Made by a program: the position numbers and the translations under genes
NCBI GenBank assembly: GCA_018003015.1
Contig: JAGNEZ010000005.1
Coordinates: 62,001-126,000 of the forward strand
DNA from: Phycisphaerae bacterium
GTDB lineage: Bacteria; Planctomycetota; Phycisphaerae; UBA1845; PWPN01
DNA: 64,000 bases
Direction of reading: 5' to 3'
Notes under the pieces: generated by a model
Told to the model about the DNA's origin: nothing
What the model saw: the letters and a program-made list of their open reading frames with translations, nothing else
Database searches by the model: none
In this document: positions 1-64,000 of the stretch, one piece after another
Layout of the letters: every line of letters starts with the position of its first letter
How positions within the stretch are numbered: position 1 is the first letter of the stretch

Positions 1-1
1 C

Positions 2-2017
2 AGCAAGTTTCCGCGCGTGGTACGAGACCTGAGCAGCAAGCTTGGCAAGCAGTGCGAGCTGGTTGTGGAAGGCAAGGATGTGGAGCTCGACAAGTCGATC
101 ATCGAGGCCATTGGCGATCCACTCACCCACCTGATCCGCAATTCGGTGGATCACGGGATCGAGCGGCCGGGAACCCGCACCGCCAAGGGCAAGAAGGCCT
201 CGGGCACGGTGGTGCTGCGGGCCTTTCACCAGGCGGGGAAGGTCAATATCACCATCACCGACGACGGAACGGGGATTGACGCCGAGAAACTCAAGGCCAA
301 GGCGATCGAGAAGGGTCTGATCACGACCAGCGCCGCCCGGGAAATGAGCGAACGGGATGCGATTCGGCTCATTTTCCACCCTGGCTTCTCCATGGCCGAG
401 AAGGTCACCGACGTCAGCGGGCGCGGGGTGGGCATGGACGTCGTCAAGACCAACATCCAGAAGGCCGGGGGAACGGTCGACGTCGAGACCCAGGTCGGGG
501 CCGGCACCACGATCAGCATCAAATTGCCGCTCACTCTGGCGATCATCCCATCGTTGATCGTGCGCTGCGGGGAGGAGCGCTACGCCATCCCGCAGGTCAA
601 CATCAGCGAGCTGGTGCGGATCAAGGCGACGGAAGCGGCCTCGAAGATCGAACGTGTCAGCGGTGCGGAAGTGCTGCGGCTTCGAGGCAACCTGTTGCCG
701 CTCGTCCGACTCAGCAAAGCCCTGGAGATTCAGTCGAAACGACTGGATCCGCTGCCGGCCACGCTGGAGGACAACCTGCGCGAGAACCTTGCGGACCGCA
801 GAAGCGGCCGGGCCGCGCCGCCGGAGATCGAGGAGCATCGATCCGGTGCCGACCGGCGTACGGATACCGCGGCCGGCGCCCTGAACATCATCGTGGTGGA
901 GACCGGGCACCTGCGTTACGGCATGATCGTGGACGGTCTGCACGATTCGGAGGAGATCGTGGTGAAGCCGCTGGGCTCGCACCTCAAGGGCACCCCGTGC
1001 CTGGCGGGAGCGACGATCCTGGGCGATGGGCGGGTAGCCCTGATTCTGGACATCGCCGGCATCGCGTCCCACTGTCAGTTGGCCGTACCTGAAACCGAGG
1101 ATGACGCCGAGGCGACCGAACAAGGGGCGAGTGGCTCGGGCGAGACGCATACCCTGCTATTGTTCACCAACGAGCCGAGCGAGCAGTTCGGCGTTCCGAT
1201 GGGCCTCATCGCCCGGATCGAGCGCATTCGCACATCGCAGATCGACAGCGTCGGCGGCCAGGACATTCTGCAGTACCGCGGCAGCTCGCTGCCGCTGCTC
1301 AGCCTGGATCAACACATCAAGGCCAAGCCTCGAGCGCAGCAGGACACGGTCTACGTGGTGGTTTTCCGGGCCGCGAAACAGGAGATCGGCCTGATCGCGC
1401 CGAATCTGGTCGACATCCGCGAGGTCGACGCCGAGGTGGACACGATCACGTTCCACCAGCCGGGCGTGATGGGCTCTATGGTCATCGACGGCAAGGCCAC
1501 ACGGCTGGTGGACCTGTTCGAGCTGGCCCGCACGGCGCATCCCGACTGGTTCACGGGCCAGACCGCATCTGACCAGGGCTTGAAGATCAAGCCCCGGCTG
1601 CTGCTGGCCGAAGACTCCGCCTTCTTCCGCAACCAGCTCAATGGATTCCTGACCGACGAGGGCTTTGAGGTCGTCGCCTGCGAGGATGGTCAGGTGGCCT
1701 GGGACAAGCTCCAGTCGGCTGACGAGCCTTTCAGTGCGGTCGTCACCGACATCGAGATGCCCAACATGGACGGGTACAACCTGACCCACCACATCAAGCA
1801 GAGCCCGCTCTACAGCCATCTGCCGGTCATCGCGGTCACCTCACTGGGCGGCCAGGAGGACATGCGCCGGGGCAAGGAAGTCGGTGTGGATGAATACCAG
1901 GTCAAGCTGGACCGCGACCAGTTGATCGCGGCCGTCCGCAGACTGTTGAAGGCAACGAATCCGACCCGGGGCCCGTCCCAGGAGACCACCCCGTCCCAGA
2001 CCAGGAGGTCACGATGA
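2..2017 (+). CDS. cheA: Chemotaxis histidine kinase CheA with doubled CheW-like part and C-terminal receiver (5' partial)
   Basis: CheA phosphorylates CheY- and CheB-type receivers under control of chemoreceptor arrays at the inner membrane. The window opens inside the gene, so the Hpt and dimerisation domains lie upstream; the frame is open from base 2. Visible in order are the ATPase domain (N box HLIRNSVDHGIE, then DDGTGID and GRGVGMDVV, about bases 100-540), a CheW-like P5 domain with an inserted linker (about 545-1070), a second CheW-like domain (about 1150-1540) and a receiver (about 1590-1960). The receiver shows the acidic pair in LLLAEDS, the acceptor Asp in TDIEMPNMDG and a Lys in YQVKLDR. 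The stop overlaps the cheW start as ATGA. Kinase identity is secure. The role of the second CheW-like domain is inferred to be array coupling. Confidence 0.95.
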   Translation, partial: SKFPRVVRDLSSKLGKQCELVVEGKDVELDKSIIEAIGDPLTHLIRNSVDHGIERPGTRTAKGKKASGTVVLRAFHQAGKVNITITDDGTGIDAEKLKAKAIEKGLITTSAAREMSERDAIRLIFHPGFSMAEKVTDVSGRGVGMDVVKTNIQKAGGTVDVETQVGAGTTISIKLPLTLAIIPSLIVRCGEERYAIPQVNISELVRIKATEAASKIERVSGAEVLRLRGNLLPLVRLSKALEIQSKRLDPLPATLEDNLRENLADRRSGRAAPPEIEEHRSGADRRTDTAAGALNIIVVETGHLRYGMIVDGLHDSEEIVVKPLGSHLKGTPCLAGATILGDGRVALILDIAGIASHCQLAVPETEDDAEATEQGASGSGETHTLLLFTNEPSEQFGVPMGLIARIERIRTSQIDSVGGQDILQYRGSSLPLLSLDQHIKAKPRAQQDTVYVVVFRAAKQEIGLIAPNLVDIREVDAEVDTITFHQPGVMGSMVIDGKATRLVDLFELARTAHPDWFTGQTASDQGLKIKPRLLLAEDSAFFRNQLNGFLTDEGFEVVACEDGQVAWDKLQSADEPFSAVVTDIEMPNMDGYNLTHHIKQSPLYSHLPVIAVTSLGGQEDMRRGKEVGVDEYQVKLDRDQLIAAVRRLLKATNPTRGPSQETTPSQTRRSR

Positions 2018-2493
2018 ATACCGCGACACTGACACCGCCTCGGAATTTGGCCCAGGAGATGGAGTACGCCACGTTCTATGTGGGCGAGATCCTGCTGGGC
2101 GTGGACATCGGGCAGATGGAGGAGATCAATCGTCAACTCGAGGTCACCGTGGTGCCGCATGCGCCGCCGTTTGTGCGCGGCGTGGTGAATCTTCGCGGCG
2201 AGGTGGTCACGGTCGTTGACCCACGAGTCATTCTAGGACTTCCCATCACGGAGGTCTCGGCAACCAGCCGGACCGTGATCGTGCGTCACAGAGGCGAGCA
2301 GATTGGCCTGCTGGTCGATCGAATCGCGGACGTCGTCCGCATCTCGGCAGGCGAGATGGAGCCCCCGCCGGCCAACGTGAGTGGTGTGGAGGGGCGCTTC
2401 TTCAAAGGAGTCTACAAGCTGCAGACGGAGTTGTTGATCGTTCTGGATGTGGAGACCGCCTTGTCTGCGCCGGCCAGTGATCGTCAGGCGTAG
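2014..2493 (+). CDS. cheW: Chemotaxis adaptor CheW
   Basis: CheW links CheA to chemoreceptors. The 159-residue product is essentially one CheW SH3-like domain, about residues 15-150, with the usual pattern FYVGEILLGVDI, then VRGVVNLRGEVVTVVDPR, then IGLLVDRIADVVRI. The start sits in an ATGA overlap with cheA, and an AGGAGG Shine-Dalgarno lies six bases upstream inside the cheA tail, which points to translational coupling. It lies directly before the chemoreceptor gene and so belongs to the same signalling unit. Confidence 0.95.
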   Translation: MNTATLTPPRNLAQEMEYATFYVGEILLGVDIGQMEEINRQLEVTVVPHAPPFVRGVVNLRGEVVTVVDPRVILGLPITEVSATSRTVIVRHRGEQIGLLVDRIADVVRISAGEMEPPPANVSGVEGRFFKGVYKLQTELLIVLDVETALSAPASDRQA

Positions 2494-2618
2494 CGATCGA
2501 GGAATGGTCTCATGATGGGGCGGGGTGAGCCCGCCGTGCCGGAGACATGCTGGAACCGCGGGTCACGTTACCAGGTACGGGCCAGCCATGGACAATCGCA
2601 GAGAAAGCAGGAACAGAC

Positions 2619-5606
2619 ATGAAACTTCAGAACAAACTGACCGGAACAAGTGTGGGCCTGATGCTCCTGTCGGTGGCCGTGGTCGCGGCCATCGCGCTGT
2701 GGGCATTTGTTCAATCGAACCGCACGGCGGTATCGACAGCCAGGGCCGCGATCCAGTCGCAAACCAGCGAGGTTCTGGCGATCGGGGTGCGCGCCCAGGT
2801 GAGAGACCTCGACAACCTGGTCAAGCGTGTCGAGAACGACGCTCGGCGGCTGGCCGACTCGCCGAACTTCGCCGGCTACATCACCTGCAGGGCGGGAACG
2901 AACGAGCTCTGGAACGAAATCGGCATGAAGGAAGCCGGCCGGATCCTGGAGGGAATCGAGAACACCTGTGCCGTCCAGCGGGCGTTCCTGCAGGAGATTC
3001 TGGAGCACAACATCGTCGTCGCCGAGCACGTGCTGGCGCGTCACGGGCGCATCGGGTTCTCCGAACAGAAAGCGGAATGGAAGGCGGTCAATCAGTTCAA
3101 CAAGACGGAGACAACCGTCTCGCTGCCGCGTCTGACCATCGGTGACAAAACGCTTGAAAGCAACTCCGACCCGAAGACGCCCTCCCCGGTGGTGGACGAA
3201 GTGGTGGCTCAAGTCAGCGGTTCGTGCACGATCTTCCAGCGAATGAACGAGACCGGCGACATGCTCCGCGTGGCCACGACGGTAACCAATACCTCGGGCC
3301 AGCGCGCGATCGGAACGTACATTCCGGTGACCCAACCGGACGGAACGCCCAACCCGGTCCTGGCGTCGGTCTTGGCCGGCAAGCAGTATTCAGGCCGGGC
3401 CTTCGTGGTCGACTCCTGGAACTCAGCGGTCTATAGGCCTCTGAAAAACGAGAAAGAGCAAGTGGTAGGCGTGCTCTATGTGGGGGTGAAGGAGCAGGAG
3501 ACCGCAACCACCCTCCAGGACATTGCCAAGATCAAGGTCGGCAAGACCGGTTACCCGTTCGTGATGGACTCCAAGGGCGTTCTGATCAGCCACCCCAAGA
3601 CCGAGCTGATCGGCAAGGACACAATCAAGGACCTGAACCTGGCCTCATTCAAAGAGATCCTTGAGAAACGTTCAGCGGACAAGACCCAGCGGCTCTCCTA
3701 CACCTTCGAGAACCGTGACAAGTTCGTGCTCTACAAGTATTATCAGCCCTGGGACTGGATTGTCTGCGTCAGCGGCAATTGGGACGAGTTCAGCGCCGCC
3801 GCGGCGGAGTCGGCCGGCAAACTCCTCGCCCAAGAGCTCAAAACATTGAGCCACCTCTCTGAGCTCACCTTCAAGAACGAGCGGAAACCGATCTACAGCC
3901 AGATTTGCTGCATGAGCGCCAAGGGCGACGAGCTCATCAGGATTCAGAAGGGCGAGGAACAGAAGGACCTGGGCAACAAGTCGGATGCCGCGTGGTTCCA
4001 GGAAGCCACCAAGCTCAAGGCGGGGGAAGTCTACCTCGCGCCGGTGGAGGTTGCGGCCAACACCCAGGAGGTGGAACTCAGGGCGGTCTCACCTGTCTAC
4101 CAGGGAGACAAGCTGCTCGGCGTGGCGGTGCTCAGCATGGATTGGGGCATCACCCACGACGTCATCGCCCAGACGACCTATGGCAAGACGGGATATGCCT
4201 ACGTCATGAACGACAAGGGCCTCCTCGTCAGCCATCCGAAGTATTCGCTCATCGACAACGTCAACATCGGCGACGCCAAGTACGGGCCGCTTGCCGATTT
4301 GGTCAAGACGCACATGAGCAAAGGCGAGCAAGGGTACAGCCAGTATACGTTTGAAGGCATTGAGAAATGCGTCGCCTACGAACCGCTGAAGATCGGAGCA
4401 TCCACTTACTCCGTGGCCGTCACTGAGCCGATCGAGGAAGCCATGGCGATCGCCAACAACCTGGCCGTCGAAGGCAACAAGAACGCCACGGCGACCATTA
4501 AGAAGATCTCGCTGTCGGCGCTGGCCGTGATCGTGATAGGCGTCTTCGTCAGCCTGGCTACCGCTCGCCGCATTGCCAACCCGATGCGGCGACTGGCCCT
4601 CGCTCTCCAGGACATCGCCCAAGGGGAAGGCGACCTGACCAGGCGTCTGGAAGTCAAGACCAAGGACGAGATCGGCGACGTAGCCCACTGGTTCAACGTC
4701 TTCCTGGACAAGCTCCAGGGCATCATCAAGAAGATCTCGGAGAACGCGCACACCTTGGCCGGGGCCTCGACCGAACTGTCGTCCACCGCAACTCAGCTGG
4801 CCGGCGGGGCCGAGGAGACAACCGCTCAGTCGGCCACCGTGGCGGCCGCGGCGGAGGAGATGTCCGCGAACATGAATACGATCGCGGCGGCTGGGGACGA
4901 GATGTCGACCAACGTCAAGACCGTGGCCGCGGCCATTGAGGAGATGACCGCGAGCATCGGCGAGGTGGCCCGCAACGCCGAGCAGGCGGCCAGCGTGGCC
5001 GAGAACGCCACCCAACTGGCTAACACGAGCAACCAGAAGATCGGCCAGTTGGGATCGGCCGCGGATGCGATCGGGAAGGTGATCGAGGTCATTCAGGACA
5101 TTGCGGAACAGACCAACCTCCTGGCCCTGAACGCGACTATCGAGGCGGCCCGGGCCGGGGACGCGGGCAAGGGTTTTGCCGTAGTTGCCACCGAGGTCAA
5201 GGAACTGGCCAAGCAGACCGCCGAGGCCACCGAGGACATCCGCAAGCGGATCGGGGCCATTCAGAGCTCGACCGGGGAGGCGGTGACGTCCATTGCCGAA
5301 ATCACCAAGGTCATCGGCAAGGTCAACGAGGTCTCGCGCACGATTGCCTCGGCGGTGGAGGAGCAGTCCATCACCACCAAGGAAATCGCCCAGAACGTGG
5401 CCCAGACGGCCGCAGCCTCGAGTACGGTCTCGCAGGGCGTAGCTCAGTCGGCGACGGCGAGCCAGGAAATCACCCGGAACATGGTCGGAGTCGATACCGC
5501 CGCCAAGCAGACTGCCCAGGGGGCGGCACAGACCCAGGCCGCCGGTCAGGAACTGTCCAAGCTGGCCGAGGAGCTGCAGTCCCTCGTCGGGCAGTTCAAG
5601 GTCTAA
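2619..5606 (+). CDS. Methyl-accepting chemotaxis protein with two Cache-type sensor modules
   Basis: A 995-residue transmembrane chemoreceptor. TM1 is at about residues 12-30. A very long periplasmic region (about 35-620) contains two Cache-like sensors, each marked by the same signature ([20 protein letters not shown] and [20 protein letters not shown]). TM2 (about 630-650) is followed by HAMP and a cytoplasmic helical hairpin whose tip [19 protein letters not shown] (about residue 829) binds CheA and CheW. The start at 2619 is preferred over an in-frame ATG at 2547 because it places the positively charged N-terminus just before TM1 and follows an AGGA motif. No CheR/CheB-tethering pentapeptide is seen at the C-terminus (it ends SLVGQFKV). 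The ligand is unknown; Cache domains usually bind small organic molecules. Confidence 0.93.
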
Positions 5607-5856
5607 GCGCGAGCCACGCGTCTCGGTTTCCCCGGGGGAACCGTCCCCGGGGAGACGAGAGCGGCATGAGGATTGGCGGCCGAGGCATCCCAACGGCGGT
5701 TCGAGATTCGGGGGACGGGAGGCCGATGGCCTGACAGGAGTCGTTGGCAGGGGGCAGCAAGCGGCGGGAACCTGTGGAACGATTCAGACTTCGGGAGCAA
5801 GCGGCGTAGGCCGGGGATGGGCATCGCCGGAGCTCGGGGCCATCGGAGGACCATAC

Positions 5857-6297
5857 GTGGCTCAAGCCAAGGTACTTGTGGTGGATGACAGTCCGATGAT
5901 CAGCCGCCTCCTGCAGAGCAAGCTGGGGGCGGCCGGCATTGTCAGCGACGCGGCGGACTCTGCGGCGAAGGCGTTGCAGATGATGGAGCGCCACCTTTAC
6001 TTCGTGGTGGTCGCGGATATCCACATGCCGGGCACGGACGGCGTCGCCTTGCTCTCGGCGCTCAAGAGACTCAGCCCGCTGGTACAGGTCATCATGTTGA
6101 CGGGAGATGCGTCCATTGAACAAGTGATCGAATGTGCCGACCGGGGAGCCATCGACTTCTTCTCCAAGCAAGAGCCGCTGCCGCCGCTGACCGACGCGGT
6201 TGCCTCGGCTCTGGCCCGGGCGGCTCGTTGGAGCGGATGGTTCCGGCAAGGCAATTCCGCGCCTGAGGCACTGGTCGCAGCAGGAAGGAAGCCGTGA
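5857..6297 (+). CDS. CheY-like single-domain response regulator
   Basis: A 146-residue stand-alone receiver domain. The acidic pair is in VLVVDDSPMISRL, the acceptor Asp in VVVADIHMPGTDG, the switch Thr in VIMLTGDAS and the conserved Lys in FFSKQEP. It has no output domain, so it probably carries phosphate from CheA to a motor or other target, or acts as a phosphate sink. It starts with GTG behind GGAGG. Its stop overlaps the GTG start of cheB (GTGA). The C-terminal 20 residues are low-complexity. A 250-base gap with no visible gene separates it from the chemoreceptor. Confidence 0.9.
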   Translation: MAQAKVLVVDDSPMISRLLQSKLGAAGIVSDAADSAAKALQMMERHLYFVVVADIHMPGTDGVALLSALKRLSPLVQVIMLTGDASIEQVIECADRGAIDFFSKQEPLPPLTDAVASALARAARWSGWFRQGNSAPEALVAAGRKP

Positions 6298-7415
6298 ACG
6301 AGAGGAAACTCCGAGTTCTGGTGGTCGACGACACGGTGGTGTACCGCCGGATCGTGAGCGAGGTCCTGGCGAGCCTGCCAGGGGTGGAGGTTCTGTCGGC
6401 GGCGGCCAACGGCAAGATCGCCCTCCAGAAAATGGAGCAGCTTCATCCGGATCTTCTGACTCTCGATCTGGAGATGCCGGAGATGGACGGCCTGGAGGTA
6501 CTCCGCCAGCTCAAGGCGAAGAACAGCCCGGTCGGGGCGATCATGCTCAGCGCATTTACCACCAGCGGGGCTGATGCCACCGTGGCCGCCTTGAAGCTGG
6601 GTGCCTTCGATTTCGTGCTCAAACCCAGCGGGACGGACACCGAAAGCAACGTTGAGGAGCTGCGGAGAGAGCTTGGTCACAAGATCGAGGCGTTCGCCCG
6701 ATCCCGTTCGATTCGCGAGGCGGCCGGAGACTCATCCGGGCCTCAGCGGGTGGCGACGAGGAAGGTGTCCTCCGCTTCCGAAGTGGTTCGGCGAATGAGC
6801 GTTGTCGCCCAACCGGTCTCCGGCAAGCCGGAGGTGGTGGCATTGGGCATTTCCACCGGCGGACCGCAGGCCCTGAGCCGAATGCTGCCCCAGCTCCCCG
6901 GCGATCTGGCCACCCCGGTGCTGGTCGTGCAGCATATGCCCCCGAAGTTCACGGCCTCGCTGGCCCACGATCTGAACAGCCGTTGCCAGTTGGCGGTCAG
7001 CGAAGCCGCTGGCGACGATGCCGTCGTTCCGGGTCGGATTCTGATCGCCCCGGGCGGACGGCAGATGAAGCTCGACCGGGAAGGAGAGCGGTTGGTTGTT
7101 CGGATTACCGAGGATCCGCCGGAGAACCACTGCCGCCCGGCGGTCGACTACTTGTTCCGCTCCGTGGCCCATGTCTGCGGGCCAAACGCCCTCGGCATCA
7201 TCATGACCGGAATGGGCAGCGACGGAGCCCTGGGCTGCCGGCTGCTGAAACGCCGCGGGGCGACCATTATCGCCCAGGACGAAGCCACGTGCGTGGTTTA
7301 CGGGATGCCCAAGCAGCCCACGGAGGAAGGCCTGGCGGACGCGGTGGTTCCACTCGAGCGCATGGCCACCGAAATCACTCGCCTCACTGGAAGAGGAGTG
7401 CCCGCATGGAAGTGA
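6294..7415 (+). CDS. cheB: Chemotaxis protein-glutamate methylesterase CheB
   Basis: Removes methyl groups from chemoreceptor glutamates for adaptation and can deamidate glutamines. The 373-residue product has the standard order: an N-terminal receiver (about 5-125, VLVVDDTVVYR, acceptor Asp in LLTLDLEMPEMDG, Lys in FDFVLKPSG) and a C-terminal methylesterase (about 180-370). The catalytic triad is visible as Ser in GISTGGPQAL, His in VVQHMPPKF and Asp in TGMGSDGA. The GTG start overlaps the preceding receiver gene and the stop lies inside cheR, so expression is coupled. Length is normal for the family. Confidence 0.96.
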   Translation: MNERKLRVLVVDDTVVYRRIVSEVLASLPGVEVLSAAANGKIALQKMEQLHPDLLTLDLEMPEMDGLEVLRQLKAKNSPVGAIMLSAFTTSGADATVAALKLGAFDFVLKPSGTDTESNVEELRRELGHKIEAFARSRSIREAAGDSSGPQRVATRKVSSASEVVRRMSVVAQPVSGKPEVVALGISTGGPQALSRMLPQLPGDLATPVLVVQHMPPKFTASLAHDLNSRCQLAVSEAAGDDAVVPGRILIAPGGRQMKLDREGERLVVRITEDPPENHCRPAVDYLFRSVAHVCGPNALGIIMTGMGSDGALGCRLLKRRGATIIAQDEATCVVYGMPKQPTEEGLADAVVPLERMATEITRLTGRGVPAWK

Positions 7416-8281
7416 GCAGCGAGGACATCAAAGTCATTTCTCGACTTGTCGATGACCTGTGCGGTATTGTCCTCGATGAAACCAAGGGCTACTTGATCAA
7501 GAGCCGGCTGACGAGAATAGCGGAGGAGACCGGGTGTTCCACCTTCAGCGAACTCTACTACAAGGTCCGATACGCCAACGACAAGACTCTGCAGACCAAG
7601 ATCATCGACGCGATCACGACGAACGAGACGCTGTTCTTTCGTGACACCACGCCGTTCGAGGCGATGCGGCACAAGGTCATTCCGGATCTGATCGACGAGA
7701 AGGCCGGCACGGTCTGCCCTCGCCGCCTGCGGATCTGGTCGGCAGCCTGCAGTACCGGCCAGGAGCCATACAGCATGGTCATGGTGCTCTACGAGCTGTT
7801 GCCCGATGCCGCCCGCTGGGACATCCAGATCACCGCGACGGACATCTCCGACACGGCCATCCGGCAGGCCAGTCTCGGCCGTTACAGCGACATGGAGATT
7901 AACCGGGGCATGACCCCGCAGATGCTGGCCAAGTACTTCAATCGCGAGCCGAGTGGCTGGAAAGTCAAGGACGAGGTACGGGGGCTGGTCGCGTTTCGTC
8001 GGATCAACCTCCTCGAACCGTTCGTCGGCCTGGGCCCGTTCGACATCGTGTTCTGCCGGAACGTCGCCATCTACTTCAGCCCCGAGGCCCGCCGAAGCCT
8101 CTTCCTTCGGCTAGCCGATACCCTCACCCCCTCCGGCTACCTGTTCGTGGGCTCTTCCGAGTCGCTCACCGATCTGGGACCACGATTCGCGCCCCATCAG
8201 CACTGCCGCTCGGTCTTCTACAGGCCCAACAAGTCGGGAGCGGCCGCCCCTCAGGCCTGCCTCGCAGGAGCAGGACGATGA
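7406..8281 (+). CDS. cheR: Chemotaxis protein methyltransferase CheR
   Basis: S-adenosylmethionine-dependent methylation of chemoreceptor glutamates, opposing CheB. The ATG at 7406 lies inside the last codons of cheB (10-base overlap) and gives a 291-residue protein of usual length. A helical N-terminal domain (about 1-75) is followed by the methyltransferase fold with IWSAACSTGQEPYSMVM and ITATDISDTAI for AdoMet binding, and FDIVFCRNVAIYF. The usual RNVLIYF reads RNVAIYF here, a mild change. The stop overlaps the hybrid kinase start as ATGA, which ties that kinase to the chemosensory operon. Confidence 0.95.
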   Translation: MEVSSEDIKVISRLVDDLCGIVLDETKGYLIKSRLTRIAEETGCSTFSELYYKVRYANDKTLQTKIIDAITTNETLFFRDTTPFEAMRHKVIPDLIDEKAGTVCPRRLRIWSAACSTGQEPYSMVMVLYELLPDAARWDIQITATDISDTAIRQASLGRYSDMEINRGMTPQMLAKYFNREPSGWKVKDEVRGLVAFRRINLLEPFVGLGPFDIVFCRNVAIYFSPEARRSLFLRLADTLTPSGYLFVGSSESLTDLGPRFAPHQHCRSVFYRPNKSGAAAPQACLAGAGR

Positions 8282-11200
8282 GGCTGCGAGCCCGGGTCCT
8301 CGTTCCGATCAGTTTGCTCCTGGTGGTTCTGAGCAGCTGCCTGTACCTGGCCGCCACCCGTATCCTCACCCAGGGATTCGCCGAAACCGAGTTCCGGGCA
8401 ACCGAGCATGCCGTCCACCACACCAACGCCACCATCGACGACCTGATCAGTCGACTGCAGATCATCGGCGGCGACTGGGCTCAGTGGGACGATACCTGCA
8501 GGTATATCGAGGATGGGAACCCGGCGTTCGTGCAATCGAACATCACGGTGACGAGTCTGACCACCATCCACACCGACTGGATGCTCTTTCTGCACCGCGA
8601 CGGCCGCGTCGTCGGCGACTTCACCCAGGCGGCCGACGGCGAATCGGCCAACCTCATGTTCAACGTACAGGCCCCCCTGCTGCGCGAGCATCTGCCGGTG
8701 CTGACACACCACGAGAAGGTGGGCGCGCCTATTGCCGGCGTTCTCCTGGTCGCCGGCTCACCCTGCATCGTCTCATCCTGGCCGATCGTGGACAGTAATG
8801 GAGCGGGCCCCATCCGCGGCACACTCATTGTCGGCCGGCGGATCAACGCCGACGTGCTCAAGAGCCTGCATCGACACACCAACTCCACGATCCGGCTGCA
8901 CCGCCTCCATCAGGAGCCGGTGCCGGAGGCCGTCCTGGCGGCGCTCCTGGGCGGCGAGCCTCAGGTCATCGACATGGCCGACTCGGAGACGGCGACGGGC
9001 TGGTCGCTCAGGAGAGACCTCTACGGCCGGCCGGCAGTGCTCATCGAGAACACGACCCCTCGTCTCGTTGAGCGGCACGTGACGGCGAGCCTCCGGTACC
9101 TGCTCGCCTCGGTGGCGGTCGTGAGCCTCGCCAGCATCGTGACCATCCTCGTTCTTCTGGACCGGCTGGTCATCCGGCGAATTCAGCAACTTGCCCGGGG
9201 AGTCGAGGGAATCCGGGCCAACGGCAAGCCGTCGGAACGTCTCCAGGTCGACGGCGGAGACGAGCTGGGCCAGCTGACCGCAAGCGTCAACTCGATGCTC
9301 GAGTCGCTGGAGACCGCTGAGAACAAGCACCGGGCGGCCTTCGAGAACGCCACCGACGGCCAGATCCTCATGACCGACCGATTCCTCGATTGCAACAGCC
9401 AATCGTGCCTTCTGTTCGGCTGCGACCGCGAGGACATCATCGGCCGGACCCCCGCGGACTTCTCGCCACCCTTCCAGCCCGATGGGCGCCGTTCGGCCGA
9501 GGCGTCCCAGGAGAGAATCGAGGCCGCGCGATCGGGACATCCTCAGCGGTTCTACTGGCAGCATCGCCGCAGGGATGGTTCACTGGTCGAGTGCGAAGTC
9601 TCCCTCGTCCCCATCATTCTCGGTGGCCAGCGATCCGTGCACGCAACCGTGCGCGACATCACCGAACAGAAACGCGCCGAGTTCCAGGTCCACCAGAGCC
9701 GCGAGCAGCTCCAGTTCGTGCTCGAGGGCAGCAATGACGGGTTCTGGGACTGGAACATGACCACGGACATCATCGAGTTCAGCCCGCGGTGGTGCGAGAT
9801 TCTCGGCCATGAGGTGGAAGAGATCGAGCCCCGGTTGAGCACCTTCCAGCGGCTGGTTCACCCTGACGACTGGCCGATGCTCGAAGGGAACATCCAGACC
9901 CACGCTCGAGGTGAGACTCCCCAGGTCTCGGCCGAGTTCCGCATGCGCTGCAGGAACGGCGAGTGGAAGTGGATCCTCGGACGAGGCAAGGTGGTAAAGC
10001 GCGACGACACCGGCAAGCCGCTGCGCATGACCGGCACACATCGTGACATCACCGAGCGCAAGCAGGCCCAGGAAGCCCTCCGCACCAGCGAGGAGCTGTT
10101 CCGCAGCATCAGCGATTCTGCCCAGGACGCGATCGTCATGATCGATCCAGAGGGTCGGGTCGTGGTCTGGAACCGAGCCGCCGAGACCATGTTCGGCTTC
10201 TCGGCGGATCTGGCACTGGGCGCAGGCCTGCACGATCTCATTCTGCCCCAACCTTATCACCAGGACCACCTCGAACGCCTGTCCCGCTTCGGGACGGCAC
10301 CGACCGGAGACGGAGTCGGAAAGGTCATCGAGCTCACGGCCAGAAGGGCCGACGGCCAGGAACTCCCGATCGAGCTGTCTCTGTCCGGCATGCGCCTGCA
10401 GGACAAGTGGTTCGCCGTGGGCATCATTCGAGACATCACTGAACGCAGACGTGCCGAGGAGGCTGTCCGCCAAAGCGAGGAGCATTTCCGGCTGCTGAGC
10501 GACAGCGGGCCGGCCATGCTCTGGATGGCCAGCCAGGACATGAAATGCACGTGGTTCAACAAGGCCTGGCTCGAATTCACCGGCCGGACCCTCGACCAGG
10601 ACCGCGGTAGCGGGTGGAGTGAGGGCATCCATCCCGAGGACCTCGAGCGGACCCTTCGGCACTACACGACCTCCTTCGTAGACCGGCAGCCGTTTGAGAT
10701 CGAGTACCGCCTGCGCCGGGCCGACGGCCGCTACCGCTGGGTGCTCGACCGCGGCATTCCTCGATACTCGGATTCCGGAGAGTTCATTGGATACCTGGGC
10801 TCCGCGATCGATATCGACGTGCGAAAGCAGATCGAAGACCGGCTTCGCGAGAGCAACAACATGCTGGCCGACACAATCGAGCGGGAGAAGGAGGCCAAGA
10901 CCCAGCTCATGGCCGTCCTCCAACAGCTCCGGTCGGCCACCGAGGCGGCCAACGCCGCGACCCAAGCGAAGAGCCAGTTCCTGGCCAACATGAGTCACGA
11001 AATCCGCACCCCCATGACCGCCATCCTGGGCTACACGGATTCCCTGCTCGAAGAGAGCCAATCGGCCGGCGAGAGCCCGGAGCGACTCAAGGCCCTCACC
11101 ACCATCCAGCGGAACGGGCGCCACCTGCTGGCCATCATCAACGATATTCTGGACTTCTCCAAGATCGAGGCCGGCAAGCTCGCCATCGAGCAGATTCGCT

Positions 11201-12612
11201 ACTCCCCGCTGCAGATCCTGGCCGAGATCGAGTCGCTGGAGTCCGTCAACGCAGCTCGGAAGAACCTGCGTTTCGAGGTCAAGGCCCTGAGCCCGATGCC
11301 GGCCACCATCACCACCGACCCCACCCGCCTCCGCCAGGTCCTGGCCAATCTGGTCAACAACGCCATCAAGTTCACGCCGCAAGGCTCCGTGAAGCTGCAC
11401 GCCCAGTTCCTGGCGGCGGAACCCGCTGATTACCCGCGAATCCAGTTTGACGTCGTGGATACCGGGGTAGGAATCAGCCCGGAACAGCGGGAACAGTTGT
11501 TCAGGCCATTCACCCAGGCCGATGCCTCAACCACGCGGCAGTTCGGCGGCACGGGGCTCGGGCTGGTCATCAGCCGGCAGATTACCCAGTTGCTCGGCGG
11601 CTCCATTGAAATCGTCGATTCCGCGTCTGATCGCGGGACTCATATCCGCGTCACGATCCCCACTGGTTCACTCGAGGGTGTTTCCACCAGGGACAACGGT
11701 GAGAATCTCAACATGGAAGACTCTGTACAGAAGAACCGTGCGCCGGCCACGGCAGGTTCGCTGCGCTGCCGCATTCTGCTGGCCGAGGACAGCGAGGACA
11801 ACAGCGATTTCATCAGCGCCATGCTGCGACGGGCAGGCGCCGAGGTGGTCCTGGTCGAGAACGGCCAACTGGCTGTCGATCAGGCCCTGGGTGGAATCCT
11901 GAATCGCCGGGCATCGGACCCGTCTCGGCCCTACGACATCATCCTGATGGACATGCAGATGCCGGTCATGGACGGCTACGAGGCCACCCGGCAACTCCGG
12001 GAGAAGGGCTACACCGGCAAGATCATCGCCCTGACCGCCCACGCCCTCTCGTCGGACCGCGACAAGTGCCTGGCCGCCGGATGCGATGACTACGCGACCA
12101 AGCCGATCAACCGCCAGGAGTTCTTCCAGACCATCCAGCGCAACCTGTCGGCATCCGCGGCCGCTCCCACCCCGCCGGCCGCACCCGCGTCAAAGGCTCC
12201 GGAGCCGGCGACCCCGGCCGCCAGCGAGCCTGCCCGACCGACGACGCCCTCGACAGCGGCCGGATCCGGGAATCAGGTCCTGTCCAGCGAGCGGTCCTGC
12301 GACCCGGCATTCGCTCCCCTGATCGAGGCGTTCCTTGGCCGGCTGCCCAAACGCATCGAGGCGTTCGAGCAGGCCCTCGCCGCCCACGACCTAAGCATCT
12401 TGACCATGGAGGCTCACAAACTCAAGGGGGCGGCCGGCAACTATGGCTTCACCGCACTGTCCAAGGCGGCCGGTGACATCGAAAGAGACGCCAAGGCACA
12501 GTGCGCCCTGGACGTGCTGCAGCACGAGGTCAAAGCCCTGATCGAACTCTGCCACCAGACGCGGGCGGAGAACCCGCCGGCTCCGACAGCGGCGAACAAG
12601 GAACCCCCATAA
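8278..12612 (+). CDS. Hybrid sensor histidine kinase: CHASE4, HAMP, about four PAS, HisKA, HATPase, receiver, Hpt
   Basis: A 1444-residue membrane-bound phosphorelay protein. TM1 (about 8-28) and TM2 (about 268-295) flank a periplasmic CHASE4-like domain (GGDWAQWDDTCRYIEDGN). HAMP follows, then about four PAS/PAC units (about 350-860) marked by repeated RDITE(Q/R) motifs. The catalytic core has the phospho-His in NMSHEIRTPMTAILGY (about 907) and the ATPase boxes DTGVGISPEQ and GGTGLGLVIS. A receiver begins near 1164 (acceptor Asp in ILMDMQMPVMDGYE), and after an Ala/Pro-rich linker comes an Hpt domain with His in EAHKLKGAAGNYG (about 1378). All four relay sites are therefore in one chain. ATGA overlap with cheR implies co-expression. 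Partner output is unknown. Confidence 0.92.
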   Translation: MRLRARVLVPISLLLVVLSSCLYLAATRILTQGFAETEFRATEHAVHHTNATIDDLISRLQIIGGDWAQWDDTCRYIEDGNPAFVQSNITVTSLTTIHTDWMLFLHRDGRVVGDFTQAADGESANLMFNVQAPLLREHLPVLTHHEKVGAPIAGVLLVAGSPCIVSSWPIVDSNGAGPIRGTLIVGRRINADVLKSLHRHTNSTIRLHRLHQEPVPEAVLAALLGGEPQVIDMADSETATGWSLRRDLYGRPAVLIENTTPRLVERHVTASLRYLLASVAVVSLASIVTILVLLDRLVIRRIQQLARGVEGIRANGKPSERLQVDGGDELGQLTASVNSMLESLETAENKHRAAFENATDGQILMTDRFLDCNSQSCLLFGCDREDIIGRTPADFSPPFQPDGRRSAEASQERIEAARSGHPQRFYWQHRRRDGSLVECEVSLVPIILGGQRSVHATVRDITEQKRAEFQVHQSREQLQFVLEGSNDGFWDWNMTTDIIEFSPRWCEILGHEVEEIEPRLSTFQRLVHPDDWPMLEGNIQTHARGETPQVSAEFRMRCRNGEWKWILGRGKVVKRDDTGKPLRMTGTHRDITERKQAQEALRTSEELFRSISDSAQDAIVMIDPEGRVVVWNRAAETMFGFSADLALGAGLHDLILPQPYHQDHLERLSRFGTAPTGDGVGKVIELTARRADGQELPIELSLSGMRLQDKWFAVGIIRDITERRRAEEAVRQSEEHFRLLSDSGPAMLWMASQDMKCTWFNKAWLEFTGRTLDQDRGSGWSEGIHPEDLERTLRHYTTSFVDRQPFEIEYRLRRADGRYRWVLDRGIPRYSDSGEFIGYLGSAIDIDVRKQIEDRLRESNNMLADTIEREKEAKTQLMAVLQQLRSATEAANAATQAKSQFLANMSHEIRTPMTAILGYTDSLLEESQSAGESPERLKALTTIQRNGRHLLAIINDILDFSKIEAGKLAIEQIRYSPLQILAEIESLESVNAARKNLRFEVKALSPMPATITTDPTRLRQVLANLVNNAIKFTPQGSVKLHAQFLAAEPADYPRIQFDVVDTGVGISPEQREQLFRPFTQADASTTRQFGGTGLGLVISRQITQLLGGSIEIVDSASDRGTHIRVTIPTGSLEGVSTRDNGENLNMEDSVQKNRAPATAGSLRCRILLAEDSEDNSDFISAMLRRAGAEVVLVENGQLAVDQALGGILNRRASDPSRPYDIILMDMQMPVMDGYEATRQLREKGYTGKIIALTAHALSSDRDKCLAAGCDDYATKPINRQEFFQTIQRNLSASAAAPTPPAAPASKAPEPATPAASEPARPTTPSTAAGSGNQVLSSERSCDPAFAPLIEAFLGRLPKRIEAFEQALAAHDLSILTMEAHKLKGAAGNYGFTALSKAAGDIERDAKAQCALDVLQHEVKALIELCHQTRAENPPAPTAANKEPP

Positions 12613-12637
12613 GGCAGGCCCGGGACAGCCCAGATCC

Positions 12638-12663
12638 GTTCGGCCCCGCGGACGAGGCCGGAC
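12638..12663. terminator. Candidate hairpin between convergent genes
   Basis: GTTCGGCC and GGCCGGAC can pair as an eight-base stem (one G-U) around a ten-base loop, in the 75-base gap between the hybrid kinase and the convergent OPT transporter gene. No T-run follows, so a factor-independent terminator is only a possibility. Confidence 0.3.
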
Positions 12664-12687
12664 CACAGGATCAGATCCAGGCGCTCA

Positions 12688-14736
12688 TCACAGGAACATC
12701 TTCACGACCGTCGCCATGATCGCAATCAGGGCCAGAACGATCGACTCCCCGGCAATCAAGCCGGCCGCCACAGGCATGATGTATGTGCCTGCCGTGCGGC
12801 GGTGAACGAGGGTCCACACCCAGGCGATGACCGCACCGATCGCAAACGAGAGACTGTTCTGGAAGGGAACCACCCACGCAAGGCCCAGGCCCATCGCGGA
12901 GGGCAGATAGGCAGCCGCCTTCGGCCACAGCGCCGACAGGATCGGCAGGGCAATGCCCACCACAGCTCCGATCAGGATGGCATACTGGGCCGTCAGGGGA
13001 ACCGTGTGCAGCCCCTTGGTTAAGGCGTCGGCCATTGCCCGCCACATGTTGGTGGCCGGCGGCTGGAACGCCTCCAGGGTCTGCTGGTCCGGAACCATGA
13101 GATACCAGGCAGGAACGATCGCCGTCACGCCGAAGAAGACCCCAGCCCATTGAGCCAGGAACTGCTTGCGCGGATTGGCGCCCAGCAGATACCCCGACTT
13201 CAGATCGGTCAGCAGGTCCGCCGCGCTGCCCGCGGCACCCGCGGTTGTCCCAGCCGACATCAGATTGACCGTGGTGTCCCCCTTGGCCAGCAGAGCGTAC
13301 ATCAGCTGCGTGACCTTGCCCATGGCCCCGGTCGGCGTCGTATCGGTCTCGCCCGTTGCCCGGCAGGCGACAAGCGAGAGCACGAACGACATGGCTACCG
13401 CGATCACTCCGAGCAGGATCGACATGTTGAACGCAAGGTAGTTGAGCAGCACGGCGGCAATGCCAATGGGAACCACGCCCGCGATCACCCAGGAGCCGGG
13501 GACCTCGACGCGGGCCAGCTCGGCGGCGCCGCTGCCCGCCTCCGCCCGCTGGAACACATTGAAGGCCCGGGCCATCGTCCGCCACTGCAAGGCCACCGAG
13601 GCCAGACTCGAGAACACCATGATGGACGTCCCGCCCCACAATGCCCAGCGGGTTGGATTGATCACCCCGTTCTTGACGGTGAACGAGGGAACGAAATCGG
13701 CGACACCGGCCATGGCCTGATCCTGGGCGAACAGCCACGGAACGGCCACGCAATAGAGCAGGATCGAGCCGGCCAGCATCGACAGGGAGACACGAAGGCC
13801 GATGAACATGCCGGCCGCGATCATGAGTGTGCCGGGCTCGAAGCCGAATCCCACCAGCGAGGGACCGTTCGAGCGGCCGGAAAAGGCGATCAGCTCGCGG
13901 ATGTGCAGACGCCACGGCGTGCCCAGGATCGGCGTCTGATAGATGCGGTCGAGCAGCGGAATGGCCCCCTCCGCGGCACGAAAGAAGCCGAGCACCGCCC
14001 CACACCCCAGCGCCGTGACCAGCGAGTAGGCCTTCCTGATCGCCTCGGCGCCGTGGCTGTGAAGGCTCCGCAGGGTCTCGGCCGCGGCCATTCCACTCGG
14101 AAACGGGAGCCGCTCGATGTTGATCATCTGCCTCTTGAGGGGAATCGCGAGGAACACGCCCAGAGAAGCGCTGAGGAACGTGAAGGCCACCAGCGTCGGC
14201 CAGGACAGGTGGTACCCGTAGATCAGCAGCAGCGATCCCACCGCGGTCGCCAGCGTGCCACCGGTGGACATGCCCGCGGCCGAAGCCGTCGACTGCATGC
14301 AGTTGTTCTCCAGGATAGTCATCTGACTGAGGCGTTTGCCGGACAGGGTGCGGAGCGCATTCCAGATGACGTAGGAGAGGACACAGCAGGTGATCGCGAC
14401 TCCGAAGCTCCATCCCAGCTTCAGCGTGGTATAGAGGTTCGAGATACACATGAACATGCCCAGGATGCCGCCCATCAGAACGGCGCGCAGGCTTAACTGG
14501 CGGACGTGGTCCCCCTGATAGACGTAACGATACCAGTGCAGCTCCTTCTCATCCGGCGTTGCATGGTCGGGCAGGGGCGGAATCTCTCCCGGCCGGCGGC
14601 CGTTCGGGGGCAGATGGGCGGCCTGTTCCGCCGCCACCGGCATCTCGAGCCGATCGCCCGCTTGCGAAACAGAGGCGGCCGACTCCGCGGTCCCGTCGGG
14701 CAGACTACTCTCGCGTTCGTTTGCACCGGTGGACAT
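12688..14736 (-). CDS. OPT-family oligopeptide/metal-chelate transporter
   Basis: A 682-residue inner-membrane protein of the OPT family, which imports oligopeptides or metal-chelate conjugates using the proton gradient. It has an acidic, Pro-rich cytoplasmic N-terminus of about 85 residues, then many hydrophobic helices. Recognisable OPT landmarks are SNLYTTLKLGWSFGV in the first membrane segment, NNCMQSTASAAGMSTGG and the C-terminal ALLAKGDTTVNLMSAG region. ATG at 14736 is chosen over longer frames because GAAGGAAA lies just upstream and the extra residues of the longer frame look like non-coding Arg/Ser-rich translation. It stands alone, convergent with the kinase. Substrate cannot be told from the sequence. 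Confidence 0.88.
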   Translation of the reverse strand: MSTGANERESSLPDGTAESAASVSQAGDRLEMPVAAEQAAHLPPNGRRPGEIPPLPDHATPDEKELHWYRYVYQGDHVRQLSLRAVLMGGILGMFMCISNLYTTLKLGWSFGVAITCCVLSYVIWNALRTLSGKRLSQMTILENNCMQSTASAAGMSTGGTLATAVGSLLLIYGYHLSWPTLVAFTFLSASLGVFLAIPLKRQMINIERLPFPSGMAAAETLRSLHSHGAEAIRKAYSLVTALGCGAVLGFFRAAEGAIPLLDRIYQTPILGTPWRLHIRELIAFSGRSNGPSLVGFGFEPGTLMIAAGMFIGLRVSLSMLAGSILLYCVAVPWLFAQDQAMAGVADFVPSFTVKNGVINPTRWALWGGTSIMVFSSLASVALQWRTMARAFNVFQRAEAGSGAAELARVEVPGSWVIAGVVPIGIAAVLLNYLAFNMSILLGVIAVAMSFVLSLVACRATGETDTTPTGAMGKVTQLMYALLAKGDTTVNLMSAGTTAGAAGSAADLLTDLKSGYLLGANPRKQFLAQWAGVFFGVTAIVPAWYLMVPDQQTLEAFQPPATNMWRAMADALTKGLHTVPLTAQYAILIGAVVGIALPILSALWPKAAAYLPSAMGLGLAWVVPFQNSLSFAIGAVIAWVWTLVHRRTAGTYIMPVAAGLIAGESIVLALIAIMATVVKMFL

Positions 14737-15718
14737 CAGCGGTTTCCTTCGGATCCTCGGCGGCCCGCGACTTCGCCAGGCCACCAGCAATAACCACACG
14801 CCCCCCGCCTGCGACCACCACGACGGTGCCCGCCGCGACTTCTCACTGCACCTGGAGCCCCATACGTTCAGAAGGGCCGGGCCGGCGCTGAACTCGGGCC
14901 AGCTCTCGACGGAAGAACCTGCGCTTGCGGGGCCGGCGCTCCCGCCGCTTACCCGCGTGGGAGCGGTCCCCACATACCAGTCTCGCCCGGCCTATTGTAA
15001 CCCGACGTGGAGCACCTGTCATGGCACGTCAGCCTGACCGGGTGGACGATCTCGACCATTTCAGCGGCCCGGCGAAGTGGGAGATCACATTACATTCAGG
15101 CCGTCAGCAATGGAGTCCAGCTTTTCGCCGCGCTGCCGGCACTCGTCGCCTCCCGGAAACCCCCAAATGACTTCAAAACCCAGCACAGGTGTCACAACGA
15201 CTCTTCATACCGCCTCAACCGCTCCGGTTCCACCGACCGGGAGGCCCAAGGCCTCGCCGGCCAACCCGGAGAGCGGCATGAGAAGAACCTCCGCGTCCAC
15301 GGACCGAAACCCTCTCGTTCCTGGCGAACTTGCACAGAGTCTTCTACTTACCCAAACTACCAAATCGAGGGAGTGGGCGGATTTCTGCTGGTGAGCTCTT
15401 GACGACAAGCAAGGATGCCGGATACTCTGCCCGCAACCGCATGAGTCTTGCGGAGTAGCGCAGTGCGGACCGCCCAGGACTCAGGGATGAGTGATGGAGC
15501 GTTTCGCTTTTGCATGGGCCGGGTGGCCCCCGTGTGCAATTCAATCCAACGGGCGGCAAGGAAGATCATTCAGTTCGGAACCGGTGATACTCCGGCGAGG
15601 AGTTTCTGCCGGCCTCCATCGTGGGTACTGAGCTGTTCGGAAGACACCCGCAATCCGATCGGGGCACATGCAGGCCTCGCATCGGTCCATCCTAGGGAAA
15701 TCGTTGCTGGGAGGCCCT
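14737..15718. other. Long gene-free region upstream of the acyl carrier protein gene
   Basis: About 980 bases without a credible gene; open frames here are short, mutually overlapping and have no family-like sequence. The only structured stretch I see is the first copy of the promoter/leader element at 15399-15474. The rest may hold the OPT transporter promoter, which I could not place. Confidence 0.5.
15399..15474 (+). promoter_or_regulatory. Repeated promoter/leader element, copy 1
   Basis: TTGACG (15399-15404), a 16-base spacer and GATACT (15421-15426) resemble a sigma-70 promoter. They are followed by a transcript start region almost identical to copy 2 at 16438: CTGCCCGCAACCGCATG continuing through TTGCGGAGTAGCGCAGT. 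CCGCA (15437-15441) and TGCGG (15449-15453) form a hairpin around a seven-base loop. The stem is unchanged in the other copy while the loop differs in sequence and length, which suggests selection on RNA structure. It lies about 245 bases before the acyl carrier protein gene. Its function as promoter is inferred. Confidence 0.55.
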
Positions 15719-15976
15719 ATGAGCAACCATGACATCCGGGCCACGGTGATCCGGGTCCTCGAGACCGAGACCGGCTACAATCTGGCTCGACTTGACCGCG
15801 ACTCGGATCTGCGCGCCCAGGTCGACATCGACTCGATGCAGTATGTGGCCATTTCGGTGGCGATCGAGAACGCCCTGGGTATCGAACTGCCCATCGAAGT
15901 CCTGAGGGTGCGGACACTCAACGAGTTCATGGCAATGGTGGAAGCGGAGGTCGCCAGGATTTTGGCCCCGTTGTAG
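15719..15976 (+). CDS. Acyl carrier protein
   Basis: An 85-residue carrier that holds acyl chains on a 4'-phosphopantetheine arm. The attachment Ser is residue 39 in VDIDSMQYVAI, corresponding to the DSL motif with Met instead of Leu. The downstream helix IENALGIELPIEVLRV also fits the family. ATG at 15719 follows GGGAGG with good spacing; an ATG 17 codons upstream gives a non-homologous leader and is rejected. It is not next to fatty-acid synthesis genes (fab genes); the next genes are an acyl-adenylating enzyme and a PhcB-like methyltransferase. A dedicated carrier for a specialised acyl product is therefore more likely than the housekeeping AcpP. Confidence 0.9.
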   Translation: MSNHDIRATVIRVLETETGYNLARLDRDSDLRAQVDIDSMQYVAISVAIENALGIELPIEVLRVRTLNEFMAMVEAEVARILAPL

Positions 15977-16415
15977 GCCCTCTCTACACTTGTCCCTGCA
16001 GGTATCCCAGCGCGCGAGAAGTGGTAGCCCGCATGGTTCCGGTTCAGGAGAGCGCAATTCCTGCGCCCCGAATGCGGGCGACGGTGTGCTCCGACACGTC
16101 GGCACGCGGGAGCGCATGGGCTCAGTTGGTCCACGGCCGTTTCCGCCTCGTCGCCGCTCACGGAGCGCGCGTTTCCGATTCCGAGCGAGAAGGCCTGACG
16201 TCTTATCGGTCGCGCAAGTGTTGCCGACGGGTGGCTGCACCGGCGGTCCGCGTCGGCTCGACCCGCCTCGTGCCGGTTTGTGAGCTGGATTCAGCTTGCG
16301 CAGGGAATGGCCGCTTTCTGGAACCAGCAGATGGGCAATGAGCCACAGGGACTTTCTCTAATCTAAAAAGCACCTGAACGAAACATTACCCATCCTAACA
16401 ACTCGTCCTGACTCC

Positions 16416-16438
16416 AGGAAAAAGTGGTGGTTTTTCCT
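16416..16438. repeat. Perfect 8-base inverted repeat abutting a -35 box
   Basis: AGGAAAAA (16416-16423), a seven-base loop and TTTTTCCT (16431-16438). The right arm ends on the first base of the TTGACG box of the copy 2 promoter. It could be an operator that blocks the promoter, or the terminator of an upstream transcript. It is absent from copy 1. Confidence 0.5.
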
Positions 16439-16514
16439 TGACGCCGTTCGAAGATGTGAGATACTCTGCCCGTAACCGCATGGGGTTTTGCGGAGTAGCG
16501 CAGTTGGGATCGCC
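16438..16514 (+). promoter_or_regulatory. Repeated promoter/leader element, copy 2
   Basis: TTGACG (16438-16443), 16-base spacer, GATACT (16460-16465), then the same leader as copy 1: CTGCCCGTAACCGCATG, TTGCGGAGTAGCGCAGT and a GGATCGCC tail. The hairpin stem CCGCA (16476-16480) / TGCGG (16489-16493) is conserved, but its loop is eight bases and differs in sequence. It lies about 260 bases before the start of the acyl-adenylating enzyme, the same arrangement as copy 1 before the carrier protein. Shared control of the two genes is inferred. Confidence 0.55.
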
Positions 16515-16570
16515 TGCACCTCACGGACGGGTTGGCCGGTGATCGGCTTTTCACGGGTCAGGTCTTCCGC

Positions 16571-16618
16571 ATGTCCGGCCACAACCGACACACGATGTCC
16601 GGCCACAACCGACACACG
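16571..16618 (+). repeat. Tandem 24-base direct duplication
   Basis: Two head-to-tail copies of a 24-base unit that starts ATGTCCGGCCACAACC and ends GACACACG (16571-16594 and 16595-16618). They are identical, so the duplication is recent or maintained. It may be slippage, a protein-binding pair, or the end of a lost insertion sequence; no transposase is nearby. Confidence 0.7.
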
Positions 16619-16775
16619 GTCAACGGGGGTGGTTTGACCGAAAGCTGATGGCCATCCGGCCGACGGGCAGGCATGCCCGGCCTCGGCGGCCAGCGACCTC
16701 GCGGGCCTGATCAGGCTGTGCTTGATAAAACTGGTTGTCATACAGTTTGTTCTTCTTCTGTCAACAGGTGTTGGG

Positions 16776-18137
16776 ATGCCTGAGCTGATAGAGAAACTGG
16801 ACTTCCAGGGCATTCACTTCGCGAACCGGGTGTATACTCCGCGGGAAGTGCAATCCACCGTTGATGACCTGGCCACCCATCTGCGGGCGAAGCGGATCTC
16901 GGATTCACCGTTCGCCTTTGTCTTCGCGTACAACCACATCAAGACGGTGATCGCCTGCTTCGCGGTTCAGAAGGCGGGCATGATCCTGGTTCCGGTCGAC
17001 CCGGACATCCGGCCGCTGGAGCTGGGTGATCTTCTGGCCGACAGCGAGCCCGGCGTGCTGATACGCTATGACCCGAGAACGCTCGAGTTCGACTATCGCC
17101 GGGATCTTGTGTTCCGCCGGCCGGCGAGCGAGCCGTGGCGAGGCGAGGACCTCTCGCGCATCTGCATGATGGTGTACACCGCCGCGGAGGACGGGTGGTA
17201 CAAGGGCGCGCTTCTGACCCGGGAAGGACTCCTCTCCGTGGCCCACGCAATCGTCCGCGGCGACCATGTGAACCCGCGAACCGTCTCCTGCATGCTGGCC
17301 CCGCTGCACCACCTGTACGGCTTTCAGGCCGGGCTTCTGGTTCCGCTGCTCGGCCGGGGCACGGTGGTGCTGCAGGAAATCAAGGAACTCTCGCGGCTGC
17401 GTTCCTCCGTGATTGAAATGGCGAAATATAGAGTTACAAACCTCTATTCAGTTCCTATGGTGTTCTATCTGATCTCTCGCGTCCCCATGGTAAGGAACTG
17501 GCTGGGAACGGTGGTGGGGGCCGTGTCCGGCGGATACAAGCTCATGGAACCCGTTTTCCAGACTTTCCGGGACAAGACCGGGCTGGAGATCCATGAAGGC
17601 TACGGCCTGACCGAAGCGTCGCCGGTCTGCACGTGGCACATCCCGGAGGACCGGATCCGGATCCACTCCGTCGGGCGAGCCTTCGGCGACTGTGAAGTCT
17701 GCATTCGGGACAGGAAGGGCAACCGCATGCCGCCCGGCCGGTCCGGCGAAGTGTGCGCCCGCGGGGTGAACGTCATGCAAGGGTACTTCCGACACCCCGA
17801 GGCCACGAGCCGCGCGATCCGCGACGGCTGGCTGCACACCGGCGACCTGGGTTACATGGATGAGGACGGATATGTCTACCTGACGGGACTGGCCAAGCGA
17901 ATGTTGAACGTCGGGGGCAAGAACGTGTATCCGCGCGAGGTAGAGCGATTGGCGCTCCTGCATGGCAACGTTCAGAACGCAACCGTATTCGGCAAGGAGT
18001 CGAGTCTCGGCGGGCACGAGGTGGATGCGAAGTTCGTTCTCCGCGACGGCGCGAACGGTTCACGGGAGGCGTTCAACCGCTGGTTCCAGGAGAACCTGTC
18101 GCGGTACAAAATCCCCAGGCGAATCGAGTTCGTCTGA
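16776..18137 (+). CDS. Acyl-adenylating enzyme (ANL superfamily), divergent and short at the C-terminus
   Basis: ANL enzymes activate carboxylic acids as acyl-AMP and pass them to CoA or a carrier protein. Of 453 residues, clear family motifs are YGLTEASPV (about 275), TGDLGYMDEDGYVYLTGLAK (about 354-373) and NVGGKNVYPREVE. The phosphate loop, normally TSGTTGxPKG, reads TAAEDGWYKGALLT and keeps only the Gly and Lys. The chain stops at YKIPRRIEFV, before the segment that carries the catalytic Lys of the adenylation step (A10 motif). ATG at 16776 follows AGGTG; an ATG at 16722 is also possible. With the neighbouring carrier protein and methyltransferase, acyl loading onto the carrier is a reasonable inference. 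Activity is uncertain because of the missing motifs. Confidence 0.82.
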   Translation: MPELIEKLDFQGIHFANRVYTPREVQSTVDDLATHLRAKRISDSPFAFVFAYNHIKTVIACFAVQKAGMILVPVDPDIRPLELGDLLADSEPGVLIRYDPRTLEFDYRRDLVFRRPASEPWRGEDLSRICMMVYTAAEDGWYKGALLTREGLLSVAHAIVRGDHVNPRTVSCMLAPLHHLYGFQAGLLVPLLGRGTVVLQEIKELSRLRSSVIEMAKYRVTNLYSVPMVFYLISRVPMVRNWLGTVVGAVSGGYKLMEPVFQTFRDKTGLEIHEGYGLTEASPVCTWHIPEDRIRIHSVGRAFGDCEVCIRDRKGNRMPPGRSGEVCARGVNVMQGYFRHPEATSRAIRDGWLHTGDLGYMDEDGYVYLTGLAKRMLNVGGKNVYPREVERLALLHGNVQNATVFGKESSLGGHEVDAKFVLRDGANGSREAFNRWFQENLSRYKIPRRIEFV

Positions 18138-18202
18138 GCCGTGCCGCCGTCCGAGAAGGCCGCCCGCCCGGCTGCGATCGGGCGAGTATCGGGGAATCGG
18201 GG

Positions 18203-19108
18203 GTGACTCACATGTTTCTGGATCAGATCTATCGCCAGATGCGCGAAAACGGAACGGCGTTCACCGCCTGTGCCGATGAGCTGCTGGACGGGCTTCGGCG
18301 CACCCGGGCTTCGATGTCCGCCGACGAGTGGAAAGCCTTTGCCGTGCGGGTCTCCATGAACCACCCGCTCCGGCCGCTCCTGCTCGAGGACCCGTTCACT
18401 CGCCGTGCGGCCGAGAAGCCTCGCGGATACGCCGGCGACGCGGTGATGATCGACTACATCTACGGCCACTACGAAATCAACGGAACGTCGAAACGCGGCC
18501 GGGCCGTCCTGGACTATCTCCTGAGCCGGCCGCTCTCGCAGGCCGTACGCAACCGGCGGGACGCCCTGACCCGGGCGATCGATGACATGGCCGCGGAAAG
18601 GCCGGACGCGGAGGTGCTCGCTCTGGCCTGCGGTCACCTGAGAGAGGCAATGGACTGCAAGGCGATTGTTCAGCGCCGGCTCGGCCGGTTCGTCGCCCTG
18701 GATCACGATCCCAACAGCCTCAGGATCGTGGAAGAACAGTTCAGAGCATGCGGCGTGGTCACCGTCTGCCGATCGGTGTTCGACATGAACTTCGCCGACC
18801 TCGGGCGGTTCGACCTCATCTACAGCGCGGGGCTCTACGACTACATCTGGCAGGGTGCGGCCAAGCAGCTGACCAGCTACGTGTTCGCGATGCTGAAACC
18901 GGGCGGCAGGCTGCTGATTGCCAACGTCACCCCCGAGGAACCCGATGCCGGGTACATGGAAGCGATCATGGACTGGTGGCTGATCTACCGGACCGATGAA
19001 CAGCTCGCCGCCCTCGCCCAACAGATTCCTCGATCCGAGATCGGGGCCCAGAGCGTGTTCAGGGATCCGACCGGATGTGTCGCATTCCTGGAACTCGTTC
19101 GCGCCTGA
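18203..19108 (+). CDS. PhcB-like SAM-dependent methyltransferase (fatty-acid methyl ester type)
   Basis: A 301-residue protein. The motif KPRGYAGDAVMIDYIYG (about 73-89) and the degenerate AdoMet loop VLALACGHLREAM resemble the methyltransferase family of Ralstonia PhcB, which makes 3-hydroxy fatty acid methyl ester signals. Other Rossmann-fold landmarks are VALDHDPNSL, FDLIYSAGLYDYI and LKPGGRLLIANV. A GTG at 18203 or an ATG nine bases later may be the start. It sits 65 bases after the acyl-adenylating enzyme on the same strand, downstream of the acyl carrier gene, and faces a FadL-like channel gene. The family match is from memory of motifs. The substrate is inferred from family and context. 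Confidence 0.72.
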   Translation: MTHMFLDQIYRQMRENGTAFTACADELLDGLRRTRASMSADEWKAFAVRVSMNHPLRPLLLEDPFTRRAAEKPRGYAGDAVMIDYIYGHYEINGTSKRGRAVLDYLLSRPLSQAVRNRRDALTRAIDDMAAERPDAEVLALACGHLREAMDCKAIVQRRLGRFVALDHDPNSLRIVEEQFRACGVVTVCRSVFDMNFADLGRFDLIYSAGLYDYIWQGAAKQLTSYVFAMLKPGGRLLIANVTPEEPDAGYMEAIMDWWLIYRTDEQLAALAQQIPRSEIGAQSVFRDPTGCVAFLELVRA

Positions 19109-19122
19109 AGGGTATCCGCCGC

Positions 19123-19173
19123 GGACCGGAAGGCCGTTCGAGCGAACCGGTCCCGAGCCCGGGCCAGCCGGGC
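19123..19173. terminator. Two adjacent hairpins between convergent genes
   Basis: GGACCGG (19123-19129) pairs with CCGGTCC (19147-19153), with TTCG/CGAA pairing inside the loop. Right after it GCCCGG (19157-19162) pairs with CCGGGC (19168-19173) around a five-base loop. They lie in the gap between the convergent methyltransferase and FadL-like genes, where termination from both sides is expected. No T-run is present. Confidence 0.4.
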
Positions 19174-19231
19174 CCGCAGGCGGCCTCGCATCTCCACCGA
19201 CCGCATGGCCTTCCTCGGGCCCTCCCTGAGG

Positions 19232-20521
19232 TCACCAACTGAAACCGAAGCCCATCGAGATGAGATGCTGCGTCTGGGCAAGGTGTCCGTCGCCGTAGTC
19301 GGTGCCCAGCAGAATGTGGCTGCTTCCAGGACCGTCGATGGATCTCGGGAAGGCGATGACGTAGCCGCCGCCGACCCACCATTTCCGGGTCTCATAACGC
19401 AGCCCGATCGTCCCGTGATGGGTGGACGTGATCGATCCCATGGGGGTGAGGTTGTAGCGATCGGTGTTGGGCGTGGCGAAGTGATAGCCCGCACCGAGCC
19501 GCCAATGCTCGCTGAGCTTGAATTCGCTGCCCAGAATGAACGCCCACTGATCGCAATACCCCAGCGGAAAGGGACAGCTGAAGTCAATCGGCGAGTGGAT
19601 TCGGATGCGGGTGCGGTGAAACGTGCTCTGGTCATAGTTGAGCCACCGGACCTCGCCGATGATCTTCAGCCACGGGGTTGCATCCCAGGCGGCGCCAGCG
19701 GCGATTCGCTGGGCGCCCTTCAGATCCTCGAGGGCCACTTCGCCGAGGGACACGGGAAGACAACCCAAGAGCGAGGCCTTGCCTTTCCCGCCCGACAGAT
19801 CACCGAACCAGGTCGGCGAACGATAGGCGAGTCCTAACGATAGCGTCTCCGCCGCCTTGTAGTGCAGGCCGGCGTTGAAACCGCCGCCGTAGGCGTACCC
19901 GCGACCGAACTCGATGTCGGCCGGTCCCAGGACGGTGCTGAATTCCGACGTGGCGGCTTCGAATCGTCCGCCGAGCCCGAAGGACAGCTTGTCGGTCAGC
20001 TTGTACCCCAGGCTGATCGGCATGCTGACCATCTTCATGTCCGAAGCTTCACGCCGGTTCCAGAAGGGAATGAACAGATGCCGGAACGAAAAGCGGGTGC
20101 CAAGGCCAGCCTTGGAGTTCAGGGCAACACCAAAGGTCAGCCGGTCGTTGAGCGGAACGGCAATGCCCGCGTTGACCAGCGGAATGAGCTTGACTTCCGA
20201 GTCGTCGGAATCCAGCGGCCCTCGCCATCGGACGTCAAGGATGCCCAGCTTGCCGGCGAAATCGAGTTTGCACAAATCACGCGGTGAAAGGCACAGGTTG
20301 GCGGGATTATCGATCTGGGAGAGAACGGAATCGCCGACAGCCACATCCGCGCCTCCGCGGGCCCGGGCCTGCATGCTCACGCCGATCGGTTCGACGCCGT
20401 CGGTCGCGAGTGCCGCAAACGACCATGCCCAGGTGAGCCAGAGGACACCAATGAGCCGCGGTGGTTTGACCCGGAGGAACCTGCCCACGATGTGCTGAAC
20501 CTCGCGCCCGATGAACAACAT
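19232..20521 (-). CDS. FadL/OMPP1-family outer-membrane channel for hydrophobic compounds
   Basis: Members of this family are outer-membrane beta-barrels that take up long-chain fatty acids, aromatic hydrocarbons and, in some bacteria, long acyl signals. The product (about 429 residues) has an N-terminal hydrophobic export signal ending around WAWSFAALATDG, the mature N-terminal pattern ARGGADVAVGDSVLSQIDNP (the NPA-type hatch region) and alternating strands throughout. The last strand ends in Phe-Gly-Phe-Ser-Trp, with an aromatic C-terminal residue as barrel assembly needs. ATG at 20521 lacks a good ribosome site; a GTG at 20488 with GAGG upstream is an alternative. It is convergent with the methyltransferase gene, which suggests a role in passing the acyl product across the outer membrane. 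Confidence 0.8.
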   Translation of the reverse strand: MLFIGREVQHIVGRFLRVKPPRLIGVLWLTWAWSFAALATDGVEPIGVSMQARARGGADVAVGDSVLSQIDNPANLCLSPRDLCKLDFAGKLGILDVRWRGPLDSDDSEVKLIPLVNAGIAVPLNDRLTFGVALNSKAGLGTRFSFRHLFIPFWNRREASDMKMVSMPISLGYKLTDKLSFGLGGRFEAATSEFSTVLGPADIEFGRGYAYGGGFNAGLHYKAAETLSLGLAYRSPTWFGDLSGGKGKASLLGCLPVSLGEVALEDLKGAQRIAAGAAWDATPWLKIIGEVRWLNYDQSTFHRTRIRIHSPIDFSCPFPLGYCDQWAFILGSEFKLSEHWRLGAGYHFATPNTDRYNLTPMGSITSTHHGTIGLRYETRKWWVGGGYVIAFPRSIDGPGSSHILLGTDYGDGHLAQTQHLISMGFGFSW

Positions 20522-21155
20522 CCGAATGAAATGCCCGCGCCACGGCCAGTACCGCTGCCCAAAGGAACACCCACGCCGACCCGGTTGAATCGGAATCCCG
20601 GCCTCTGACTCGACGTGCGGAACCCTCGACTGGCCTCCGCCGGGCCGGCACACGCGACCCGACAGACCCACTCTCCGCTGGCATCAACCCCCGCCGAACG
20701 CGCCTGTCCGGCCCTTCAAAGGGGTGATCGGCACACCGTATATCGGCCGGAAGCCGGCCCACCTTGTGGGACATTCGGCCGTCAGGGGCAAGACGGACGA
20801 GCGTCACGCGGCCGGAGGTCACGAAGCCGCCGGGCGGTCCGACCACCCTCTGGAACCGTCGGAAGGGGGGAACAAGAACTACGGCAGCGGCCGATAAGTC
20901 GAAGTGGATTGCCCGTTCGGGAGTTCAGCACCCGCTCAATCTGGTCGATGGGATGAAGGGGGACTGCGTCAGGCACCTGCGACCGCCTCTGTGAAGAATA
21001 GTCCGCCGCCTGGCGCCTGAAGTTGTCCATCGGGCCGGCGCCATATGACACCACCCGCCCGGGCGCCAGCCTGCCTTGTACCACGGGCCGGGGATCCTGC
21101 CAGCCCCGATGGGGCAGAGCAGGAGTGGCACTTCGTCGCGAGCACCGCGCCGAAC
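20522..21155. other. Divergent intergenic region
   Basis: About 630 bases between the divergent FadL-like and hybrid kinase genes. Both coding starts are uncertain, so the true gap may be shorter. I see no gene, no clear -35/-10 pair and no repeat here. Confidence 0.4.
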
Positions 21156-23588
21156 ATGCCTGGTTGTGGGGCCCCTTCCGCCTCGCGAAGTCGTGGGGTG
21201 CGGAGCAGTCTGGCAGTGCTCAGCAGCTTAGGCAAACTGCGGTTGACCTTTCCCCAAAGCCTCGAAGCCGAGTTCCGGAGGTTTTATTATCGGACGTTCA
21301 TGGGCCGCATCCGTCTTTCCCTCGCCCTGGGCTTCTGCCTCTATGCCGTTTTTGGCATCCTCGACGCGTACCTGGCTGCCTCTGTCAAGCACTACATGTG
21401 GTTCATCCGGTACGTGGTGGTCTGTCCGCTGATCGTAGCCAGTCTCGTCAGTACCTACACGTCGTGGTTCACGCGATGTGGGCAACTCCTCATCGCCATC
21501 CCCGTTGGTCTCGGCGGGCTGGGCATCGTGGTGATGATCCTGATTGCGCCGCCGCCGGCCGATACCACCTACTACGCCGGGGTGATGTGCGTCCTGATGT
21601 ACGCGTATTCCCTGGTGCGATTGCGCTTCATCTGGGCCACGGTCACGGCGACGTCGTTCCTGGCCGCCTACCAGGTGGCGGCCTGGCACCTCCAGATCGA
21701 GACCATCACCTTCATCAACAACGACTTCTTCTTCATCACCGAAAACGTTATCGGCATGTTCACGGCCTACTACTTGGAGGCCCAGGCGAGGCAGGACTTC
21801 CTGTATCTCCGCCAGTTGGGGCGCTCGCGCGACGAACTCGACCGCCAAGTGCGCGAACGCACGGCCGAACTGACCGTCAGCAACGAGCAGCTGCGCCTCG
21901 AAGCCCATGAACGCGAACTCGTGCAGCAGGCCCTGCGGGAATCCGAGGCCAAGTTCCGAAGCGTGATTCAGTTCTCACCCATGGGCATCTGCCTCTACGA
22001 GTTGGACGGCGACCAGCAGCTGATCCTGAGCGACGCCAACGAGGGCGCCCTGCAGCACACCGGCATCGATCACCAGGCGATGATCGGCCAACCCATCGAG
22101 CGGGTCTTTCCCGAACTGGTTACCATCGGGGCGGCAGATCGTTTCCGAGATGCGGCCCGGTTCGGATCGCTGTGGACCACGGATTTCCTGCTTGAGCACG
22201 GCGAGAATGCCCGTTGGCTGGAGATTCACGCATTCCGCACGTCGCGTGGCCGAATGGCGGCGTTGTTCATCGATGTGACCGACCGAAAACGCGTCGCGGA
22301 GGCCATGAAGCAGGCCAGAGATGTGGCCGAAGCCGCGAACCTCGCCAAGAGCGAGTTCCTGGCCAACATGAGTCACGAGATCCGGACGCCCATGACCGCG
22401 ATCCTGGGCTTCTCCGACCTCCTGCTGGAGGATGTGCGTGCCCGGCACACGTCACCTGAGCAGATTGAGGCCGTCCGCACGATCCGCAGGAACGGTGAGC
22501 ATCTGCTGGCGATCATCAACGACATCCTCGACCTGTCCCGGATCGAAGCCCGAAAGCTGTGCATCGAGTCGGTATCGTTCTCGCCTCGCAAGCTCGTCGA
22601 GGAAGTCATTTCGCTGATGCGCGTGCGGTCCGAAGCCAAGAAGCTCCCGCTGCACATCGCGTATGAAAGCGATGTCCCGGACATGATCGAAAGCGACCCC
22701 ACCCGCCTGCGCCAGATCCTGATCAATCTGATCGGCAACGCAGTGAAATTCACCGAGATGGGAGAAGTGCGTCTGGCGGTCGGGTGCGGCATCGCAGGCC
22801 GGGAAGCGACGATGAGCTTTGACGTCACCGACACGGGACTGGGAATCACCCCGGACCAGGCGAAGCAACTCTTCCAGCCCTTCATGCAGGCCGATTCCTC
22901 CATGAGTCGCCGGTTCGGCGGCACCGGACTGGGCCTGGCGATCAGCAAGCGGCTGGCCGAGATGCTCGGCGGCGACGTCGAGCTCATCGACAGCCGCCAA
23001 GGCCAGGGAAGCCGGTTCCGGCTCCAGATACGATGCCGGGTTGCCCAGGATACCAGCCCGGATGCGAGCACCTCGAGGCCCAGACCGGCCATCGTCGCCG
23101 CGAGAGGCGGACAGCCGGGCGATCAGCCCCTGAAGGGGTATCGCATTCTTCTGGCGGAAGACGGCCCGGACAACCAGCGCCTTATCCCGCACCTGCTCCG
23201 CAAGGACGGGGCCCAGGTCGTGGTCGCAGAGAACGGCAAGATCGCCGCTCAGAAGGCCATGGAGGCGGTGACCATGAACGAGCCCTACGACGTCATCCTG
23301 ATGGACATGCAGATGCCGATCCTGGATGGATACCAGGCGACGGCGCTCCTGCGTCGCCAGGGATACGGCGGGGTCATCATCGCTCTGACCGCCCACGCCA
23401 TGGAGGGCGACCGGGAGAAGTGCATCGCGGTCGGGTGTGATGACTACAGCACCAAACCCGTCAAACGGGCCGAACTGGCCGAGAAAATCAGGCAAAGTCG
23501 GGCCGCTGAGAGCCCCATGCGCCGATGTCCCGACGTGGCAAGTACATCCTCTGCCATCTCACCCCCTGAAACAGGCCCGGGGCGGTGA
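21156..23588 (+). CDS. Hybrid histidine kinase with six-helix membrane sensor, PAS and receiver
   Basis: About 810 residues. The N-terminus carries roughly six membrane helices (about 50-210), beginning IRLSLALGFCLYAVFGILDA and ending near ENVIGMFTAYYLE, a membrane module also found on bacterial cyclases and kinases. A short coiled coil follows, then one PAS (about 262-378). The kinase core has its phospho-His in NMSHEIRTPMTAILGFSDLL (about 405) with ATPase boxes DTGLGITPDQ and GGTGLGLAIS. The C-terminal receiver (about 662-790) has Asp in ILMDMQMPILDGYQ and Lys in YSTKPVKR. There is no Hpt domain, so a separate Hpt or regulator is needed. The start is uncertain (ATG 21045 or 21156). A sensor with no periplasmic domain next to acyl-signal genes could detect a lipophilic ligand; that is inference. 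Confidence 0.88.
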   Translation: MPGCGAPSASRSRGVRSSLAVLSSLGKLRLTFPQSLEAEFRRFYYRTFMGRIRLSLALGFCLYAVFGILDAYLAASVKHYMWFIRYVVVCPLIVASLVSTYTSWFTRCGQLLIAIPVGLGGLGIVVMILIAPPPADTTYYAGVMCVLMYAYSLVRLRFIWATVTATSFLAAYQVAAWHLQIETITFINNDFFFITENVIGMFTAYYLEAQARQDFLYLRQLGRSRDELDRQVRERTAELTVSNEQLRLEAHERELVQQALRESEAKFRSVIQFSPMGICLYELDGDQQLILSDANEGALQHTGIDHQAMIGQPIERVFPELVTIGAADRFRDAARFGSLWTTDFLLEHGENARWLEIHAFRTSRGRMAALFIDVTDRKRVAEAMKQARDVAEAANLAKSEFLANMSHEIRTPMTAILGFSDLLLEDVRARHTSPEQIEAVRTIRRNGEHLLAIINDILDLSRIEARKLCIESVSFSPRKLVEEVISLMRVRSEAKKLPLHIAYESDVPDMIESDPTRLRQILINLIGNAVKFTEMGEVRLAVGCGIAGREATMSFDVTDTGLGITPDQAKQLFQPFMQADSSMSRRFGGTGLGLAISKRLAEMLGGDVELIDSRQGQGSRFRLQIRCRVAQDTSPDASTSRPRPAIVAARGGQPGDQPLKGYRILLAEDGPDNQRLIPHLLRKDGAQVVVAENGKIAAQKAMEAVTMNEPYDVILMDMQMPILDGYQATALLRRQGYGGVIIALTAHAMEGDREKCIAVGCDDYSTKPVKRAELAEKIRQSRAAESPMRRCPDVASTSSAISPPETGPGR

Positions 23589-23780
23589 TCCGGCACCTCA
23601 AACCTGCGCTGACCACGCTGCCCGACTCAGCCCGGGGTCGGACCGCGCACGCCGAGGCCGAGCCGCGTCACTGTCTACCGTCCGGTTGAATAACGGGGTT
23701 GAATAACGGACCAGGTCCGATATGCCGCCGAAGAGATTCACAAGGACCCTGAAGTGGCTCTTGACGGTTGCAGGTGGTAT

Positions 23781-23863
23781 TGGGCGAGGCGGGAATCGAA
23801 CCCGCACGTCCTTTCGGACAGGGGATTTTAAGTCCCCAGCGTCTGCCATTCCGCCACTCGCCC
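23781..23863 (-). tRNA. tRNA-Leu (anticodon UAA)
   Basis: Read on the minus strand this is a complete class II tRNA. The acceptor stem GGGCGAG pairs with CTCGCCC, followed by discriminator A. The anticodon stem GGGGA/TCCCC carries loop CTTAAAA (anticodon TAA). The long variable arm is GTCC-GAAA-GGAC, and the T arm GCGGG-TTCGATT-CCCGC. CCA is not encoded. Mobile-element debris lies right upstream of its 5' end. Confidence 0.97.
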
Positions 23864-23909
23864 AGATAGGCTACTATCAAATGACGCCCATCCAACATCC
23901 TCGGCTTCC

Positions 23910-23915
23910 ATTATA
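23910..23915 (-). promoter_or_regulatory. Perfect -10 box upstream of tRNA-Leu
   Basis: TATAAT on the minus strand, 46 bases before the tRNA 5' end; no good -35 is seen 17 bases further up. Transcription from here would give a pre-tRNA leader of about 40 bases. Confidence 0.4.
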
Positions 23916-23952
23916 GTCGGGATCATGCTCATTCTCTCGGAGGACCCGAAGC

Positions 23953-24435
23953 ATGGCCCCGAAAAGGAAGCAAGCCAAACTGGGATTCCACGCCGGAACC
24001 AGCCAGTTCCGCAAGTTCATCAAAGGTAAAATGTACTACTTTGGAGCGAACGAGACAACCGCGTTTGCCCGGTACAGCTTCTTCCTGGAAACGGGACTGG
24101 TCTTCGAGTCCGGCTACCGTCAATTCTGCATCGAGGAGAACCGGCGACTAACCCCCGTCGGTCGAACCATCGAAGAAGCCCGACGGAATCTGAGTCTCTT
24201 CCGAAATGCACCGCCTTCACCCGCATCACATGGAACGGGCACGAGCCAGCCTACCGGAGCACCGACTAACCAGGTCATTCTAATCCGCACGATCAGGCAT
24301 GTGGATGACGCCTACCTTGTCCACCCCGCTCACAAAGAGTTCGGCGTGTCGCTGGGCCCCGTGCTGGACAAGGTCGCGGTCGTAGACTACTGGACAAAGG
24401 AGGCCCGTCTTGATGGGTTGTGTTCTCAGCGGTAA
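23953..24435 (+). CDS. Integrase-like N-terminal fragment with unrelated tail
   Basis: A 160-residue open frame. Residues 8-47 (LGFHAGTSQFRKFIKGKMYY then FG and an Ala/Tyr-containing helix) look like the short arm-binding N-terminal domain of tyrosine recombinases from planctomycetes. The core-binding and catalytic domains are missing. The remaining residues have low similarity to anything I recognise and the last ones overlap the start of the beta-helix remnant in another frame. Its position 90 bases from the 5' end of a tRNA gene fits a degraded integrative element. It may not be expressed. Confidence 0.4.
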   Translation: MAPKRKQAKLGFHAGTSQFRKFIKGKMYYFGANETTAFARYSFFLETGLVFESGYRQFCIEENRRLTPVGRTIEEARRNLSLFRNAPPSPASHGTGTSQPTGAPTNQVILIRTIRHVDDAYLVHPAHKEFGVSLGPVLDKVAVVDYWTKEARLDGLCSQR

Positions 24436-26382
24436 TCACACGAACGCGAACGGCGGGGCGGTCTACAGCTACGATGCCTGCCCCACGCTCATCAACTGCA
24501 CCGTGGTGGGCAATACGGCGACCAGCAGCCATGGCGGCGTCCACTTCGTCGACGGGTCCGCGTATGTGTACAACAGTATTCTCTGGGGTAACGCCGACGC
24601 CGATCCCGAAACCGACACTGAACAGGCCCAGGTCTGGTACGACTACTGAGACGATGACGTCGATCACCCGTGCGTCATGGGCTGGACCGGCCGACTCGAC
24701 GGCGAAGGTAGTTTTGGCACGGATCCGTTGCTCCGCTACGACGTGCCCGGCGATGCCCGACTAGGCCAGGGCTCGCCGTGTATTGACGCAGGCAACAACG
24801 CCGTGGCTATCGGGCCCGATCTCGCTGACCGCCCACGTTTCATTGACGACTTGTTTACTCCGGATACCGGCACTGGCTCATCGCCGATCGTCGATATGGG
24901 GGCCCATGAGTACTACCCCGACTGCAACCGCAACGAAGTGGACGATCATGAGGACATCGCCGGCGGTAGCAGTATGGACTGCAACCAGAATGCGAACCCC
25001 GATGAGTGCGATGTCGGGGCCGGCGTGGAGAAGGACTGCAACGGTAACGGCGTACCCGATTCGTGCGACCTCTCCGCGGGCACCAGCGAGGACTGCAACG
25101 AGAACGGGCAACCCGACGAGTGCGGTCTCGCGGATGAGACGGTGTCGGACTGCAACGGCAATGGTGTGCCCGACATATGCGACATCATGGCCGGTACATC
25201 GAAGGATGCGAACGGCAATGGTGTCCCCGATGAGTGCGAACCGCCGCCGTGCGTGGCCACGCGGGAGTTGCCGACCAAGTATTCCCCGGGTCTGAAGGTG
25301 ACCGCAATCATCAAGGTCAAGCCCGGGGCGGGCACGGCCGTCTACGCCGTCGAGGACAAGCCGCCGACCGGCTGGAGCGTCGGTGCAATCACCGAGCCAG
25401 GCTTCTTCGATGCCGCGACCGGCAAGGTCAAGTGAGGACCTTTCCTGGACCATACCGCCCGCACGCTCATCTACGAGGCGACTCCACCGGCGGGAACAAT
25501 GTGCAATCAGTGCTTTGGACCCGGCGTGGTCAGTTCGGACGGCGCGTCCACCGAAATCTGCGGCCCCGCCTGCATCACACTGTGCTTCGATCACCCGGCG
25601 GACGTTAATGGCGATCGGAGAATCGTGATCGATGAGGTCACCGGCTACGCATCCTGCTGGAAACGCGGCTGCATCTGGCCGCTGCCTCCAAACCCGGTAC
25701 CCATCAGCTACGTGACCCGGGGCGGCGCGATCTGGAAACACGGCGAGACCTACTGCTGCGACGCGAACCAGACGCCGCCGCGGCTCTGGATCGACTGCCC
25801 GCTCGAGCCTCCGGGGACGACCTGCCGCAGCGGCTGCTCGCCTCCAGCGGAACAGCCCACGCCGTCCGCAGTGTACAGCCGGATGGCAACGGTTACATGG
25901 TCTCCATTGACGTGCAGCCCGGCACGGCGGCCGCCTACGCTCTCGAAGAGTCTACGCCGGCAGGCTGGTCGGTCAGTCTGGCCAATGAGGGCGGCCTCTA
26001 TGACCAGACCGCAAGGCAGGTGCGCTGGGGACCGTTCTTCGACAACACCGACCGCCAGCTCAGCTATCGGGTGCTCCCCACCCAGGCGAGCATGTACTCG
26101 GCCGTCGCTGGTATCTTGTCGGTCGACGGACTCGACCACACGGTGGCGGGTGCCGCGAGCCTCGCCCGGGGTCCGGATGTCGATCGCGATGGAGACGTTG
26201 ATGGGGCAGACCTGGACGCGTTCACGAGGTGCTTCAGCGGCCCGACCGTACAGCTGTCTCTGCCGGACTGCGAGCAAGTCGATCAGGACGCCGACGGCGA
26301 CGTGGATCAGTCCGATTTCGGCATCTTCCAGCGATGCTACCGCGGTGAGGGCCAACCGGCCGATCCGCACCGCGTGCAGTGA
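24410..26382 (+). pseudogene. Decayed secreted beta-helix / dockerin-like protein gene
   Basis: One reading frame continues from about 24413 through two in-frame TGA codons (24647-24649 and 25433-25435), then shifts by one base near 25800-25860 into the frame that ends at 26382. Pieces in order: beta-helix-type text (GCVLSGNHTNANGGAVYSYD, INCTVVGNTATSSHGG), a PCIDAGNN and MGAHEYY ending, six 19-residue calcium-type repeats, a module ending PTGWSVGAI, a VIDEVTGYASCWKRG segment, a second copy of the module, and a dockerin-like tail (DVDRDGDVDGADLDAF, DQDADGDVDQSDFGIF). In the second module copy the residue matching the second TGA is Trp (VRWGPF), so the stop arose from TGG. The N-terminus and signal peptide are missing. 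AAAGGAGG at 24396-24403 could still drive a short product. Confidence 0.72.
24920..25240 (+). repeat. Six tandem 19-residue DCNxNGxPDxCD repeats
   Basis: Five full units and one partial unit, starting DCNRNEVDD, DCNQNANPDECD, DCNGNGVPDSCD, DCNENGQPDECG, DCNGNGVPDICD and DANGNGVPDECE. The spacing of Asp/Asn and Cys resembles thrombospondin type 3-like calcium-binding repeats, common in planctomycete surface proteins. They lie inside the decayed gene. Confidence 0.8.
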
Positions 26383-26849
26383 GGCACGAGCCTTGAGCCG
26401 CCAGCGACCGGCCCGATCTACACTCGGACTTTAAGAGCGGCTTCGAGGTGCGAACTGAACTGCGGCTGGTTCGGATCGAACCCATCTCTCAGGGGTGCCG
26501 AATTCCGACACGGCTTTGAGGGGTGATTTCAACGGCGACGGCACCCTGGATGCCCTGCTTCGCCGTGACTCGCTGGGATATGAGCCGGATTGCGTTTGCC
26601 GATCACGTCCAGGATCGTCTGCTTGGAGTCAATGGCAGAAACGGACGGTTCGACGGGTGTCGCTGATCCGCACGCCGCAGGCGCAGATCAGGGCGAAACA
26701 GCCGCAGTAGACCAGCTGGCAGAGGGCAGCGATCAGGCAGCAGTCCTGGTCGCTGCGGACGTTGGGCAAGTGCCCGCCTGGATGGCCGGTGGGAGGATGG
26801 GCCTTGCCGCGGAAGACAGGGGCCGGTAAGTTAGGGACGGAGATCAGCC
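26383..26849. other. Gene-poor debris with an FG-GAP-like scrap
   Basis: About 470 bases before the nitroreductase gene. A short plus-strand frame from 26495 contains RGDFNGDGTLDALLRRD, which looks like one unit of an FG-GAP/VCBS-type repeat, and then loses similarity. I take it as another remnant of an exported protein, continuing the degraded region. A palindrome GGTTCG-GAT-CGAACC lies near 26469. Confidence 0.4.
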
Positions 26850-27416
26850 ATGAACGTCATCGACGCCATCAGAACCCGCCGAAGCGTAAGAGCCTATTCC
26901 TCCAAGCCGATATCCGCCGGAACGATCTACCGACTGGCAGAGGCGATGCGTTCGGCCCCGTCGGCATGCAACTATCAGCCTTGGCATTTCGTCTGGGTCC
27001 AGAACGCGGAACTGCGCAAGGGGGTGGCCAAGGCGGCCAATGACAAGCTCTGGCTGGCGGAGGCGCCGATCATCGTGGTCGCCTGCGGCATGCCGGAAAA
27101 AGCCTACCCCAAAATGGGCGGCTACGCCAACAGCGTCGATATCGACCTGGCCATCGCCATGGATCACCTGATCCTGGCCGCGACAGCCGAGGGCCTGGGC
27201 ACCTGCTGGATCGGCGCGTTCAACGAGGCCAACGTCAAGCAGCTGCTCAGCATCCCGGCCGGGGTGAAAATCGTCGCCATGACGCCGCTCGGCTACCCGG
27301 CCTCGCCCGACCTCCTGCGACCGATCCGTGAGGATGAGCGGCTGCCACTGAGCAAGATTGTCAGCAGCGACCGGTACGAGGGTCCGCCGCTCGATATTTC
27401 CTACCCCGATGACTGA
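26850..27416 (+). CDS. Nitroreductase-family flavoprotein
   Basis: A 188-residue cytoplasmic FMN-dependent oxidoreductase of the nitroreductase fold; the family reduces nitro-aromatics, quinones or flavins with NAD(P)H. Visible motifs: IRTRRSVRAY at the N-terminus (FMN phosphate contacts), APSACNYQPWHFVWV, and GLGTCWIGAFNEANVKQLL in the second half, with MTPLGYPA near the end. The length fits the compact single-domain subgroup. The ATG follows GGAGATCAGCC. It stands at the edge of the degraded region and upstream of the sulfotransferase-like gene. The physiological substrate is unknown. Confidence 0.88.
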   Translation: MNVIDAIRTRRSVRAYSSKPISAGTIYRLAEAMRSAPSACNYQPWHFVWVQNAELRKGVAKAANDKLWLAEAPIIVVACGMPEKAYPKMGGYANSVDIDLAIAMDHLILAATAEGLGTCWIGAFNEANVKQLLSIPAGVKIVAMTPLGYPASPDLLRPIREDERLPLSKIVSSDRYEGPPLDISYPDD

Positions 27417-27467
27417 AATCGGTCGAGCACTCATGGAAAGCGCCCGACGGCATTTCCGCTCGCGGCG

Positions 27468-27496
27468 TTGCCGCCTGTTGAAGTCGCGCTTATGAT
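27468..27496 (+). promoter_or_regulatory. Promoter giving a leaderless sulfotransferase mRNA
   Basis: TTGCCG (27468-27473), 17-base spacer, TATGAT (27491-27496). Only six bases separate the -10 box from the ATG at 27503, so transcription should start at or next to the first base of the start codon. Confidence 0.6.
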
Positions 27497-27502
27497 ACCC
27501 GG

Positions 27503-28087
27503 ATGGCAAGCCCACGGCGCGACTACTTGACCATCGTCTCCGGGCTGCCCCGTTCGGGCACCTCGATGATGATGCAGATGCTCGACAAGGGCGGCATTCC
27601 GGCCCTCATTGACAATATCCGCCAAGCGGACGAAGACAACCCCAAGGGCTATTATGAGTTCGAGGCCGTCAAGCAGACCAAGAAAGACCCCTCATGGCTC
27701 GCCCAATCGCAGGGCAAAGTAGTCAAGATGGTCCATCTGCTGCTGCTGGATCTGCCTCCAGACCGCGCGTACCGCGTGGTCTTCATGCACCGCGACCTGC
27801 GCGAAGTCGTCAAGAGCCAGAACGTCATGCTTGAACGCCATGGCAAGGGCAGCGACGACCTCCCCGATGATAAGATCGTGGCCATGTTCGAGGCCCAGAT
27901 TGAAAAGGTCGACAGGTATATCCGCGAGCATCCGTGCTTCCGGATGCTCCAGGTCAACTACAATGAGATGCTGCGCAGCCCGGGGCCGCAGGTCCAGGCA
28001 GTCAATGAGTTCCTCGGCGGTGACCTGGACACCCAGGCCATGCTCCAGGTCATCGACCCCGCGTTGTACCGCAACCGGCGGGCCTGA
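27503..28087 (+). CDS. Sulfotransferase-like P-loop protein
   Basis: A 194-residue protein. The N-terminal GLPRSGTSMMMQML matches the 5'-phosphosulfate-binding loop of PAPS-dependent sulfotransferases, and VVFMHRDLREVVKSQNVML matches the 3'-phosphate-binding region (Arg, Ser). It is shorter than typical members (250-300 residues), closer to small bacterial sulfotransferase-domain proteins. No signal peptide is seen, so it is likely cytoplasmic. There is no Shine-Dalgarno before the ATG and a promoter ends six bases upstream, so translation is probably leaderless. The acceptor substrate is unknown. Confidence 0.75.
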   Translation: MASPRRDYLTIVSGLPRSGTSMMMQMLDKGGIPALIDNIRQADEDNPKGYYEFEAVKQTKKDPSWLAQSQGKVVKMVHLLLLDLPPDRAYRVVFMHRDLREVVKSQNVMLERHGKGSDDLPDDKIVAMFEAQIEKVDRYIREHPCFRMLQVNYNEMLRSPGPQVQAVNEFLGGDLDTQAMLQVIDPALYRNRRA

Positions 28088-28157
28088 TCCTCGAGGGGCG
28101 CTTCCCCCGGATCCCCATGAACAGGAAGAGCACCCCCCGACGAGCAAGGAGAGAAAC

Positions 28158-29486
28158 ATGAAGCCGGATGTGACCCGACCCGCGTTCTTACCCGCCCGTG
28201 CGGGCCCAAGGCTGGCCGGCATGATGGCTGCCGTACTGCTGCCCGCGTGGGCAGGCTGTCTTCCGCCCTTGATCCCCGCCCCCAGCGGCGACGATACCGT
28301 CGATTCGGGCATTCAGGTCAACGGCGAGAGTGTCGACACCTTGCTCGACCGATACACCGACACCCACCTCGACCCCGGCAGCGACATGAGGTTACTGACC
28401 GATGGCCCGGAGTCGCTGGCCGCTTTCGAACAACTCATCAACTCGGCCGAACAGCACATCCACATCGAGACGCTCAACTTCGACGACGATATGGAGAAAC
28501 CGCGGGATATCGCCCTGGAAGTGGCTCAACTCCTGGCCGCCAAGGCCCGCCAAGGCGTCCGCATCCGGATGATCGTCGATCCGGTGGTGGAAGGCATCAT
28601 CACCCCTCCGACCGTCACCCAGGCGCTCTCCGAAGCCAACATCGAAATCCTCGGCTACGTGCCCATGTGGACCGGCCCGCTCATGCAGGCCCTTCACCGC
28701 ACACACAAGAAGCTTATCCTGGTGGATGGCAAGGCGGCCATCATCGGCGGAATGAACTACGGTTGGCTCTACCTCGGTGAGGGACAATGGCGCGACACCA
28801 ACGCCCTGCTCACCGGCCCGGTGGTGGCCACCATGCAAGCCGAGTTCCTGCGCGACTGGGCATACCTCGGCGGCAATGCCGGCTGGGATCCCAGCCTCTA
28901 TCCGACCGTCGAACCCGCCGGCAGCCTGGGCGTGCGATCCATCGATCAGCGCCCCTTCCAAGATGACTTCGATATCAACAACGCCATCCTGATCGCCCTC
29001 CGCTCGGCGAAGCAGTCCATCGCCATCGAGACACCCTACTTCAACCCCACGGGCTGGATGCTGAATGAATTGACTGCCGCGGCAGGCCGGGGCGTGCGGA
29101 TTACCCTGCTGACCAACACCCAGGAGTCCACCGACATCAAGGACTCCTATACCCTCTTCACCACCTATCTGGGCCCGCTGATCGACAGCGGAGTTCACGT
29201 CTTCCTCTGGGGCCAGCCGCGCACGCTGCACTCCAAGGCCCTGGTCGTGGACAATACCCTGGCCATGATCGGCTCGTACAACCTCAACTGGCGGAGCATC
29301 GCCTGGGATACGGAGAACGTGGCAGTTGTCACCGACGCGGCATCCGTCACCCGCGTCCGGGCCATGATCGAGGCCGACATGACCGCCGAGTTGGTGTTCG
29401 AGGTTCCGCCCGGGTCGAATTGGCTCAACGCAGTTCTGGCCACCCCCGCTCCCGCATGGCTGCTGGCCCTGATTCCCTTCTTCTGA
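28158..29486 (+). CDS. Phospholipase D / cardiolipin synthase-family lipoprotein
   Basis: A 442-residue protein with two HKD motifs, HKKLILVDGKAAIIGGMN and HSKALVVDNTLAMIGSYN, the paired catalytic sites of phospholipase D enzymes. These transfer or hydrolyse phosphatidyl groups, for example in cardiolipin synthesis. Unlike inner-membrane cardiolipin synthases with two TM helices, it has an N-terminal export signal ending LLPAWAGC, a plausible lipobox, so it is probably a periplasm-facing lipoprotein. The ATG at 28158 follows AAGGAGAG; the longer open frame upstream overlaps the sulfotransferase gene and is rejected. A hydrophobic stretch ends the protein. Confidence 0.85.
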   Translation: MKPDVTRPAFLPARAGPRLAGMMAAVLLPAWAGCLPPLIPAPSGDDTVDSGIQVNGESVDTLLDRYTDTHLDPGSDMRLLTDGPESLAAFEQLINSAEQHIHIETLNFDDDMEKPRDIALEVAQLLAAKARQGVRIRMIVDPVVEGIITPPTVTQALSEANIEILGYVPMWTGPLMQALHRTHKKLILVDGKAAIIGGMNYGWLYLGEGQWRDTNALLTGPVVATMQAEFLRDWAYLGGNAGWDPSLYPTVEPAGSLGVRSIDQRPFQDDFDINNAILIALRSAKQSIAIETPYFNPTGWMLNELTAAAGRGVRITLLTNTQESTDIKDSYTLFTTYLGPLIDSGVHVFLWGQPRTLHSKALVVDNTLAMIGSYNLNWRSIAWDTENVAVVTDAASVTRVRAMIEADMTAELVFEVPPGSNWLNAVLATPAPAWLLALIPFF

Positions 29487-29488
29487 AG

Positions 29489-30727
29489 TCAGGCCGTGAT
29501 GGCCCGGGCGTTGAGCGACATGCCGGACGCGGCCCCGTGATCAAACACCGCCGAGTAGATGGTCCCGCAAGCGGCACACTCCCACGAGCCGACCACGTCG
29601 CCCTCCCGGGGCCAGCGCAACGGAAGCGGCAGCCCGCACTCGGCGCAGTTGCCGATCCGTCCGCTCAAGCGGTTGATCAGATCGTCGATTCGCCATGGTT
29701 TCTCGATGAAATGCGGAATCCCCAGCGACGCGCATTCCTCCATCCGATTCCTCAGACTGCTGGCGACGATCGTCACCCGGCTCGCGACTTCCCGGATACT
29801 CGCGACCATCCAGGCGGGATCAGCCTGGGAGCCGTCGAGATCGAGAAGGACGAACTCCAGATCGGCGTCGTTCCTGAGCAGGTCGAGAGCGTGCTCGAGC
29901 GACTCCACCGCGTAGCAGCCCGCCCCGACGCTCTCGAGCAGCGAAATGAACCAGCGGCGGTTCATCGCATCGGAATCCACGATCAGCACCCGGCCGTCGA
30001 ACGGCCAGCGAGCGTGCTCGTAATCCCGAAAGCCCAGGAGCATCTCGATCAGCGCGAGGCTCGTCGTCCTGGATTCCCGCTGGTGACGAAGCAGCACCAG
30101 TCGGCTTCGGCCGTCAACGGGCTCCTGGGACCGGAGATACCATCGGGCGGGGCCCGTCCCGATCGGGTGAGCCACGACCCAGCGATCGATCGCGGCGTCA
30201 AGATTGGGGATCTGGGCGCCAAACAGCTCGGTCATGTGACTGGCTGCGACGCCGGCCTGGGTCTCCGCCAAAAGGACCTGGGCACCCGAGTTCGCAAAGA
30301 GGATCCGGCCGTCCACGACCACTTCCAGGACAGCCAACAGGGATCGCCGAGGCTTCGCCGACGCCGCGGCGGTAGTCGCCGCCGAGATGGCCGCCTGGAT
30401 CTTCTCCAGCTTGAAGGGCTTCTCCAGAAAACCGCACGTCGGCACACCCGCGGCCTCGGACCGCAGATGGTCGGATGGAAAACCGGTCATGAGAATGACC
30501 TGCATCTCCGGAAAGACAGCTCGGAGTACGTGAGCCACGTGCAAGCCGTGAATGTCATCTCGAAGCATCCAGTCGGTCAGGACCACGTCGGGGCGAAACC
30601 GCGCACCGATGTCGATTGCCTCTCGCCCGCTTGCGGCAGTGGCGATTTGATGGCCGTCAGGGCGAAGTCCGAGTTCCACCTGGCGGCGAAAGATCGCCTC
30701 GTCGTCAACAACAAGGACCTTGGCCAT
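29489..30727 (-). CDS. Response regulator with two receiver-like domains, PAS-like middle and C-terminal zinc ribbon
   Basis: A 412-residue cytoplasmic protein. The N-terminal receiver (about 1-120) has the acidic pair in VLVVDDEAIF, Asp in VVLTDWMLRDDIHG and Lys in FLEKPFKLEK. A PAS-like region (about 130-230) follows. A second receiver-like domain (about 245-365) keeps an Asp in FVLLDLDGSQ and a Lys in FIEKPWRID but is otherwise divergent. The C-terminal 45 residues contain CAECG and CAACG, a likely zinc ribbon. No DNA-binding helix-turn-helix is seen, so the output may be protein-protein or RNA/DNA contact by the ribbon. The start follows GAGGAGG and lies 23 bases inside the upstream kinase gene, its probable partner. 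Confidence 0.85.
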   Translation of the reverse strand: MAKVLVVDDEAIFRRQVELGLRPDGHQIATAASGREAIDIGARFRPDVVLTDWMLRDDIHGLHVAHVLRAVFPEMQVILMTGFPSDHLRSEAAGVPTCGFLEKPFKLEKIQAAISAATTAAASAKPRRSLLAVLEVVVDGRILFANSGAQVLLAETQAGVAASHMTELFGAQIPNLDAAIDRWVVAHPIGTGPARWYLRSQEPVDGRSRLVLLRHQRESRTTSLALIEMLLGFRDYEHARWPFDGRVLIVDSDAMNRRWFISLLESVGAGCYAVESLEHALDLLRNDADLEFVLLDLDGSQADPAWMVASIREVASRVTIVASSLRNRMEECASLGIPHFIEKPWRIDDLINRLSGRIGNCAECGLPLPLRWPREGDVVGSWECAACGTIYSAVFDHGAASGMSLNARAITA

Positions 30728-33074
30728 GACCCTCCTCTCCCAGATCCTGGATCGCCAGCGGCAAGTCGATCGTAAACATCGTCCCCGAGCCTAACCGGCT
30801 GTGGACATCAATTATACCACCCTGCTCAGTGATAATCCCGTGCACGATGCTCAATCCCAGACCGGTCCCGCCCCGAGCCAGCCGCGTCGTGAAGAAAGGA
30901 TCGAAAACATGCTTCAACTGCTCGTCGGAGATGCCCCGGCCATTGTCCGAGACGGTCACCCGAACGCTCCAATCGGTCAGTTCGGTCCTCACTGTGACCA
31001 GAAGACCCTTGTTTCCGGACTCGGCGGCGTTGCGCATCAGGTTCACAAGGGCCTGCTCCACGGCAAGGGGATTGAGGGGCACATGGGGTAGATGCTCCGC
31101 CAGCTCGAGCCTGAGGGTCCCTCCCTGATCTCTGATGTACGGTTCTGTGAGCCGGGCGGAGCGATGCACACAGGCGTTGACATCACCCGGCTTCTTGCGC
31201 GTCGGCCGCTGACGGGCGAAGCTCATCAGGTCCCGGATGATCTCCCGGCAGCGTTCCGCGCTCTGGACAATATCACCTACACAAGCGTCGACCGCGGCGG
31301 CGTGCTCGGGCTTGGCCGCCAGCCGCTGAACGTTCTGAGCCGCGAGCAACACACCCCCGATCGGGTTGTTGATTTCGTGGGCGATACCCGCGACGAGCGT
31401 GCCGATGGACGCCAGCCTTTCGTGGCGGCGCAAGTGCTCGCGCGACTCCTCCAGTTCCTGGGTGCGCTGCTCCACCAGTTCCTTCAGGTGATGCTGGTAT
31501 CGGCTCAGCTCCTCTTCGGACCTCTTTCGGTCGGTAATATCTAGGAAAATGGTGGCAAACTGGCCCGGCTTCGGGCTGAAGGCGGTCACCTGAAAGTACT
31601 TGCCCAGGTCGCTTGCGGCGTGCTCGAAAGTCACGGGCTGACCGGTCAGGGCCACTCGCCCGTAGGTGTCGATCCAGTAGGAGTCGGTGTGCGGCAGGAC
31701 TTCCAGCACGGTCTTGCCGACGGTCTCGGCGGCCTTCAGGCCGGTGATCGACTCAAAGGCCTCATTCACCTCCAGGAACCGATAGTCGACCGCCACTCCG
31801 CCCTCGTCGCATAGGATCTCGTGAAGCCCGAAGCCCTCGCGCATGCTGCTGAACAAACCCCGATACCGCTTCTCCGACTCCCGCAGCCGCTGTTCGGCCA
31901 GCCTCCGCTCGGTGATCACCTCGGTGTAGGCGATCATCCCGCCGATCTGCCCCTGGGCATCATGCCAGGGCCGAAACTCCCAGCGCACATAGTCCACCGA
32001 GCCGTCCGAGTGCACCAGTTGATCCTCCTCCGAACGCTCGATGTTGCCGGAAAGGCATCGCTGGTGGGCATCGACCCATCGCCGCGGGCTCTCCGGAAAG
32101 ACATCGTGGCGATGCAGGCCGATAATGTCCTCCCGCTCGATCCGGTGGTCACGCAGATACCGATCGCTGACATAGAGGTACCGCAGATCCTTGTCGTAGA
32201 CCGCGATGGCACTCGGATCGTACTTGATGATGTAGCGGAGCCGCTCTTCGCTCTCCTTCAGCCGGTGAAAGAGGATCCCGAAGGGCTTGCGCAGACCGCT
32301 CTCGATCACCGCCCGGCAGACCAGGCAATACGACCCGATCCTCAGGACGTGGCCGAGAAAGCCGGCCAGGGCTCTGGCTCTTCCCGCTTCCATCGTGACA
32401 CTGTCGATGATCGCGAAGCAAACCTCCGCCCCCAAGGCGACGAGTACGGCAGCCGCAAACGGCCGGCGGAATCTCCGGTCCAGGTGCTTTCTGGATCGCC
32501 GCAGGTGCAGCATGGCACCGCCCAGCATCGCGAGGATCACCAGGACAGTCATTCGCCGGAAGGAGACACCACCCGAGCTCGCGGGACCGCAATATGGAAA
32601 AACCCGAAGACCGAAGATCAGAATCAGTGTGGCCACGACAACGGCCCCGATCGCGAGCAGCAAGGCCCATGGCCGGGGGCGAGAATGCAGGAACCAGGGA
32701 GCGATCAGCAACGCGCACCCGTTCAGGCCGGATGACGCCACCCGAAGCTGGCGGCACATGTCGTCCGGATAGCCGGCGAAGACACCCAGGCCCGGATGGC
32801 TCAGCGTATTCAGCACATCGAGGCTCGCTATCCCCAGATAGGACGTCCCAAGGAACAGAAGGAAGCCGTCATCCCCAAGCTCGCGCGAATTCCAGGCGAT
32901 GAGGAACACGCTGGCCGCCGCGGTCATGGCCAGCAGGCCGGCCACACTGTGAAAGAGCAATTCGTTGGACCGCCACGTCAACAAAAGAACGACCAGGCCG
33001 GCCAGTCCCCAAATCACAATCCCCCACCGCTCGATGGAACGGACACCGGCCACGACCTCGGCAGAGGCAGTCAT
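30705..33074 (-). CDS. MASE3-type membrane sensor histidine kinase with two PAS domains
   Basis: A 789-residue kinase. Residues 15-265 are a multi-helix membrane sensor with LGIASLDVLNTLSHPGLGVF, resembling MASE3. Two PAS domains (about 275-400 and 405-520) are followed by a coiled coil and HisKA with phospho-His in GIAHEINNPIGG (about 566). The ATPase has DNGRGISDEQLKHVFDPFF and GTGLGLSIVHG. There is no receiver domain, so phosphate should go to the overlapping double-receiver regulator encoded next. The ATG follows GAGGAG. It forms the downstream part of a minus-strand gene string beginning with a HEAT-repeat gene. The signal is unknown. Confidence 0.9.
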   Translation of the reverse strand: MTASAEVVAGVRSIERWGIVIWGLAGLVVLLLTWRSNELLFHSVAGLLAMTAAASVFLIAWNSRELGDDGFLLFLGTSYLGIASLDVLNTLSHPGLGVFAGYPDDMCRQLRVASSGLNGCALLIAPWFLHSRPRPWALLLAIGAVVVATLILIFGLRVFPYCGPASSGGVSFRRMTVLVILAMLGGAMLHLRRSRKHLDRRFRRPFAAAVLVALGAEVCFAIIDSVTMEAGRARALAGFLGHVLRIGSYCLVCRAVIESGLRKPFGILFHRLKESEERLRYIIKYDPSAIAVYDKDLRYLYVSDRYLRDHRIEREDIIGLHRHDVFPESPRRWVDAHQRCLSGNIERSEEDQLVHSDGSVDYVRWEFRPWHDAQGQIGGMIAYTEVITERRLAEQRLRESEKRYRGLFSSMREGFGLHEILCDEGGVAVDYRFLEVNEAFESITGLKAAETVGKTVLEVLPHTDSYWIDTYGRVALTGQPVTFEHAASDLGKYFQVTAFSPKPGQFATIFLDITDRKRSEEELSRYQHHLKELVEQRTQELEESREHLRRHERLASIGTLVAGIAHEINNPIGGVLLAAQNVQRLAAKPEHAAAVDACVGDIVQSAERCREIIRDLMSFARQRPTRKKPGDVNACVHRSARLTEPYIRDQGGTLRLELAEHLPHVPLNPLAVEQALVNLMRNAAESGNKGLLVTVRTELTDWSVRVTVSDNGRGISDEQLKHVFDPFFTTRLARGGTGLGLSIVHGIITEQGGIIDVHSRLGSGTMFTIDLPLAIQDLGEEGHGQGPCC

Positions 33075-33145
33075 GTTGAACTCCTCAGAGCCTGACGAAG
33101 AACCGTGTAGGGAACGAAGACCGGTAACAGAAGCCGGCGACCGGC

Positions 33146-33709
33146 TCAGGTACCACGAAACGCAACCCGGCTCATGACCGCGTAAGCCGGCCCCGAAGCC
33201 GACAAGATCGACTGAAACACAACCAGTTCCGTCGCGGCGAATGAACCGCCGGAGAAACGCGATTCCCCAGCCACCGCGGCCCGAAGATCGTCCGCGACGG
33301 CTGAGGCCTTCACCCTCCCCAGGGTCAGATGAGGATGAAAGCGGCGGTCTTCAGGCGGATACCCCAGAGATGCGAAAGCGCTCTCGCAGGCCTGCTGACA
33401 ATCGAGCAACCCCGCCGGTGGATCGACCAGCCCCGCCCATACGATCCGGACGGGCCCGTGGGGAGGGAAGCAGCCGGTCCCGCCGATCCGAATGCCGAAA
33501 GGCAAACAGGCGGCAGCCACGAGCTCGGCAGCACGACACACGTTCGGCAATTGATCGTCGGGGACCTCGCCCAGGAACTTGACGGTCAGGTGGATCTGGT
33601 CCGGGCGGGTCCAACGCACGCCTGGAGCCGCCGCACGCAGCCGGTCCTGCAGCGACCGCAGACGCTCATGGACCGCCTCAGGCAACTCGATCGCCAGGAA
33701 ACAGCGCAT
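33146..33709 (-). CDS. thpR: RNA 2',3'-cyclic phosphodiesterase (ThpR, 2H family)
   Basis: A 187-residue enzyme of the 2H phosphoesterase family, which opens 2',3'-cyclic phosphates on RNA ends and was earlier called 2'-5' RNA ligase. The N-terminus MRCFLAIELPEAVHERL and both catalytic HxT motifs, HLTVKFLGE (about 40) and HPHLTLGRVK (about 127), are present with normal spacing. Cytoplasmic. No Shine-Dalgarno is obvious before the ATG; the upstream gene ends 12 bases earlier, so it is probably expressed in the same transcript as the small membrane protein and HEAT protein. Confidence 0.92.
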   Translation of the reverse strand: MRCFLAIELPEAVHERLRSLQDRLRAAAPGVRWTRPDQIHLTVKFLGEVPDDQLPNVCRAAELVAAACLPFGIRIGGTGCFPPHGPVRIVWAGLVDPPAGLLDCQQACESAFASLGYPPEDRRFHPHLTLGRVKASAVADDLRAAVAGESRFSGGSFAATELVVFQSILSASGPAYAVMSRVAFRGT

Positions 33710-33721
33710 GACGCGATGATA

Positions 33722-34168
33722 TCAGCAAACGCGAGAGCTGAACAGCACTTCACGCATCGCCATCAACCGGTTGTGGGATCGGCGCCGACGAACGCGACCG
33801 CGGGCGTGCTGGCAGTATCGGCTCACCGCGTCGTCGAACATCGCCGCAGAGATCAGCAGCGCAACCGGGTGGGTGATCCTCAGTTCTCGCGCCAGGCGCC
33901 ACAGCTGCACGATATCCCAAACCGGTATCTTCATCCGAACAAGTGATCCCAGGAAAAGCGTCATCGGCCGGGATTTGCGCTGCTCGCTGTTGCGGCGGCG
34001 CTGCAAACGCATCAGGATGTGCACCAGGATCACCGCGACCGCCAGCAAAGCCAGCACGGTGACGGTCTTCACCCAGACCTGCGGATCCGTCTCTTGGAAC
34101 TGACGGCTGAACTGCTGGAACGCTTCCTTCTTGTTGAGGGTGGTGAACTGAGCCAGGAAGGGTATCAT
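33722..34168 (-). CDS. Uncharacterised small single-pass membrane protein
   Basis: I do not recognise this 148-residue protein. It has a soluble N-terminus of about 30 residues, one hydrophobic helix (VLALLAVAVILVHILM, about 39-56), a basic segment (RLQRRRNSEQRKSRP) and a C-terminal cytoplasmic region rich in Arg near the end. Inside-positive charge suggests N-out, C-in topology. Its ATG overlaps the stop of the HEAT-repeat gene (ATGA), with AAGGAGG in the overlap region, so the two are translationally coupled and probably work together. Confidence 0.7.
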   Translation of the reverse strand: MIPFLAQFTTLNKKEAFQQFSRQFQETDPQVWVKTVTVLALLAVAVILVHILMRLQRRRNSEQRKSRPMTLFLGSLVRMKIPVWDIVQLWRLARELRITHPVALLISAAMFDDAVSRYCQHARGRVRRRRSHNRLMAMREVLFSSRVC

Positions 34169-36126
34169 CGCTCCACCACCTCCTTGCCTGCACGGTCCCC
34201 CGCCAGCGGCGAGACTATCGGGCCGGACGCGGACGACACCAGCTGCTCGATCAGCCCGCGGGCCCGAAGGCGCACCTGCGGATCAACGTCGGAGGCCGCC
34301 ATGTGGGCGACACGCTTGGCCAGATTGAACAGCCCCATGTTCTCAATCAACCACAAGGCGCTGACTCGCTGAGCCCGGTCCTTTTCCACCATCATGCACA
34401 GCAAGGTCTCAGCCGCGTCTCGAACGCCGAGCTTCAACAGGGCACGGACGGCATTGGCCCGCACGCGGTTGTCCGGCGACTTGAGCAAGGGCAGCAAGCC
34501 ACTGCTGGCCGCACCGTCAACGCCCAGCCTTTCCACCGCCTCGATCGCGTTGGCCTGCACGCGACCATCCTGATCGCGGAGGGCAACGTTCAACAGCCGC
34601 CGACTGGTTGGGCTGGGCAGGGTGCCCAGAGCGGCGACCGCGGCACTGCGGACCTCGGCCTCGGGATCATGGCAGAGCGGATAGACATGCTCTTCGAATT
34701 CGGCCACCAGGCCTAGCACCGTCATGATGCGCAGGGCCCGAACCCGGTGAGTCGGCGACGCGGCGCCCAACCGGAGAGCCAGGTTGCGCCGCGCGTCCGG
34801 CACTCGCTCCAGCATCTCCCGCCCCTGGACACCCCGCTCCTGATCGCTCAGGCAGTCGAAAACCTCCCAGTAACGATCCAACGTCATGGGAGGCGGCCGT
34901 GTTTCCTTCGGCTTCTTGCCGGCACCACCCTCCGTTTCCGCCGGCAGCATGGAGGACAGAGGATAGTCCGCCGGCCGCCGGCGAACCAGCTCCATGCGCG
35001 CGACACAACTCAGCTCCGGATCGCCCTGCAAGGCCAGGCTGCGAAGGAAGCCGTCAGCCCTCGGATCCAGCCAGTGTACCAGCGCCCACACCACAGCATG
35101 TCGCCCGACACGATCCGATCGACGGTAGAACTCCTTCAGCGCATCCGTCTTGCGTTCCGCTGAGAGCCCGGTGGCTAGAAGCCATCGCGGAAACAGTCGC
35201 TGGAATTCCTCCGGAGCCTGGGACACATCGATCACTCGCCGGTCGATCCAGGCGAGTTCACGTACCACAACCAGAGCTCTGGCCAGCTTCGGCTCGACCA
35301 GCCGCCAGGATTGGCGAGTCCACTCCGTCAAGAACGACACATCCGGACAGACGTTCAGCAGATGGGCGACCTGAGAGCGCGCGTTCGTCGACGCCAGGGT
35401 TGCCATCGCAAAGGGCACGAACCGAGGGCTGGGTGAGTTGGCCAGCAGCGTCACGGCCGCCTGCGTCGCCCGGCTCCCGGGAGCCGAGAACACCGCCCAG
35501 CTGGCAGCCCCGAGATCGTCGGCGAACCACATCGCAACCTCGACGACGACAGACTGGCGATGAAGATCGAATGTGGCCAGCCCAGCCTCAACGGCTCCAA
35601 CCAGCTGCCTGCGATCCTCCGCCCGGGATTCCATCTCCGCCGGATCCAGGGCCACGCTCACCGGCTCCGAACCGACGGAGGCCTCGCCGTCAACGCCATC
35701 CGCGGACAACCTCAGCAGGTCCTGGGCCAGATGGTGGAGCGTCTCCGCGGCGGCCTCGCGGACCTTGACGGAGCGATCGCGAAAGCAGCCGTCCAGGAGA
35801 TAGGATGCCCGGAAGAGCCGCCCTTCCTGGATCAAAGACAGGACATTCAGCCGCAGTTGTTCGTCACGCGATTGGGCCGCTTCACGCAACACCCCAAAGA
35901 GCCGATCGACATCCAGAATCACCGCCTGACGCAGCTGCTCCTCCAGGAGATGGAAGCTCTCCACCAGCCCGAACAACCCCCGGCGGCTCTGTCGAACCAG
36001 CAACGTCTCGATCACCGCCAACGCGGTAGGAGGATCAGCCTGCCGCAACGCCGCCAGAAGGGCATCGTCCGCGGCAGGATCCGCGGACTCCCGCAAAATG
36101 GTAAAAATGGATGGATCGGTTGCCAT
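34165..36126 (-). CDS. HEAT-repeat protein
   Basis: About 653 residues built largely from alpha-helical HEAT-type units, clearest in the C-terminal 250 residues (PEAEVRSAAVAALGTLPS, DGRVQANAIEAVERLG, DNRVRANAVRALLKLG, DPQVRLRARGLIEQ) and again near 110-160 (DRSVKVREAAAETLHHLA). Such solenoids serve as binding scaffolds; no catalytic motif is seen. The ATG at 36126 has GAGGTGAG upstream. A longer frame from a TTG at 36276 would add a hydrophobic, signal-like stretch, so export cannot be excluded. It is the first gene of a minus-strand string (small membrane protein, thpR, kinase, regulator). Confidence 0.75.
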   Translation of the reverse strand: MATDPSIFTILRESADPAADDALLAALRQADPPTALAVIETLLVRQSRRGLFGLVESFHLLEEQLRQAVILDVDRLFGVLREAAQSRDEQLRLNVLSLIQEGRLFRASYLLDGCFRDRSVKVREAAAETLHHLAQDLLRLSADGVDGEASVGSEPVSVALDPAEMESRAEDRRQLVGAVEAGLATFDLHRQSVVVEVAMWFADDLGAASWAVFSAPGSRATQAAVTLLANSPSPRFVPFAMATLASTNARSQVAHLLNVCPDVSFLTEWTRQSWRLVEPKLARALVVVRELAWIDRRVIDVSQAPEEFQRLFPRWLLATGLSAERKTDALKEFYRRSDRVGRHAVVWALVHWLDPRADGFLRSLALQGDPELSCVARMELVRRRPADYPLSSMLPAETEGGAGKKPKETRPPPMTLDRYWEVFDCLSDQERGVQGREMLERVPDARRNLALRLGAASPTHRVRALRIMTVLGLVAEFEEHVYPLCHDPEAEVRSAAVAALGTLPSPTSRRLLNVALRDQDGRVQANAIEAVERLGVDGAASSGLLPLLKSPDNRVRANAVRALLKLGVRDAAETLLCMMVEKDRAQRVSALWLIENMGLFNLAKRVAHMAASDVDPQVRLRARGLIEQLVSSASGPIVSPLAGDRAGKEVVER

Positions 36127-36344
36127 GCGCGCAGTACACTCACCTCGTTCATCGGTTGCCCCAGCGGGTGGCATAACGTAGACGCCGCAGACGAAGGAAG
36201 ATATAAGGCCAAGGGTCCACCATGGCACCGCGGGCCTGTGACTCAGACCGCGAGGCCGACCGAAAGGCAGGATCAACAGCCGATAACCAGGAAACAGCAG
36301 CCGATAATCGCCGAATCCTGATCGCCGAACGTGACCCGCGAACC

Positions 36345-37436
36345 ATGCCTCCCTCCCTGAATCACCTCCCGATACCCCGGCCTGATGTCAACCGCCTCAA
36401 GGCCGTTCTGCAGCGTCGCCCGATCGGCGTTATCCCGCTGGTCGAGCTGGCCATCGCCGAAGAGGTGCTCGCCACGGTCAAAGGTGAACCGCTCATTCCC
36501 CTGCCGCCGGGCTCGGACCGGTCTCAAATCCGGGCCGGAATCCGCGACCGCCTCACCCTGTGGCAGGCCCTTGGCTATGACTACTATCGAGTCCGGGCGG
36601 AGATCCCTTTCCAGGTCGAGACCTTGGGAGCGGCGGACACCGCCTCTCCGGGGAAAGGCAGCCGTCAGTGGGCCAACGAGCATCAGGGAGCCATTCGCTC
36701 GGCGGATGACCTGGAACGCTATCCCTGGCCTGAGCCGGCTGCCATGGACTTCCGCCACGCGGAGGCGGCCACGGCCTGCCTGCCCGACGGCATGGGGCTG
36801 ATCGGCTTCTCCGGCGGAGTCCTCGAGTGGAGCAGCAATCTGCTGGGGCTCGAGGGCCTGATGATGATGCTCTACGACCAGCCGGAACTCGTCCGCGCCG
36901 TCGTCGACCGGGTGGGACAGACCATCCTGAACGCCTTCTCGATTCTCTGCGAGATGGACCAGGTGTTCGCCATCTGGCTGGGCGACGACATGGGCTTCAA
37001 GACCGCAACACTCATCCGTCCCGAACACCTCCGCGAGTACATCCTGCCGTGGCACAAGAAGTACGCGGAACTCGCCCATCGGACCGGCCGCCTCTTCCTG
37101 CTGCACAGCTGCGGGCACATCGACGCAATCATGCCCGACCTGCTGGACAGCGTGAAGATCGATGCCAAGCACAGCTTCGAGGATGTGATCGTCCCCGTCG
37201 AGGAGTTCCAGCGCCGCTGGGGATCGAGGGTCGCCCTCCTGGGCGGCGTGGACGTCGACCTGCTGAGCCGTCGCACGCCGGAGGACGTCCGCTGCCGCAC
37301 GCTCGAGATCCTCGAAGCCTGCGCCCCGACCGGCGGCTATGCCTGCGGCTCTGGGAACTCGATTACCAACTACGTGCCCCCGGCCAACTACCTGGCGATG
37401 ATCGAAACCGTACACCGATTCAACGGGCGGATATGA
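36345..37436 (+). CDS. UroD-family protein, corrinoid methyltransferase type
   Basis: A 363-residue TIM-barrel protein of the uroporphyrinogen decarboxylase superfamily. It contains a His-x-Cys pair (LLHSCGHID) and a later Cys (GYACGSGNSITNYVPPANY), the zinc-ligand pattern of MtaA/CmuA-like cobamide-dependent methyltransferases. The N-terminal RGNRP-type motif of true HemE is not seen. It probably transfers a methyl group to or from a corrinoid or coenzyme-like thiol, or acts on a methylated compound; the substrate is unknown. ATG at 36345 is chosen at the family boundary; frames further upstream give non-homologous text. It is a single gene, divergent from the HEAT gene and convergent with rfaE2. 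Confidence 0.78.
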   Translation: MPPSLNHLPIPRPDVNRLKAVLQRRPIGVIPLVELAIAEEVLATVKGEPLIPLPPGSDRSQIRAGIRDRLTLWQALGYDYYRVRAEIPFQVETLGAADTASPGKGSRQWANEHQGAIRSADDLERYPWPEPAAMDFRHAEAATACLPDGMGLIGFSGGVLEWSSNLLGLEGLMMMLYDQPELVRAVVDRVGQTILNAFSILCEMDQVFAIWLGDDMGFKTATLIRPEHLREYILPWHKKYAELAHRTGRLFLLHSCGHIDAIMPDLLDSVKIDAKHSFEDVIVPVEEFQRRWGSRVALLGGVDVDLLSRRTPEDVRCRTLEILEACAPTGGYACGSGNSITNYVPPANYLAMIETVHRFNGRI

Positions 37437-37537
37437 CCATCCCTGCGAACCGCGGCCGCTGCCCTCAAGAGCCCTGTCGGTACGCAGTTCGAGCCACAAG
37501 ACAACGAGCGTCGATCGCGGCCCACACAGCGTTCGCC

Positions 37538-38038
37538 TCAGGATGCCGACCGGTCGTGCATCCGACCGATCAACTCCGTCGATGAGCGATCCTTAGGACC
37601 ACCCACATTGGCCAGCCGAATGCCTAGTCGGCGCAGCGTGGGATACTCCGGCAGGTTCTCCGGGGTGTAGTCGGGCCCCTTGGCATGAACGGCCGGAAGC
37701 ACCAGCTCCAGTATCGCGTCACAGGTCGGCTCGTCGAACCAGGTGACGATATCGACGCAGCCCAGTGCCGCCACGATCTCCATCCGCTCGGCCAGCGGCT
37801 GCAAGGGGCGCCGGGGATCCTTGTACTTCTTGATCGACTCGTCGCTGTTCACCCCGACGACGAGCACGTCCCCTTCGGCGGCCGCCCCCTGCAGGTAACG
37901 AATATGCCCGACGTGCAGGAGATCGAACGCCCCATTGGCAAACACGATCCGCCTGCCCTCGGCGCGGAGAGCATCGGCAGCACGTCTCAGCTCCTGATGA
38001 TCGATGATGATCCGACTCACATGCTCATCCCGCTGCAC
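37538..38038 (-). CDS. rfaE2: D-glycero-beta-D-manno-heptose 1-phosphate adenylyltransferase
   Basis: Adds AMP to heptose 1-phosphate to make the ADP-heptose used for LPS inner core. The 166-residue enzyme has the nucleotidyltransferase signature NGAFDLLHVGHIRYL, VGVNSDESIKKYK, and the C-terminal KGPDYTPENLPE and RSSTELIGRM. It corresponds to the C-terminal half of fused HldE proteins, here as a separate gene whose start overlaps the kinase gene rfaE1 by 14 bases. With waaF upstream this makes a short LPS heptose operon, indicating a lipopolysaccharide-bearing outer membrane. Confidence 0.92.
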   Translation of the reverse strand: MQRDEHVSRIIIDHQELRRAADALRAEGRRIVFANGAFDLLHVGHIRYLQGAAAEGDVLVVGVNSDESIKKYKDPRRPLQPLAERMEIVAALGCVDIVTWFDEPTCDAILELVLPAVHAKGPDYTPENLPEYPTLRRLGIRLANVGGPKDRSSTELIGRMHDRSAS

Positions 38039-39032
38039 TGGAGCGATTCACCGCGGCCGCCAGCTCCGCCGGCGAAACCGTCGCCGCGCCTTCTTTCATC
38101 ACCACAACACCGCCCGCATGATTCGCCAGACGAGCAGCAGTCTCGATGTCCGCACCACCGGCCAGGGCAGCCGTCAACGTCGCCGCCACCGAATCACCCG
38201 CCCCGGTCAGATCCACAATCTCGTCGCTGCCGCTGGCCGGAATGCGAACCGTCCGCCCCTCCGTCACCAGAACCATCCCCTGGTTACCCAGCGTCACCAA
38301 TGCCGATCGTGCCTCCAGCCGCGCGGCCAACGCGGCCGCCAGCATCGCCACCTCGCCGGCCTGCAGGCCCAACTGCCGGGCGACCACCTCGGCTTCCTCC
38401 TCGTTCGGCTTGATGACCGACATACCGGTGAACTTGGCCAGTTCCCACCGCGAGTCCGCTACCACCGGCTTCCGCTCGGCGATCTTCCGCAACAGCACCC
38501 GCAGCGGCTCATCAAAGCTGCCGTAGCCGTAGTCGCTGGCCACCCACGCATCAACCTCGGCATCGACACGCTCGACACGGGCGCGCAGATCGGCCAAAAG
38601 GCGATCGTCCGGAGGATCAGCCGGCTGGCGGTCCAGCCGCAGGACCTGCTGCCGGGAAGTGAGCTTCGCACCCGCCAGAAAACGAGTCTTGGTGATCGTA
38701 TCACGGCCGCGAGTCACCACGACCATGCCGCATCGCACCGCCCCGGATTCACTCAGCGAAGCCAAGAGCCGCCGTCCGGGATCGTCGTCGCCGACAAGCC
38801 CAACCAGATGAGCGATTCCTCCAAGCGCGGCCACATTCGCCGCCACGTTCGCCGCCCCACCCGGGCGAAGCCACTCATCCTCGTGGCAAACGATGAGCAC
38901 CGGGGCCTCGCGCGAAACACGGTCACTCCGGCCGCTGACATAGAGGTCCGCGACCAGATCGCCCACGATGCCGACCTTCGCGCCAGACAAAAGCCGAATC
39001 GCATCAGTCAGTTGCGGTACATGGGAACACAT
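38025..39032 (-). CDS. rfaE1: D-glycero-beta-D-manno-heptose-7-phosphate kinase
   Basis: A PfkB-family sugar kinase that phosphorylates heptose 7-phosphate at C1. The 335-residue product shows the two PfkB signatures RPGGAANVAANVAALGG (about 60) and DLTGAGDSVAATLTAAL (about 270), with the catalytic Asp in the latter. ATG at 39032 is used because it matches the family N-terminus; the ATG 17 codons upstream adds unrelated residues. Its 3' end overlaps rfaE2, so kinase and adenylyltransferase are made together, replacing the single bifunctional HldE of enterobacteria. Confidence 0.92.
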   Translation of the reverse strand: MCSHVPQLTDAIRLLSGAKVGIVGDLVADLYVSGRSDRVSREAPVLIVCHEDEWLRPGGAANVAANVAALGGIAHLVGLVGDDDPGRRLLASLSESGAVRCGMVVVTRGRDTITKTRFLAGAKLTSRQQVLRLDRQPADPPDDRLLADLRARVERVDAEVDAWVASDYGYGSFDEPLRVLLRKIAERKPVVADSRWELAKFTGMSVIKPNEEEAEVVARQLGLQAGEVAMLAAALAARLEARSALVTLGNQGMVLVTEGRTVRIPASGSDEIVDLTGAGDSVAATLTAALAGGADIETAARLANHAGGVVVMKEGAATVSPAELAAAVNRSSAAG

Positions 39033-39060
39033 GATCAATGATCGCCGACCTGCTACGGCA

Positions 39061-40191
39061 TCAGGTCGCAGCGGCGGCCGCACGCCCCTTGAGCAGCTCT
39101 ATGGCCGCCGCGAGAACCATGTCGCTGCTGATTCGCGTCATGCAGCGGTGATCGACGGAACACTGACGCTTCATGCAAGGCCCGCAGTCCACGGGCACAT
39201 GCAGCTCCTTCTCGCTGGCTACCTCGGTCGCCGTCCACTCCCGATCCGTCGGGCCGAACATCGTGACTACGGGCGTGCCGAACGCATTGGCAAAATGACG
39301 TGGCCCGGTGTCGTTGGTGATCAGCAGACTCGATCGGCGAATGAGAGCCTTCAACGGCCCCAGCCTCATGACCGGATTGTCCAGCACCGTCGGACGCTGC
39401 CGCATGTGGCCAGCCACCCTCCGGGCTACGTCAATCTCCTTCGGACCACAAGCGATCAGGACCGCCGCGCTCATCTGCTCGACGAGCCGATCGGCCACTT
39501 CCGCGAACCGCTCGGGCACCCAACACTTGGCCGGGCCATAGGCGGCACCAGGATTCAACACGACCACGGGCTGGCCAGGCTGCACGCCGGCCGCCTCGAG
39601 GGCATCGGTCGCCACCTGCTCCTGCTCCGGCGTGGTGAACAGCTCGGGCACCATCGGGCAATCTCGGCAACCGAGATACCGGGCGATCGCGTTGTAGTAA
39701 CGGATCATGGAAACCGGCACGAACTTGCCGTCAAACTTGTGCGGCAGCAGCTTGTCCGTCAGAAGCAGCCCCCGTCCGTCCCGGTCATAGCCGATCCGGC
39801 GAGGAACCCCCGCCAGCCGAGCGAACAAGGCCGCCCGAAACGAATTGCACATCAGCAGGGCCCAATCGAATTTCCGGTCCCGGAGTTCACTCGCCATACC
39901 CAGAAAGCTCTGACGACGTGTGTCCCGGGTCTGACCACCAGGCCAATGGACCAATTCGTCGAACCAGTCACCCCCCGCCAAGACCTCAGCCATCGGTCCC
40001 TTGACCACGCCGGTCAGGTGGATGCCGGCGAACCTCGCCCGGATCGACCGCAAGGCCGGTGTCGCCAAGACCAAGTCCCCCACCCAGTTGGGCAGGATGA
40101 TGAGAATGCGGGCAGGATCCGGCCGCCGGAAACGCGTCTTTCCGCCGGGAGGGTCAGCCGCACCGTGATCGGAATGAGCCTCTTGTGGCAT
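39061..40191 (-). CDS. waaF: ADP-heptose:LPS heptosyltransferase (glycosyltransferase family 9)
   Basis: A 376-residue glycosyltransferase that adds heptose to the LPS inner core. GT-B landmarks are ILIILPNWVGDLVLATPALR at the N-terminus, VVLNPGAAYGPAKCWV and LLITNDTGPRHFANAFGTPV in the C-terminal ADP-heptose-binding half. The KxWP-type motif and the NDTGPRH motif favour WaaF (heptosyltransferase II). Two ATGs are possible, 40200 and 40191. The upstream one overlaps a TAGAAT -10 box, so the downstream one is used and the mRNA would be nearly leaderless. First gene of waaF-rfaE1-rfaE2. Confidence 0.88.
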   Translation of the reverse strand: MPQEAHSDHGAADPPGGKTRFRRPDPARILIILPNWVGDLVLATPALRSIRARFAGIHLTGVVKGPMAEVLAGGDWFDELVHWPGGQTRDTRRQSFLGMASELRDRKFDWALLMCNSFRAALFARLAGVPRRIGYDRDGRGLLLTDKLLPHKFDGKFVPVSMIRYYNAIARYLGCRDCPMVPELFTTPEQEQVATDALEAAGVQPGQPVVVLNPGAAYGPAKCWVPERFAEVADRLVEQMSAAVLIACGPKEIDVARRVAGHMRQRPTVLDNPVMRLGPLKALIRRSSLLITNDTGPRHFANAFGTPVVTMFGPTDREWTATEVASEKELHVPVDCGPCMKRQCSVDHRCMTRISSDMVLAAAIELLKGRAAAAAT

Positions 40192-40198
40192 GGGCGAC

Positions 40199-40227
40199 AT
40201 TCTAGGCTATCGGCCCTCAAGGCTCAA
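40199..40227 (-). promoter_or_regulatory. Promoter of the heptose operon
   Basis: On the minus strand TTGAGC (40227-40222), 17-base spacer, TAGAAT (40204-40199). Seven bases separate it from the ATG at 40191. Confidence 0.55.
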
Positions 40228-40784
40228 ACCCGTAAGCCAAGCCAGGTTCTCATCCCTGGCCCCGACCAGCCGGCAAACACGACAAACCGTCCTCCACCCG
40301 GCCGGGCCTTGCCTGACCCATAATGCCCGGTGTGATCATCCACGCCCGACCTCTGGCCCATGGGCGAGTACCTGGTACGCAACGATCCGAACCGCCTGAC
40401 CGTGGTGAGGTACCTTTCGCGCGGGCAGAGGATCGATCCCACGTCAGCCACAAGCCATCTCATCATGAGCATTGTGCCTTTTACACTTGAATTATGACAG
40501 CAGAACATGCCTACGCGTTCACCAAGGCCTTTCCAGCGGCCTCTCCCACCCAAGACCGGTACCCAAGCCCGTCCTTCGCCGCAGGTTCATCGCGATCCGC
40601 CTCTGCCCCCTGTCTCGGGGAAACCCCTTGGAAGGAGCCGATCGCGTCAGGACACGCCCAGGTCTTCGCCAACCCGGAAACCCGGAAGCTCATCCCAAAG
40701 CACGGTTTGCATTCCGGGCGCGGTCCGCTACAATACAGAGCTCGGCTACAGATTGGCCGTCTTACTGAGCTTTGAGGTGCCAGG
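40201..40784. other. Divergent region between waaF and rpmB
   Basis: About 580 bases with no convincing gene. The two ends hold the waaF promoter (40199-40227) and the rpmB promoter (40707-40734). The middle is GC-rich and I see nothing more in it. Confidence 0.5.
40707..40734 (+). promoter_or_regulatory. rpmB promoter
   Basis: TTGCAT (40707-40712), 16-base spacer, TACAAT (40729-40734). Transcription would begin near 40741, giving a leader of about 44 bases before rpmB. Confidence 0.6.
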
Positions 40785-41048
40785 ATGTCACGGGTTTGCT
40801 ACTTTACCGGCAAGAGGACCAAGAGCGGCCGTCAGTATGCCCGACGCGGCAAGGCCAAGTACCTGGGTGGCGTGGGTTCCAAGGTCACCGGCCGGACCAA
40901 GCGGCAGTTCAAGCCGAACGTCCAGAAAGTCCGCGCAGTCATCGACGGCAGAACCGTCCGCGTCCTGGTCAGCACCAAGGCCATTCGCGACGGCAAGATC
41001 GTCAAGCCGCCGAAGCGCAACTACAAGCCCGCTCAAACCACCGCTTGA
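40785..41048 (+). CDS. rpmB: Ribosomal protein bL28
   Basis: An 87-residue basic protein of the large ribosomal subunit. The start MSRVCYFTGKRTKSG and the RRGKAKYLGG(V)GSKVTGRT segment correspond to the family pattern in which a GKxxxxGxxxSHAxxxTKR-like stretch lies at the N-terminus. VRVLVSTKAIRDGKIVK matches the conserved C-terminal helix. Only one Cys is present, so this is the zinc-independent form. It is a single gene with its own promoter. Length is normal for bacteria (about 70-90). Confidence 0.95.
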   Translation: MSRVCYFTGKRTKSGRQYARRGKAKYLGGVGSKVTGRTKRQFKPNVQKVRAVIDGRTVRVLVSTKAIRDGKIVKPPKRNYKPAQTTA

Positions 41049-41225
41049 GTGAGCCGGGCACCTGAAGCCCCTTCGCCTTCAAGAGGTTACGGGTGGCGCG
41101 AGCTGGCTATTCGCTTTCCTCGTCCGAGCATTCCATGTTATTGAGCATCTCCGGCTGCATGAGGCGGAGGATCGCCGCGCTGCGGCATTCGAAATCGCGT
41201 GCAGTGCGGAGTACGCCGGCACCCA

Positions 41226-42425
41226 TCAACCGTGCCGCCCCCGCTGCCTGGGCATGCCACCCTTCCCAAAGGACGCCTCCCCCTTGATGTAGTCCTTCTC
41301 CGCGAAGAGCTTGAGGAGCTCCTCGACCGATCGTACCACCACGGTCGCGCTCTTGGTCACGAACGGGGAGGGCTCGGCCTTCGGCTTCCAGACCACATAG
41401 ACCTCCTTCGTGGTTTCGTAGGCATGCTGCAGCTCGCGCTCGACGCCACTGGACAGCCCCGGCTTGCCACTCGGCAACTCCGGCACGTAGCTGACAATCA
41501 TGTCCGACTGATCGATGAGCTTGAAGTCGCGAGCCACGATCTGGCTGTCAATGTCAGTCTCGATCGCCATGACTTCTTCGACGCCGAACTCCATGGTCCG
41601 GCCGTGTATCTCGACCAGGAGCTTCCGTTCGCCGCGTTTGTGGGCCGCTGCGGCCAGCGACGGCAACCGCTTCTCGTCCAGGTCGCCAGGGTCAAAAGTG
41701 ATGAAGTGGCTCGCCAAGGCGTCTCGGAATCCGTCGATCTCCGCCAGGACGGCCGGCAGATCCATCACATGGCTCATCGGGAACGAGGGGTAGACCTTCT
41801 TGCGCCTGGGCTCGAACATGAGCCGGTAAACGCACTCGGCCATGTCGTGCTCGACGCCCCGGGCGACAATGAAGAACCGCCCATGACCTCGGATGATCGT
41901 CGAAATGACCTCGGTAGCCAAAACCTCTTCCTCACGCCAGACCAAAATGTCCTTGAGACTGTGCCGGAGGTCGTGCTCACGGGTCAGTCGCTCGTGCACG
42001 GCGTCCACGTTGTCCACCAGGGTCATGAACAGATCGACGTCCAGAGCCATGATCTGATCATGGTCGAACGCCGGAAACAGGCCGTGCTTCCACCGAAACG
42101 TGGCGTGAGTATTGACCAGGACGTGGTCGGCCTTCTCCGCAATCCGCAGAATATCCTTGAAAACCGACCGCCGGAGAGCATCGAGCCGGGTCCGCGGCAG
42201 GTCCAGGATCCGTCCCGCCACGACGTCCGGAGCCTCTTGGTACATCATGTCACCGACGTGGCAGACGGCCACATCCTTGCCGTTCCGGCGGGCGATGTCG
42301 GCCACACGCTCAATGAACGGCTTCTTGTCAACCCCTACCTGGCCGGTCATCATCGCACGAACACCGGCCCGTCTGCGGTCGAACAGCGTTCTTTCACCTG
42401 CACCCTTCGACATCAGGCTCTCCAT
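41226..42425 (-). CDS. Adenylate-kinase-like / nucleoside-deoxyribosyltransferase-like fusion protein, function unknown
   Basis: A 399-residue cytoplasmic protein I cannot name. Residues 25-130 resemble archaeal-type adenylate kinases: a loop TGQVGVDKKPFIERV in the place of the P-loop (Asp and Lys-Pro instead of Gly-Lys-Ser/Thr), then VCHVGDMMYQEA and VLVNTHATFRWKHGLFPAF. The C-terminal third (about 300-375) resembles nucleoside 2-deoxyribosyltransferases: FKLIDQSDMIVSYVPELPSG and SSGVERELQHAYETTKEVYV. A role in nucleotide handling is suggested. The altered P-loop makes phosphotransfer uncertain. Two nearby ATGs (42425, 42413) each have a GGAG-type site. Confidence 0.7.
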   Translation of the reverse strand: MESLMSKGAGERTLFDRRRAGVRAMMTGQVGVDKKPFIERVADIARRNGKDVAVCHVGDMMYQEAPDVVAGRILDLPRTRLDALRRSVFKDILRIAEKADHVLVNTHATFRWKHGLFPAFDHDQIMALDVDLFMTLVDNVDAVHERLTREHDLRHSLKDILVWREEEVLATEVISTIIRGHGRFFIVARGVEHDMAECVYRLMFEPRRKKVYPSFPMSHVMDLPAVLAEIDGFRDALASHFITFDPGDLDEKRLPSLAAAAHKRGERKLLVEIHGRTMEFGVEEVMAIETDIDSQIVARDFKLIDQSDMIVSYVPELPSGKPGLSSGVERELQHAYETTKEVYVVWKPKAEPSPFVTKSATVVVRSVEELLKLFAEKDYIKGEASFGKGGMPRQRGRHG

Positions 42426-42439
42426 GTCTCCAAAAGCCC

Positions 42440-42468
42440 ATGCTAGCTATGGTCTCGAAAAGGGTCAA
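42440..42468 (-). promoter_or_regulatory. Promoter of the kinase-like fusion gene
   Basis: On the minus strand TTGACC (42468-42463), 17-base spacer, TAGCAT (42445-42440). Start of transcription would fall about eight bases before the ATG at 42425, or about 20 bases before the ATG at 42413. Confidence 0.55.
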
Positions 42469-42481
42469 ACGACCATCCGGC

Positions 42482-42504
42482 TGCCCGTTCGGGCATGGTA
42501 GAAT
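42482..42504 (+). promoter_or_regulatory. Palindrome and -10 box before the THUMP-like methyltransferase gene
   Basis: TGCCCG-TT-CGGGCA (42482-42495) lies directly in front of TAGAAT (42499-42504). The palindrome fills the place between a -35 and the -10 and could be an operator. No good -35 is seen. Confidence 0.35.
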
Positions 42505-42573
42505 ACGATCACTTTGAGCAAGGCTCGAGAGAACAGAACGGCGTCCGCCGCACCTTGGATCCGCGAGGATCGC

Positions 42574-43755
42574 ATGCCCAGTCTCGACGAGATCATGTGG
42601 CTGCGATCCGCCGAAGGACAGGCCATCTGCGCGGATATGGCCGGCAACTCACCCGCGGACACGCCGGCAGCCATCACTCGCTGGCGCCAACGCCTCGAGC
42701 CCGGGCAAGTCACGGCTGCCTGGCAACAGGTCCTGTTCCGCCGATCCGCGCGGGCCAAGTTCTCACGCGCCGACCTGATGCTCTTCGACCGCGTGGCCCT
42801 CGAGCAGGCCACCGACGAAGTGCTGGCCCGCCACAAGGCCAAGCGCTTCCAGAATCGTTCGCGAATCGCAGACTTCTGTTGTGGAATCGGCGGCGACGCC
42901 CTGGCTCTGGCCGAGTTCGCATCTGTCACGGCCATCGACTGGTCGGCGGCTCGGGCAACGATGGCCGAACACAACGCATGCATCTATGGCAACCGGATCG
43001 ACATCCTGACCGAGGACGCCGGCATCACCCGACCGGAAGCAGACGCCGCTCACATCGACCCCGACCGCCGTCCTGCCGGAGCACGAAGACACCGCATCGA
43101 GGAGAGCTCACCCGGTCCGCAGGTCCTGAAACAGATCGTCGATCGCTACCAGAATGTGGCCGTGAAGCTCTCGCCGGGCGCGGACTTCGAGAACCTGCCG
43201 TTCGACGCGGAAATCGAACTGATCAGCCACCGCGGCGAGTGCAAGCAAGCAGTCGCCTGGACCGGGGCGTTTCGGCAGGCTCGGCGACGGGCAACCGCGT
43301 TTCCGAGCGGCGAGTCCATCGTCGCAGGACCCGAAGAAAACCTCCTCTGGCCCCCGGCAGCTGCAATCCGGCCCAGCATGCTGCTCTTCGAGCCGGACCC
43401 GGCCGTCATCCGAGCCAACCTCGTCGGCATCCTGGCCCGCCAATACCAACTCAACCCCATCGACCCGCATATCGCCTGCCTGGTCGGAAAGACGCTGCCC
43501 CAAACTACGCTGCTGGCGGCCTTCAGAGTCCTCGACATGAGCGATTGGTCGGCCGCCCTCGGACGCCAAATGCTCGCCCGCCACAACGTCGGCCACGTCG
43601 ACATCAAAACCCGCGGCTTCGCTGGAAAGCCCGAGGAAGTCCTCAAATGCCTCCATCCGCGCGGCACGCGCTCAGCCACACTCATGCTCACCCGAATCGG
43701 AGACCGACCAACGGCCATCCTCGCCGAACGTGTGCCGCCGCAGGCAGACTCGTGA
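42574..43755 (+). CDS. SAM-dependent methyltransferase with THUMP-like domain
   Basis: A 393-residue protein. The middle carries a Rossmann methyltransferase fold: IADFCCGIGGDALALAEF, VTAIDWSAARATMAEHN and HIDPDRRPAGARR, whose DPxR-type motif occurs where base- or RNA-methylating enzymes hold the target. The C-terminal half with HIACLVGKTLPQTTLLAAFR and HVDIKTRGFAGKPEEVLK matches the THUMP-like domain fused to this family. RNA is the likely substrate, but this is inferred from the family. ATG at 42574 follows GAGGATCGC; a TTG at 42514 is the alternative. It is divergent from the kinase-like fusion gene. Confidence 0.8.
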   Translation: MPSLDEIMWLRSAEGQAICADMAGNSPADTPAAITRWRQRLEPGQVTAAWQQVLFRRSARAKFSRADLMLFDRVALEQATDEVLARHKAKRFQNRSRIADFCCGIGGDALALAEFASVTAIDWSAARATMAEHNACIYGNRIDILTEDAGITRPEADAAHIDPDRRPAGARRHRIEESSPGPQVLKQIVDRYQNVAVKLSPGADFENLPFDAEIELISHRGECKQAVAWTGAFRQARRRATAFPSGESIVAGPEENLLWPPAAAIRPSMLLFEPDPAVIRANLVGILARQYQLNPIDPHIACLVGKTLPQTTLLAAFRVLDMSDWSAALGRQMLARHNVGHVDIKTRGFAGKPEEVLKCLHPRGTRSATLMLTRIGDRPTAILAERVPPQADS

Positions 43756-43774
43756 ACCACGTCAGAAGCCGTCC

Positions 43775-43790
43775 TTGCCGAAACCGGCAA
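43775..43790. terminator. Small hairpin between convergent genes
   Basis: TTGCCG (43775-43780), loop AAAC, CGGCAA (43785-43790). Located 20 bases after the methyltransferase stop and 20 bases before the stop of the minus-strand small gene, so it could serve both. No T-run. Confidence 0.35.
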
Positions 43791-43809
43791 AGCACCGGGC
43801 GGCAAGAAT

Positions 43810-44030
43810 CTAGTTCACGACGCCCCAGAAACCAGCCACAAACCAGGGACGATCATTGCGGAAAGCGACGTAGTCGGATGCCCCCAGAGGTCAATGACCA
43901 AGCCCGACTCCTTGCTGTGCTCGAGCGGCGTGTCCGCGTTGCGCAGCCCGAGGATCTCCATCCGTTCGTCGGACAACAATGTCCTCAGGGCGTCCTCAGC
44001 ATGCGGGAATCGGGGTCGCTGGTAACTCAT
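43810..44030 (-). pseudogene. Small uncharacterised gene with a frame change at a G5 run
   Basis: From ATG 44030 (GAGGC site upstream) the frame reads MSYQRPRFPHAEDALRTLLS through KESGLVIDLWG and then low-complexity text to a stop at 43815. If the run of five G (near 43894-43898 as complement) is read one base differently, the protein continues ASDYVAFRNDRPWFVAGFWG and ends VVN at 43810, an aromatic-rich ending that looks much more like real protein. I infer a frameshift, either true or a sequencing error. About 73 residues when repaired; no family recognised. Confidence 0.45.
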
Positions 44031-44398
44031 CGGAACGCCTCGCTGTCTTATCGGACTCTCATCCATACACCGAAAGGCACGATAGCCGACCAGCAAGTGC
44101 CGCAAGACCGGTATTCAAAGGGCTTTCGCAGCGAATCCTCCCACCGGCAGGCACCATAACCCATGTATGCCAATTCTGCAGACTCCTCATCTTGGGGTAG
44201 TTTCCTGTCGATAACGGGCCTGTATCTCAAGGCGGCCAGCCAAACTCGCGGGCTCAGTCAGCAGCTGCCCGGTTCGGCATCCGCTTGGTAAAGCGCGACT
44301 TACGGGGGTCGCCACCCAACTACAACCTCCGGGACCCAATGAGAAGCCTGGTTCCGCCCAAGGCTCACCCGTGGGCGGTTGCCGCTCAAGGAACAGTG
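44031..44398. other. Region upstream of the propeller protein gene
   Basis: About 370 bases between divergent genes. No clear promoter pair, repeat or RNA gene is seen. Confidence 0.4.
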
Positions 44399-47300
44399 AT
44401 GGCACGGCTTATCCGTTTCGCATGCACGCTTCTCGCCTCCAGCCTGCTCCTCGCCCCTCCCGCGCAAGCGGGCTGGGAGCCTGTCGGGACACCCGGCTTC
44501 TCCAGCAGCACAGCCAACTACGAGTCCTTCACCTTCTGCAACGGCGAGCCGTACGTCGCCTTTCAAGACGCCTCCCAGACCAACAAGGCGACGGTCATGC
44601 GCTACACGGGCGGGAGCTGGCAGGTCGTCGGCACCGCCGGCTTCTCGGCCGGGACCGCTGCATATCTCTCGCTGGCCTTTAACGGCGAAGAACCTTACGT
44701 GGCCTTTCAGGATGCCACCGTCAGCAGCAAAGCCACGGTCATGTGTTACAGCGGGGGAAGCTGGCAACTGGTCGGCACCGCCGGAATCTCGGCCGGAACC
44801 GCTACCTACACATCGCTTGCCATCCACAACGGCGAACCCTACGTGGCCTACCGAGACGCCGGCACATCCAACCGAACCCTCGTGAAACGCTACACCGGCG
44901 GGGCTTGGCAGACCGTCGGCGGGACCGGAGCCTCACCCAGCACTTCGAACTACGTCACCCTTGCCTTCGACAACGGCGAAGCCTACGTCGCCTACCAAGA
45001 CAGCTCCAACGGCAGCAGAGCCACCGTCAGACGATTCACCGGCGGAAGCTGGCAGACCGTCGGATCGGCGGGCTTCTCCGCGGGGACGGCCACCCATCTG
45101 TCCCTGGCTTTCGACAACGGCGAACCGTACGTGGCCTACCAGGATGCCGGGAACGGCACCCGGGCCACGGTGATGCACTATACCGGCGGAAGCTGGCAGA
45201 CCGTCGGATCCGCAGGCTTCTCCGCCGGGGTCGCCGCCTACGAGTCCATCGCCCTCTACAACGGCGAGCCGTACGTGCTCTACCAGGACGCCACAAACGG
45301 CAGCAGGGCCACCGTCATGCGCTACACCGGCGGGAACTGGCAGACCGTCGGCCCGGCGGGCTTCTCCACCGGCGCTCGCTACTACGGAGCGATCGCCTTC
45401 TTCAACGGCGAGCCGTACATCGCCTATCGCGATTCCGCACTCGCCAGCAAGGCCGTCGTTCTCCGCTACATCTGGCCCCCCACAATCCAGGCGTCCAACG
45501 TCACCCTCAGCGGCATCACCGCGACTCAAATGAACGTGAGCTGGACCCGCGGCGACGGCAGCGCCTGCGCGGTGTTCATGAGCCAGGCTTCCTCCGGCGA
45601 AGCGGCGCCCGCGGACAACACGACCTATGCGGCGAGCACCACATTCGGGAACGGCATGCAGATCGGAACGACCGGTTGGTTCTGCCTCTACGTCGGTTCC
45701 GGAGCGAACGTCACTGTCACCGGCCTGACGCCGGCCGCAGCCTATCGCGTCATGGTCTGCGAATACACCGGCTCGGTGGGTAAGCAGGATTACCTGCTCG
45801 GGGCCGCCACCGAAAACCCGGCCAACGTCGCCACACTCGCCTATCCGCCCACAGTCACAACCGCCGCCGTCACCGATATCGGAGCCACAACGGCAGTCTG
45901 CGGCGGCGAGGTCGCCTCGGACGGCGGAGCCACCGTCTTCGCCCGCGGCGTATGTTGGAACACCACCGGTACGCCAACCACCACAGACAACAAGACCATG
46001 GATGGCACAGGCACGGGGGTCTTCGCGAGCACACTCACCAGCCTCAACCCGGGAGCGACCTACCACGTCCGCGCCTACGCCACCAATGTACAGGGCACCA
46101 GCTACGGCGCGGAGGTGGAGTTCACAGCCAACCCAGTGCCGTCCACAGTGAATACCGCTGCGGTCACGAACGTCGGCTCAACCACCGCCACCTGCGGCGG
46201 CGTTGTCACCGCAGACGGCGGTGTTGCGGTCACGGCCAGGGGGGTATGCTGGAACACGACCGGCAACCCGACCACCGCGGACAGCTTCACAACCGACGGT
46301 GCCGGCACCGGGGCGTTTGTCAGCAGCCTCACCGGCCTGAACCCCAACCTCACCCACTACGCCCGAGCCTATGCCACCAATTCGCAGGGCACGAGTTACG
46401 GAACCGAGGTCGCATTCACCACCGACACCGGCCCACCGGCGGTGACCACCGCGGCGGTGACCAACGTCACCGCAGACACCAGCACCTGCGGAGGCAACGT
46501 GACCGGGGACGGAGGCCTCGCCATAGATGCCCGCGGCGTCTGCTGGAACACGAGCGGAAATCCCACCACCGCCGACAACTCGACCACGGACGGCGCCGGC
46601 TTGGGTGCATTCGTGAGCAGCCTCACCAGCCTGACTCCAGGAATCACCTATCACGTGAGAGCCTACGCCACCAACGCACGCGGCACGAGCTATGGCGATG
46701 ACGTCCAATTCACGACCGGAACCACCCTGCCAACCGTGACCACCGCGGGAGTCACCGACGTCACGGCAACCACGGTGTCATGCGGCGGCAACGTCACCTC
46801 GGACGGCGGACTCGAAGTCACCGAACGCGGGGTGTGCTGGAACACAACGGGAAACCCGACGACCGCAGACAGTAACACGGTCAACGGCACGGGAGCCGGG
46901 ACCTTCTCCGTCAGCATCGCCAGCCTCAATCCCAACACCACCTACCACGTACGCGCCTACGCCATCAACGCGCTCGGCGCCAACTACGGCCACGACGTCG
47001 AGTTCCTGACCAGCGCCGCACCGCCAACCGTGACCACGTCCGCGGTCATGGGGGTGACCTCGACAACGGCCATCTGCGGAGGCGCAGTCACCGACGACGG
47101 CATGGCCGCCATCGCCACCCGGGGAGTCTGCTGGAACACGACCGGAAACCCGACAACCGCGGACAACAAGACCGCAGACGGAGCGGGGCTCGGCACGTTC
47201 GTCAGCAGTCTCACCGACCTCAGCCCGGGCGTCGGCTACTACGTCCGCGCCTACGCAGCCAATGCCCAGAGCACCGGCTACGGCGACACCGTTCATTTCA

Positions 47301-48796
47301 CCACCGGCAGTGTCCCGCCCACCGTCGCCACCGCCGCGGTCACCGGAGTATCCGCCACTCAGGCATGCTGCGGCGGAAACGTGGTCTCCGACGGGGGAAC
47401 CCAAGTCGCCGCTCGAGGCGTATCCTGGAGCAAGGCCGACGACCCAACCACGGCACATACCAAGACCGTCGACAGCACCGGCATCGGTGCCTTCACCGTC
47501 ACCCTCGTCGACTTGAGCCCCAATACCCTCTACCTCGTCCGGGCGTACGCCACCAATGCCCGAGGCATCAGCTTCGGCTCGAATGTCGAATTCCGAACCG
47601 GCATGGTGTCCCCGACCGTCGTCACCTCAGAAGTCATGGGCGTCACCTCCACCACGGCCATGTGCGGCGGCAATGTCACCGCCGATGGTCTGGCCGAGGT
47701 CACCACCCGCGGCGTGTGCTGGAACACGACCGGCAACCCCACCACCGCTGACCGCAAAACAACCGACGGCGCCGGTACCGGAGTGTTCATCAGCAGTCTC
47801 ACCGATCTGAGTCCCGGCGTCGTCTACTACGCCCGCGCCTATGCCACCAACGCCCAGAGTACCGGCTACGGTGAACAGGTCGATTTCGTGACCGCCACCA
47901 CTGCACCTACCGTGACCACCACCGCAGTCACCAACGTGACCGCCACAACGGCCACTTGCGGCGGCCACGTGACCGCCAACGGCGGGGCCGAACTCAGCGC
48001 CCGAGGCGTCTGGTGGAACAAGGCGGACGAGCCCACGACCGCATACAGCAAGACGGTCGACGACACGACCACCGGACCGTTCGCCCTTAGCCTCACCGGC
48101 CTCAGCCCCGATACCGTCTACCATGTCCGGGCGTTCGCCGAGAACCCGGCAGGAACGTCCTACGGCGAGGCCCTGACCTTCACGACGACACCATCCGAAG
48201 TCGTTCCCGGCTTGGTCGTGGAAGCCGCCGCAGCCGAGGGAAACCCGAACGGGCCCGTGACAGTAGGCCAGGAACTGCGGCTCCTGATCACGGTGCAGAA
48301 CGCGGGAACAGCCCGCGCTCACCAGGTGACGGTGATCATTCCCATTCCGCCCAGGACCGAATACGTGTCCGCCCGACTCATCGAGAATACCGCCGTGCCG
48401 ACCGTGCTCGGCGACCTCCAGTCTGGGACACTCTATGTTAACCTGGACGATCTGACTCCAGGTGAACGAGTCGAAGTCGAACTCGTCCTCCGAGTGACCG
48501 CGGCTGGCCAGATCGCCGTATCCGCGGGCGCATGGAGCGCTCAACACACCGAGCTTGTGCTTAGTGCTCCAGCCCAGATCACGGCTCGCGAGGACTCCTC
48601 AACCGCCGGCAACTTGCCGGCACCGTTGACCTGCGGGGCAACCGGAACCCTGCCGTTACTCGCCTGCCTCACGGCCTGGGTCGCCAGGTACTCCAGCCTC
48701 AGGACCTGTTCGCCACCCAGCCGTTCAGCCCGTCGTCAGGAGGCGGGCGAAGCACATCGCCGGACGTTCCGAACATCACGCCTTCAAAGGCCTTGA
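44399..48796 (+). CDS. Large secreted protein: seven-bladed propeller plus eight FN3-like repeats
   Basis: A 1465-residue exported protein. The signal peptide MARLIRFACTLLASSLLLAP ends PAQAG. Residues about 25-360 hold seven 48-residue units of pattern WQTVGxAGFSxGTAxYxSLA then NGEPYVAYQD and TVMRYTGGS, the number for one seven-bladed beta-propeller. One FN3-type domain follows (about 365-480). Then come eight units of about 98 residues, each with a CGG, a RGVCWNTTGNPTT and a YHVRAYATNxxGTSYG segment. A DUF11-like domain (about 1280-1400) with VGQELRLLITVQNAGTARAH precedes a C-terminal CGATGTLPLLACLTAW stretch that may anchor it. ATG 44399 has AAGGA upstream. Probably a surface adhesin or polymer-binding protein; no catalytic motif seen. 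Confidence 0.85.
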   Translation: MARLIRFACTLLASSLLLAPPAQAGWEPVGTPGFSSSTANYESFTFCNGEPYVAFQDASQTNKATVMRYTGGSWQVVGTAGFSAGTAAYLSLAFNGEEPYVAFQDATVSSKATVMCYSGGSWQLVGTAGISAGTATYTSLAIHNGEPYVAYRDAGTSNRTLVKRYTGGAWQTVGGTGASPSTSNYVTLAFDNGEAYVAYQDSSNGSRATVRRFTGGSWQTVGSAGFSAGTATHLSLAFDNGEPYVAYQDAGNGTRATVMHYTGGSWQTVGSAGFSAGVAAYESIALYNGEPYVLYQDATNGSRATVMRYTGGNWQTVGPAGFSTGARYYGAIAFFNGEPYIAYRDSALASKAVVLRYIWPPTIQASNVTLSGITATQMNVSWTRGDGSACAVFMSQASSGEAAPADNTTYAASTTFGNGMQIGTTGWFCLYVGSGANVTVTGLTPAAAYRVMVCEYTGSVGKQDYLLGAATENPANVATLAYPPTVTTAAVTDIGATTAVCGGEVASDGGATVFARGVCWNTTGTPTTTDNKTMDGTGTGVFASTLTSLNPGATYHVRAYATNVQGTSYGAEVEFTANPVPSTVNTAAVTNVGSTTATCGGVVTADGGVAVTARGVCWNTTGNPTTADSFTTDGAGTGAFVSSLTGLNPNLTHYARAYATNSQGTSYGTEVAFTTDTGPPAVTTAAVTNVTADTSTCGGNVTGDGGLAIDARGVCWNTSGNPTTADNSTTDGAGLGAFVSSLTSLTPGITYHVRAYATNARGTSYGDDVQFTTGTTLPTVTTAGVTDVTATTVSCGGNVTSDGGLEVTERGVCWNTTGNPTTADSNTVNGTGAGTFSVSIASLNPNTTYHVRAYAINALGANYGHDVEFLTSAAPPTVTTSAVMGVTSTTAICGGAVTDDGMAAIATRGVCWNTTGNPTTADNKTADGAGLGTFVSSLTDLSPGVGYYVRAYAANAQSTGYGDTVHFTTGSVPPTVATAAVTGVSATQACCGGNVVSDGGTQVAARGVSWSKADDPTTAHTKTVDSTGIGAFTVTLVDLSPNTLYLVRAYATNARGISFGSNVEFRTGMVSPTVVTSEVMGVTSTTAMCGGNVTADGLAEVTTRGVCWNTTGNPTTADRKTTDGAGTGVFISSLTDLSPGVVYYARAYATNAQSTGYGEQVDFVTATTAPTVTTTAVTNVTATTATCGGHVTANGGAELSARGVWWNKADEPTTAYSKTVDDTTTGPFALSLTGLSPDTVYHVRAFAENPAGTSYGEALTFTTTPSEVVPGLVVEAAAAEGNPNGPVTVGQELRLLITVQNAGTARAHQVTVIIPIPPRTEYVSARLIENTAVPTVLGDLQSGTLYVNLDDLTPGERVEVELVLRVTAAGQIAVSAGAWSAQHTELVLSAPAQITAREDSSTAGNLPAPLTCGATGTLPLLACLTAWVARYSSLRTCSPPSRSARRQEAGEAHRRTFRTSRLQRP
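44472..45479 (+). repeat. Seven 144-base repeats encoding propeller blades
   Basis: Seven consecutive 48-codon units, all the same length, beginning at Trp codons (WEPVG, WQVVG, WQLVG, then four WQTVG). DNA as well as protein is repetitive, for example repeated forms of GGCGGAAGCTGGCAGACCGT, so the copies are recent or homogenised. Confidence 0.85.
45845..48196 (+). repeat. Eight repeats of about 294 bases encoding FN3-like units
   Basis: Units start at PTVTT- or STVNT-like motifs near 45848, 46142, 46439, 46730, 47027, 47321, 47615 and 47912. Each carries one CGG and one RGVxWN motif. Unit seven and unit five are more alike than neighbours (both have MGVTSTTA), which points to duplication of two-unit blocks. 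Confidence 0.8.
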
Positions 48797-48803
48797 ACCC
48801 AGG

Positions 48804-50261
48804 CTACTTGGGTATCTCGCTCATCGGAATCCCCAGCGCATCTGCCACCCCCTTGCCATACGCGGGATCAGCTTTCAGGCAGTTGACGATGTGACGCACC
48901 TTGATCATCTTCGGTGCATCACCCATGGCTCGAGCGGTGTTCGCGAAGAGCCTCGCTTGTTCGTCCGGCTTCATCAGGCGAAACAACTTGCCCGGCTGGG
49001 TGTAGTAGTCGTCATCGTCCTCGCGGTAATCCCAGTGATCGGCATTGCCGTTGATCTTCAGCGGCGGCTCGGCAAACTCCGGCTGCTGTTGCCAGTCGCC
49101 GTAACTGTTCGGCTCGTAGCCGCGCGTACTACCGTAATTGCCATCCACACGCATCGCCCCGTCGCGGTGGTAACTGTGGAACGGGCACCGCGACGCATTG
49201 ACCGGAATCAGATGGTGATTCACGCCCAATCGGTAGCGCTGGGCATCACCATAAGAGAACAGACGCCCCTGCAGCATCTTGTCCGGCGAGAAACCGATGC
49301 CGGGCACAATGTTGGCCGGGTTGAAGGCCGCCTGCTCGACCTCGGCGAAGTAGTTGTCCGGGTTGCGATTCAACTCCAGCACGCCCACCTCTACCAGTGG
49401 ATAGTCCTTGTGGTACCACACCTTGGTGAGGTCAAACGGGTGGTAAGGCAGGTTCTCGGCATCCAGTTCGGGCATGACCTGAATGAACATCGTCCAGCGA
49501 GGGAAGTCGCCCTTCTCGATACTCTCGTACAGATCGCGCTGATGGCTCTCGCGGCACTTCCCGATGATCCTCTCGGCCTCCTCGTCCGTCAGGTTCTTGA
49601 TCCCCTGCTGTGTCCTCAGATGGAACTTGACCCAGAAACGCTCGTTCTTCACGTTGATCATGCTGAACGTGTGACTGCCAAAGCCGTGCATATGCCGGTA
49701 AGTTGCCGGGATCCCCCGGTCACTCATCACGACCGTCACCTGGTGCAGCGCTTCCGGAAGCGAGGTCCAGAAGTCCCAGTTATTCAAGGCGCTGCGCAGG
49801 TTCGTGCGCGGGTCACGCTTCACGGCGTGATTGAGATCCGGGAACTTGAGCGGATCTCGCAAGAAGAAGACGGGCGTATTGTTGCCCACCAGATCCCAAT
49901 TCCCCTGCTCGGTGTAGAACTTGACCGCGAAACCGCGGATATCGCGCTCGGCGTCCGCCGCTCCGCGCTCCCCGGCGACCGTGGAGAACCGAACAAACAG
50001 ATCAGTCTTCTTCCCGACCTGCGAGAAGATCTTCGCTTTCGTGTAGCGAGTAATGTCGTGCGTCACCGTGAAGCTCCCGTACGCCCCGGAACCCTTGGCG
50101 TGCATCCGCCGCTCCGGAATGACCTCACGATCGAAGTGAGCGAGTTTCTCCAGGTACCAGACATCCTGGAGCAACATGGGACCGCGCGGCCCCGCGGTCA
50201 TGACATTCTGATTGTCGGGGACCGGTGCTCCAGCATTGGTCGTGAGCTTCTTCTCGTTCAT
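48804..50261 (-). CDS. katA: Heme catalase (small-subunit, clade 3 type)
   Basis: Breaks hydrogen peroxide to water and oxygen. The 485-residue enzyme has the distal His in [15 protein letters not shown], the catalytic Asn in [18 protein letters not shown], and the proximal heme ligand Tyr in [13 protein letters not shown]. Length and the [13 protein letters not shown] region fit small-subunit bacterial catalases. The ATG overlaps the stop of the Fur-family gene, with AAGGAG inside that gene's tail, so the regulator and enzyme are co-transcribed. That is a typical peroxide-response pair. No signal peptide; cytoplasmic. Confidence 0.96.
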
Positions 50262-50806
50262 CGGTTTCTCCTTTTCTTGGTTTCGCCAGTCTTCCGGGAA
50301 ATCATCCGCTGACCCGCCTTCGGCCGACCGACCGGCCGACTCGTGCGGACCCTAGCCGCCCGCTTCCTCAGACAGTCGGCACACGTTCCGCGAAAGTGAA
50401 CGTGGTAGTCGTCAATCAAAAACCCGTGGCCGCGGACATCGGGCAGGGGAACGCAATTCAACCGCGGATCCTCCACATCGATGATGCGCTCACAGGACAG
50501 GCATACGAGATGATGATGCTGATGTGTCTTCGGATCGAACCGGGCGGCGGAACCCGGATGACACACCTTGGTCACCATGCCCGTAGCCACCAGCATCTCC
50601 AGGATGCGATAGACGGAAGTCCGCGAGACTCCCGGCAACCGAGCCTGTACCGCGGAGTAGACCTGGTCGGCCGTGGGATGATCCTCGCGCCCGCGAATCG
50701 CTTCAAACACTGCCCGACGATGCACCGTCAGAGGCAGGCCTCGCTCGCGGCAAACCCGCCGTAGACGATCTGTCCATGTCTCATCCAACGGACGACTCCC
50801 GCACAC
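50258..50806 (-). CDS. perR: Fur-family peroxide regulator (PerR-like)
   Basis: A 182-residue metal-dependent repressor. The winged-helix part has [26 protein letters not shown] and [18 protein letters not shown]. The metal region has HQHHHLVC, and two CxxC pairs (CLSC, CADC) form the structural zinc site. Coupling to katA favours PerR over Fur. The C-terminal 35 residues are basic and extend beyond the usual length. The start is taken as GTG at 50806, just behind an AT-rich stretch and without a clear ribosome site, so a later start is possible. Confidence 0.88.
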
Positions 50807-50811
50807 TCGGA

Positions 50812-50845
50812 TGGTAATTAATCACAACTGCATTAGATTAGCACG
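50812..50845 (-). promoter_or_regulatory. AT-rich control region of perR-katA
   Basis: A marked AT-rich island in GC-rich surroundings just upstream of perR. TAATC and GATTA form an inverted pair 12 bases apart, and TAATCT or TTAATT could be -10 boxes. It may hold the self-regulated peroxide promoter; no classical PerR box (TTATAATnATTATAA) is seen. Confidence 0.35.
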
Positions 50846-50941
50846 CTGGCTCCGTCTTGGCCACCGGCGAGGGAGAATTGACCTTCCCGTTCGCCCAAGA
50901 GAACACTCGCCAACCTTCCTCCCGGACCACCTCCACCCCGC

Positions 50942-50970
50942 TTGCCCGCTCCAATAATGTCGCCTACAAT
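50942..50970 (+). promoter_or_regulatory. metY promoter
   Basis: TTGCCC (50942-50947), 17-base spacer, TACAAT (50965-50970). The leader would be about 60 bases and contains AGGAC-CC-GTCCT, a five-base hairpin. Confidence 0.55.
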
Positions 50971-51039
50971 AGTCGTCATTCATCAGGACCCGTCCTGCTG
51001 AGGACGTGATCCTGGCTTGGGTCACTGCGAGGAGCGATG

Positions 51040-52344
51040 ATGTCAGACAAACCGCTCAAGGGAATAGGTACCCGCTGCCTGCACGCCGGCCAGGAGCCGG
51101 ATCCCACCACCACCGCCCGGGCTGTGCCGATCTACGCGACCAGCAGCTACGTGTTCCGTGACAGCGACCACGCGGCTAACCTCTTCGGTCTTAAAGAGTT
51201 CGGCAACATCTACAGCCGGCTCATGAACCCGACCAACGATGTACTTGAGAAGCGGCTGGCGGCCCTGGACGGCGGCGTCGGGGCGCTGACCTTGTCCAGC
51301 GGGCAGTCGGCCATCTACGTCGCTATCTTCAACATCTGCCGTGCGGCACAGAACATCCTCAGCGCGACCAGCCTCTACGGCGGAACCTGGACCCTGTTCA
51401 CCCAGACCTTTCCCAAGCTGGGCATCAACGTCAAGTTCTTCGATCCGCTCAAGCCGGCCGACATCAGGCAGTTGGCCGACAGGCACACCCGGGCCGTCTA
51501 CCTGGAGTCGCTGGGCAATCCCAAGAATGACGTGGCTGATTTCGCCGAGGTCGCCCGGGTCGCTCACCAGTGCGGACTACCCGTGATCTGTGACAACACG
51601 GTCATGACCCCCTACTTGCTCCGGCCGTTCGAGCACGGGATCGACATCACCGTCTACAGCCTGACCAAGTTCCTGGGTGGCCACGGCTTGCACGTCGGCG
51701 GAGCGATCGTGGACTCGGGCAAGTTCGATTGGACCGCCGATCGGAAGAAATGGCCGGAGTTCACCGAACCGGACCCGTCCTACCACGGCGTGGTCTTCGC
51801 CGAAGCCCTCAAACCGATCGGCAACATCGCGTACATCACCAAGTGCCGGACCCATGTCCTGCGCGACATGGGCAGTTGCCTCAGCCCCTTCGCCGCCTTC
51901 CTGTTCCTGCAGGGCATCGAGACGCTGCACGTGCGGATGCCCCGGCACTGCGAGAATGCCCTGAAAGTCGCCCAATACCTCCAGGCACACCAGGCCGTCT
52001 CATGGGTGAATTACCCGGGCATGCCCGAGCATCCCTGCCATGCCAATGCCAAGAAGTACCTTCCACGTGGAGCGGGAGCGATGGTCGGCTTCGGCATCAA
52101 GGGCGGCACCGAGGCGGGCAAGAAGTTCATCAACTCAGTCAAGCTGCTGTCCCATCTGGCCAATATCGGCGATGCCAAGAGCCTGTGCATCCACCCGGCC
52201 AGCACCACGCATTCGCAGCTCAGCCCGCACGAACAGGCCGCCACCGGCGTGGTCCCCGAGTACGTGCGGCTGTCGATCGGGATCGAGGACATTGAGGACA
52301 TCATCGCTGACTTTGACCAGGCCCTGGCGGCCTCGCAGAAGTAA
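51040..52344 (+). CDS. metY: O-acetylhomoserine sulfhydrylase
   Basis: A PLP enzyme that joins sulfide to O-acetylhomoserine, giving homocysteine directly. The 434-residue length and the motifs [47 protein letters not shown] and the PLP-binding Lys in [11 protein letters not shown] fit MetY rather than the shorter MetB/Met[11 protein letters not shown] near the end is also typical. Two adjacent ATGs exist (51037, 51040); the second is better spaced from GAGGAG. The next gene makes its substrate, so the two form the direct-sulfhydrylation route to methionine. Confidence 0.94.
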
Positions 52345-52513
52345 GCCCGCGGACAGGACATTCACGGCGAACCCCGGGACCGGACTCCGGCGTTCTGCCT
52401 GGCGGGGCTGCACGCGGCTTTGCGTTTGTACCATGAACGTACTATCACACCGGTGAGACGAGTCGTCGCCGGAATCGCCGGCGCGGCTTGATGAGCGGCC
52501 GGACGAACGAGCC

Positions 52514-54349
52514 ATGAGTGAAGTCATGAGCGACAACCTGGAGGGACACCCCAAGCTGCGGGGTTCGGTCGGCATCGTCCAGCCACGGACGGTGACGCTG
52601 TTCGAGCCGCCCCATCTGCTGCAGTTGGAGTGCGGACGGGAGCTGGGCCCGATCCAGGTCACCTATGAAACCTGTGGGACGCTCGACGAAGACCACGGCA
52701 ACGCGGTCCTCATCTTCCACGCCCTCTCCGGTGACGCTCACGTGGCCGGCTACCACAGCATCGAGGACCGCAAGGCCGGCTGGTGGGAGAACATGGTCGG
52801 GCCGGGCAAGGGCATCGATACCGACAAGTACTTCGTGATCTGCGCCAACACGCTGGGCGGCTGCAGGGGAACCACTGGCCCGTCGAGCACCAATCCGGAA
52901 ACCGGCAAGCCCTGGGGTCTCGATTTCCCGGTCATCACCATCGAGGACATGGTCAAGGTTCAGAAGGCCTTGGTCGACCACCTGGGCATCAGGCGGCTCC
53001 TGGCCGTCATTGGCGGCTCGATGGGCGGCATGCTGGTACTGGAATGGATGGTCCGCTACCCGGACCTCGTCAAGGCGGCGATCCCCGTCGCCACCACGCC
53101 GCGACAGAGCGCTCAGTGCATCGCCTTCGACGCTGTCGGGCGCAGCGCGATCTTGGCCGACCCGAACTTCAGGAACGGCCAATATCACGGTGGCGCCCCG
53201 CCAGAGGATGGCCTGGCCATCGCCCGCATGGTTGGGCATATCACCTACCTGTCCGAGCAGGGCATGCACGAGAAGTTCGGGCGGCAACTCCGCCGTGCGG
53301 AGAAGTACAGCTACGACTTCACCAATGAGTTCTCTGTCGAGACCTACCTGGACTACCAGGGCCGCGCGTTCGTCCAGCGCTTCGACGCCAACAGTTACCT
53401 GTACATCACCAAGGCCCTGGACTACTACGATCTCGGCGGACGGTGCGGTTCACTGGTCAAGGCTTTCGAGAACGTCCAGGCCAGCGTGCTGGTTATCAGC
53501 CTCTCGGGCGACTGGCTTTACACCCCGCAGCAGTCGCGGATGATCGTGGACGCCCTGCTGGCCAACGGCAAGACCGTCTCCTACTCCGAGATCAACTCGG
53601 CCTACGGCCACGACGCTTTCCTGCTCGAGCCCAACGTTCTCGGTCGCCTGATCAGCGGCGTCCTGGCGGCGGCCAGCGGCCGGCCGGTCCTCGACCGAGG
53701 CGACGATCTTCAGCCCTACCTCCAGACGCCAGCCATCAAGACCGCCTGGCACCGCCAGCGGATCGACTACGACCGGATCGAGGATCTGATCACTCCGGAC
53801 TCCAGCGTGCTGGATCTCGGCTGCGGGCGCGGGCTTCTGCTCAGCCGGCTGATGCAGCGAGAACGAGTTCGCGGGCTGGGCGTCGAGGTGGTCCAGGACT
53901 CGATCTGCCAGTGCGTCGAACGCGGCATCCCGGTCGTCGACCTCGACGTCGAGACCGAGCTCTCCTGCTTTCCCGACCGGAGCTACGACTACGTGGTCCT
54001 GTCGCAAACCCTGCAGACCCTGCGGCGACCGGACGTGGTCCTCGACCAGATGCTGCGGATCGGCCGGCACGGGATTGTCAGCTTCCCCAACCTGGTTTAC
54101 TGGAAGCCCATGCTGCAAATGCTGCTCACCGGGCGGACGCCGGTGACCGAGAGCCTGCCCTTCTGGTGGTACAACACACCAAATGTCCGTTGTCTGACGA
54201 TCCGCGACTTCGAGGCATACTGCCGGGAACACCGGATCCGCATCCACCGCAAGATCGCCCTGCTCGAAGGTCGTCGGCAGCCGATCGCGTTCCTGCCCAG
54301 CCTGCGAGCGGCCGAAGCCATCTTCGTCATCAGCCGCAAGGGCAGGTGA
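52514..54349 (+). CDS. metX: Homoserine O-acetyltransferase fused to MetW
   Basis: A 611-residue fusion. Residues 1-395 are MetX, an alpha/beta-hydrolase that acetylates homoserine: nucleophile Ser in VIGGSMGGMLVLEW, Asp in SLSGDWLYTPQQS and His in SAYGHDAFLLEP, with SSTNPETGKPWG upstream. Residues about 410-605 are MetW, a methyltransferase-fold partner: SSVLDLGCGRGLLLSRL, GLGVEVVQDSICQCVERG, VVLSQTLQTLRRPDVVLDQM. In most bacteria metX and metW are separate adjacent genes, and MetW helps MetX activity; here one chain guarantees equal amounts. It lies 170 bases after metY. Whether MetW still binds AdoMet as a sensor is unknown. Confidence 0.94.
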   Translation: MSEVMSDNLEGHPKLRGSVGIVQPRTVTLFEPPHLLQLECGRELGPIQVTYETCGTLDEDHGNAVLIFHALSGDAHVAGYHSIEDRKAGWWENMVGPGKGIDTDKYFVICANTLGGCRGTTGPSSTNPETGKPWGLDFPVITIEDMVKVQKALVDHLGIRRLLAVIGGSMGGMLVLEWMVRYPDLVKAAIPVATTPRQSAQCIAFDAVGRSAILADPNFRNGQYHGGAPPEDGLAIARMVGHITYLSEQGMHEKFGRQLRRAEKYSYDFTNEFSVETYLDYQGRAFVQRFDANSYLYITKALDYYDLGGRCGSLVKAFENVQASVLVISLSGDWLYTPQQSRMIVDALLANGKTVSYSEINSAYGHDAFLLEPNVLGRLISGVLAAASGRPVLDRGDDLQPYLQTPAIKTAWHRQRIDYDRIEDLITPDSSVLDLGCGRGLLLSRLMQRERVRGLGVEVVQDSICQCVERGIPVVDLDVETELSCFPDRSYDYVVLSQTLQTLRRPDVVLDQMLRIGRHGIVSFPNLVYWKPMLQMLLTGRTPVTESLPFWWYNTPNVRCLTIRDFEAYCREHRIRIHRKIALLEGRRQPIAFLPSLRAAEAIFVISRKGR

Positions 54350-55669
54350 TCAGCTGGCCCCGCCCTTCTTCCTTGCCGCAGCGGGAGCCCTGCCGCCCCT
54401 GGGCGGGCCGGCCTCGGCGCCGGGAACGGGGATGAGGCTCTTGAGGTTCTCCGGGGTGAGTTTGACATCGGGCGGCGACAGCTTCTCGTCGGACTTTATC
54501 GCCTGGTCCCAAGTGACCGCCTTGCCGGTATAGGCCGACATGCGGGCCATGATGCCGCATAGCGTGGACTCGGCGATGTTTCGGGCCTCGTTGATCGGCT
54601 TGCCCGCGCGGATGGCGGCAATCAAATCGGCGTGCTCCTGAACGTACTCCGGAGGAGACTTGACGTCGAGCTTGCCCACCGTGCTGATCCAGCCGTTGCA
54701 GTTCGAGACGCCGGTCTCGCCGATCACGCGTTCGGATATGTCCTTGGCGCAGCCGGTGATTTGCCGGCACTGGCTGAGCACGCGGATTTCCTGGTGGGTC
54801 TTGTCGCCCGGGTAGACGAAGTCGGCCGCGAACCAGTCGTACTGGTCGCCGCTGAGTCGCCGGTGGCGGGAACCCATGGCCACTACCCGGGTCGGATGGG
54901 TTCCCAGCACCCAGTTGATCACGTCGATATTGTGAACATGCTGCTCGACGATGTGGTCGCCGGACAGCCATCGCCAGCGGTACCAGCCGCGGACCATCCA
55001 TTCGAAGTCGGACCGCCCGGTTCGGTTTTCCAGGAACCGGGCCTCGTTTCGAGGGCCTTCCTGGTTCCAGTAGCATTGGGCGGCCAGGATCCGGCCGATG
55101 GCCCCGTCGTGAATCCGCCTGACGGTCTCGATGTAGCCCTTGTGGTGGCGCCGCTGGGTGCCGGCCACGATGGCGAGCCCCTTCCCCGCGGCCTTTTCGC
55201 CGGCGGCAAGCACCTTGCGGATCCCGACCGGATCCACGGCGGCCGGCTTCTCCATGAACACGTGCTTGCCCGCCTGGACGGCAGCCTCCAGGTGATCGGG
55301 CCTGAAGTGAGGCGGGGTCGCCAGGATCACGTAATCCACGTCGAGCTCGAGCACTTTGCTGAAGGCGTCGAGGCCCACGAAGCAGTGCTTGTCCTCGATG
55401 GATGTCCGGGCAAGGAGCTGCTCGCGACAGCGTGCAATCCGGTCGGGGAACAGGTCGGCCAAGGCCACGACCCGGACGTTCGGATCCGCGTTCATGGCGT
55501 CCAGGGCGGCACCGGTCCCGCGGGCACCGCTGCCGATCAGGCCGATCTTCAGGGTCCTGCCCGGCTCGGCGGCCCGGAGCCTTGGCACCGAAACGCCGGC
55601 CGCAGTCCCCACGATCGCCGCCCTGCTCCAGCCGCCTGTCAACGCACCTCGACTCATTCGATCGGACAT
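54350..55669 (-). CDS. Gfo/Idh/MocA-family oxidoreductase (exported type)
   Basis: A 439-residue NAD(P)-dependent sugar or cyclitol oxidoreductase. The Rossmann motif GLIGSGARGTGAALDAM, the catalytic-region EKPAAVDPVG, and GDHIVEQHVHNIDVINW are visible. The first 35 residues are signal-like but have only single Arg residues before the hydrophobic part, a weak twin-arginine signal. ATG 55669 follows GGAGAG. It shares many segments with the gene just upstream (for example MSAYTGKAVTWDQAIKS), so the pair arose by duplication. The basic, Ala-rich C-terminus is an extension. The substrate is unknown; the planctomycete family is large and poorly assigned. Confidence 0.86.
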   Translation of the reverse strand: MSDRMSRGALTGGWSRAAIVGTAAGVSVPRLRAAEPGRTLKIGLIGSGARGTGAALDAMNADPNVRVVALADLFPDRIARCREQLLARTSIEDKHCFVGLDAFSKVLELDVDYVILATPPHFRPDHLEAAVQAGKHVFMEKPAAVDPVGIRKVLAAGEKAAGKGLAIVAGTQRRHHKGYIETVRRIHDGAIGRILAAQCYWNQEGPRNEARFLENRTGRSDFEWMVRGWYRWRWLSGDHIVEQHVHNIDVINWVLGTHPTRVVAMGSRHRRLSGDQYDWFAADFVYPGDKTHQEIRVLSQCRQITGCAKDISERVIGETGVSNCNGWISTVGKLDVKSPPEYVQEHADLIAAIRAGKPINEARNIAESTLCGIMARMSAYTGKAVTWDQAIKSDEKLSPPDVKLTPENLKSLIPVPGAEAGPPRGGRAPAAARKKGGAS

Positions 55670-55863
55670 GAGACGCTCTCCGCTTTTCGTTTCCGGCCGG
55701 CTCCAAGGAATCGACGGTGACCGACGGCCACGCTCTGAGGCGCCGGCTCTACCGAAGAACCCGGGCCCGGCGGAAGACGCCTCTTCGGCCGGGCCCGTTT
55801 GACTCCTTTTGCCGGTATAGGCCTCTCACGGGCACGTCCAGGGGTGCCGTCTGGCCGCCGGCC

Positions 55864-57126
55864 TCACTTTTCCTCGTCGCCCGGCACGGCGATGAGCGAC
55901 CTGACATACTCGGGAGTCAGCGGGCTTTCCGGCGGAGCCAGTTGCAGATCGGACTTCATGGCATCACTCCAGGTCACTGCTTTGCCGGTGTAGGCTGACA
56001 TGCGGGCCATGATGGCGCACATCGTCGAATGGGCGACCTGCTCGGCCTCGTTGATTGGTTCGCCCTGGCGGATCGCGGCGATCAGGTCGGTGTGTTCCTG
56101 GACGTAAGGATCCTTGCCCTGGGACTCGATCTTGCCGACGTTGCTGATCCAGCCGTTGCAGTTGGAGATGCCCTTCGTGCCGATGACGCGTTCGGACACG
56201 TCATTGGCGCAGCCGTTGATCTGGCGGCACTGGCTGAGCACGTGGATCTCCGGGTGTTCCTTGTCACCGGGGTAGAAGAAATCGACCGAGAAGTTGTCAT
56301 ACTGGTCGCCGGTCACGCGGCGATGACGGCTGCCCATCGCCACCGCCTTGGTAGGCAGGGTCTTCAGTGCCCAGTTAATCACATCGATGTTGTGCACGTG
56401 CTGTTCGACGATGTGGTCGCCCGAGAGCCAGGTCCAGTTCACCCAGTCGCGGTGCATCCACTCCATGTCGCTCCAGCCCTGAGCCTTCTTATTATACCAG
56501 AGCATGCCCATGTTCCAGTAGCATTGCCCGGCCACGATTTTGCCCAGGGCCCCGTCGTGGATCCTCTTGATGGTCTCGACGTAACCGGCCTGGTGACGCC
56601 GCTGGGTGCCGGCGACGATCGAGAGCTTCTTAGAGGCTGCCTCCTTGCCGGCGGCGATGAATCGCCGGATGCCCACCGGATCGACCGCGACCGGCTTCTC
56701 GGTGAAGACGTGCTTACCGGCCTTGACCGACGCCTCGAGATGCTCGGGGCGATAGTACGGCGGGGTCGCGAGAATGACGTAGTTCACGTTGTCCAGGGCA
56801 AGCAGCTTCTTGTATGCATCCATTCCCAGGAAGCAGTGTTCGTCGTTGATATCCTGGTTCTTGCCGCGCAGGTCCTTCTTGGCGTTCTCGAGGCGGTCCT
56901 TGGCGATGTCCGCGATCGCCACGATCTGGACGCCCTTGGCCGCCGCCAGAACGTTATGAGCGGCACCGGTGCCGCGGCCGCCGGCCCCGATCAGGCCGAC
57001 CTTGATGGGCAGATCGGCATCGGCGGCGCGGGCGAAATGGGGGAACGCGCTGGTGGCCGCCGCCGCAACCGCGGCCGTCTGGACGAACTGGCGCCGGGAC
57101 AACCGGCTGACTGAATGCTTGCTCAT
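55864..57126 (-). CDS. Gfo/Idh/MocA-family oxidoreductase with twin-arginine signal
   Basis: A 420-residue paralogue of the adjacent oxidoreductase. The N-terminus has a proper twin-arginine motif (RLSRRQFVQTAA) and an Ala-rich hydrophobic stretch ending FARAAD, so it is exported folded with its cofactor. GLIGAGGRGTGAAHNVL is the dinucleotide site, EKPVAVDPVGIRR the catalytic region and GDHIVEQHVHNIDVINW the substrate-site motif. ATG at 57126 follows AGGAGG. The gap to the next paralogue on the same strand is 194 bases; a shared transcript is possible. Probably acts on sugars in the periplasm; the exact reaction is unknown. Confidence 0.9.
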   Translation of the reverse strand: MSKHSVSRLSRRQFVQTAAVAAAATSAFPHFARAADADLPIKVGLIGAGGRGTGAAHNVLAAAKGVQIVAIADIAKDRLENAKKDLRGKNQDINDEHCFLGMDAYKKLLALDNVNYVILATPPYYRPEHLEASVKAGKHVFTEKPVAVDPVGIRRFIAAGKEAASKKLSIVAGTQRRHQAGYVETIKRIHDGALGKIVAGQCYWNMGMLWYNKKAQGWSDMEWMHRDWVNWTWLSGDHIVEQHVHNIDVINWALKTLPTKAVAMGSRHRRVTGDQYDNFSVDFFYPGDKEHPEIHVLSQCRQINGCANDVSERVIGTKGISNCNGWISNVGKIESQGKDPYVQEHTDLIAAIRQGEPINEAEQVAHSTMCAIMARMSAYTGKAVTWSDAMKSDLQLAPPESPLTPEYVRSLIAVPGDEEK

Positions 57127-57201
57127 GTCGGAACCTCCTGCATGCGTAGTACGATGAACGGGTCCACCCGAGTCCCGACCAGTGCCGATCTGGTCATCCG
57201 C

Positions 57202-57247
57202 TTCCTGCGACCGCAGGAACTCCGGACGGGCACTCCCCTGCCCGGAG
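57202..57247 (-). terminator. Tandem hairpins downstream of the secretin-N operon
   Basis: TTCCTGC-GACC-GCAGGAA (57202-57219) is a perfect seven-base stem with a four-base loop. CTCCGG/GGCA pairing with TGCCCGGAG (57220-57247, three-base bulge) follows directly. They lie in the 303-base gap between the secretin-N gene and the Gfo/Idh/MocA gene, about 180 bases after the former. They could be a terminator or a processing site; there is no T-run. The rest of the gap shows no gene. Confidence 0.4.
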
Positions 57248-57429
57248 CCGGGGACGGGCTGAGACCAGAGTACGAGATCGGTCACCCGCCGGCAAGTCCC
57301 GACGGTGAGGGTCTTGAGGATGGTGATCATGGGTGAGCGATTGACCCCGGGTTTGCGGCGGAAGATAGGTGGCCGTCACCCTTTTTCGCGTCAACCCGGG
57401 GTTGCACCTCGAGCGAGCCCTCGCGACCA

Positions 57430-58560
57430 TCATTTGACCGACGAGCCGGGCAGAATCTGGATGACGAAGACGGAAGTGTACTTTTCGATGGGGGCCACGC
57501 CCAGCACGACCTTGTGGCCCGCCTCTGCCATGACGGTGGTGGTGATCGAGGCCAACTGGGCGGATGCGGGCGACGGCATCGGCCCGGGCGAAGGCGGCGG
57601 TGGCGGCAGCGTGGCTGACAACGGCATCGGAAGAGCCCCGGTGGCGTTCAGCGTCAGCTCGATGCGGGGTAGCTCGTTCTTCGATTCCTGGAGCACCCCT
57701 TCGATTCGGAGCCGACAGCCGGCGAAGGCCGCCGGGCTGCACTGGATGGAGAACTTCCCGCTCGAAACGGCCTGGACCATGCTTTGGGCGGCCAGGCCCA
57801 GATGGGTGATGCCCATGGACGCCAGTTCATCGACCACGTCGTTCATGTCCGGCGGCGGAGGGGGCAGTTCGGAGTTACTGACCAGCCACACCACGCGAAC
57901 CTTGCGACCCTGCTGAGGCCCCTCCGCGGGTCGCTCTCGATCCAGTTGGGTGACAATCTGCTGAACGAGGGCCTGGGCAGCGGCGTTGCCGGAAAACAGG
58001 AGCTTGTTCGACACCCGATCGGCGGAGAAGGTGGCTTCGGGCACCATCCCTTGCAGCACCTTGACGAGTTCCTCCGCCCGGGCGTTCTTCAACGCGAGAA
58101 CCTGACAAAGGCGGTCTGCGGCCGCTTCCTGTACAGGCTTATCGAGTTCCTTGATGAGTTCCTCGACAACCTCGAGTCGGTCCGCCGGGGCGTTCAGGAT
58201 CACGGCATTCGTGCGTGAGTCCGGGACAACCATCAGCGGGCTCCGTCCAAAGGAGGTTATGGTGATCGTCTTGGCGACATCTTCTGCCTTCGCGTGTCTG
58301 AGTGGGTAGATTCGCACCATGAGTGGCCCGTCGCCGCCGAGTGGTGCGGGGGCCATTCCTGAAGGGACGGCGAGGGGCTGGCCTGCTGCTGGCGGGGGCG
58401 CCGGGGGAGCCGGCACAGATGGTGGTTTGGGAGCGGGAACGGCCTGGGGCGGCGCCACCGGCGTCGGGGCGGGCCCAAGCTGTTGAGCGAAACCGGGCAC
58501 AGCCAAGAGGGCGACAAACACGAGGGCAAACGACAGCTGGGCCACAAATCTGGACTTCAC
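57430..58560 (-). CDS. Exported protein with secretin short-domain repeats
   Basis: A 376-residue protein with a signal peptide (FALVFVALLAVPGFAQQ), then a Pro-rich linker (about 27-75). Two secretin N-terminal-type domains follow: IYPLRHAKAEDVAKTITITS with VVPDSRTNAVILNAP, and VLALKNARAEELVKVLQGMV with DRVSNKLLFSGN. The C-terminal part (about 210-370) is a beta-rich region ending TSVFVIQILPGSS. It lacks the pore-forming secretin core, so it is not a type II secretin itself. It may bind such a complex or act on its own in the periplasm. The start overlaps the anti-sigma stop (ATGA), making it the third gene of an ECF operon. Confidence 0.78.
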   Translation of the reverse strand: MKSRFVAQLSFALVFVALLAVPGFAQQLGPAPTPVAPPQAVPAPKPPSVPAPPAPPPAAGQPLAVPSGMAPAPLGGDGPLMVRIYPLRHAKAEDVAKTITITSFGRSPLMVVPDSRTNAVILNAPADRLEVVEELIKELDKPVQEAAADRLCQVLALKNARAEELVKVLQGMVPEATFSADRVSNKLLFSGNAAAQALVQQIVTQLDRERPAEGPQQGRKVRVVWLVSNSELPPPPPDMNDVVDELASMGITHLGLAAQSMVQAVSSGKFSIQCSPAAFAGCRLRIEGVLQESKNELPRIELTLNATGALPMPLSATLPPPPPSPGPMPSPASAQLASITTTVMAEAGHKVVLGVAPIEKYTSVFVIQILPGSSVK

Positions 58561-59186
58561 GATTGTGCTCCTTCCTGATTGGGTTGAGGTTCGACGGCCG
58601 ACCGTGGCGGGGCTTGGGCGGTCTTGACGGCCGGGTAGATCCAGAAGACGGTGATATTCGGATTACGCGTGGGCTGCGGAAGCGCGATCACGTCGGCTGA
58701 ACGGCCGAACTCGACGCGGACGACCGGGCGGGGATCGGAGTCGGCTTCCACCCTCCCCTGCTGCGAGGACACGAGACTGCCAGCAGCCGCCTCGGCCTGC
58801 GACTCGGGCGAGTGAGCAGCTGCTCCGGGATGGCGAGAGACATCAGAACGCATTTGCGCCGTGATCCACCAACCACAGATGAAGAGGATCAGTGCGGCGG
58901 CCGCGGCGACCGACACTCGCCACCGTCGGCATCGTCGCACCGCCGGCACCGCCGCAGGCCGCTCCTGCCCGGCGGACGGGGAAGCGGGGGTTGCGGCCAC
59001 CTCGTCGGAGTCACACGGCAAGGCCGCCAGACGGGCCATGGTGTCATGAATGGCCTGGTGCTGCCGGAGGATTCCACGGCAAGCGAGGCAACCGGCCAGA
59101 TGCTCCCGGAGCGCGTGTTCCTCTAAGGAGTTCAACTCGCCGTCGAGATCGACGGGGATGGCTTGTCGTGCCTGTGAGCAGTTCAT
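58557..59186 (-). CDS. Membrane anti-sigma factor with zinc-finger-like N-terminus
   Basis: A 209-residue protein. The N-terminus has the HxxxCxxC motif (LREHLAGCLACRGIL) of zinc-binding anti-sigma domains that hold ECF sigma factors inactive. One membrane helix (VSVAAAAALILFICGWWI, about 95-112) is followed by a periplasmic tail of about 95 residues with the distinctive NPNITVFWIYP motif. ATG 59186 follows GGAAGG and lies 16 bases after the sigma stop; an ATG at 59216 would overlap the sigma gene. Signal sensing by the periplasmic tail or through the secretin-domain protein is inferred from the operon. Confidence 0.83.
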   Translation of the reverse strand: MNCSQARQAIPVDLDGELNSLEEHALREHLAGCLACRGILRQHQAIHDTMARLAALPCDSDEVAATPASPSAGQERPAAVPAVRRCRRWRVSVAAAAALILFICGWWITAQMRSDVSRHPGAAAHSPESQAEAAAGSLVSSQQGRVEADSDPRPVVRVEFGRSADVIALPQPTRNPNITVFWIYPAVKTAQAPPRSAVEPQPNQEGAQS

Positions 59187-59202
59187 GTTCTTGCCTTCCG
59201 TC

Positions 59203-59811
59203 TCATCGATTGGCATCGAAGCTGTCCGGCCAGCGAGCCAGCAGGATGCGCCGGACGGCCTCGCGTGCCCGATGCACCAGGACCCGTGTCGCGCCCGGTG
59301 ACATCTCCAGAACCGTGCCGATCTGCTCGTATGGAAGCCCCTCGATATCCCGCAGCACGATGGCGGCCTGCTGGCGGTCGGGCAGTTCGCGAACCGCCAG
59401 GCGGACGCGTTGCATCAGCTCATCCATCTCCGGCCGCGCGTAGGCAGCCATCGCCGCGGTCGCCGTCTCGCCCGGCGGTAGCGGGCCGGTCCGAGAACGC
59501 CGGAGACGGTTGAGCGACAGATTGACCGTCGCGCGAACCAGCCATGTGTCCGGCAGCTCCGTTTCGGGCATCTTCGCGCCCACTTCGCGCCAGGCCAGAG
59601 TCATGGCATCCTGGACGATTTCTTCGGCGTCATGGACGTTCCACACATAGCGGCAGGCCAGACGCACCAGCCGTGGCCGGAGAATCTCAGTCCATCGCTG
59701 AAACCTGGCCCGGTGAGAGCTCGCGGTCGGACCGCCGGAGGGTCGTCCAGCGGTAGGAGACACGTCTGGGCGGGTCTCGTTCACCCGCGAATGGTCCGAA
59801 GCAGGTTTCAC
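59203..59811 (-). CDS. ECF (sigma-70 family, group 4) RNA polymerase sigma factor
   Basis: A 202-residue extracytoplasmic-function sigma factor. Region 2 (about 45-100) shows YVWNVHDAEEIVQDAMTLAW. Region 4 (about 145-195) shows LPDRQQAAIVLRDIEGLPYE followed by IGTVLEMSPGATRVLVHRAR, the helix-turn-helix for the -35 box. The N-terminal 35 residues are extra and low-complexity. The start is GTG at 59811. It is co-encoded with its anti-sigma and a secretin-domain exported protein, so it probably governs an envelope or secretion response. Target genes are unknown; the nearby PEP-CTERM gene has a sigma-70-type promoter instead. Confidence 0.92.
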   Translation of the reverse strand: MKPASDHSRVNETRPDVSPTAGRPSGGPTASSHRARFQRWTEILRPRLVRLACRYVWNVHDAEEIVQDAMTLAWREVGAKMPETELPDTWLVRATVNLSLNRLRRSRTGPLPPGETATAAMAAYARPEMDELMQRVRLAVRELPDRQQAAIVLRDIEGLPYEQIGTVLEMSPGATRVLVHRAREAVRRILLARWPDSFDANR

Positions 59812-60315
59812 GCGGACTACTCGTAACTGGATTGTCTTGAGCGGGCGGTTCGTTTCACAGAATCCGTCAACTTGTATGGGTCAACCTTAATCCGGGGTGC
59901 AGTGTGAAGCGGATTCTCACCGCCGGGCGGCCCGGAAACCGGTTGAGGCACGCACAAACTTTTGCGCCAAACGAAGCCAATCGTGGCTGATCGTTGGGTG
60001 TGGGGGGCAAACCGGCCTTTCAGGGAATAACACGACGGGTGTCCCGGATGGTGGCCGGAAGGCCGCCAGGAGGAGCAGGGCTTGTGCAGGTTTCAGGCCG
60101 GGTTGCGGATCGTACCTCCAGGCAGGGCCCCTGGCCAAAGGCCGTCTCTCGCGAAACCGACCTCGCTGGAAACGGCGGGGTGCAATACGGTTCCCCCGAT
60201 GAGAACAGGGAGGAAGCCTGCTGGAGGCCCCCGAACCGGTGGAAGAGAAGAGACTCGCTCGGGACTCTTTGAGAGTCGTAGCCGCGGTGAGGACCGAGTG
60301 GACGAACCGGTCAGG
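59812..60315. other. Region between the ECF operon and the PEP-CTERM gene
   Basis: About 500 bases, downstream of the PEP-CTERM gene and upstream of the ECF operon (all minus strand). TTGACC and TTGACG boxes occur near 59855-59883 on the minus strand but no matching -10 is clear. No gene, RNA or repeat recognised. Confidence 0.4.
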
Positions 60316-60963
60316 TCACGAGATCCGTCCACGGCGGAAGACCACGACCCCCAAACCGCCGAGCAGGAGCGAGGCGCTGGCCGGCTCCGGCACCGTGATG
60401 GTGACATTGTCCAGGTAGAAGCCAACCGGGAAAGCGGCGTCCGAGTTGGTGCCGAAGTAGAGTTGGAACCAGGTGTCGCCCGCTTGCCAACCCACCTTCG
60501 CGATCGGTAGGTCAACGTGGGTGACAAGGAGGGTGGCATCGTCAGCGTTGTGCCAGCCGTCGACCACCTTCTGCTGAGTCCAGCCGGAGGTACCGTCGCT
60601 GTTGCCGGCCAGGTGGACCTGATACCAGCCTGCTGCGCCGACCGGGAAGCTCGTACCGTCCAGAATCACATCGAAGTCCAAGCGAGCGGTGGCGACGTTA
60701 GCCAGGGCCTGCATGGCCAGCTGCTCGCCGGTGTTGTAGGGGAACGGCTTGAAGGGGCCGGTGCCGCCCATGGTCCAGCCGCCGGAGGCGCTCGTTGCCT
60801 TCACGGCGGCGGCGTCAGGCCAACCGGTCGGCCCGGCGGCCGACCAGGCGACGTTGGTGAACCCGTCAACGCCGCTGTCGAACGTGAACGCCAAGTCAGC
60901 CCGGGTGGGGACAGCCATCGCCCACAGGCTCACTACAGCCACAACCGAAAGAAGTCGTTTCAT
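60316..60963 (-). CDS. PEP-CTERM sorted surface protein
   Basis: A 215-residue exported protein. The signal peptide MKRLLSVVAVVSLWAMAVPT is followed by a beta-rich domain with paired Trp/Gly motifs, resembling carbohydrate-binding jelly-roll modules (SGVDGFTNVAWSAAG, WFQLYFGTNSDA, YLDNVTITV). The C-terminus is a sorting tag: VPEPASASLLLGGLGVVVFR, ending RRGRIS, so the protein is processed by an exosortase system, whose gene is not in this window. ATG 60963 follows GGGAGG. It has its own strong promoter. Function is unknown; it is likely displayed on or released from the surface. Confidence 0.88.
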   Translation of the reverse strand: MKRLLSVVAVVSLWAMAVPTRADLAFTFDSGVDGFTNVAWSAAGPTGWPDAAAVKATSASGGWTMGGTGPFKPFPYNTGEQLAMQALANVATARLDFDVILDGTSFPVGAAGWYQVHLAGNSDGTSGWTQQKVVDGWHNADDATLLVTHVDLPIAKVGWQAGDTWFQLYFGTNSDAAFPVGFYLDNVTITVPEPASASLLLGGLGVVVFRRGRIS

Positions 60964-61374
60964 GCTTTCCCTTTCCTCCCTTCGTAGACAGGGGGAAGTT
61001 CTGGCCTTCCGCTTCAGCAGGAGCGAAGTGACCTATCCAGTATAGTGGCTCAGGCCGTCCATGCCAAAGTGGCTCCGCGCCGTGCCCATGGCATAGGGTA
61101 TTCACCCCCTACCAGGGCATCGGATCCTCTTTCGGTCGATCGCCAAGCCGCGGAGCAAGCAGGACGCCATCGCGGTTTGAGGCTGCGGTGGCGCGTGTAC
61201 GGACGAGGGGCGTGAGGCGGACCTCGGCGGCGGTGGCCGAGAACAGCCCGCCGATCGTCCAGCAGAGGGACCCCGCCGCAGGATTGGGATTCTCATGTCT
61301 CCCGGCAGTGGACCGCCTCGGGGCCCGCTCGATTTCGACGATGGCGGACATGGAGCATGCCGGCCGCCTGGGGG
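60964..61374. other. Region upstream of the PEP-CTERM gene
   Basis: About 410 bases between two minus-strand genes. It holds the PEP-CTERM promoter (61039-61067). The remainder has no family-like coding sequence on either strand. Confidence 0.4.
61039..61067 (-). promoter_or_regulatory. Strong promoter of the PEP-CTERM gene
   Basis: On the minus strand TTGGCA (61067-61062), 17-base spacer, TATACT (61044-61039), close to the sigma-70 consensus. The leader is about 70 bases. Confidence 0.65.
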
Positions 61375-62637
61375 CTATCCCAGGGTCATGTCCTGCTTGG
61401 CCTTGTCGAAGCGGGCGACCTTTCGTTCCTTCCAAGCGAGCATGCCCATGCAGAGGGCGGCCTGGACGCGGTAGCCGAACTCGACGTCGGCCACCGGCCG
61501 TTCGCGGGAGCGCACGCACTTGAGGAAGTCGACCCAGTGGGCCTTGGTGCTGTCGCCCTTGCTGCCGGGGATGACCTCACCCTGGGACTTGCCAACTGGG
61601 GTCACGTTAATGGCCTCGCAGCCGGCCTCCCAAGTGACGTTCTTGAGGGTGATCGTTCCTTCGTCGCCGCGGATGGTCGGCGGGGTCATGAAGTCGTTGG
61701 CCAGGGTGCAACTGATGTTGACGGTGCAGGGTTGCGGAGCGTCGTAGTCCATGGACAGCGAGAAGGTGTCCGGCACCTCGCGGTCGTAGTTGGTGTACTT
61801 GAAGATGCCGCCGGTGGCCACGGTGTACTGGGGGATACCCAGGCCGAGGGCGATGACGAAGGGCGTGTAGACGTGAGGGAACAGGTCGGTGCAGGGACCG
61901 CCGGCGTAGTCGAGGTACTTGCGCCAGCTGAAGAAGCGATCGACGGTGAAGGGCACCTTGGGGGCGTCGCCCAGGAAGGCCTCCCAGTCGAGCTGGTCGC
62001 CGGGCTTGGCGTTGGGGTCTGGGATGGGCATCCGCTCGCCCCAGTCGCCCAGGCGGAAGAAGCCGACGTTGACGAGCTGTGGCTTGCCGATGCTGCCCTT
62101 CTGGATGATTTCGCCGAGCTTGCGCCACAGTGGGTTGGAGTTACCCTGGTTGCCGATCTGAACCACGCGGTTGAGTTTTCGGGTCTCCTCGAAGAAGGTT
62201 TTGCTGAGGCTGAGCTGGGTCCAATGGCCCATGGGCTTCTCGCAGTAGACGTCCTTGCCGGCCCGGATGGCGTCGATGGCCTGAGGCACGTGGTTGCGGT
62301 CGGGCGAGGCGATCAGGACGACGTTCACGTCCTTGTCAGCGAGGAGGTCCTGATGCTTGCGGTAGGGCTTCATGTTGAACTTCTTGGCGGCCTCCTCGCG
62401 CCGCGGGCCGAAAGCGTCGCAGGCCGCCACCAGGGCAATGTTCTCGCCTGCGTCCAGGAGGGTCTTGCACGTGTGAACATGCCCCATGCCGCGACCGCCG
62501 ACGCCGATGAAGCCGATGCCGATCTTGTCGTTGGCCCCGATGGTCCTGGCGCTGACCCGTGATGCGGCCACGGCGGCCAAGCCTGCACCGGCGGTCGCTT
62601 GAAGGAATGTACGGCGACTGGCTCGAACGCGGTTCAT
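61375..62637 (-). CDS. Gfo/Idh/MocA-family oxidoreductase with twin-arginine signal (third paralogue)
   Basis: A 420-residue exported oxidoreductase. The twin-arginine signal ASRRTFLQATAGAG leads to a cut near SARTIG. The dinucleotide site is IGFIGVGGRGMGHVHTC, the catalytic region CEKPMGHWTQL, and PCTDLFPHVYTPFVIALG lies near the substrate. It is more distant from the other two paralogues than they are from each other: the residues around EKP and the His motif differ. ATG 62637 follows GAGGAG. It stands alone. The substrate is unknown. Confidence 0.9.
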   Translation of the reverse strand: MNRVRASRRTFLQATAGAGLAAVAASRVSARTIGANDKIGIGFIGVGGRGMGHVHTCKTLLDAGENIALVAACDAFGPRREEAAKKFNMKPYRKHQDLLADKDVNVVLIASPDRNHVPQAIDAIRAGKDVYCEKPMGHWTQLSLSKTFFEETRKLNRVVQIGNQGNSNPLWRKLGEIIQKGSIGKPQLVNVGFFRLGDWGERMPIPDPNAKPGDQLDWEAFLGDAPKVPFTVDRFFSWRKYLDYAGGPCTDLFPHVYTPFVIALGLGIPQYTVATGGIFKYTNYDREVPDTFSLSMDYDAPQPCTVNISCTLANDFMTPPTIRGDEGTITLKNVTWEAGCEAINVTPVGKSQGEVIPGSKGDSTKAHWVDFLKCVRSRERPVADVEFGYRVQAALCMGMLAWKERKVARFDKAKQDMTLG

Positions 62638-62965
62638 TTCGGACTCCTCTCTGCGTTTTTCAGACAGATGTGCCCCGACCAGTCGTCTCCCACCTTCCGA
62701 GCCGAAGCACCAGGTGTTTCTCGTGCGGCCGCCCGCCGGCCGTCACTGTGTAAGCCGATTCTATCGTCAAGTGGGCTTCGCATGCCACTCCCGGGGGATC
62801 GATGGCTGCAGACACGGCGGCGAACCTCGCCTTCGGCGGGAACCGCCTGCCCAGCTGGTTGTCGCCACCGCATCGAATGCGGAGTCTCGGGTTCCCGCGG
62901 CGGCGGCAGATGCTACAATCCCACGGTCAAAGCACGTAGGCCTGCCTGTCATGGAGGAGTACGGC
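62638..62965. other. Divergent region between the third oxidoreductase and the small CxxC gene
   Basis: About 330 bases. It contains a possible promoter for the plus-strand small gene: TTCCCG (62892-62897), 16-base spacer, TACAAT (62914-62919). No further feature seen. Confidence 0.4.
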
Positions 62966-63187
62966 ATGTTCGACCCCGACTTCTGCGAGACGGTTTGTCC
63001 GATCTGCACGCGGGCCAGAAGGGGCAATCCGTTCGCGCGAATGCTCCAGAAGATTGAGCTGCTCGTGACCTTTGGCGGCTGCCCCTGGGGCCGAGCCCGG
63101 CGAAGGAAATATGGAGTGCGGCCGGATCAGCCGATCCGGCCCGACGCAGGATCGCCAGGAAGCTCCTCTCTCAACCGAAAGGGATGA
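62966..63187 (+). CDS. Small conserved-looking CxxC protein
   Basis: A 73-residue protein. ATG 62966 follows GGAGGAG with ideal spacing; another ATG lies at 62951. It contains VCPICTRARRGNPFARMLQK and then TFGGCPWGRARRRKYGVRPD. The CxxC plus the later GGCPWG Cys could bind a metal. The basic region suggests nucleic acid or ribosome contact. I believe similar short proteins occur in planctomycetes, but cannot name the family. The last 15 residues are low-complexity. Standing between oppositely directed genes, it is a single transcription unit. Confidence 0.6.
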   Translation: MFDPDFCETVCPICTRARRGNPFARMLQKIELLVTFGGCPWGRARRRKYGVRPDQPIRPDAGSPGSSSLNRKG

Positions 63188-63255
63188 GTCGAACACCCTG
63201 GGATTCATCATCTCTCCTCGGTTGGTGCTGTCGTCGATCACCTATCCTGGACGCA

Positions 63256-63889
63256 TCAACGTTGGGTATGCACTGCGCCGGCGGTGACGGCAAGGAGAAC
63301 GCCGACGGCGAGCAGTGGGATGGTGAAGCTCTTCGTCTGGTCGAATGCCACGCCGGCCAGCATCGGGGCGATGGACGCGGGGATATTGGCCGAGAACAGC
63401 CAGCCGTAGACCGGGCCGACCTGTTCGGGGCCCCAGTGACATGCCACGGAGGATGCGTACAACGCCAGCACGCCGCCGTAGTTGAAGCCCGCGCCCAAGG
63501 CCAGGCATCCCAAGCCAACCGCCGATGATCGCGCCGCGGCGCGGGCCAAGCCGGCCCAGCAACGTGCCGGAGACGATCAACGTCGCGGGGAAGACCATGT
63601 AGAACACGGTGAAGGGGACCTGGGCGGCGGCCTGGCTCATACCGGGCCCCGCCTTGAGCGCATCCACGAAGATGGACCAGGAGTAGGTCGCGCCGAGGCA
63701 GAGCTGCATGACTACTGCGGCTGCGAGAATCAGGTAGCGGCCGGGGCCAAGCTGAGGCTCACTGCTCCATGGGGGTGGTCGCGGGACGGTGGAGGGCTCT
63801 CGCGGTTGTCGCTCGGCAACGGGGCGTTCTCCGTTCTCGTTGCGGGCTTCATACCATCGAGCGGCCGGGCTATCCACGTCGGAGGTCAT
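63256..63889 (-). pseudogene. OFA-type MFS transporter with internal deletion and frame change
   Basis: The N-terminal part reads YLILAAAVVMQLCLGATYSW and GPGMSQAAAQVPFTVFYMV then GRLGPRRGAIIGGWLG, the first three helices of an oxalate/formate-antiporter-like MFS protein. The sequence then jumps, in another frame, to CLALGAGFNYGGVLALYASS and VYGWLFSANIPASIAPMLAG and ends AVHTQR at 63256, the last helices. A complete member has about 12 helices and 400 residues; here about 210 are left. Several central helices are missing, so transport is lost. The ATG (63889) overlaps the stop of the upstream gene, so it was once translated together with it. Confidence 0.7.
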
Positions 63890-64000
63890 CCGGCACGCGC
63901 ACGCGGGGCGGAGATGTAGCCGTAGTAGCGGCCCATCCAATAGGGCAGGAGGTACTCCGCTCCGGACTCGCCGCTCTGGCCGTCGCCGCCTCCGTCGACG
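63886..64000 (-). CDS. C-terminal end of an unidentified protein (partial)
   Basis: Minus-strand frame open to the window edge, ending GESGAEYLLPYWMGRYYGYI then SAPRARAG and TGA at 63888-63886. Gly/Asp/Ser-rich just before the aromatic end. The stop overlaps the MFS start (ATGA). Too little remains to assign a family. Confidence 0.5.
   Translation of the reverse strand, partial: VDGGGDGQSGESGAEYLLPYWMGRYYGYISAPRARAG

Follow-up and report, generated by a model that had tools for sequence, protein, structure and literature searches.

A duplicated, putative sigma-70-type promoter cassette in front of carrier protein and acyl ligase genes of a Phycisphaerae bacterium

A gene cluster for a carrier protein, an acyl ligase and a methyltransferase

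The window analysed here, a stretch of 64,000 nucleotides from a Phycisphaerae bacterium (assembly GCA_018003015.1, contig JAGNEZ010000005.1), harbors genes for an acyl/peptidyl carrier protein, an AMP-binding acyl ligase and a class I SAM-dependent methyltransferase (Table 1). The ligase is long-chain acyl-CoA ligase-like, with scores below the NCBIfam cut-offs, and the methyltransferase gene probably belongs to the same operon as the ligase gene. A FadL-like outer-membrane protein is encoded convergently to the methyltransferase (18203-20671 region), and together with the carrier and ligase these two proteins point to an acyl-ester pathway. Among plasmid homologs of the methyltransferase, the closest come from Rhizobium (38-40% identity); in the one region inspected, the gene had neither a carrier nor a ligase gene beside it. 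Further along the window, ARAGORN called a selenocysteine tRNA (tca) at 33188-33281.

Table 1 Features of the carrier and ligase locus, in window coordinates. G001 is the genus mate of the source genome and G002 a more distant Phycisphaerae genome.
Feature	Position	Strand	Remarks
Candidate upstream regulatory block, copy 1	15320..15398	+	Contains TTACCCAAACTACCAAATCG at 15348-15367; 0/79 changes relative to the genus mate
-35 hexamer TTGACG, copy 1	15399..15404	+	Identical in both copies, G001 and the distant ortholog G002
Probable -10 TACTCT, copy 1	15423..15428	+	TACTCTG also in the promoter of G002; agrees with the TAnnnT -10 upstream of other genes of the source genome
Dyad CTGC-N6-CCGCA-N7-TGCGG-N6-GCAG, copy 1	15427..15463	+	In the predicted early transcript; candidate operator or 5' hairpin
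Weaker downstream similarity, copy 1 to copy 2	15464..15545	+	Reached in 23/2000 shuffles
Acyl/peptidyl carrier protein, 85 aa, PP-binding	15719..15976	+	PF00550, E 1.2e-9
Upstream box TTACCCATCCTAACAACTCG, copy 2	16386..16405	+	16/20 identical to the copy 1 box
-35 hexamer TTGACG, copy 2	16438..16443	+	Identical in both copies, G001 and G002
Probable -10 TACTCT, copy 2	16462..16467	+	Same basis as the copy 1 -10
Dyad CTGC-N6-CCGCA-N8-TGCGG-N6-GCAG, copy 2	16466..16503	+	One outer position changed in G001 copy 2 (GCAG to ACAG)
Weaker downstream similarity, copy 2 to copy 1	16504..16584	+	Same comparison as copy 1
AMP-binding acyl ligase, 453 aa	16776..18137	+	PF00501, E 8.9e-51
Class I SAM-dependent methyltransferase	18203..19108	+	PF13649, E 4.1e-8; 65 bases after the ligase gene

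A cassette is repeated upstream of the carrier and ligase genes

The sequence TTGACG-N16-GATACT is present at 15399-15426 (copy 1) and, on the same strand and 1039 bases away, at 16438-16465 (copy 2). In both places it is followed by a nearly identical leader with the arms CCGCA/TGCGG, which enclose a 7-nt loop, TGAGTCT, in copy 1 (15437-15453) and an 8-nt loop, TGGGGTTT, in copy 2 (16476-16493). These coordinates match those of a preliminary description of the DNA, which had reported two 76-base promoter/leader elements in the same direction, each about 250 bases before a start codon. By our measurement the carrier ATG (15719) lies ~245 bases past the copy 1 element and the ligase ATG (16776) ~262 bases past that of copy 2.

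The repeat is real and stands above chance. Local alignment of copy 1 with copy 2 gave a score of 51, the highest score among 2000 dinucleotide shuffles being 20, and the best-conserved part, the 52 bases after GATACT, alone scores 67 against a shuffle maximum of 28. Its true extent is probably greater than 76 bases, with similarity reaching weakly over ~15348-15545 in copy 1 and ~16386-16584 in copy 2. On the upstream side the copies share a 20-base box, TTACCCA..CTA.CAA.TCG, located 51 (copy 1) and 52 (copy 2) bases 5' of the -35 hexamer; taken alone this box is weakly significant, its score being reached by 65 of the 2000 shuffles. The flanks of the two copies show no clear homology, the similarity being limited to the repeat, which we therefore describe as a cassette of ~180-200 bases. 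Because the flanks lack homology, we rejected a tandem duplication that had included the carrier gene and been followed by decay of the second carrier. Within the ligase leader, 24 bases (ATGTCCGGCCACAACCGACACACG) are also perfectly duplicated in tandem at 16571-16618; the genus mate has them once.

The hexamers are fixed and the cassette cores change slowly

Our cross-species comparison covers two close species, the source genome (G000) and its genus mate (G001), and one distant ortholog from G002. The promoter as first described, TTGACG-N16-GATACT, matches the sigma-70 consensus at 9 of 12 positions in each copy. Across 460 kb of the source genome, TTGACR-N16-18-TAnnnT lies before genes and is absent from within them, and TTGACG-N18-TACTCT, with a hexamer that begins two bases downstream of GATACT (15421-15426 and 16460-16465), fits the TAnnnT -10 seen before genes. 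The cassette thereby resembles the sigma-70 housekeeping promoters of this planctomycete, which have a TTGACG -35, a TAnnnT -10 and a spacer of 17-18 bp, but differs from them in its exact TACTCTG and its dyad, both of which occur only at this cluster. Since the G002 ortholog shares TACTCTG alone (it has GCTACT, not GATACT), the -10 box is probably TACTCT rather than GATACT; the -35 hexamer of the preliminary description stands, and its -10 is better replaced.

Between G000 and G001, none of the 24 hexamer positions has changed while 5 of 32 spacer positions have, so that all changes in the promoters fall within the spacer, as had been noted from the two copies. Such a combination of fixed hexamers and variable spacers has the appearance of a promoter. 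The two cassette cores differ at 4 of 93 positions, compared to 138 of 986 (14%) in non-element intergenic DNA, which corresponds to ~3-fold slower change (p 0.003). Thus, the slow change of the cores and the restriction of promoter changes to the spacer support function as promoters and regulatory sites, and both copies have been kept under constraint. A neutral recent duplication without function would agree with the finding of two copies only, close together, but is highly improbable given this slow change between species and given that the cores are still ~90% identical to each other while their neighbouring sequence is at background similarity.

The stretch 15320-15398, directly upstream of copy 1, has no changes in 79 positions relative to the 14% background (Fisher p 1e-5) and is probably another regulatory region serving the carrier promoter; these unchanged bases would therefore give copy 1 additional upstream control. 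Two coding candidates, a coding leader and a gene in the 15977-16385 spacer, were rejected on account of frame-breaking indels between the two species and of substitutions that are not enriched at third positions.

The cassette is unique to the cluster and its promoter core is shared across genera

In the whole 6.86-Mb source genome the cassette is present in only two copies. A 185-position sequence model, like searches with the 23-base core (≤3 mismatches), the 17-base right half and the upstream box, retrieves just these two sites; the one exception is a weak 2-mismatch match to the box elsewhere. G001 carries both copies at corresponding places, spaced 1037 bases apart. When the sequence model was applied to 150 relatives and to 392 genomes from across the phylum, no other genome had a convincing copy. 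The weak model matches in these ~540 genomes number as expected by chance, and the best four, which we inspected, look unrelated, except for one to a tRNA-Met gene.

This exception, a G075 tRNA-Met(CAT) gene with its promoter, is the best outside match of the 150-genome search, and it bears on the idea that the repeat is a decayed or tRNA-like element, in which TGCGGAGTAGCGCAGTTGG resembles the 5' half of an initiator tRNA. The tRNA-Met(CAT) of the source genome itself (on L099) has TGCGG.GT.G.GCAGTTGG in common with copy 2. The copies resemble the genome's own tRNAs only marginally, however, as shuffles reach the similarity in 2 of 200 cases for copy 2 and in 65 of 200 for copy 1, and there is no match to a tRNA model and no 3' half. 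Derivation from a tRNA was rejected for this marginal similarity and appears to us exceedingly improbable.

The carrier-ligase pair is itself rare and was found in one further relative, G002, where a 51%-identical ligase is encoded directly behind the carrier. The two genes form a simple operon there, with <70 bases between them and one promoter upstream of the carrier gene, the core of which is TTGACG-N17-TACTCTG (TTTTTTCTTGACGC-N16-TACTCTG). In G000 and G001, TTGACG-N15-19-TACTCTG is found at the cassette sites only, and in G002 it is found at the promoter of the orthologous operon and at one site inside another ORF. Other TTGACG-TACTCTG sites in 200 relatives are at chance level and were set aside (by our count, 38 non-cluster matches versus 41 in the reversed control); thus, the promoter core is conserved with the genes across genera. 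Two copies in the source genome and in its genus mate, a single promoter in G002 and chance levels elsewhere together indicate that the cassette seems to be a cluster-specific promoter that was duplicated upon separate spacing of carrier and ligase. The carrier leader of G002 (L028:422-510) also contains two near-identical units of ~35 bases right after the promoter, each with two CCGTGCGGG motifs.

The dyad more likely acts as DNA than as RNA

Just downstream of the -10, all four sequences (both copies in G000 and G001) contain the dyad CTGC-N6-CCGCA-N7/8-TGCGG-N6-GCAG. Compared to shuffles its symmetry is not beyond chance, and the spacing of its half-sites differs by 1 bp between the copies. 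The dyad would fit a repressor operator and a 5'-terminal mRNA hairpin equally well. The preliminary description had emphasized a stem that is kept while its loop changes, which is literally true of the 7-nt and 8-nt loops, but an unvarying stem does not argue for pairing: none of the five stem pairs differs among the four sequences, which leaves no covariation. On the sense strand, consensus folding did not surpass that of column-shuffled alignments for any of the lengths covered (p 0.08-0.52 for those with a predicted structure), and single-sequence folding gave z-scores of 0 to -1.3. One antisense window, among 12 window-and-strand combinations, reached p 0.005 and reflects the invariant dyad. 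Neither the region nor either of the two copies gave a credible Rfam match up to E 5-10, and no intrinsic terminator was found on the sense strand.

These results bear first on the structured regulatory RNA leader proposed earlier, be it a riboswitch, an attenuator or a pseudoknotted element. The leader length of ~280-300 nt is in keeping with such an element, and the loop could pair with downstream sequence (TGAGTC/GACTCA in copy 1, TGGGGT/ACCTCA in copy 2) with two compensated positions. Compensated helices are, however, as frequent in column-shuffled alignments (P 0.36), one pair of this helix is broken in G001 copy 1, and no orthologous structure is present in G002. With the invariant stem pairs, folding at the level of shuffles and neither an Rfam match nor a terminator, a leader of this kind is very unlikely.

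A regulatory-RNA reading is possible only in a weaker form, a short 5'-terminal stem. Transcription starting at A15435/A15436 (A16474/A16475 in copy 2) would place the CCGCA/TGCGG stem at the 5' end of both mRNAs and shield them from decay, so that the two messages would have similar lifetimes. There is precedent in the ompA and papA mRNAs, whose 5'-terminal stem-loops (cited in PMC3997798) protect them from decay. As in those cases, a potential stem lies a few bases at most from the inferred start; with TACTCT as the -10, it would begin 1-2 bases after the transcription start. All four sequences retain the stem, with a loop that is free in sequence and length, and an RNA would tolerate a loop longer or shorter by one base, whereas such a change is awkward for a DNA operator. 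Unlike ompA and papA, the stem here is weak (5 bp), carries no structural conservation signal and is not kept in the distant ortholog, the carrier leader of G002 having four direct TGCGG motifs in place of the CCGCA/TGCGG hairpin. In addition to the invariant pairs and the shuffle-level folding of the sense strand, the unpaired AGTAGCGCAGT is conserved as much as the stem, and in copy 2 RNAfold prefers other pairings. We consider a protective 5' hairpin unlikely. We favour action of the dyad as DNA on two grounds: conservation is as strong outside the stem as within it, and G002 lacks the hairpin. Counted against it is the 1-bp difference in half-site spacing, an uncommon feature for the binding site of a dimeric repressor.

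Proposed organization of the locus

Taken together, the repeat is probably a duplicated sigma-70-type promoter cassette that is specific to the carrier/ligase cluster and in which the dyad most likely acts as DNA. Each copy would consist of the upstream box, the -35 TTGACG, a -10 that is probably TACTCT (spacer 18) and the conserved 37-bp dyad, which begins at the end of the -10 and would span the predicted transcription start, providing a putative regulator-binding site over the start point. Copy 1 would drive the carrier gene and copy 2 the ligase and methyltransferase genes, and with one cassette per transcript the two transcripts would thus answer to one common signal. Joint expression of carrier and ligase is most likely, as the natural reading of two conserved promoter copies; to this extent the earlier proposal that the element couples the two genes is retained, whereas coupling via a regulatory RNA is unsupported. 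In the related genus one such promoter would drive a carrier and ligase operon; here the second copy probably brought the ligase back under control after ~400 bases of other sequence had come to lie between the genes. A stricter proposal, in which a dedicated regulator (a protein or an mRNA 5' hairpin) reads the 37-base element as DNA or RNA in a genus-specific two-gene regulon and so matches the amounts of carrier and ligase, seems to us quite unlikely.

The mechanism of regulation is itself ordinary in kind. As in the tandem or duplicated promoter-operator modules by which bacteria jointly control adjacent transcription units, the same -35 and -10 and an operator-like dyad precede two functionally linked genes, but the dyad of this cassette has no match outside the genus. 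The locus would illustrate that, when an operon is split, control can be preserved by copying the promoter module rather than leaving the genes under different control, and it would assign the carrier, ligase and methyltransferase to a single regulated pathway in a planctomycete group that has received little study.

Follow-up and report, generated by a model that had tools for sequence, protein, structure and literature searches.

In passages of PMC10603095, DNPH1 (Rcl), a 2'-deoxynucleoside 5'-phosphate N-hydrolase, is described as having a Y24/D80/E104 triad, with the phosphate held by S98. For MilB, the part of PMC4081090 consulted reports that S97 and G99 touch the phosphate and that E103 is essential. 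In the deoxyribosyltransferase (NDT) of Chroococcidiopsis (CtNDT), mutants of Y7, D62, and E88 are named in Protein Data Bank (PDB) titles. According to excerpts of PMC12884076, phage DutZ–DmtZ pairs an NDT/DNPH1-like domain with one that acts on nucleotide phosphates, either as neighbours or in a single chain; DmtZ, an NDT-family protein likened to DNPH1, has dAMP hydrolase and deoxyribose 5-phosphate transfer activities and makes dZMP. A fusion from Zobellia galactanivorans, HGPRT/adenylate kinase, is described in a portion of PMC7326950 as an active bifunctional enzyme, and sections of PMC3710099 place NDT domains in defence proteins and abortive-infection fusions.

Here, we analyzed a gene in a 64,000-nucleotide stretch of DNA (the window) from a Phycisphaerae bacterium, which joins a domain resembling archaeal adenylate kinase (AdkA) to an NDT/DNPH1-like domain. 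Both folds are known; what is new is the architecture and the remade kinase site. The standard annotation reduces the protein to 'AAA domain', and no description of the fusion was found in the literature searched (open-licence PMC papers). As far as the excerpts describe it, DutZ–DmtZ likewise pairs an NDT/DNPH1-like domain with a phosphate-acting one; however, its partner is dUTPase-like rather than kinase-like, and it is phage-borne and tied to Z-DNA. By analogy, this pairing is a precedent showing that such domains can be biochemically useful together. The Zobellia enzyme, as described in the same portion of its source, also combines a base-exchanging enzyme and an adenylate kinase in one chain, but HGPRT belongs to another glycosyl-transfer family.

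Gene and domain arrangement

The gene, its two domains, and its tail are located as follows:

41226..42425, minus strand: whole gene, AdkA-like/NDT-like fusion; 399-aa ORF with an ATG start
41811..42368, minus strand: archaeal adenylate kinase-like domain, residues 20–205 (Pfam AAA_17; PDB profile match to 6ln3, E 2.3e-10; VIA Z 20.3)
41286..41810, minus strand: NDT/DNPH1-like domain, residues 206–380 (AlphaFold2 pLDDT 92; matched to 7o62 and DNPH1 by VIA and to 7o62 by Foldseek)
41229..41264, minus strand: C-terminal tail, residues 388–399, ending RGRHG; low confidence, common to part of the family

A small convergent ORF lies on one side of the gene (40785–41048, plus strand) and a divergent gene for a THUMP-like methyltransferase on the other (42514–43755, plus strand; Pfam), so the fusion gene stands alone. 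From the look of its sequence, we take the small ORF to encode a bL28-like ribosomal protein. The fusion ORF is more than a chance reading frame: a match was present in 38 of 41 genomes (its own and near relatives), and comparison with the copy of a congener (L002) gave a dN/dS of 0.056. Against more distant copies, dS was about 1 or higher, which makes dN/dS less reliable there.

Elsewhere in the window, two adjacent, overlapping genes on the minus strand (37538–39083 and 39061–40200) encode CTP_transf_like and PfkB kinase proteins, and a heptosyltransferase-family gene adjoins them (Pfam); the pair at 37538–40200 resembles a split HldE/RfaE pair. On the plus strand, 44285–48796 holds a 1503-aa ORF with an N-terminal repeat run (GEPYVAYQDA...) followed by many GVCWNTTGNPTT-type repeats, and its product is probably a secreted repeat protein.

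AAA_17 covered residues 28–150 of the fusion protein (E 5.2e-7) and was found in 22/22 family members in the Pfam search; no other Pfam family lay on the rest of the chain. PF05014 (Nuc_deoxyrib_tr) was not among the Pfam families of the fusion protein itself at E up to 1 and, at the same threshold, appeared weakly in 8/22 family members, the best at E 0.016. Unlike the NDTs, none of these 22 members had a firm PF05014 match.

The full-chain AlphaFold2 model, built from a 22-sequence alignment, had a pLDDT of 84.1 and a pTM of 0.84, the latter suggesting a defined domain arrangement in the model. Residues 20–204 superposed on the PDB chains 6pjw and 3h86 (Z 20.3, rmsd 2.0 Å, 182 residues), and residues 206–378 on 7o62, a 2'-deoxyribosyltransferase (Z 15.2, rmsd 2.2, 132 residues). 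When the C-terminal half was modelled alone (pLDDT 92.0), its best fold match was again 7o62 (Z 17.6, rmsd 2.1, 132 residues), with DNPH1 (8rpt) at Z 16.0, rmsd 2.8 over 131 residues, and MilB (4jel) at Z 13.8; the flavodoxin-like NDT fold is therefore present. Foldseek also placed 7o62 on top (E 6.4e-5), and the TIR-type Thoeris protein ThsB2 (8v6t) stood low in its list (E 2.8e-3). In the viral fold library, all matches to the fusion model were low-confidence or single-domain-like. A sequence-only reading of this DNA had proposed a fusion of adenylate-kinase-like and deoxyribosyltransferase-like domains; both sequence and predicted structure bear this out, with two folds side by side and no single known fold over the entire chain.

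A tail of the form RG[RK]xG was seen in 30/81 family members, and many others have no tail; it is predicted to be disordered, with pLDDT <50 for most of it.

Predicted catalytic residues of the NDT/DNPH1-like half

Three motifs had been singled out from the letters: GQVGVDKKP (residues 28–36), IDQSDMIVSYV, and SSGVERELQHAY (residues 325–336). The last of these contains two of the predicted functional residues of the C-terminal half:

41790..41792, minus strand: Tyr212, predicted catalytic Tyr (DNPH1 Y24, CtNDT Y7); 80/80 of the sequences with a letter there, aligned with the invariant Tyr of the NDT relatives
41526..41528, minus strand: Asp300, predicted acid (DNPH1 D80, CtNDT D62); 80/80, placed by an hhalign column whose probability is only 9.7% and by a bridge via the L125 NDT
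41433..41453, minus strand: SSGVERE, residues 325–331, with predicted 5'-phosphate Ser325 and nucleophile Glu331 (DNPH1 S98, E104); 80/80 for each of these two residues
41367..41369, minus strand: Ser353, possible second phosphate Ser (DNPH1 S128'), assigned by position only; 80 Ser and 1 Gly among 81

Y212, D300, S325, and E331 occurred all together in 80/81 fusion sequences, the other (L095) being unreadable at these columns. The sequence link between the C-terminal half and the NDTs is weak, and the assignment rests on the fold and these residues. A profile search of the C-terminal half against PDB sequences found no NDT, and hhalign against ten NDT relatives matched up the Asp and Glu columns and gave E 0.0033 but the low probability noted for Asp300. 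When seven family members were aligned by MAFFT with seven NDT relatives, columns of Tyr, Pro, Ser, Gly, Glu, and Ala stayed invariant, the S325 and E331 columns being shared in this way with the relatives. The L125 NDT bridges the family to CtNDT (8pqr). The likeness to NDTs (PF05014; 7o62) comprises catalytic columns as well as the fold, and the fusion architecture sets the family apart.

The likeness to DNPH1 extends to the fold, the Tyr/Asp/Glu triad, and the spacing of the phosphate Ser, which lies 6 residues before the Glu in the fusion (325/331) as in DNPH1 (S98/E104) and MilB (S97/E103). However, the fusion is 16–22% identical to DNPH1 over the aligned part, its predicted Asp300–Glu331 stretch spans 31 residues versus 24 in DNPH1, and a kinase-like domain is fused in the planctomycete protein. 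A Ser at the phosphate position is also found in 9/10 NDT relatives; S325 is therefore no proof of specificity for nucleotides over nucleosides.

From the residues kept, the C-terminal chemistry is probably the known cleavage or transfer of an N-glycosidic bond, and the glycosidase half is well supported. In the double-displacement route of the NDT/DNPH1 family, the domain would cut or transfer the base of a (deoxy)nucleoside 5'-monophosphate: Glu331 would attack C1', Asp300 would protonate the leaving base, Tyr212 would assist catalysis, and Ser325 would hold the 5'-phosphate. The earlier suggestion of unknown nucleotide chemistry accordingly needs narrowing: it probably does not fit the chemistry of the C-terminal half, but it still applies to the substrate and to the role of the kinase half.

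Two further observations concern phage genes. The phage gene L132 (1–519), annotated 'TIR domain-containing protein', aligned with the NDT relatives and is possibly mis-annotated. Furthermore, Caulobacter phage NDT-like genes (L136; matches H4 and H5) overlap or adjoin genes whose annotation is ribosylnicotinamide kinase or nicotinamide-nucleotide adenylyltransferase; here, too, an NDT is paired with an enzyme that acts on nucleotides.

The remade site of the kinase-derived half

Two stretches of the N-terminal half depart from AdkA (PRK04040/NF003122; PDB 6pjw, 3h86, 6ln3, 7owe):

42321..42344, minus strand: altered P-loop GQVGVDKK, residues 28–35; the Gly before the Lys is Asp/Glu and the Ser/Thr after it is mostly Lys
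42072..42113, minus strand: NTHATFRWKHGLFP, residues 105–118, the AdkA 'DTHA' loop with Asp replaced by Asn, plus further invariant residues; residues 109–118 of low confidence

The AdkA fold extends over the entire N-terminal half, and the GxxG, the P-loop Lys, and the TH of DTHA are shared. In contrast, the fusion has Asp/Glu-Lys-Lys where the AdkA P-loop has Gly-Lys-Ser/Thr, and NTHA for DTHA; it is also joined to an NDT-like domain and found in bacteria. Against the NCBIfam model of archaeal adenylate kinase (PRK04040), it scored 26.4 bits, far under the equivalog cut-off of 155, and none of 26 class genomes had a PRK04040 match over that cut-off.

The altered P-loop pointed out from the letters is real, and its changes are held across the family. 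GxxG was present in 78/78 fusion sequences with a readable letter and the Lys (K34) in 76/78; the preceding residue was Asp (67) or Glu (10) in 77/78; the Ser/Thr after the Lys was missing in 76/78, with Ser in the other 2. The DTHA-loop Asp was Asn (N105) in 80/80. All three exchanges occurred together in 75/78 readable sequences, the exceptions being L068, L077, and L087. Moreover, R86, H107, R111, W112, H114, W163, R164, and E166 were each found in 80/80. Because the new residues are held (N105 in every readable sequence, K34 in nearly all), the site appears to have been kept and not to be decaying; judged from the alignment, it looks remade under constraint. Residues 109–118 were mostly invariant yet had a pLDDT <50, which would fit a mobile active-site loop.

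In P-loop kinases, the P-loop Ser/Thr and the DTHA-loop Asp handle Mg-ATP. Both were kept in all five AdkA alignments examined, and their replacement in the fusion (76/78 and 80/80) argues against the main rival to the explanation we prefer, a working if unusual kinase. Under that explanation, the protein would be a true bifunctional enzyme, its N-terminal half still phosphorylating a nucleoside or nucleotide and its C-terminal half making or breaking the same nucleotide in salvage or base exchange. The retention of K34 and GxxG speaks for it, as do the HGPRT/adenylate kinase fusion characterised in the part of PMC7326950 cited above and the Caulobacter phage NDT genes beside annotated kinase or adenylyltransferase genes. 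Three of the five AdkA alignments, those of Methanococcus adenylate kinases, have no P-loop Lys (GVGGTT); archaeal adenylate kinases thus tolerate change in this loop, and an altered P-loop need not mean a dead kinase. On balance, we consider a bifunctional enzyme unlikely. The fusion as the cell's only adenylate kinase was ruled out by an ordinary one elsewhere in the genome (PF00406, E 4.9e-48).

The loss of the metal-handling residues could also be read as a sign that the whole protein is a structural or regulatory pseudo-enzyme with neither half catalytic. This is the least probable of the explanations weighed here, given that the four catalytic and phosphate residues of the NDT-like half stay together across the family.

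Distribution, neighbourhood, and proposed function

The sequence-only reading had named taxonomic spread as one check on the fusion. The gene was carried by 127/150 sampled genomes of the class Phycisphaerae; in a phylum sample of 392, it was found in its own genome, in 37/40 class-mates, and in 1/351 other phylum members. Another phylum sample of 294 genomes gave 23 matches, one of which (G231, outside the class; 91 residues, E 6.4e-4, 37% identity) we took as chance; the 392-genome search did not have it. The other match outside the class, in G263, came up in both phylum samples; it was full-length but lay on a 6.6-kb contig, and of 17 genomes from its class only G263 had a match, so it is contamination or transfer. 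Among the best 80 of 423 relatives from a contig scan, 79 had planctomycete titles, mostly Phycisphaerae, and one (L061) was titled Alphaproteobacteria. Zobellia galactanivorans, host of the HGPRT fusion, belongs to another phylum.

Identity was 98% in the genus, 61–80% in the family, and 60–67% in the order (41-genome set), and 48–61% in other class-mates (150-genome sample, incomplete copies included). This fall with kinship is as vertical descent predicts, and descent seems mostly vertical. The gene was missing from 23/150 class genomes and is therefore not essential to the class; the absences were grouped (3/3 genomes of family f13 and all those listed for f109, f114, f116, and f118), which suggests lineage loss. 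In a few genomes (G008, G016, G445, G475, G504), the gene was present twice or in two pieces. In 26 class genomes, profiles of the kinase and NDT halves matched in the same 13, once each and adjoining; the other 13 had neither half, and neither was found apart from the other. A stand-alone NDT replacing the absent fusion was rejected: PF05014 was found in 2/13 genomes without the fusion and 2/13 with it, showing no pattern. In these genomes, the model does not pick up the C-terminal half of the fusion itself.

Neighbours were compared in 67 of the 80 relative loci (those >8 kb), where uneven flanks and mechanical gene calling mean that a partner present in only some members of the class could have escaped notice. 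The commonest was a CAP-domain lipoprotein-like protein (19/67), followed by a VitK2_biosynth protein on the other strand (16/67), an ORF family without a Pfam match that largely overlaps the VitK2_biosynth gene on the opposite strand (15/67), and a SpoIIE/FHA/GAF protein (12/67). These recurring neighbours look like the local synteny of one lineage. No operon partner was conserved in most of the 67 loci, and no neighbour pointed to a pathway.

The NDT-like domain had earlier been taken as a hint of nucleotide-based signalling or defence. In a protein of that kind, the kinase-like half would sense and the NDT half make or destroy a signal. NDT domains in abortive-infection fusions (as described in parts of PMC3710099) and the presence of ThsB2 in the Foldseek list favour this idea, but the searches went against it. 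PADLOC returned 0 families for the fusion protein at E up to 1, and PHROGs a single chance-level match (E 0.36); tblastn against phages and plasmids gave no match at E up to 0.1, and the 15 pattern stretches that turned up in viral contigs included no relative. A scan of ten neighbour representatives showed no recurring defence neighbour. A single gene that is nearly class-wide, evolves under purifying selection, and in most loci lacks a conserved neighbour does not look like a defence gene or mobile element, and we hold a signalling or defence role to be very unlikely. By contrast, a mostly vertical, class-wide, lone-standing gene fits metabolism.

Within metabolism, the protein might serve biosynthesis, as a phosphodeoxyribosyltransferase that exchanges bases to produce a modified nucleotide, in the way phage DmtZ produces dZMP. 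The triad is common to hydrolases and transferases, and DmtZ has both activities (excerpts of PMC12884076). However, the loci compared showed no gene for modification, a polymerase, or a dNTPase conserved alongside the fusion, and the fusion was not phage-borne in the collections searched, which makes this route improbable.

Our preferred explanation, advanced tentatively, is that the protein is a (deoxy)nucleotide N-glycosidase or phosphodeoxyribosyltransferase in which a kinase-derived domain binds a nucleotide and selects or gates the substrate without phosphorylating it. The N-terminal domain would descend from an archaeal-type adenylate kinase, keeping a constrained nucleotide site. It would have lost Mg-ATP phosphoryl transfer, and its putative role would be to bind a nucleotide and thereby choose, deliver, or gate what the glycosidase half acts on. 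The two domains, their folds, the kept residues, and the distribution are observed, whereas the activity, substrate, and gating are what we infer; the likeliest purpose would be to clear an unwanted nucleotide from the pool.

A more specific proposal, which we regard as possible but doubtful, is an allosteric nucleotide N-glycosidase whose former kinase serves as a magnesium-free nucleotide sensor, switching nucleotide destruction on or off. With Lys35 at the metal-holding Ser/Thr place and Asn105 in place of Asp, the site would read one nucleotide, which might be damaged or modified.

The fusion with its remade kinase site, carried by most genomes sampled across Phycisphaerae, points to a nucleotide-handling step in this class. 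If the kinase half is indeed a sensor, the protein would be a clean case of a phosphoryl-transfer site turned regulatory and a bacterial analogue of DNPH1, a nucleotide sanitiser, and it would give planctomycetes of this class a class-wide nucleotide-pool control without a described counterpart.
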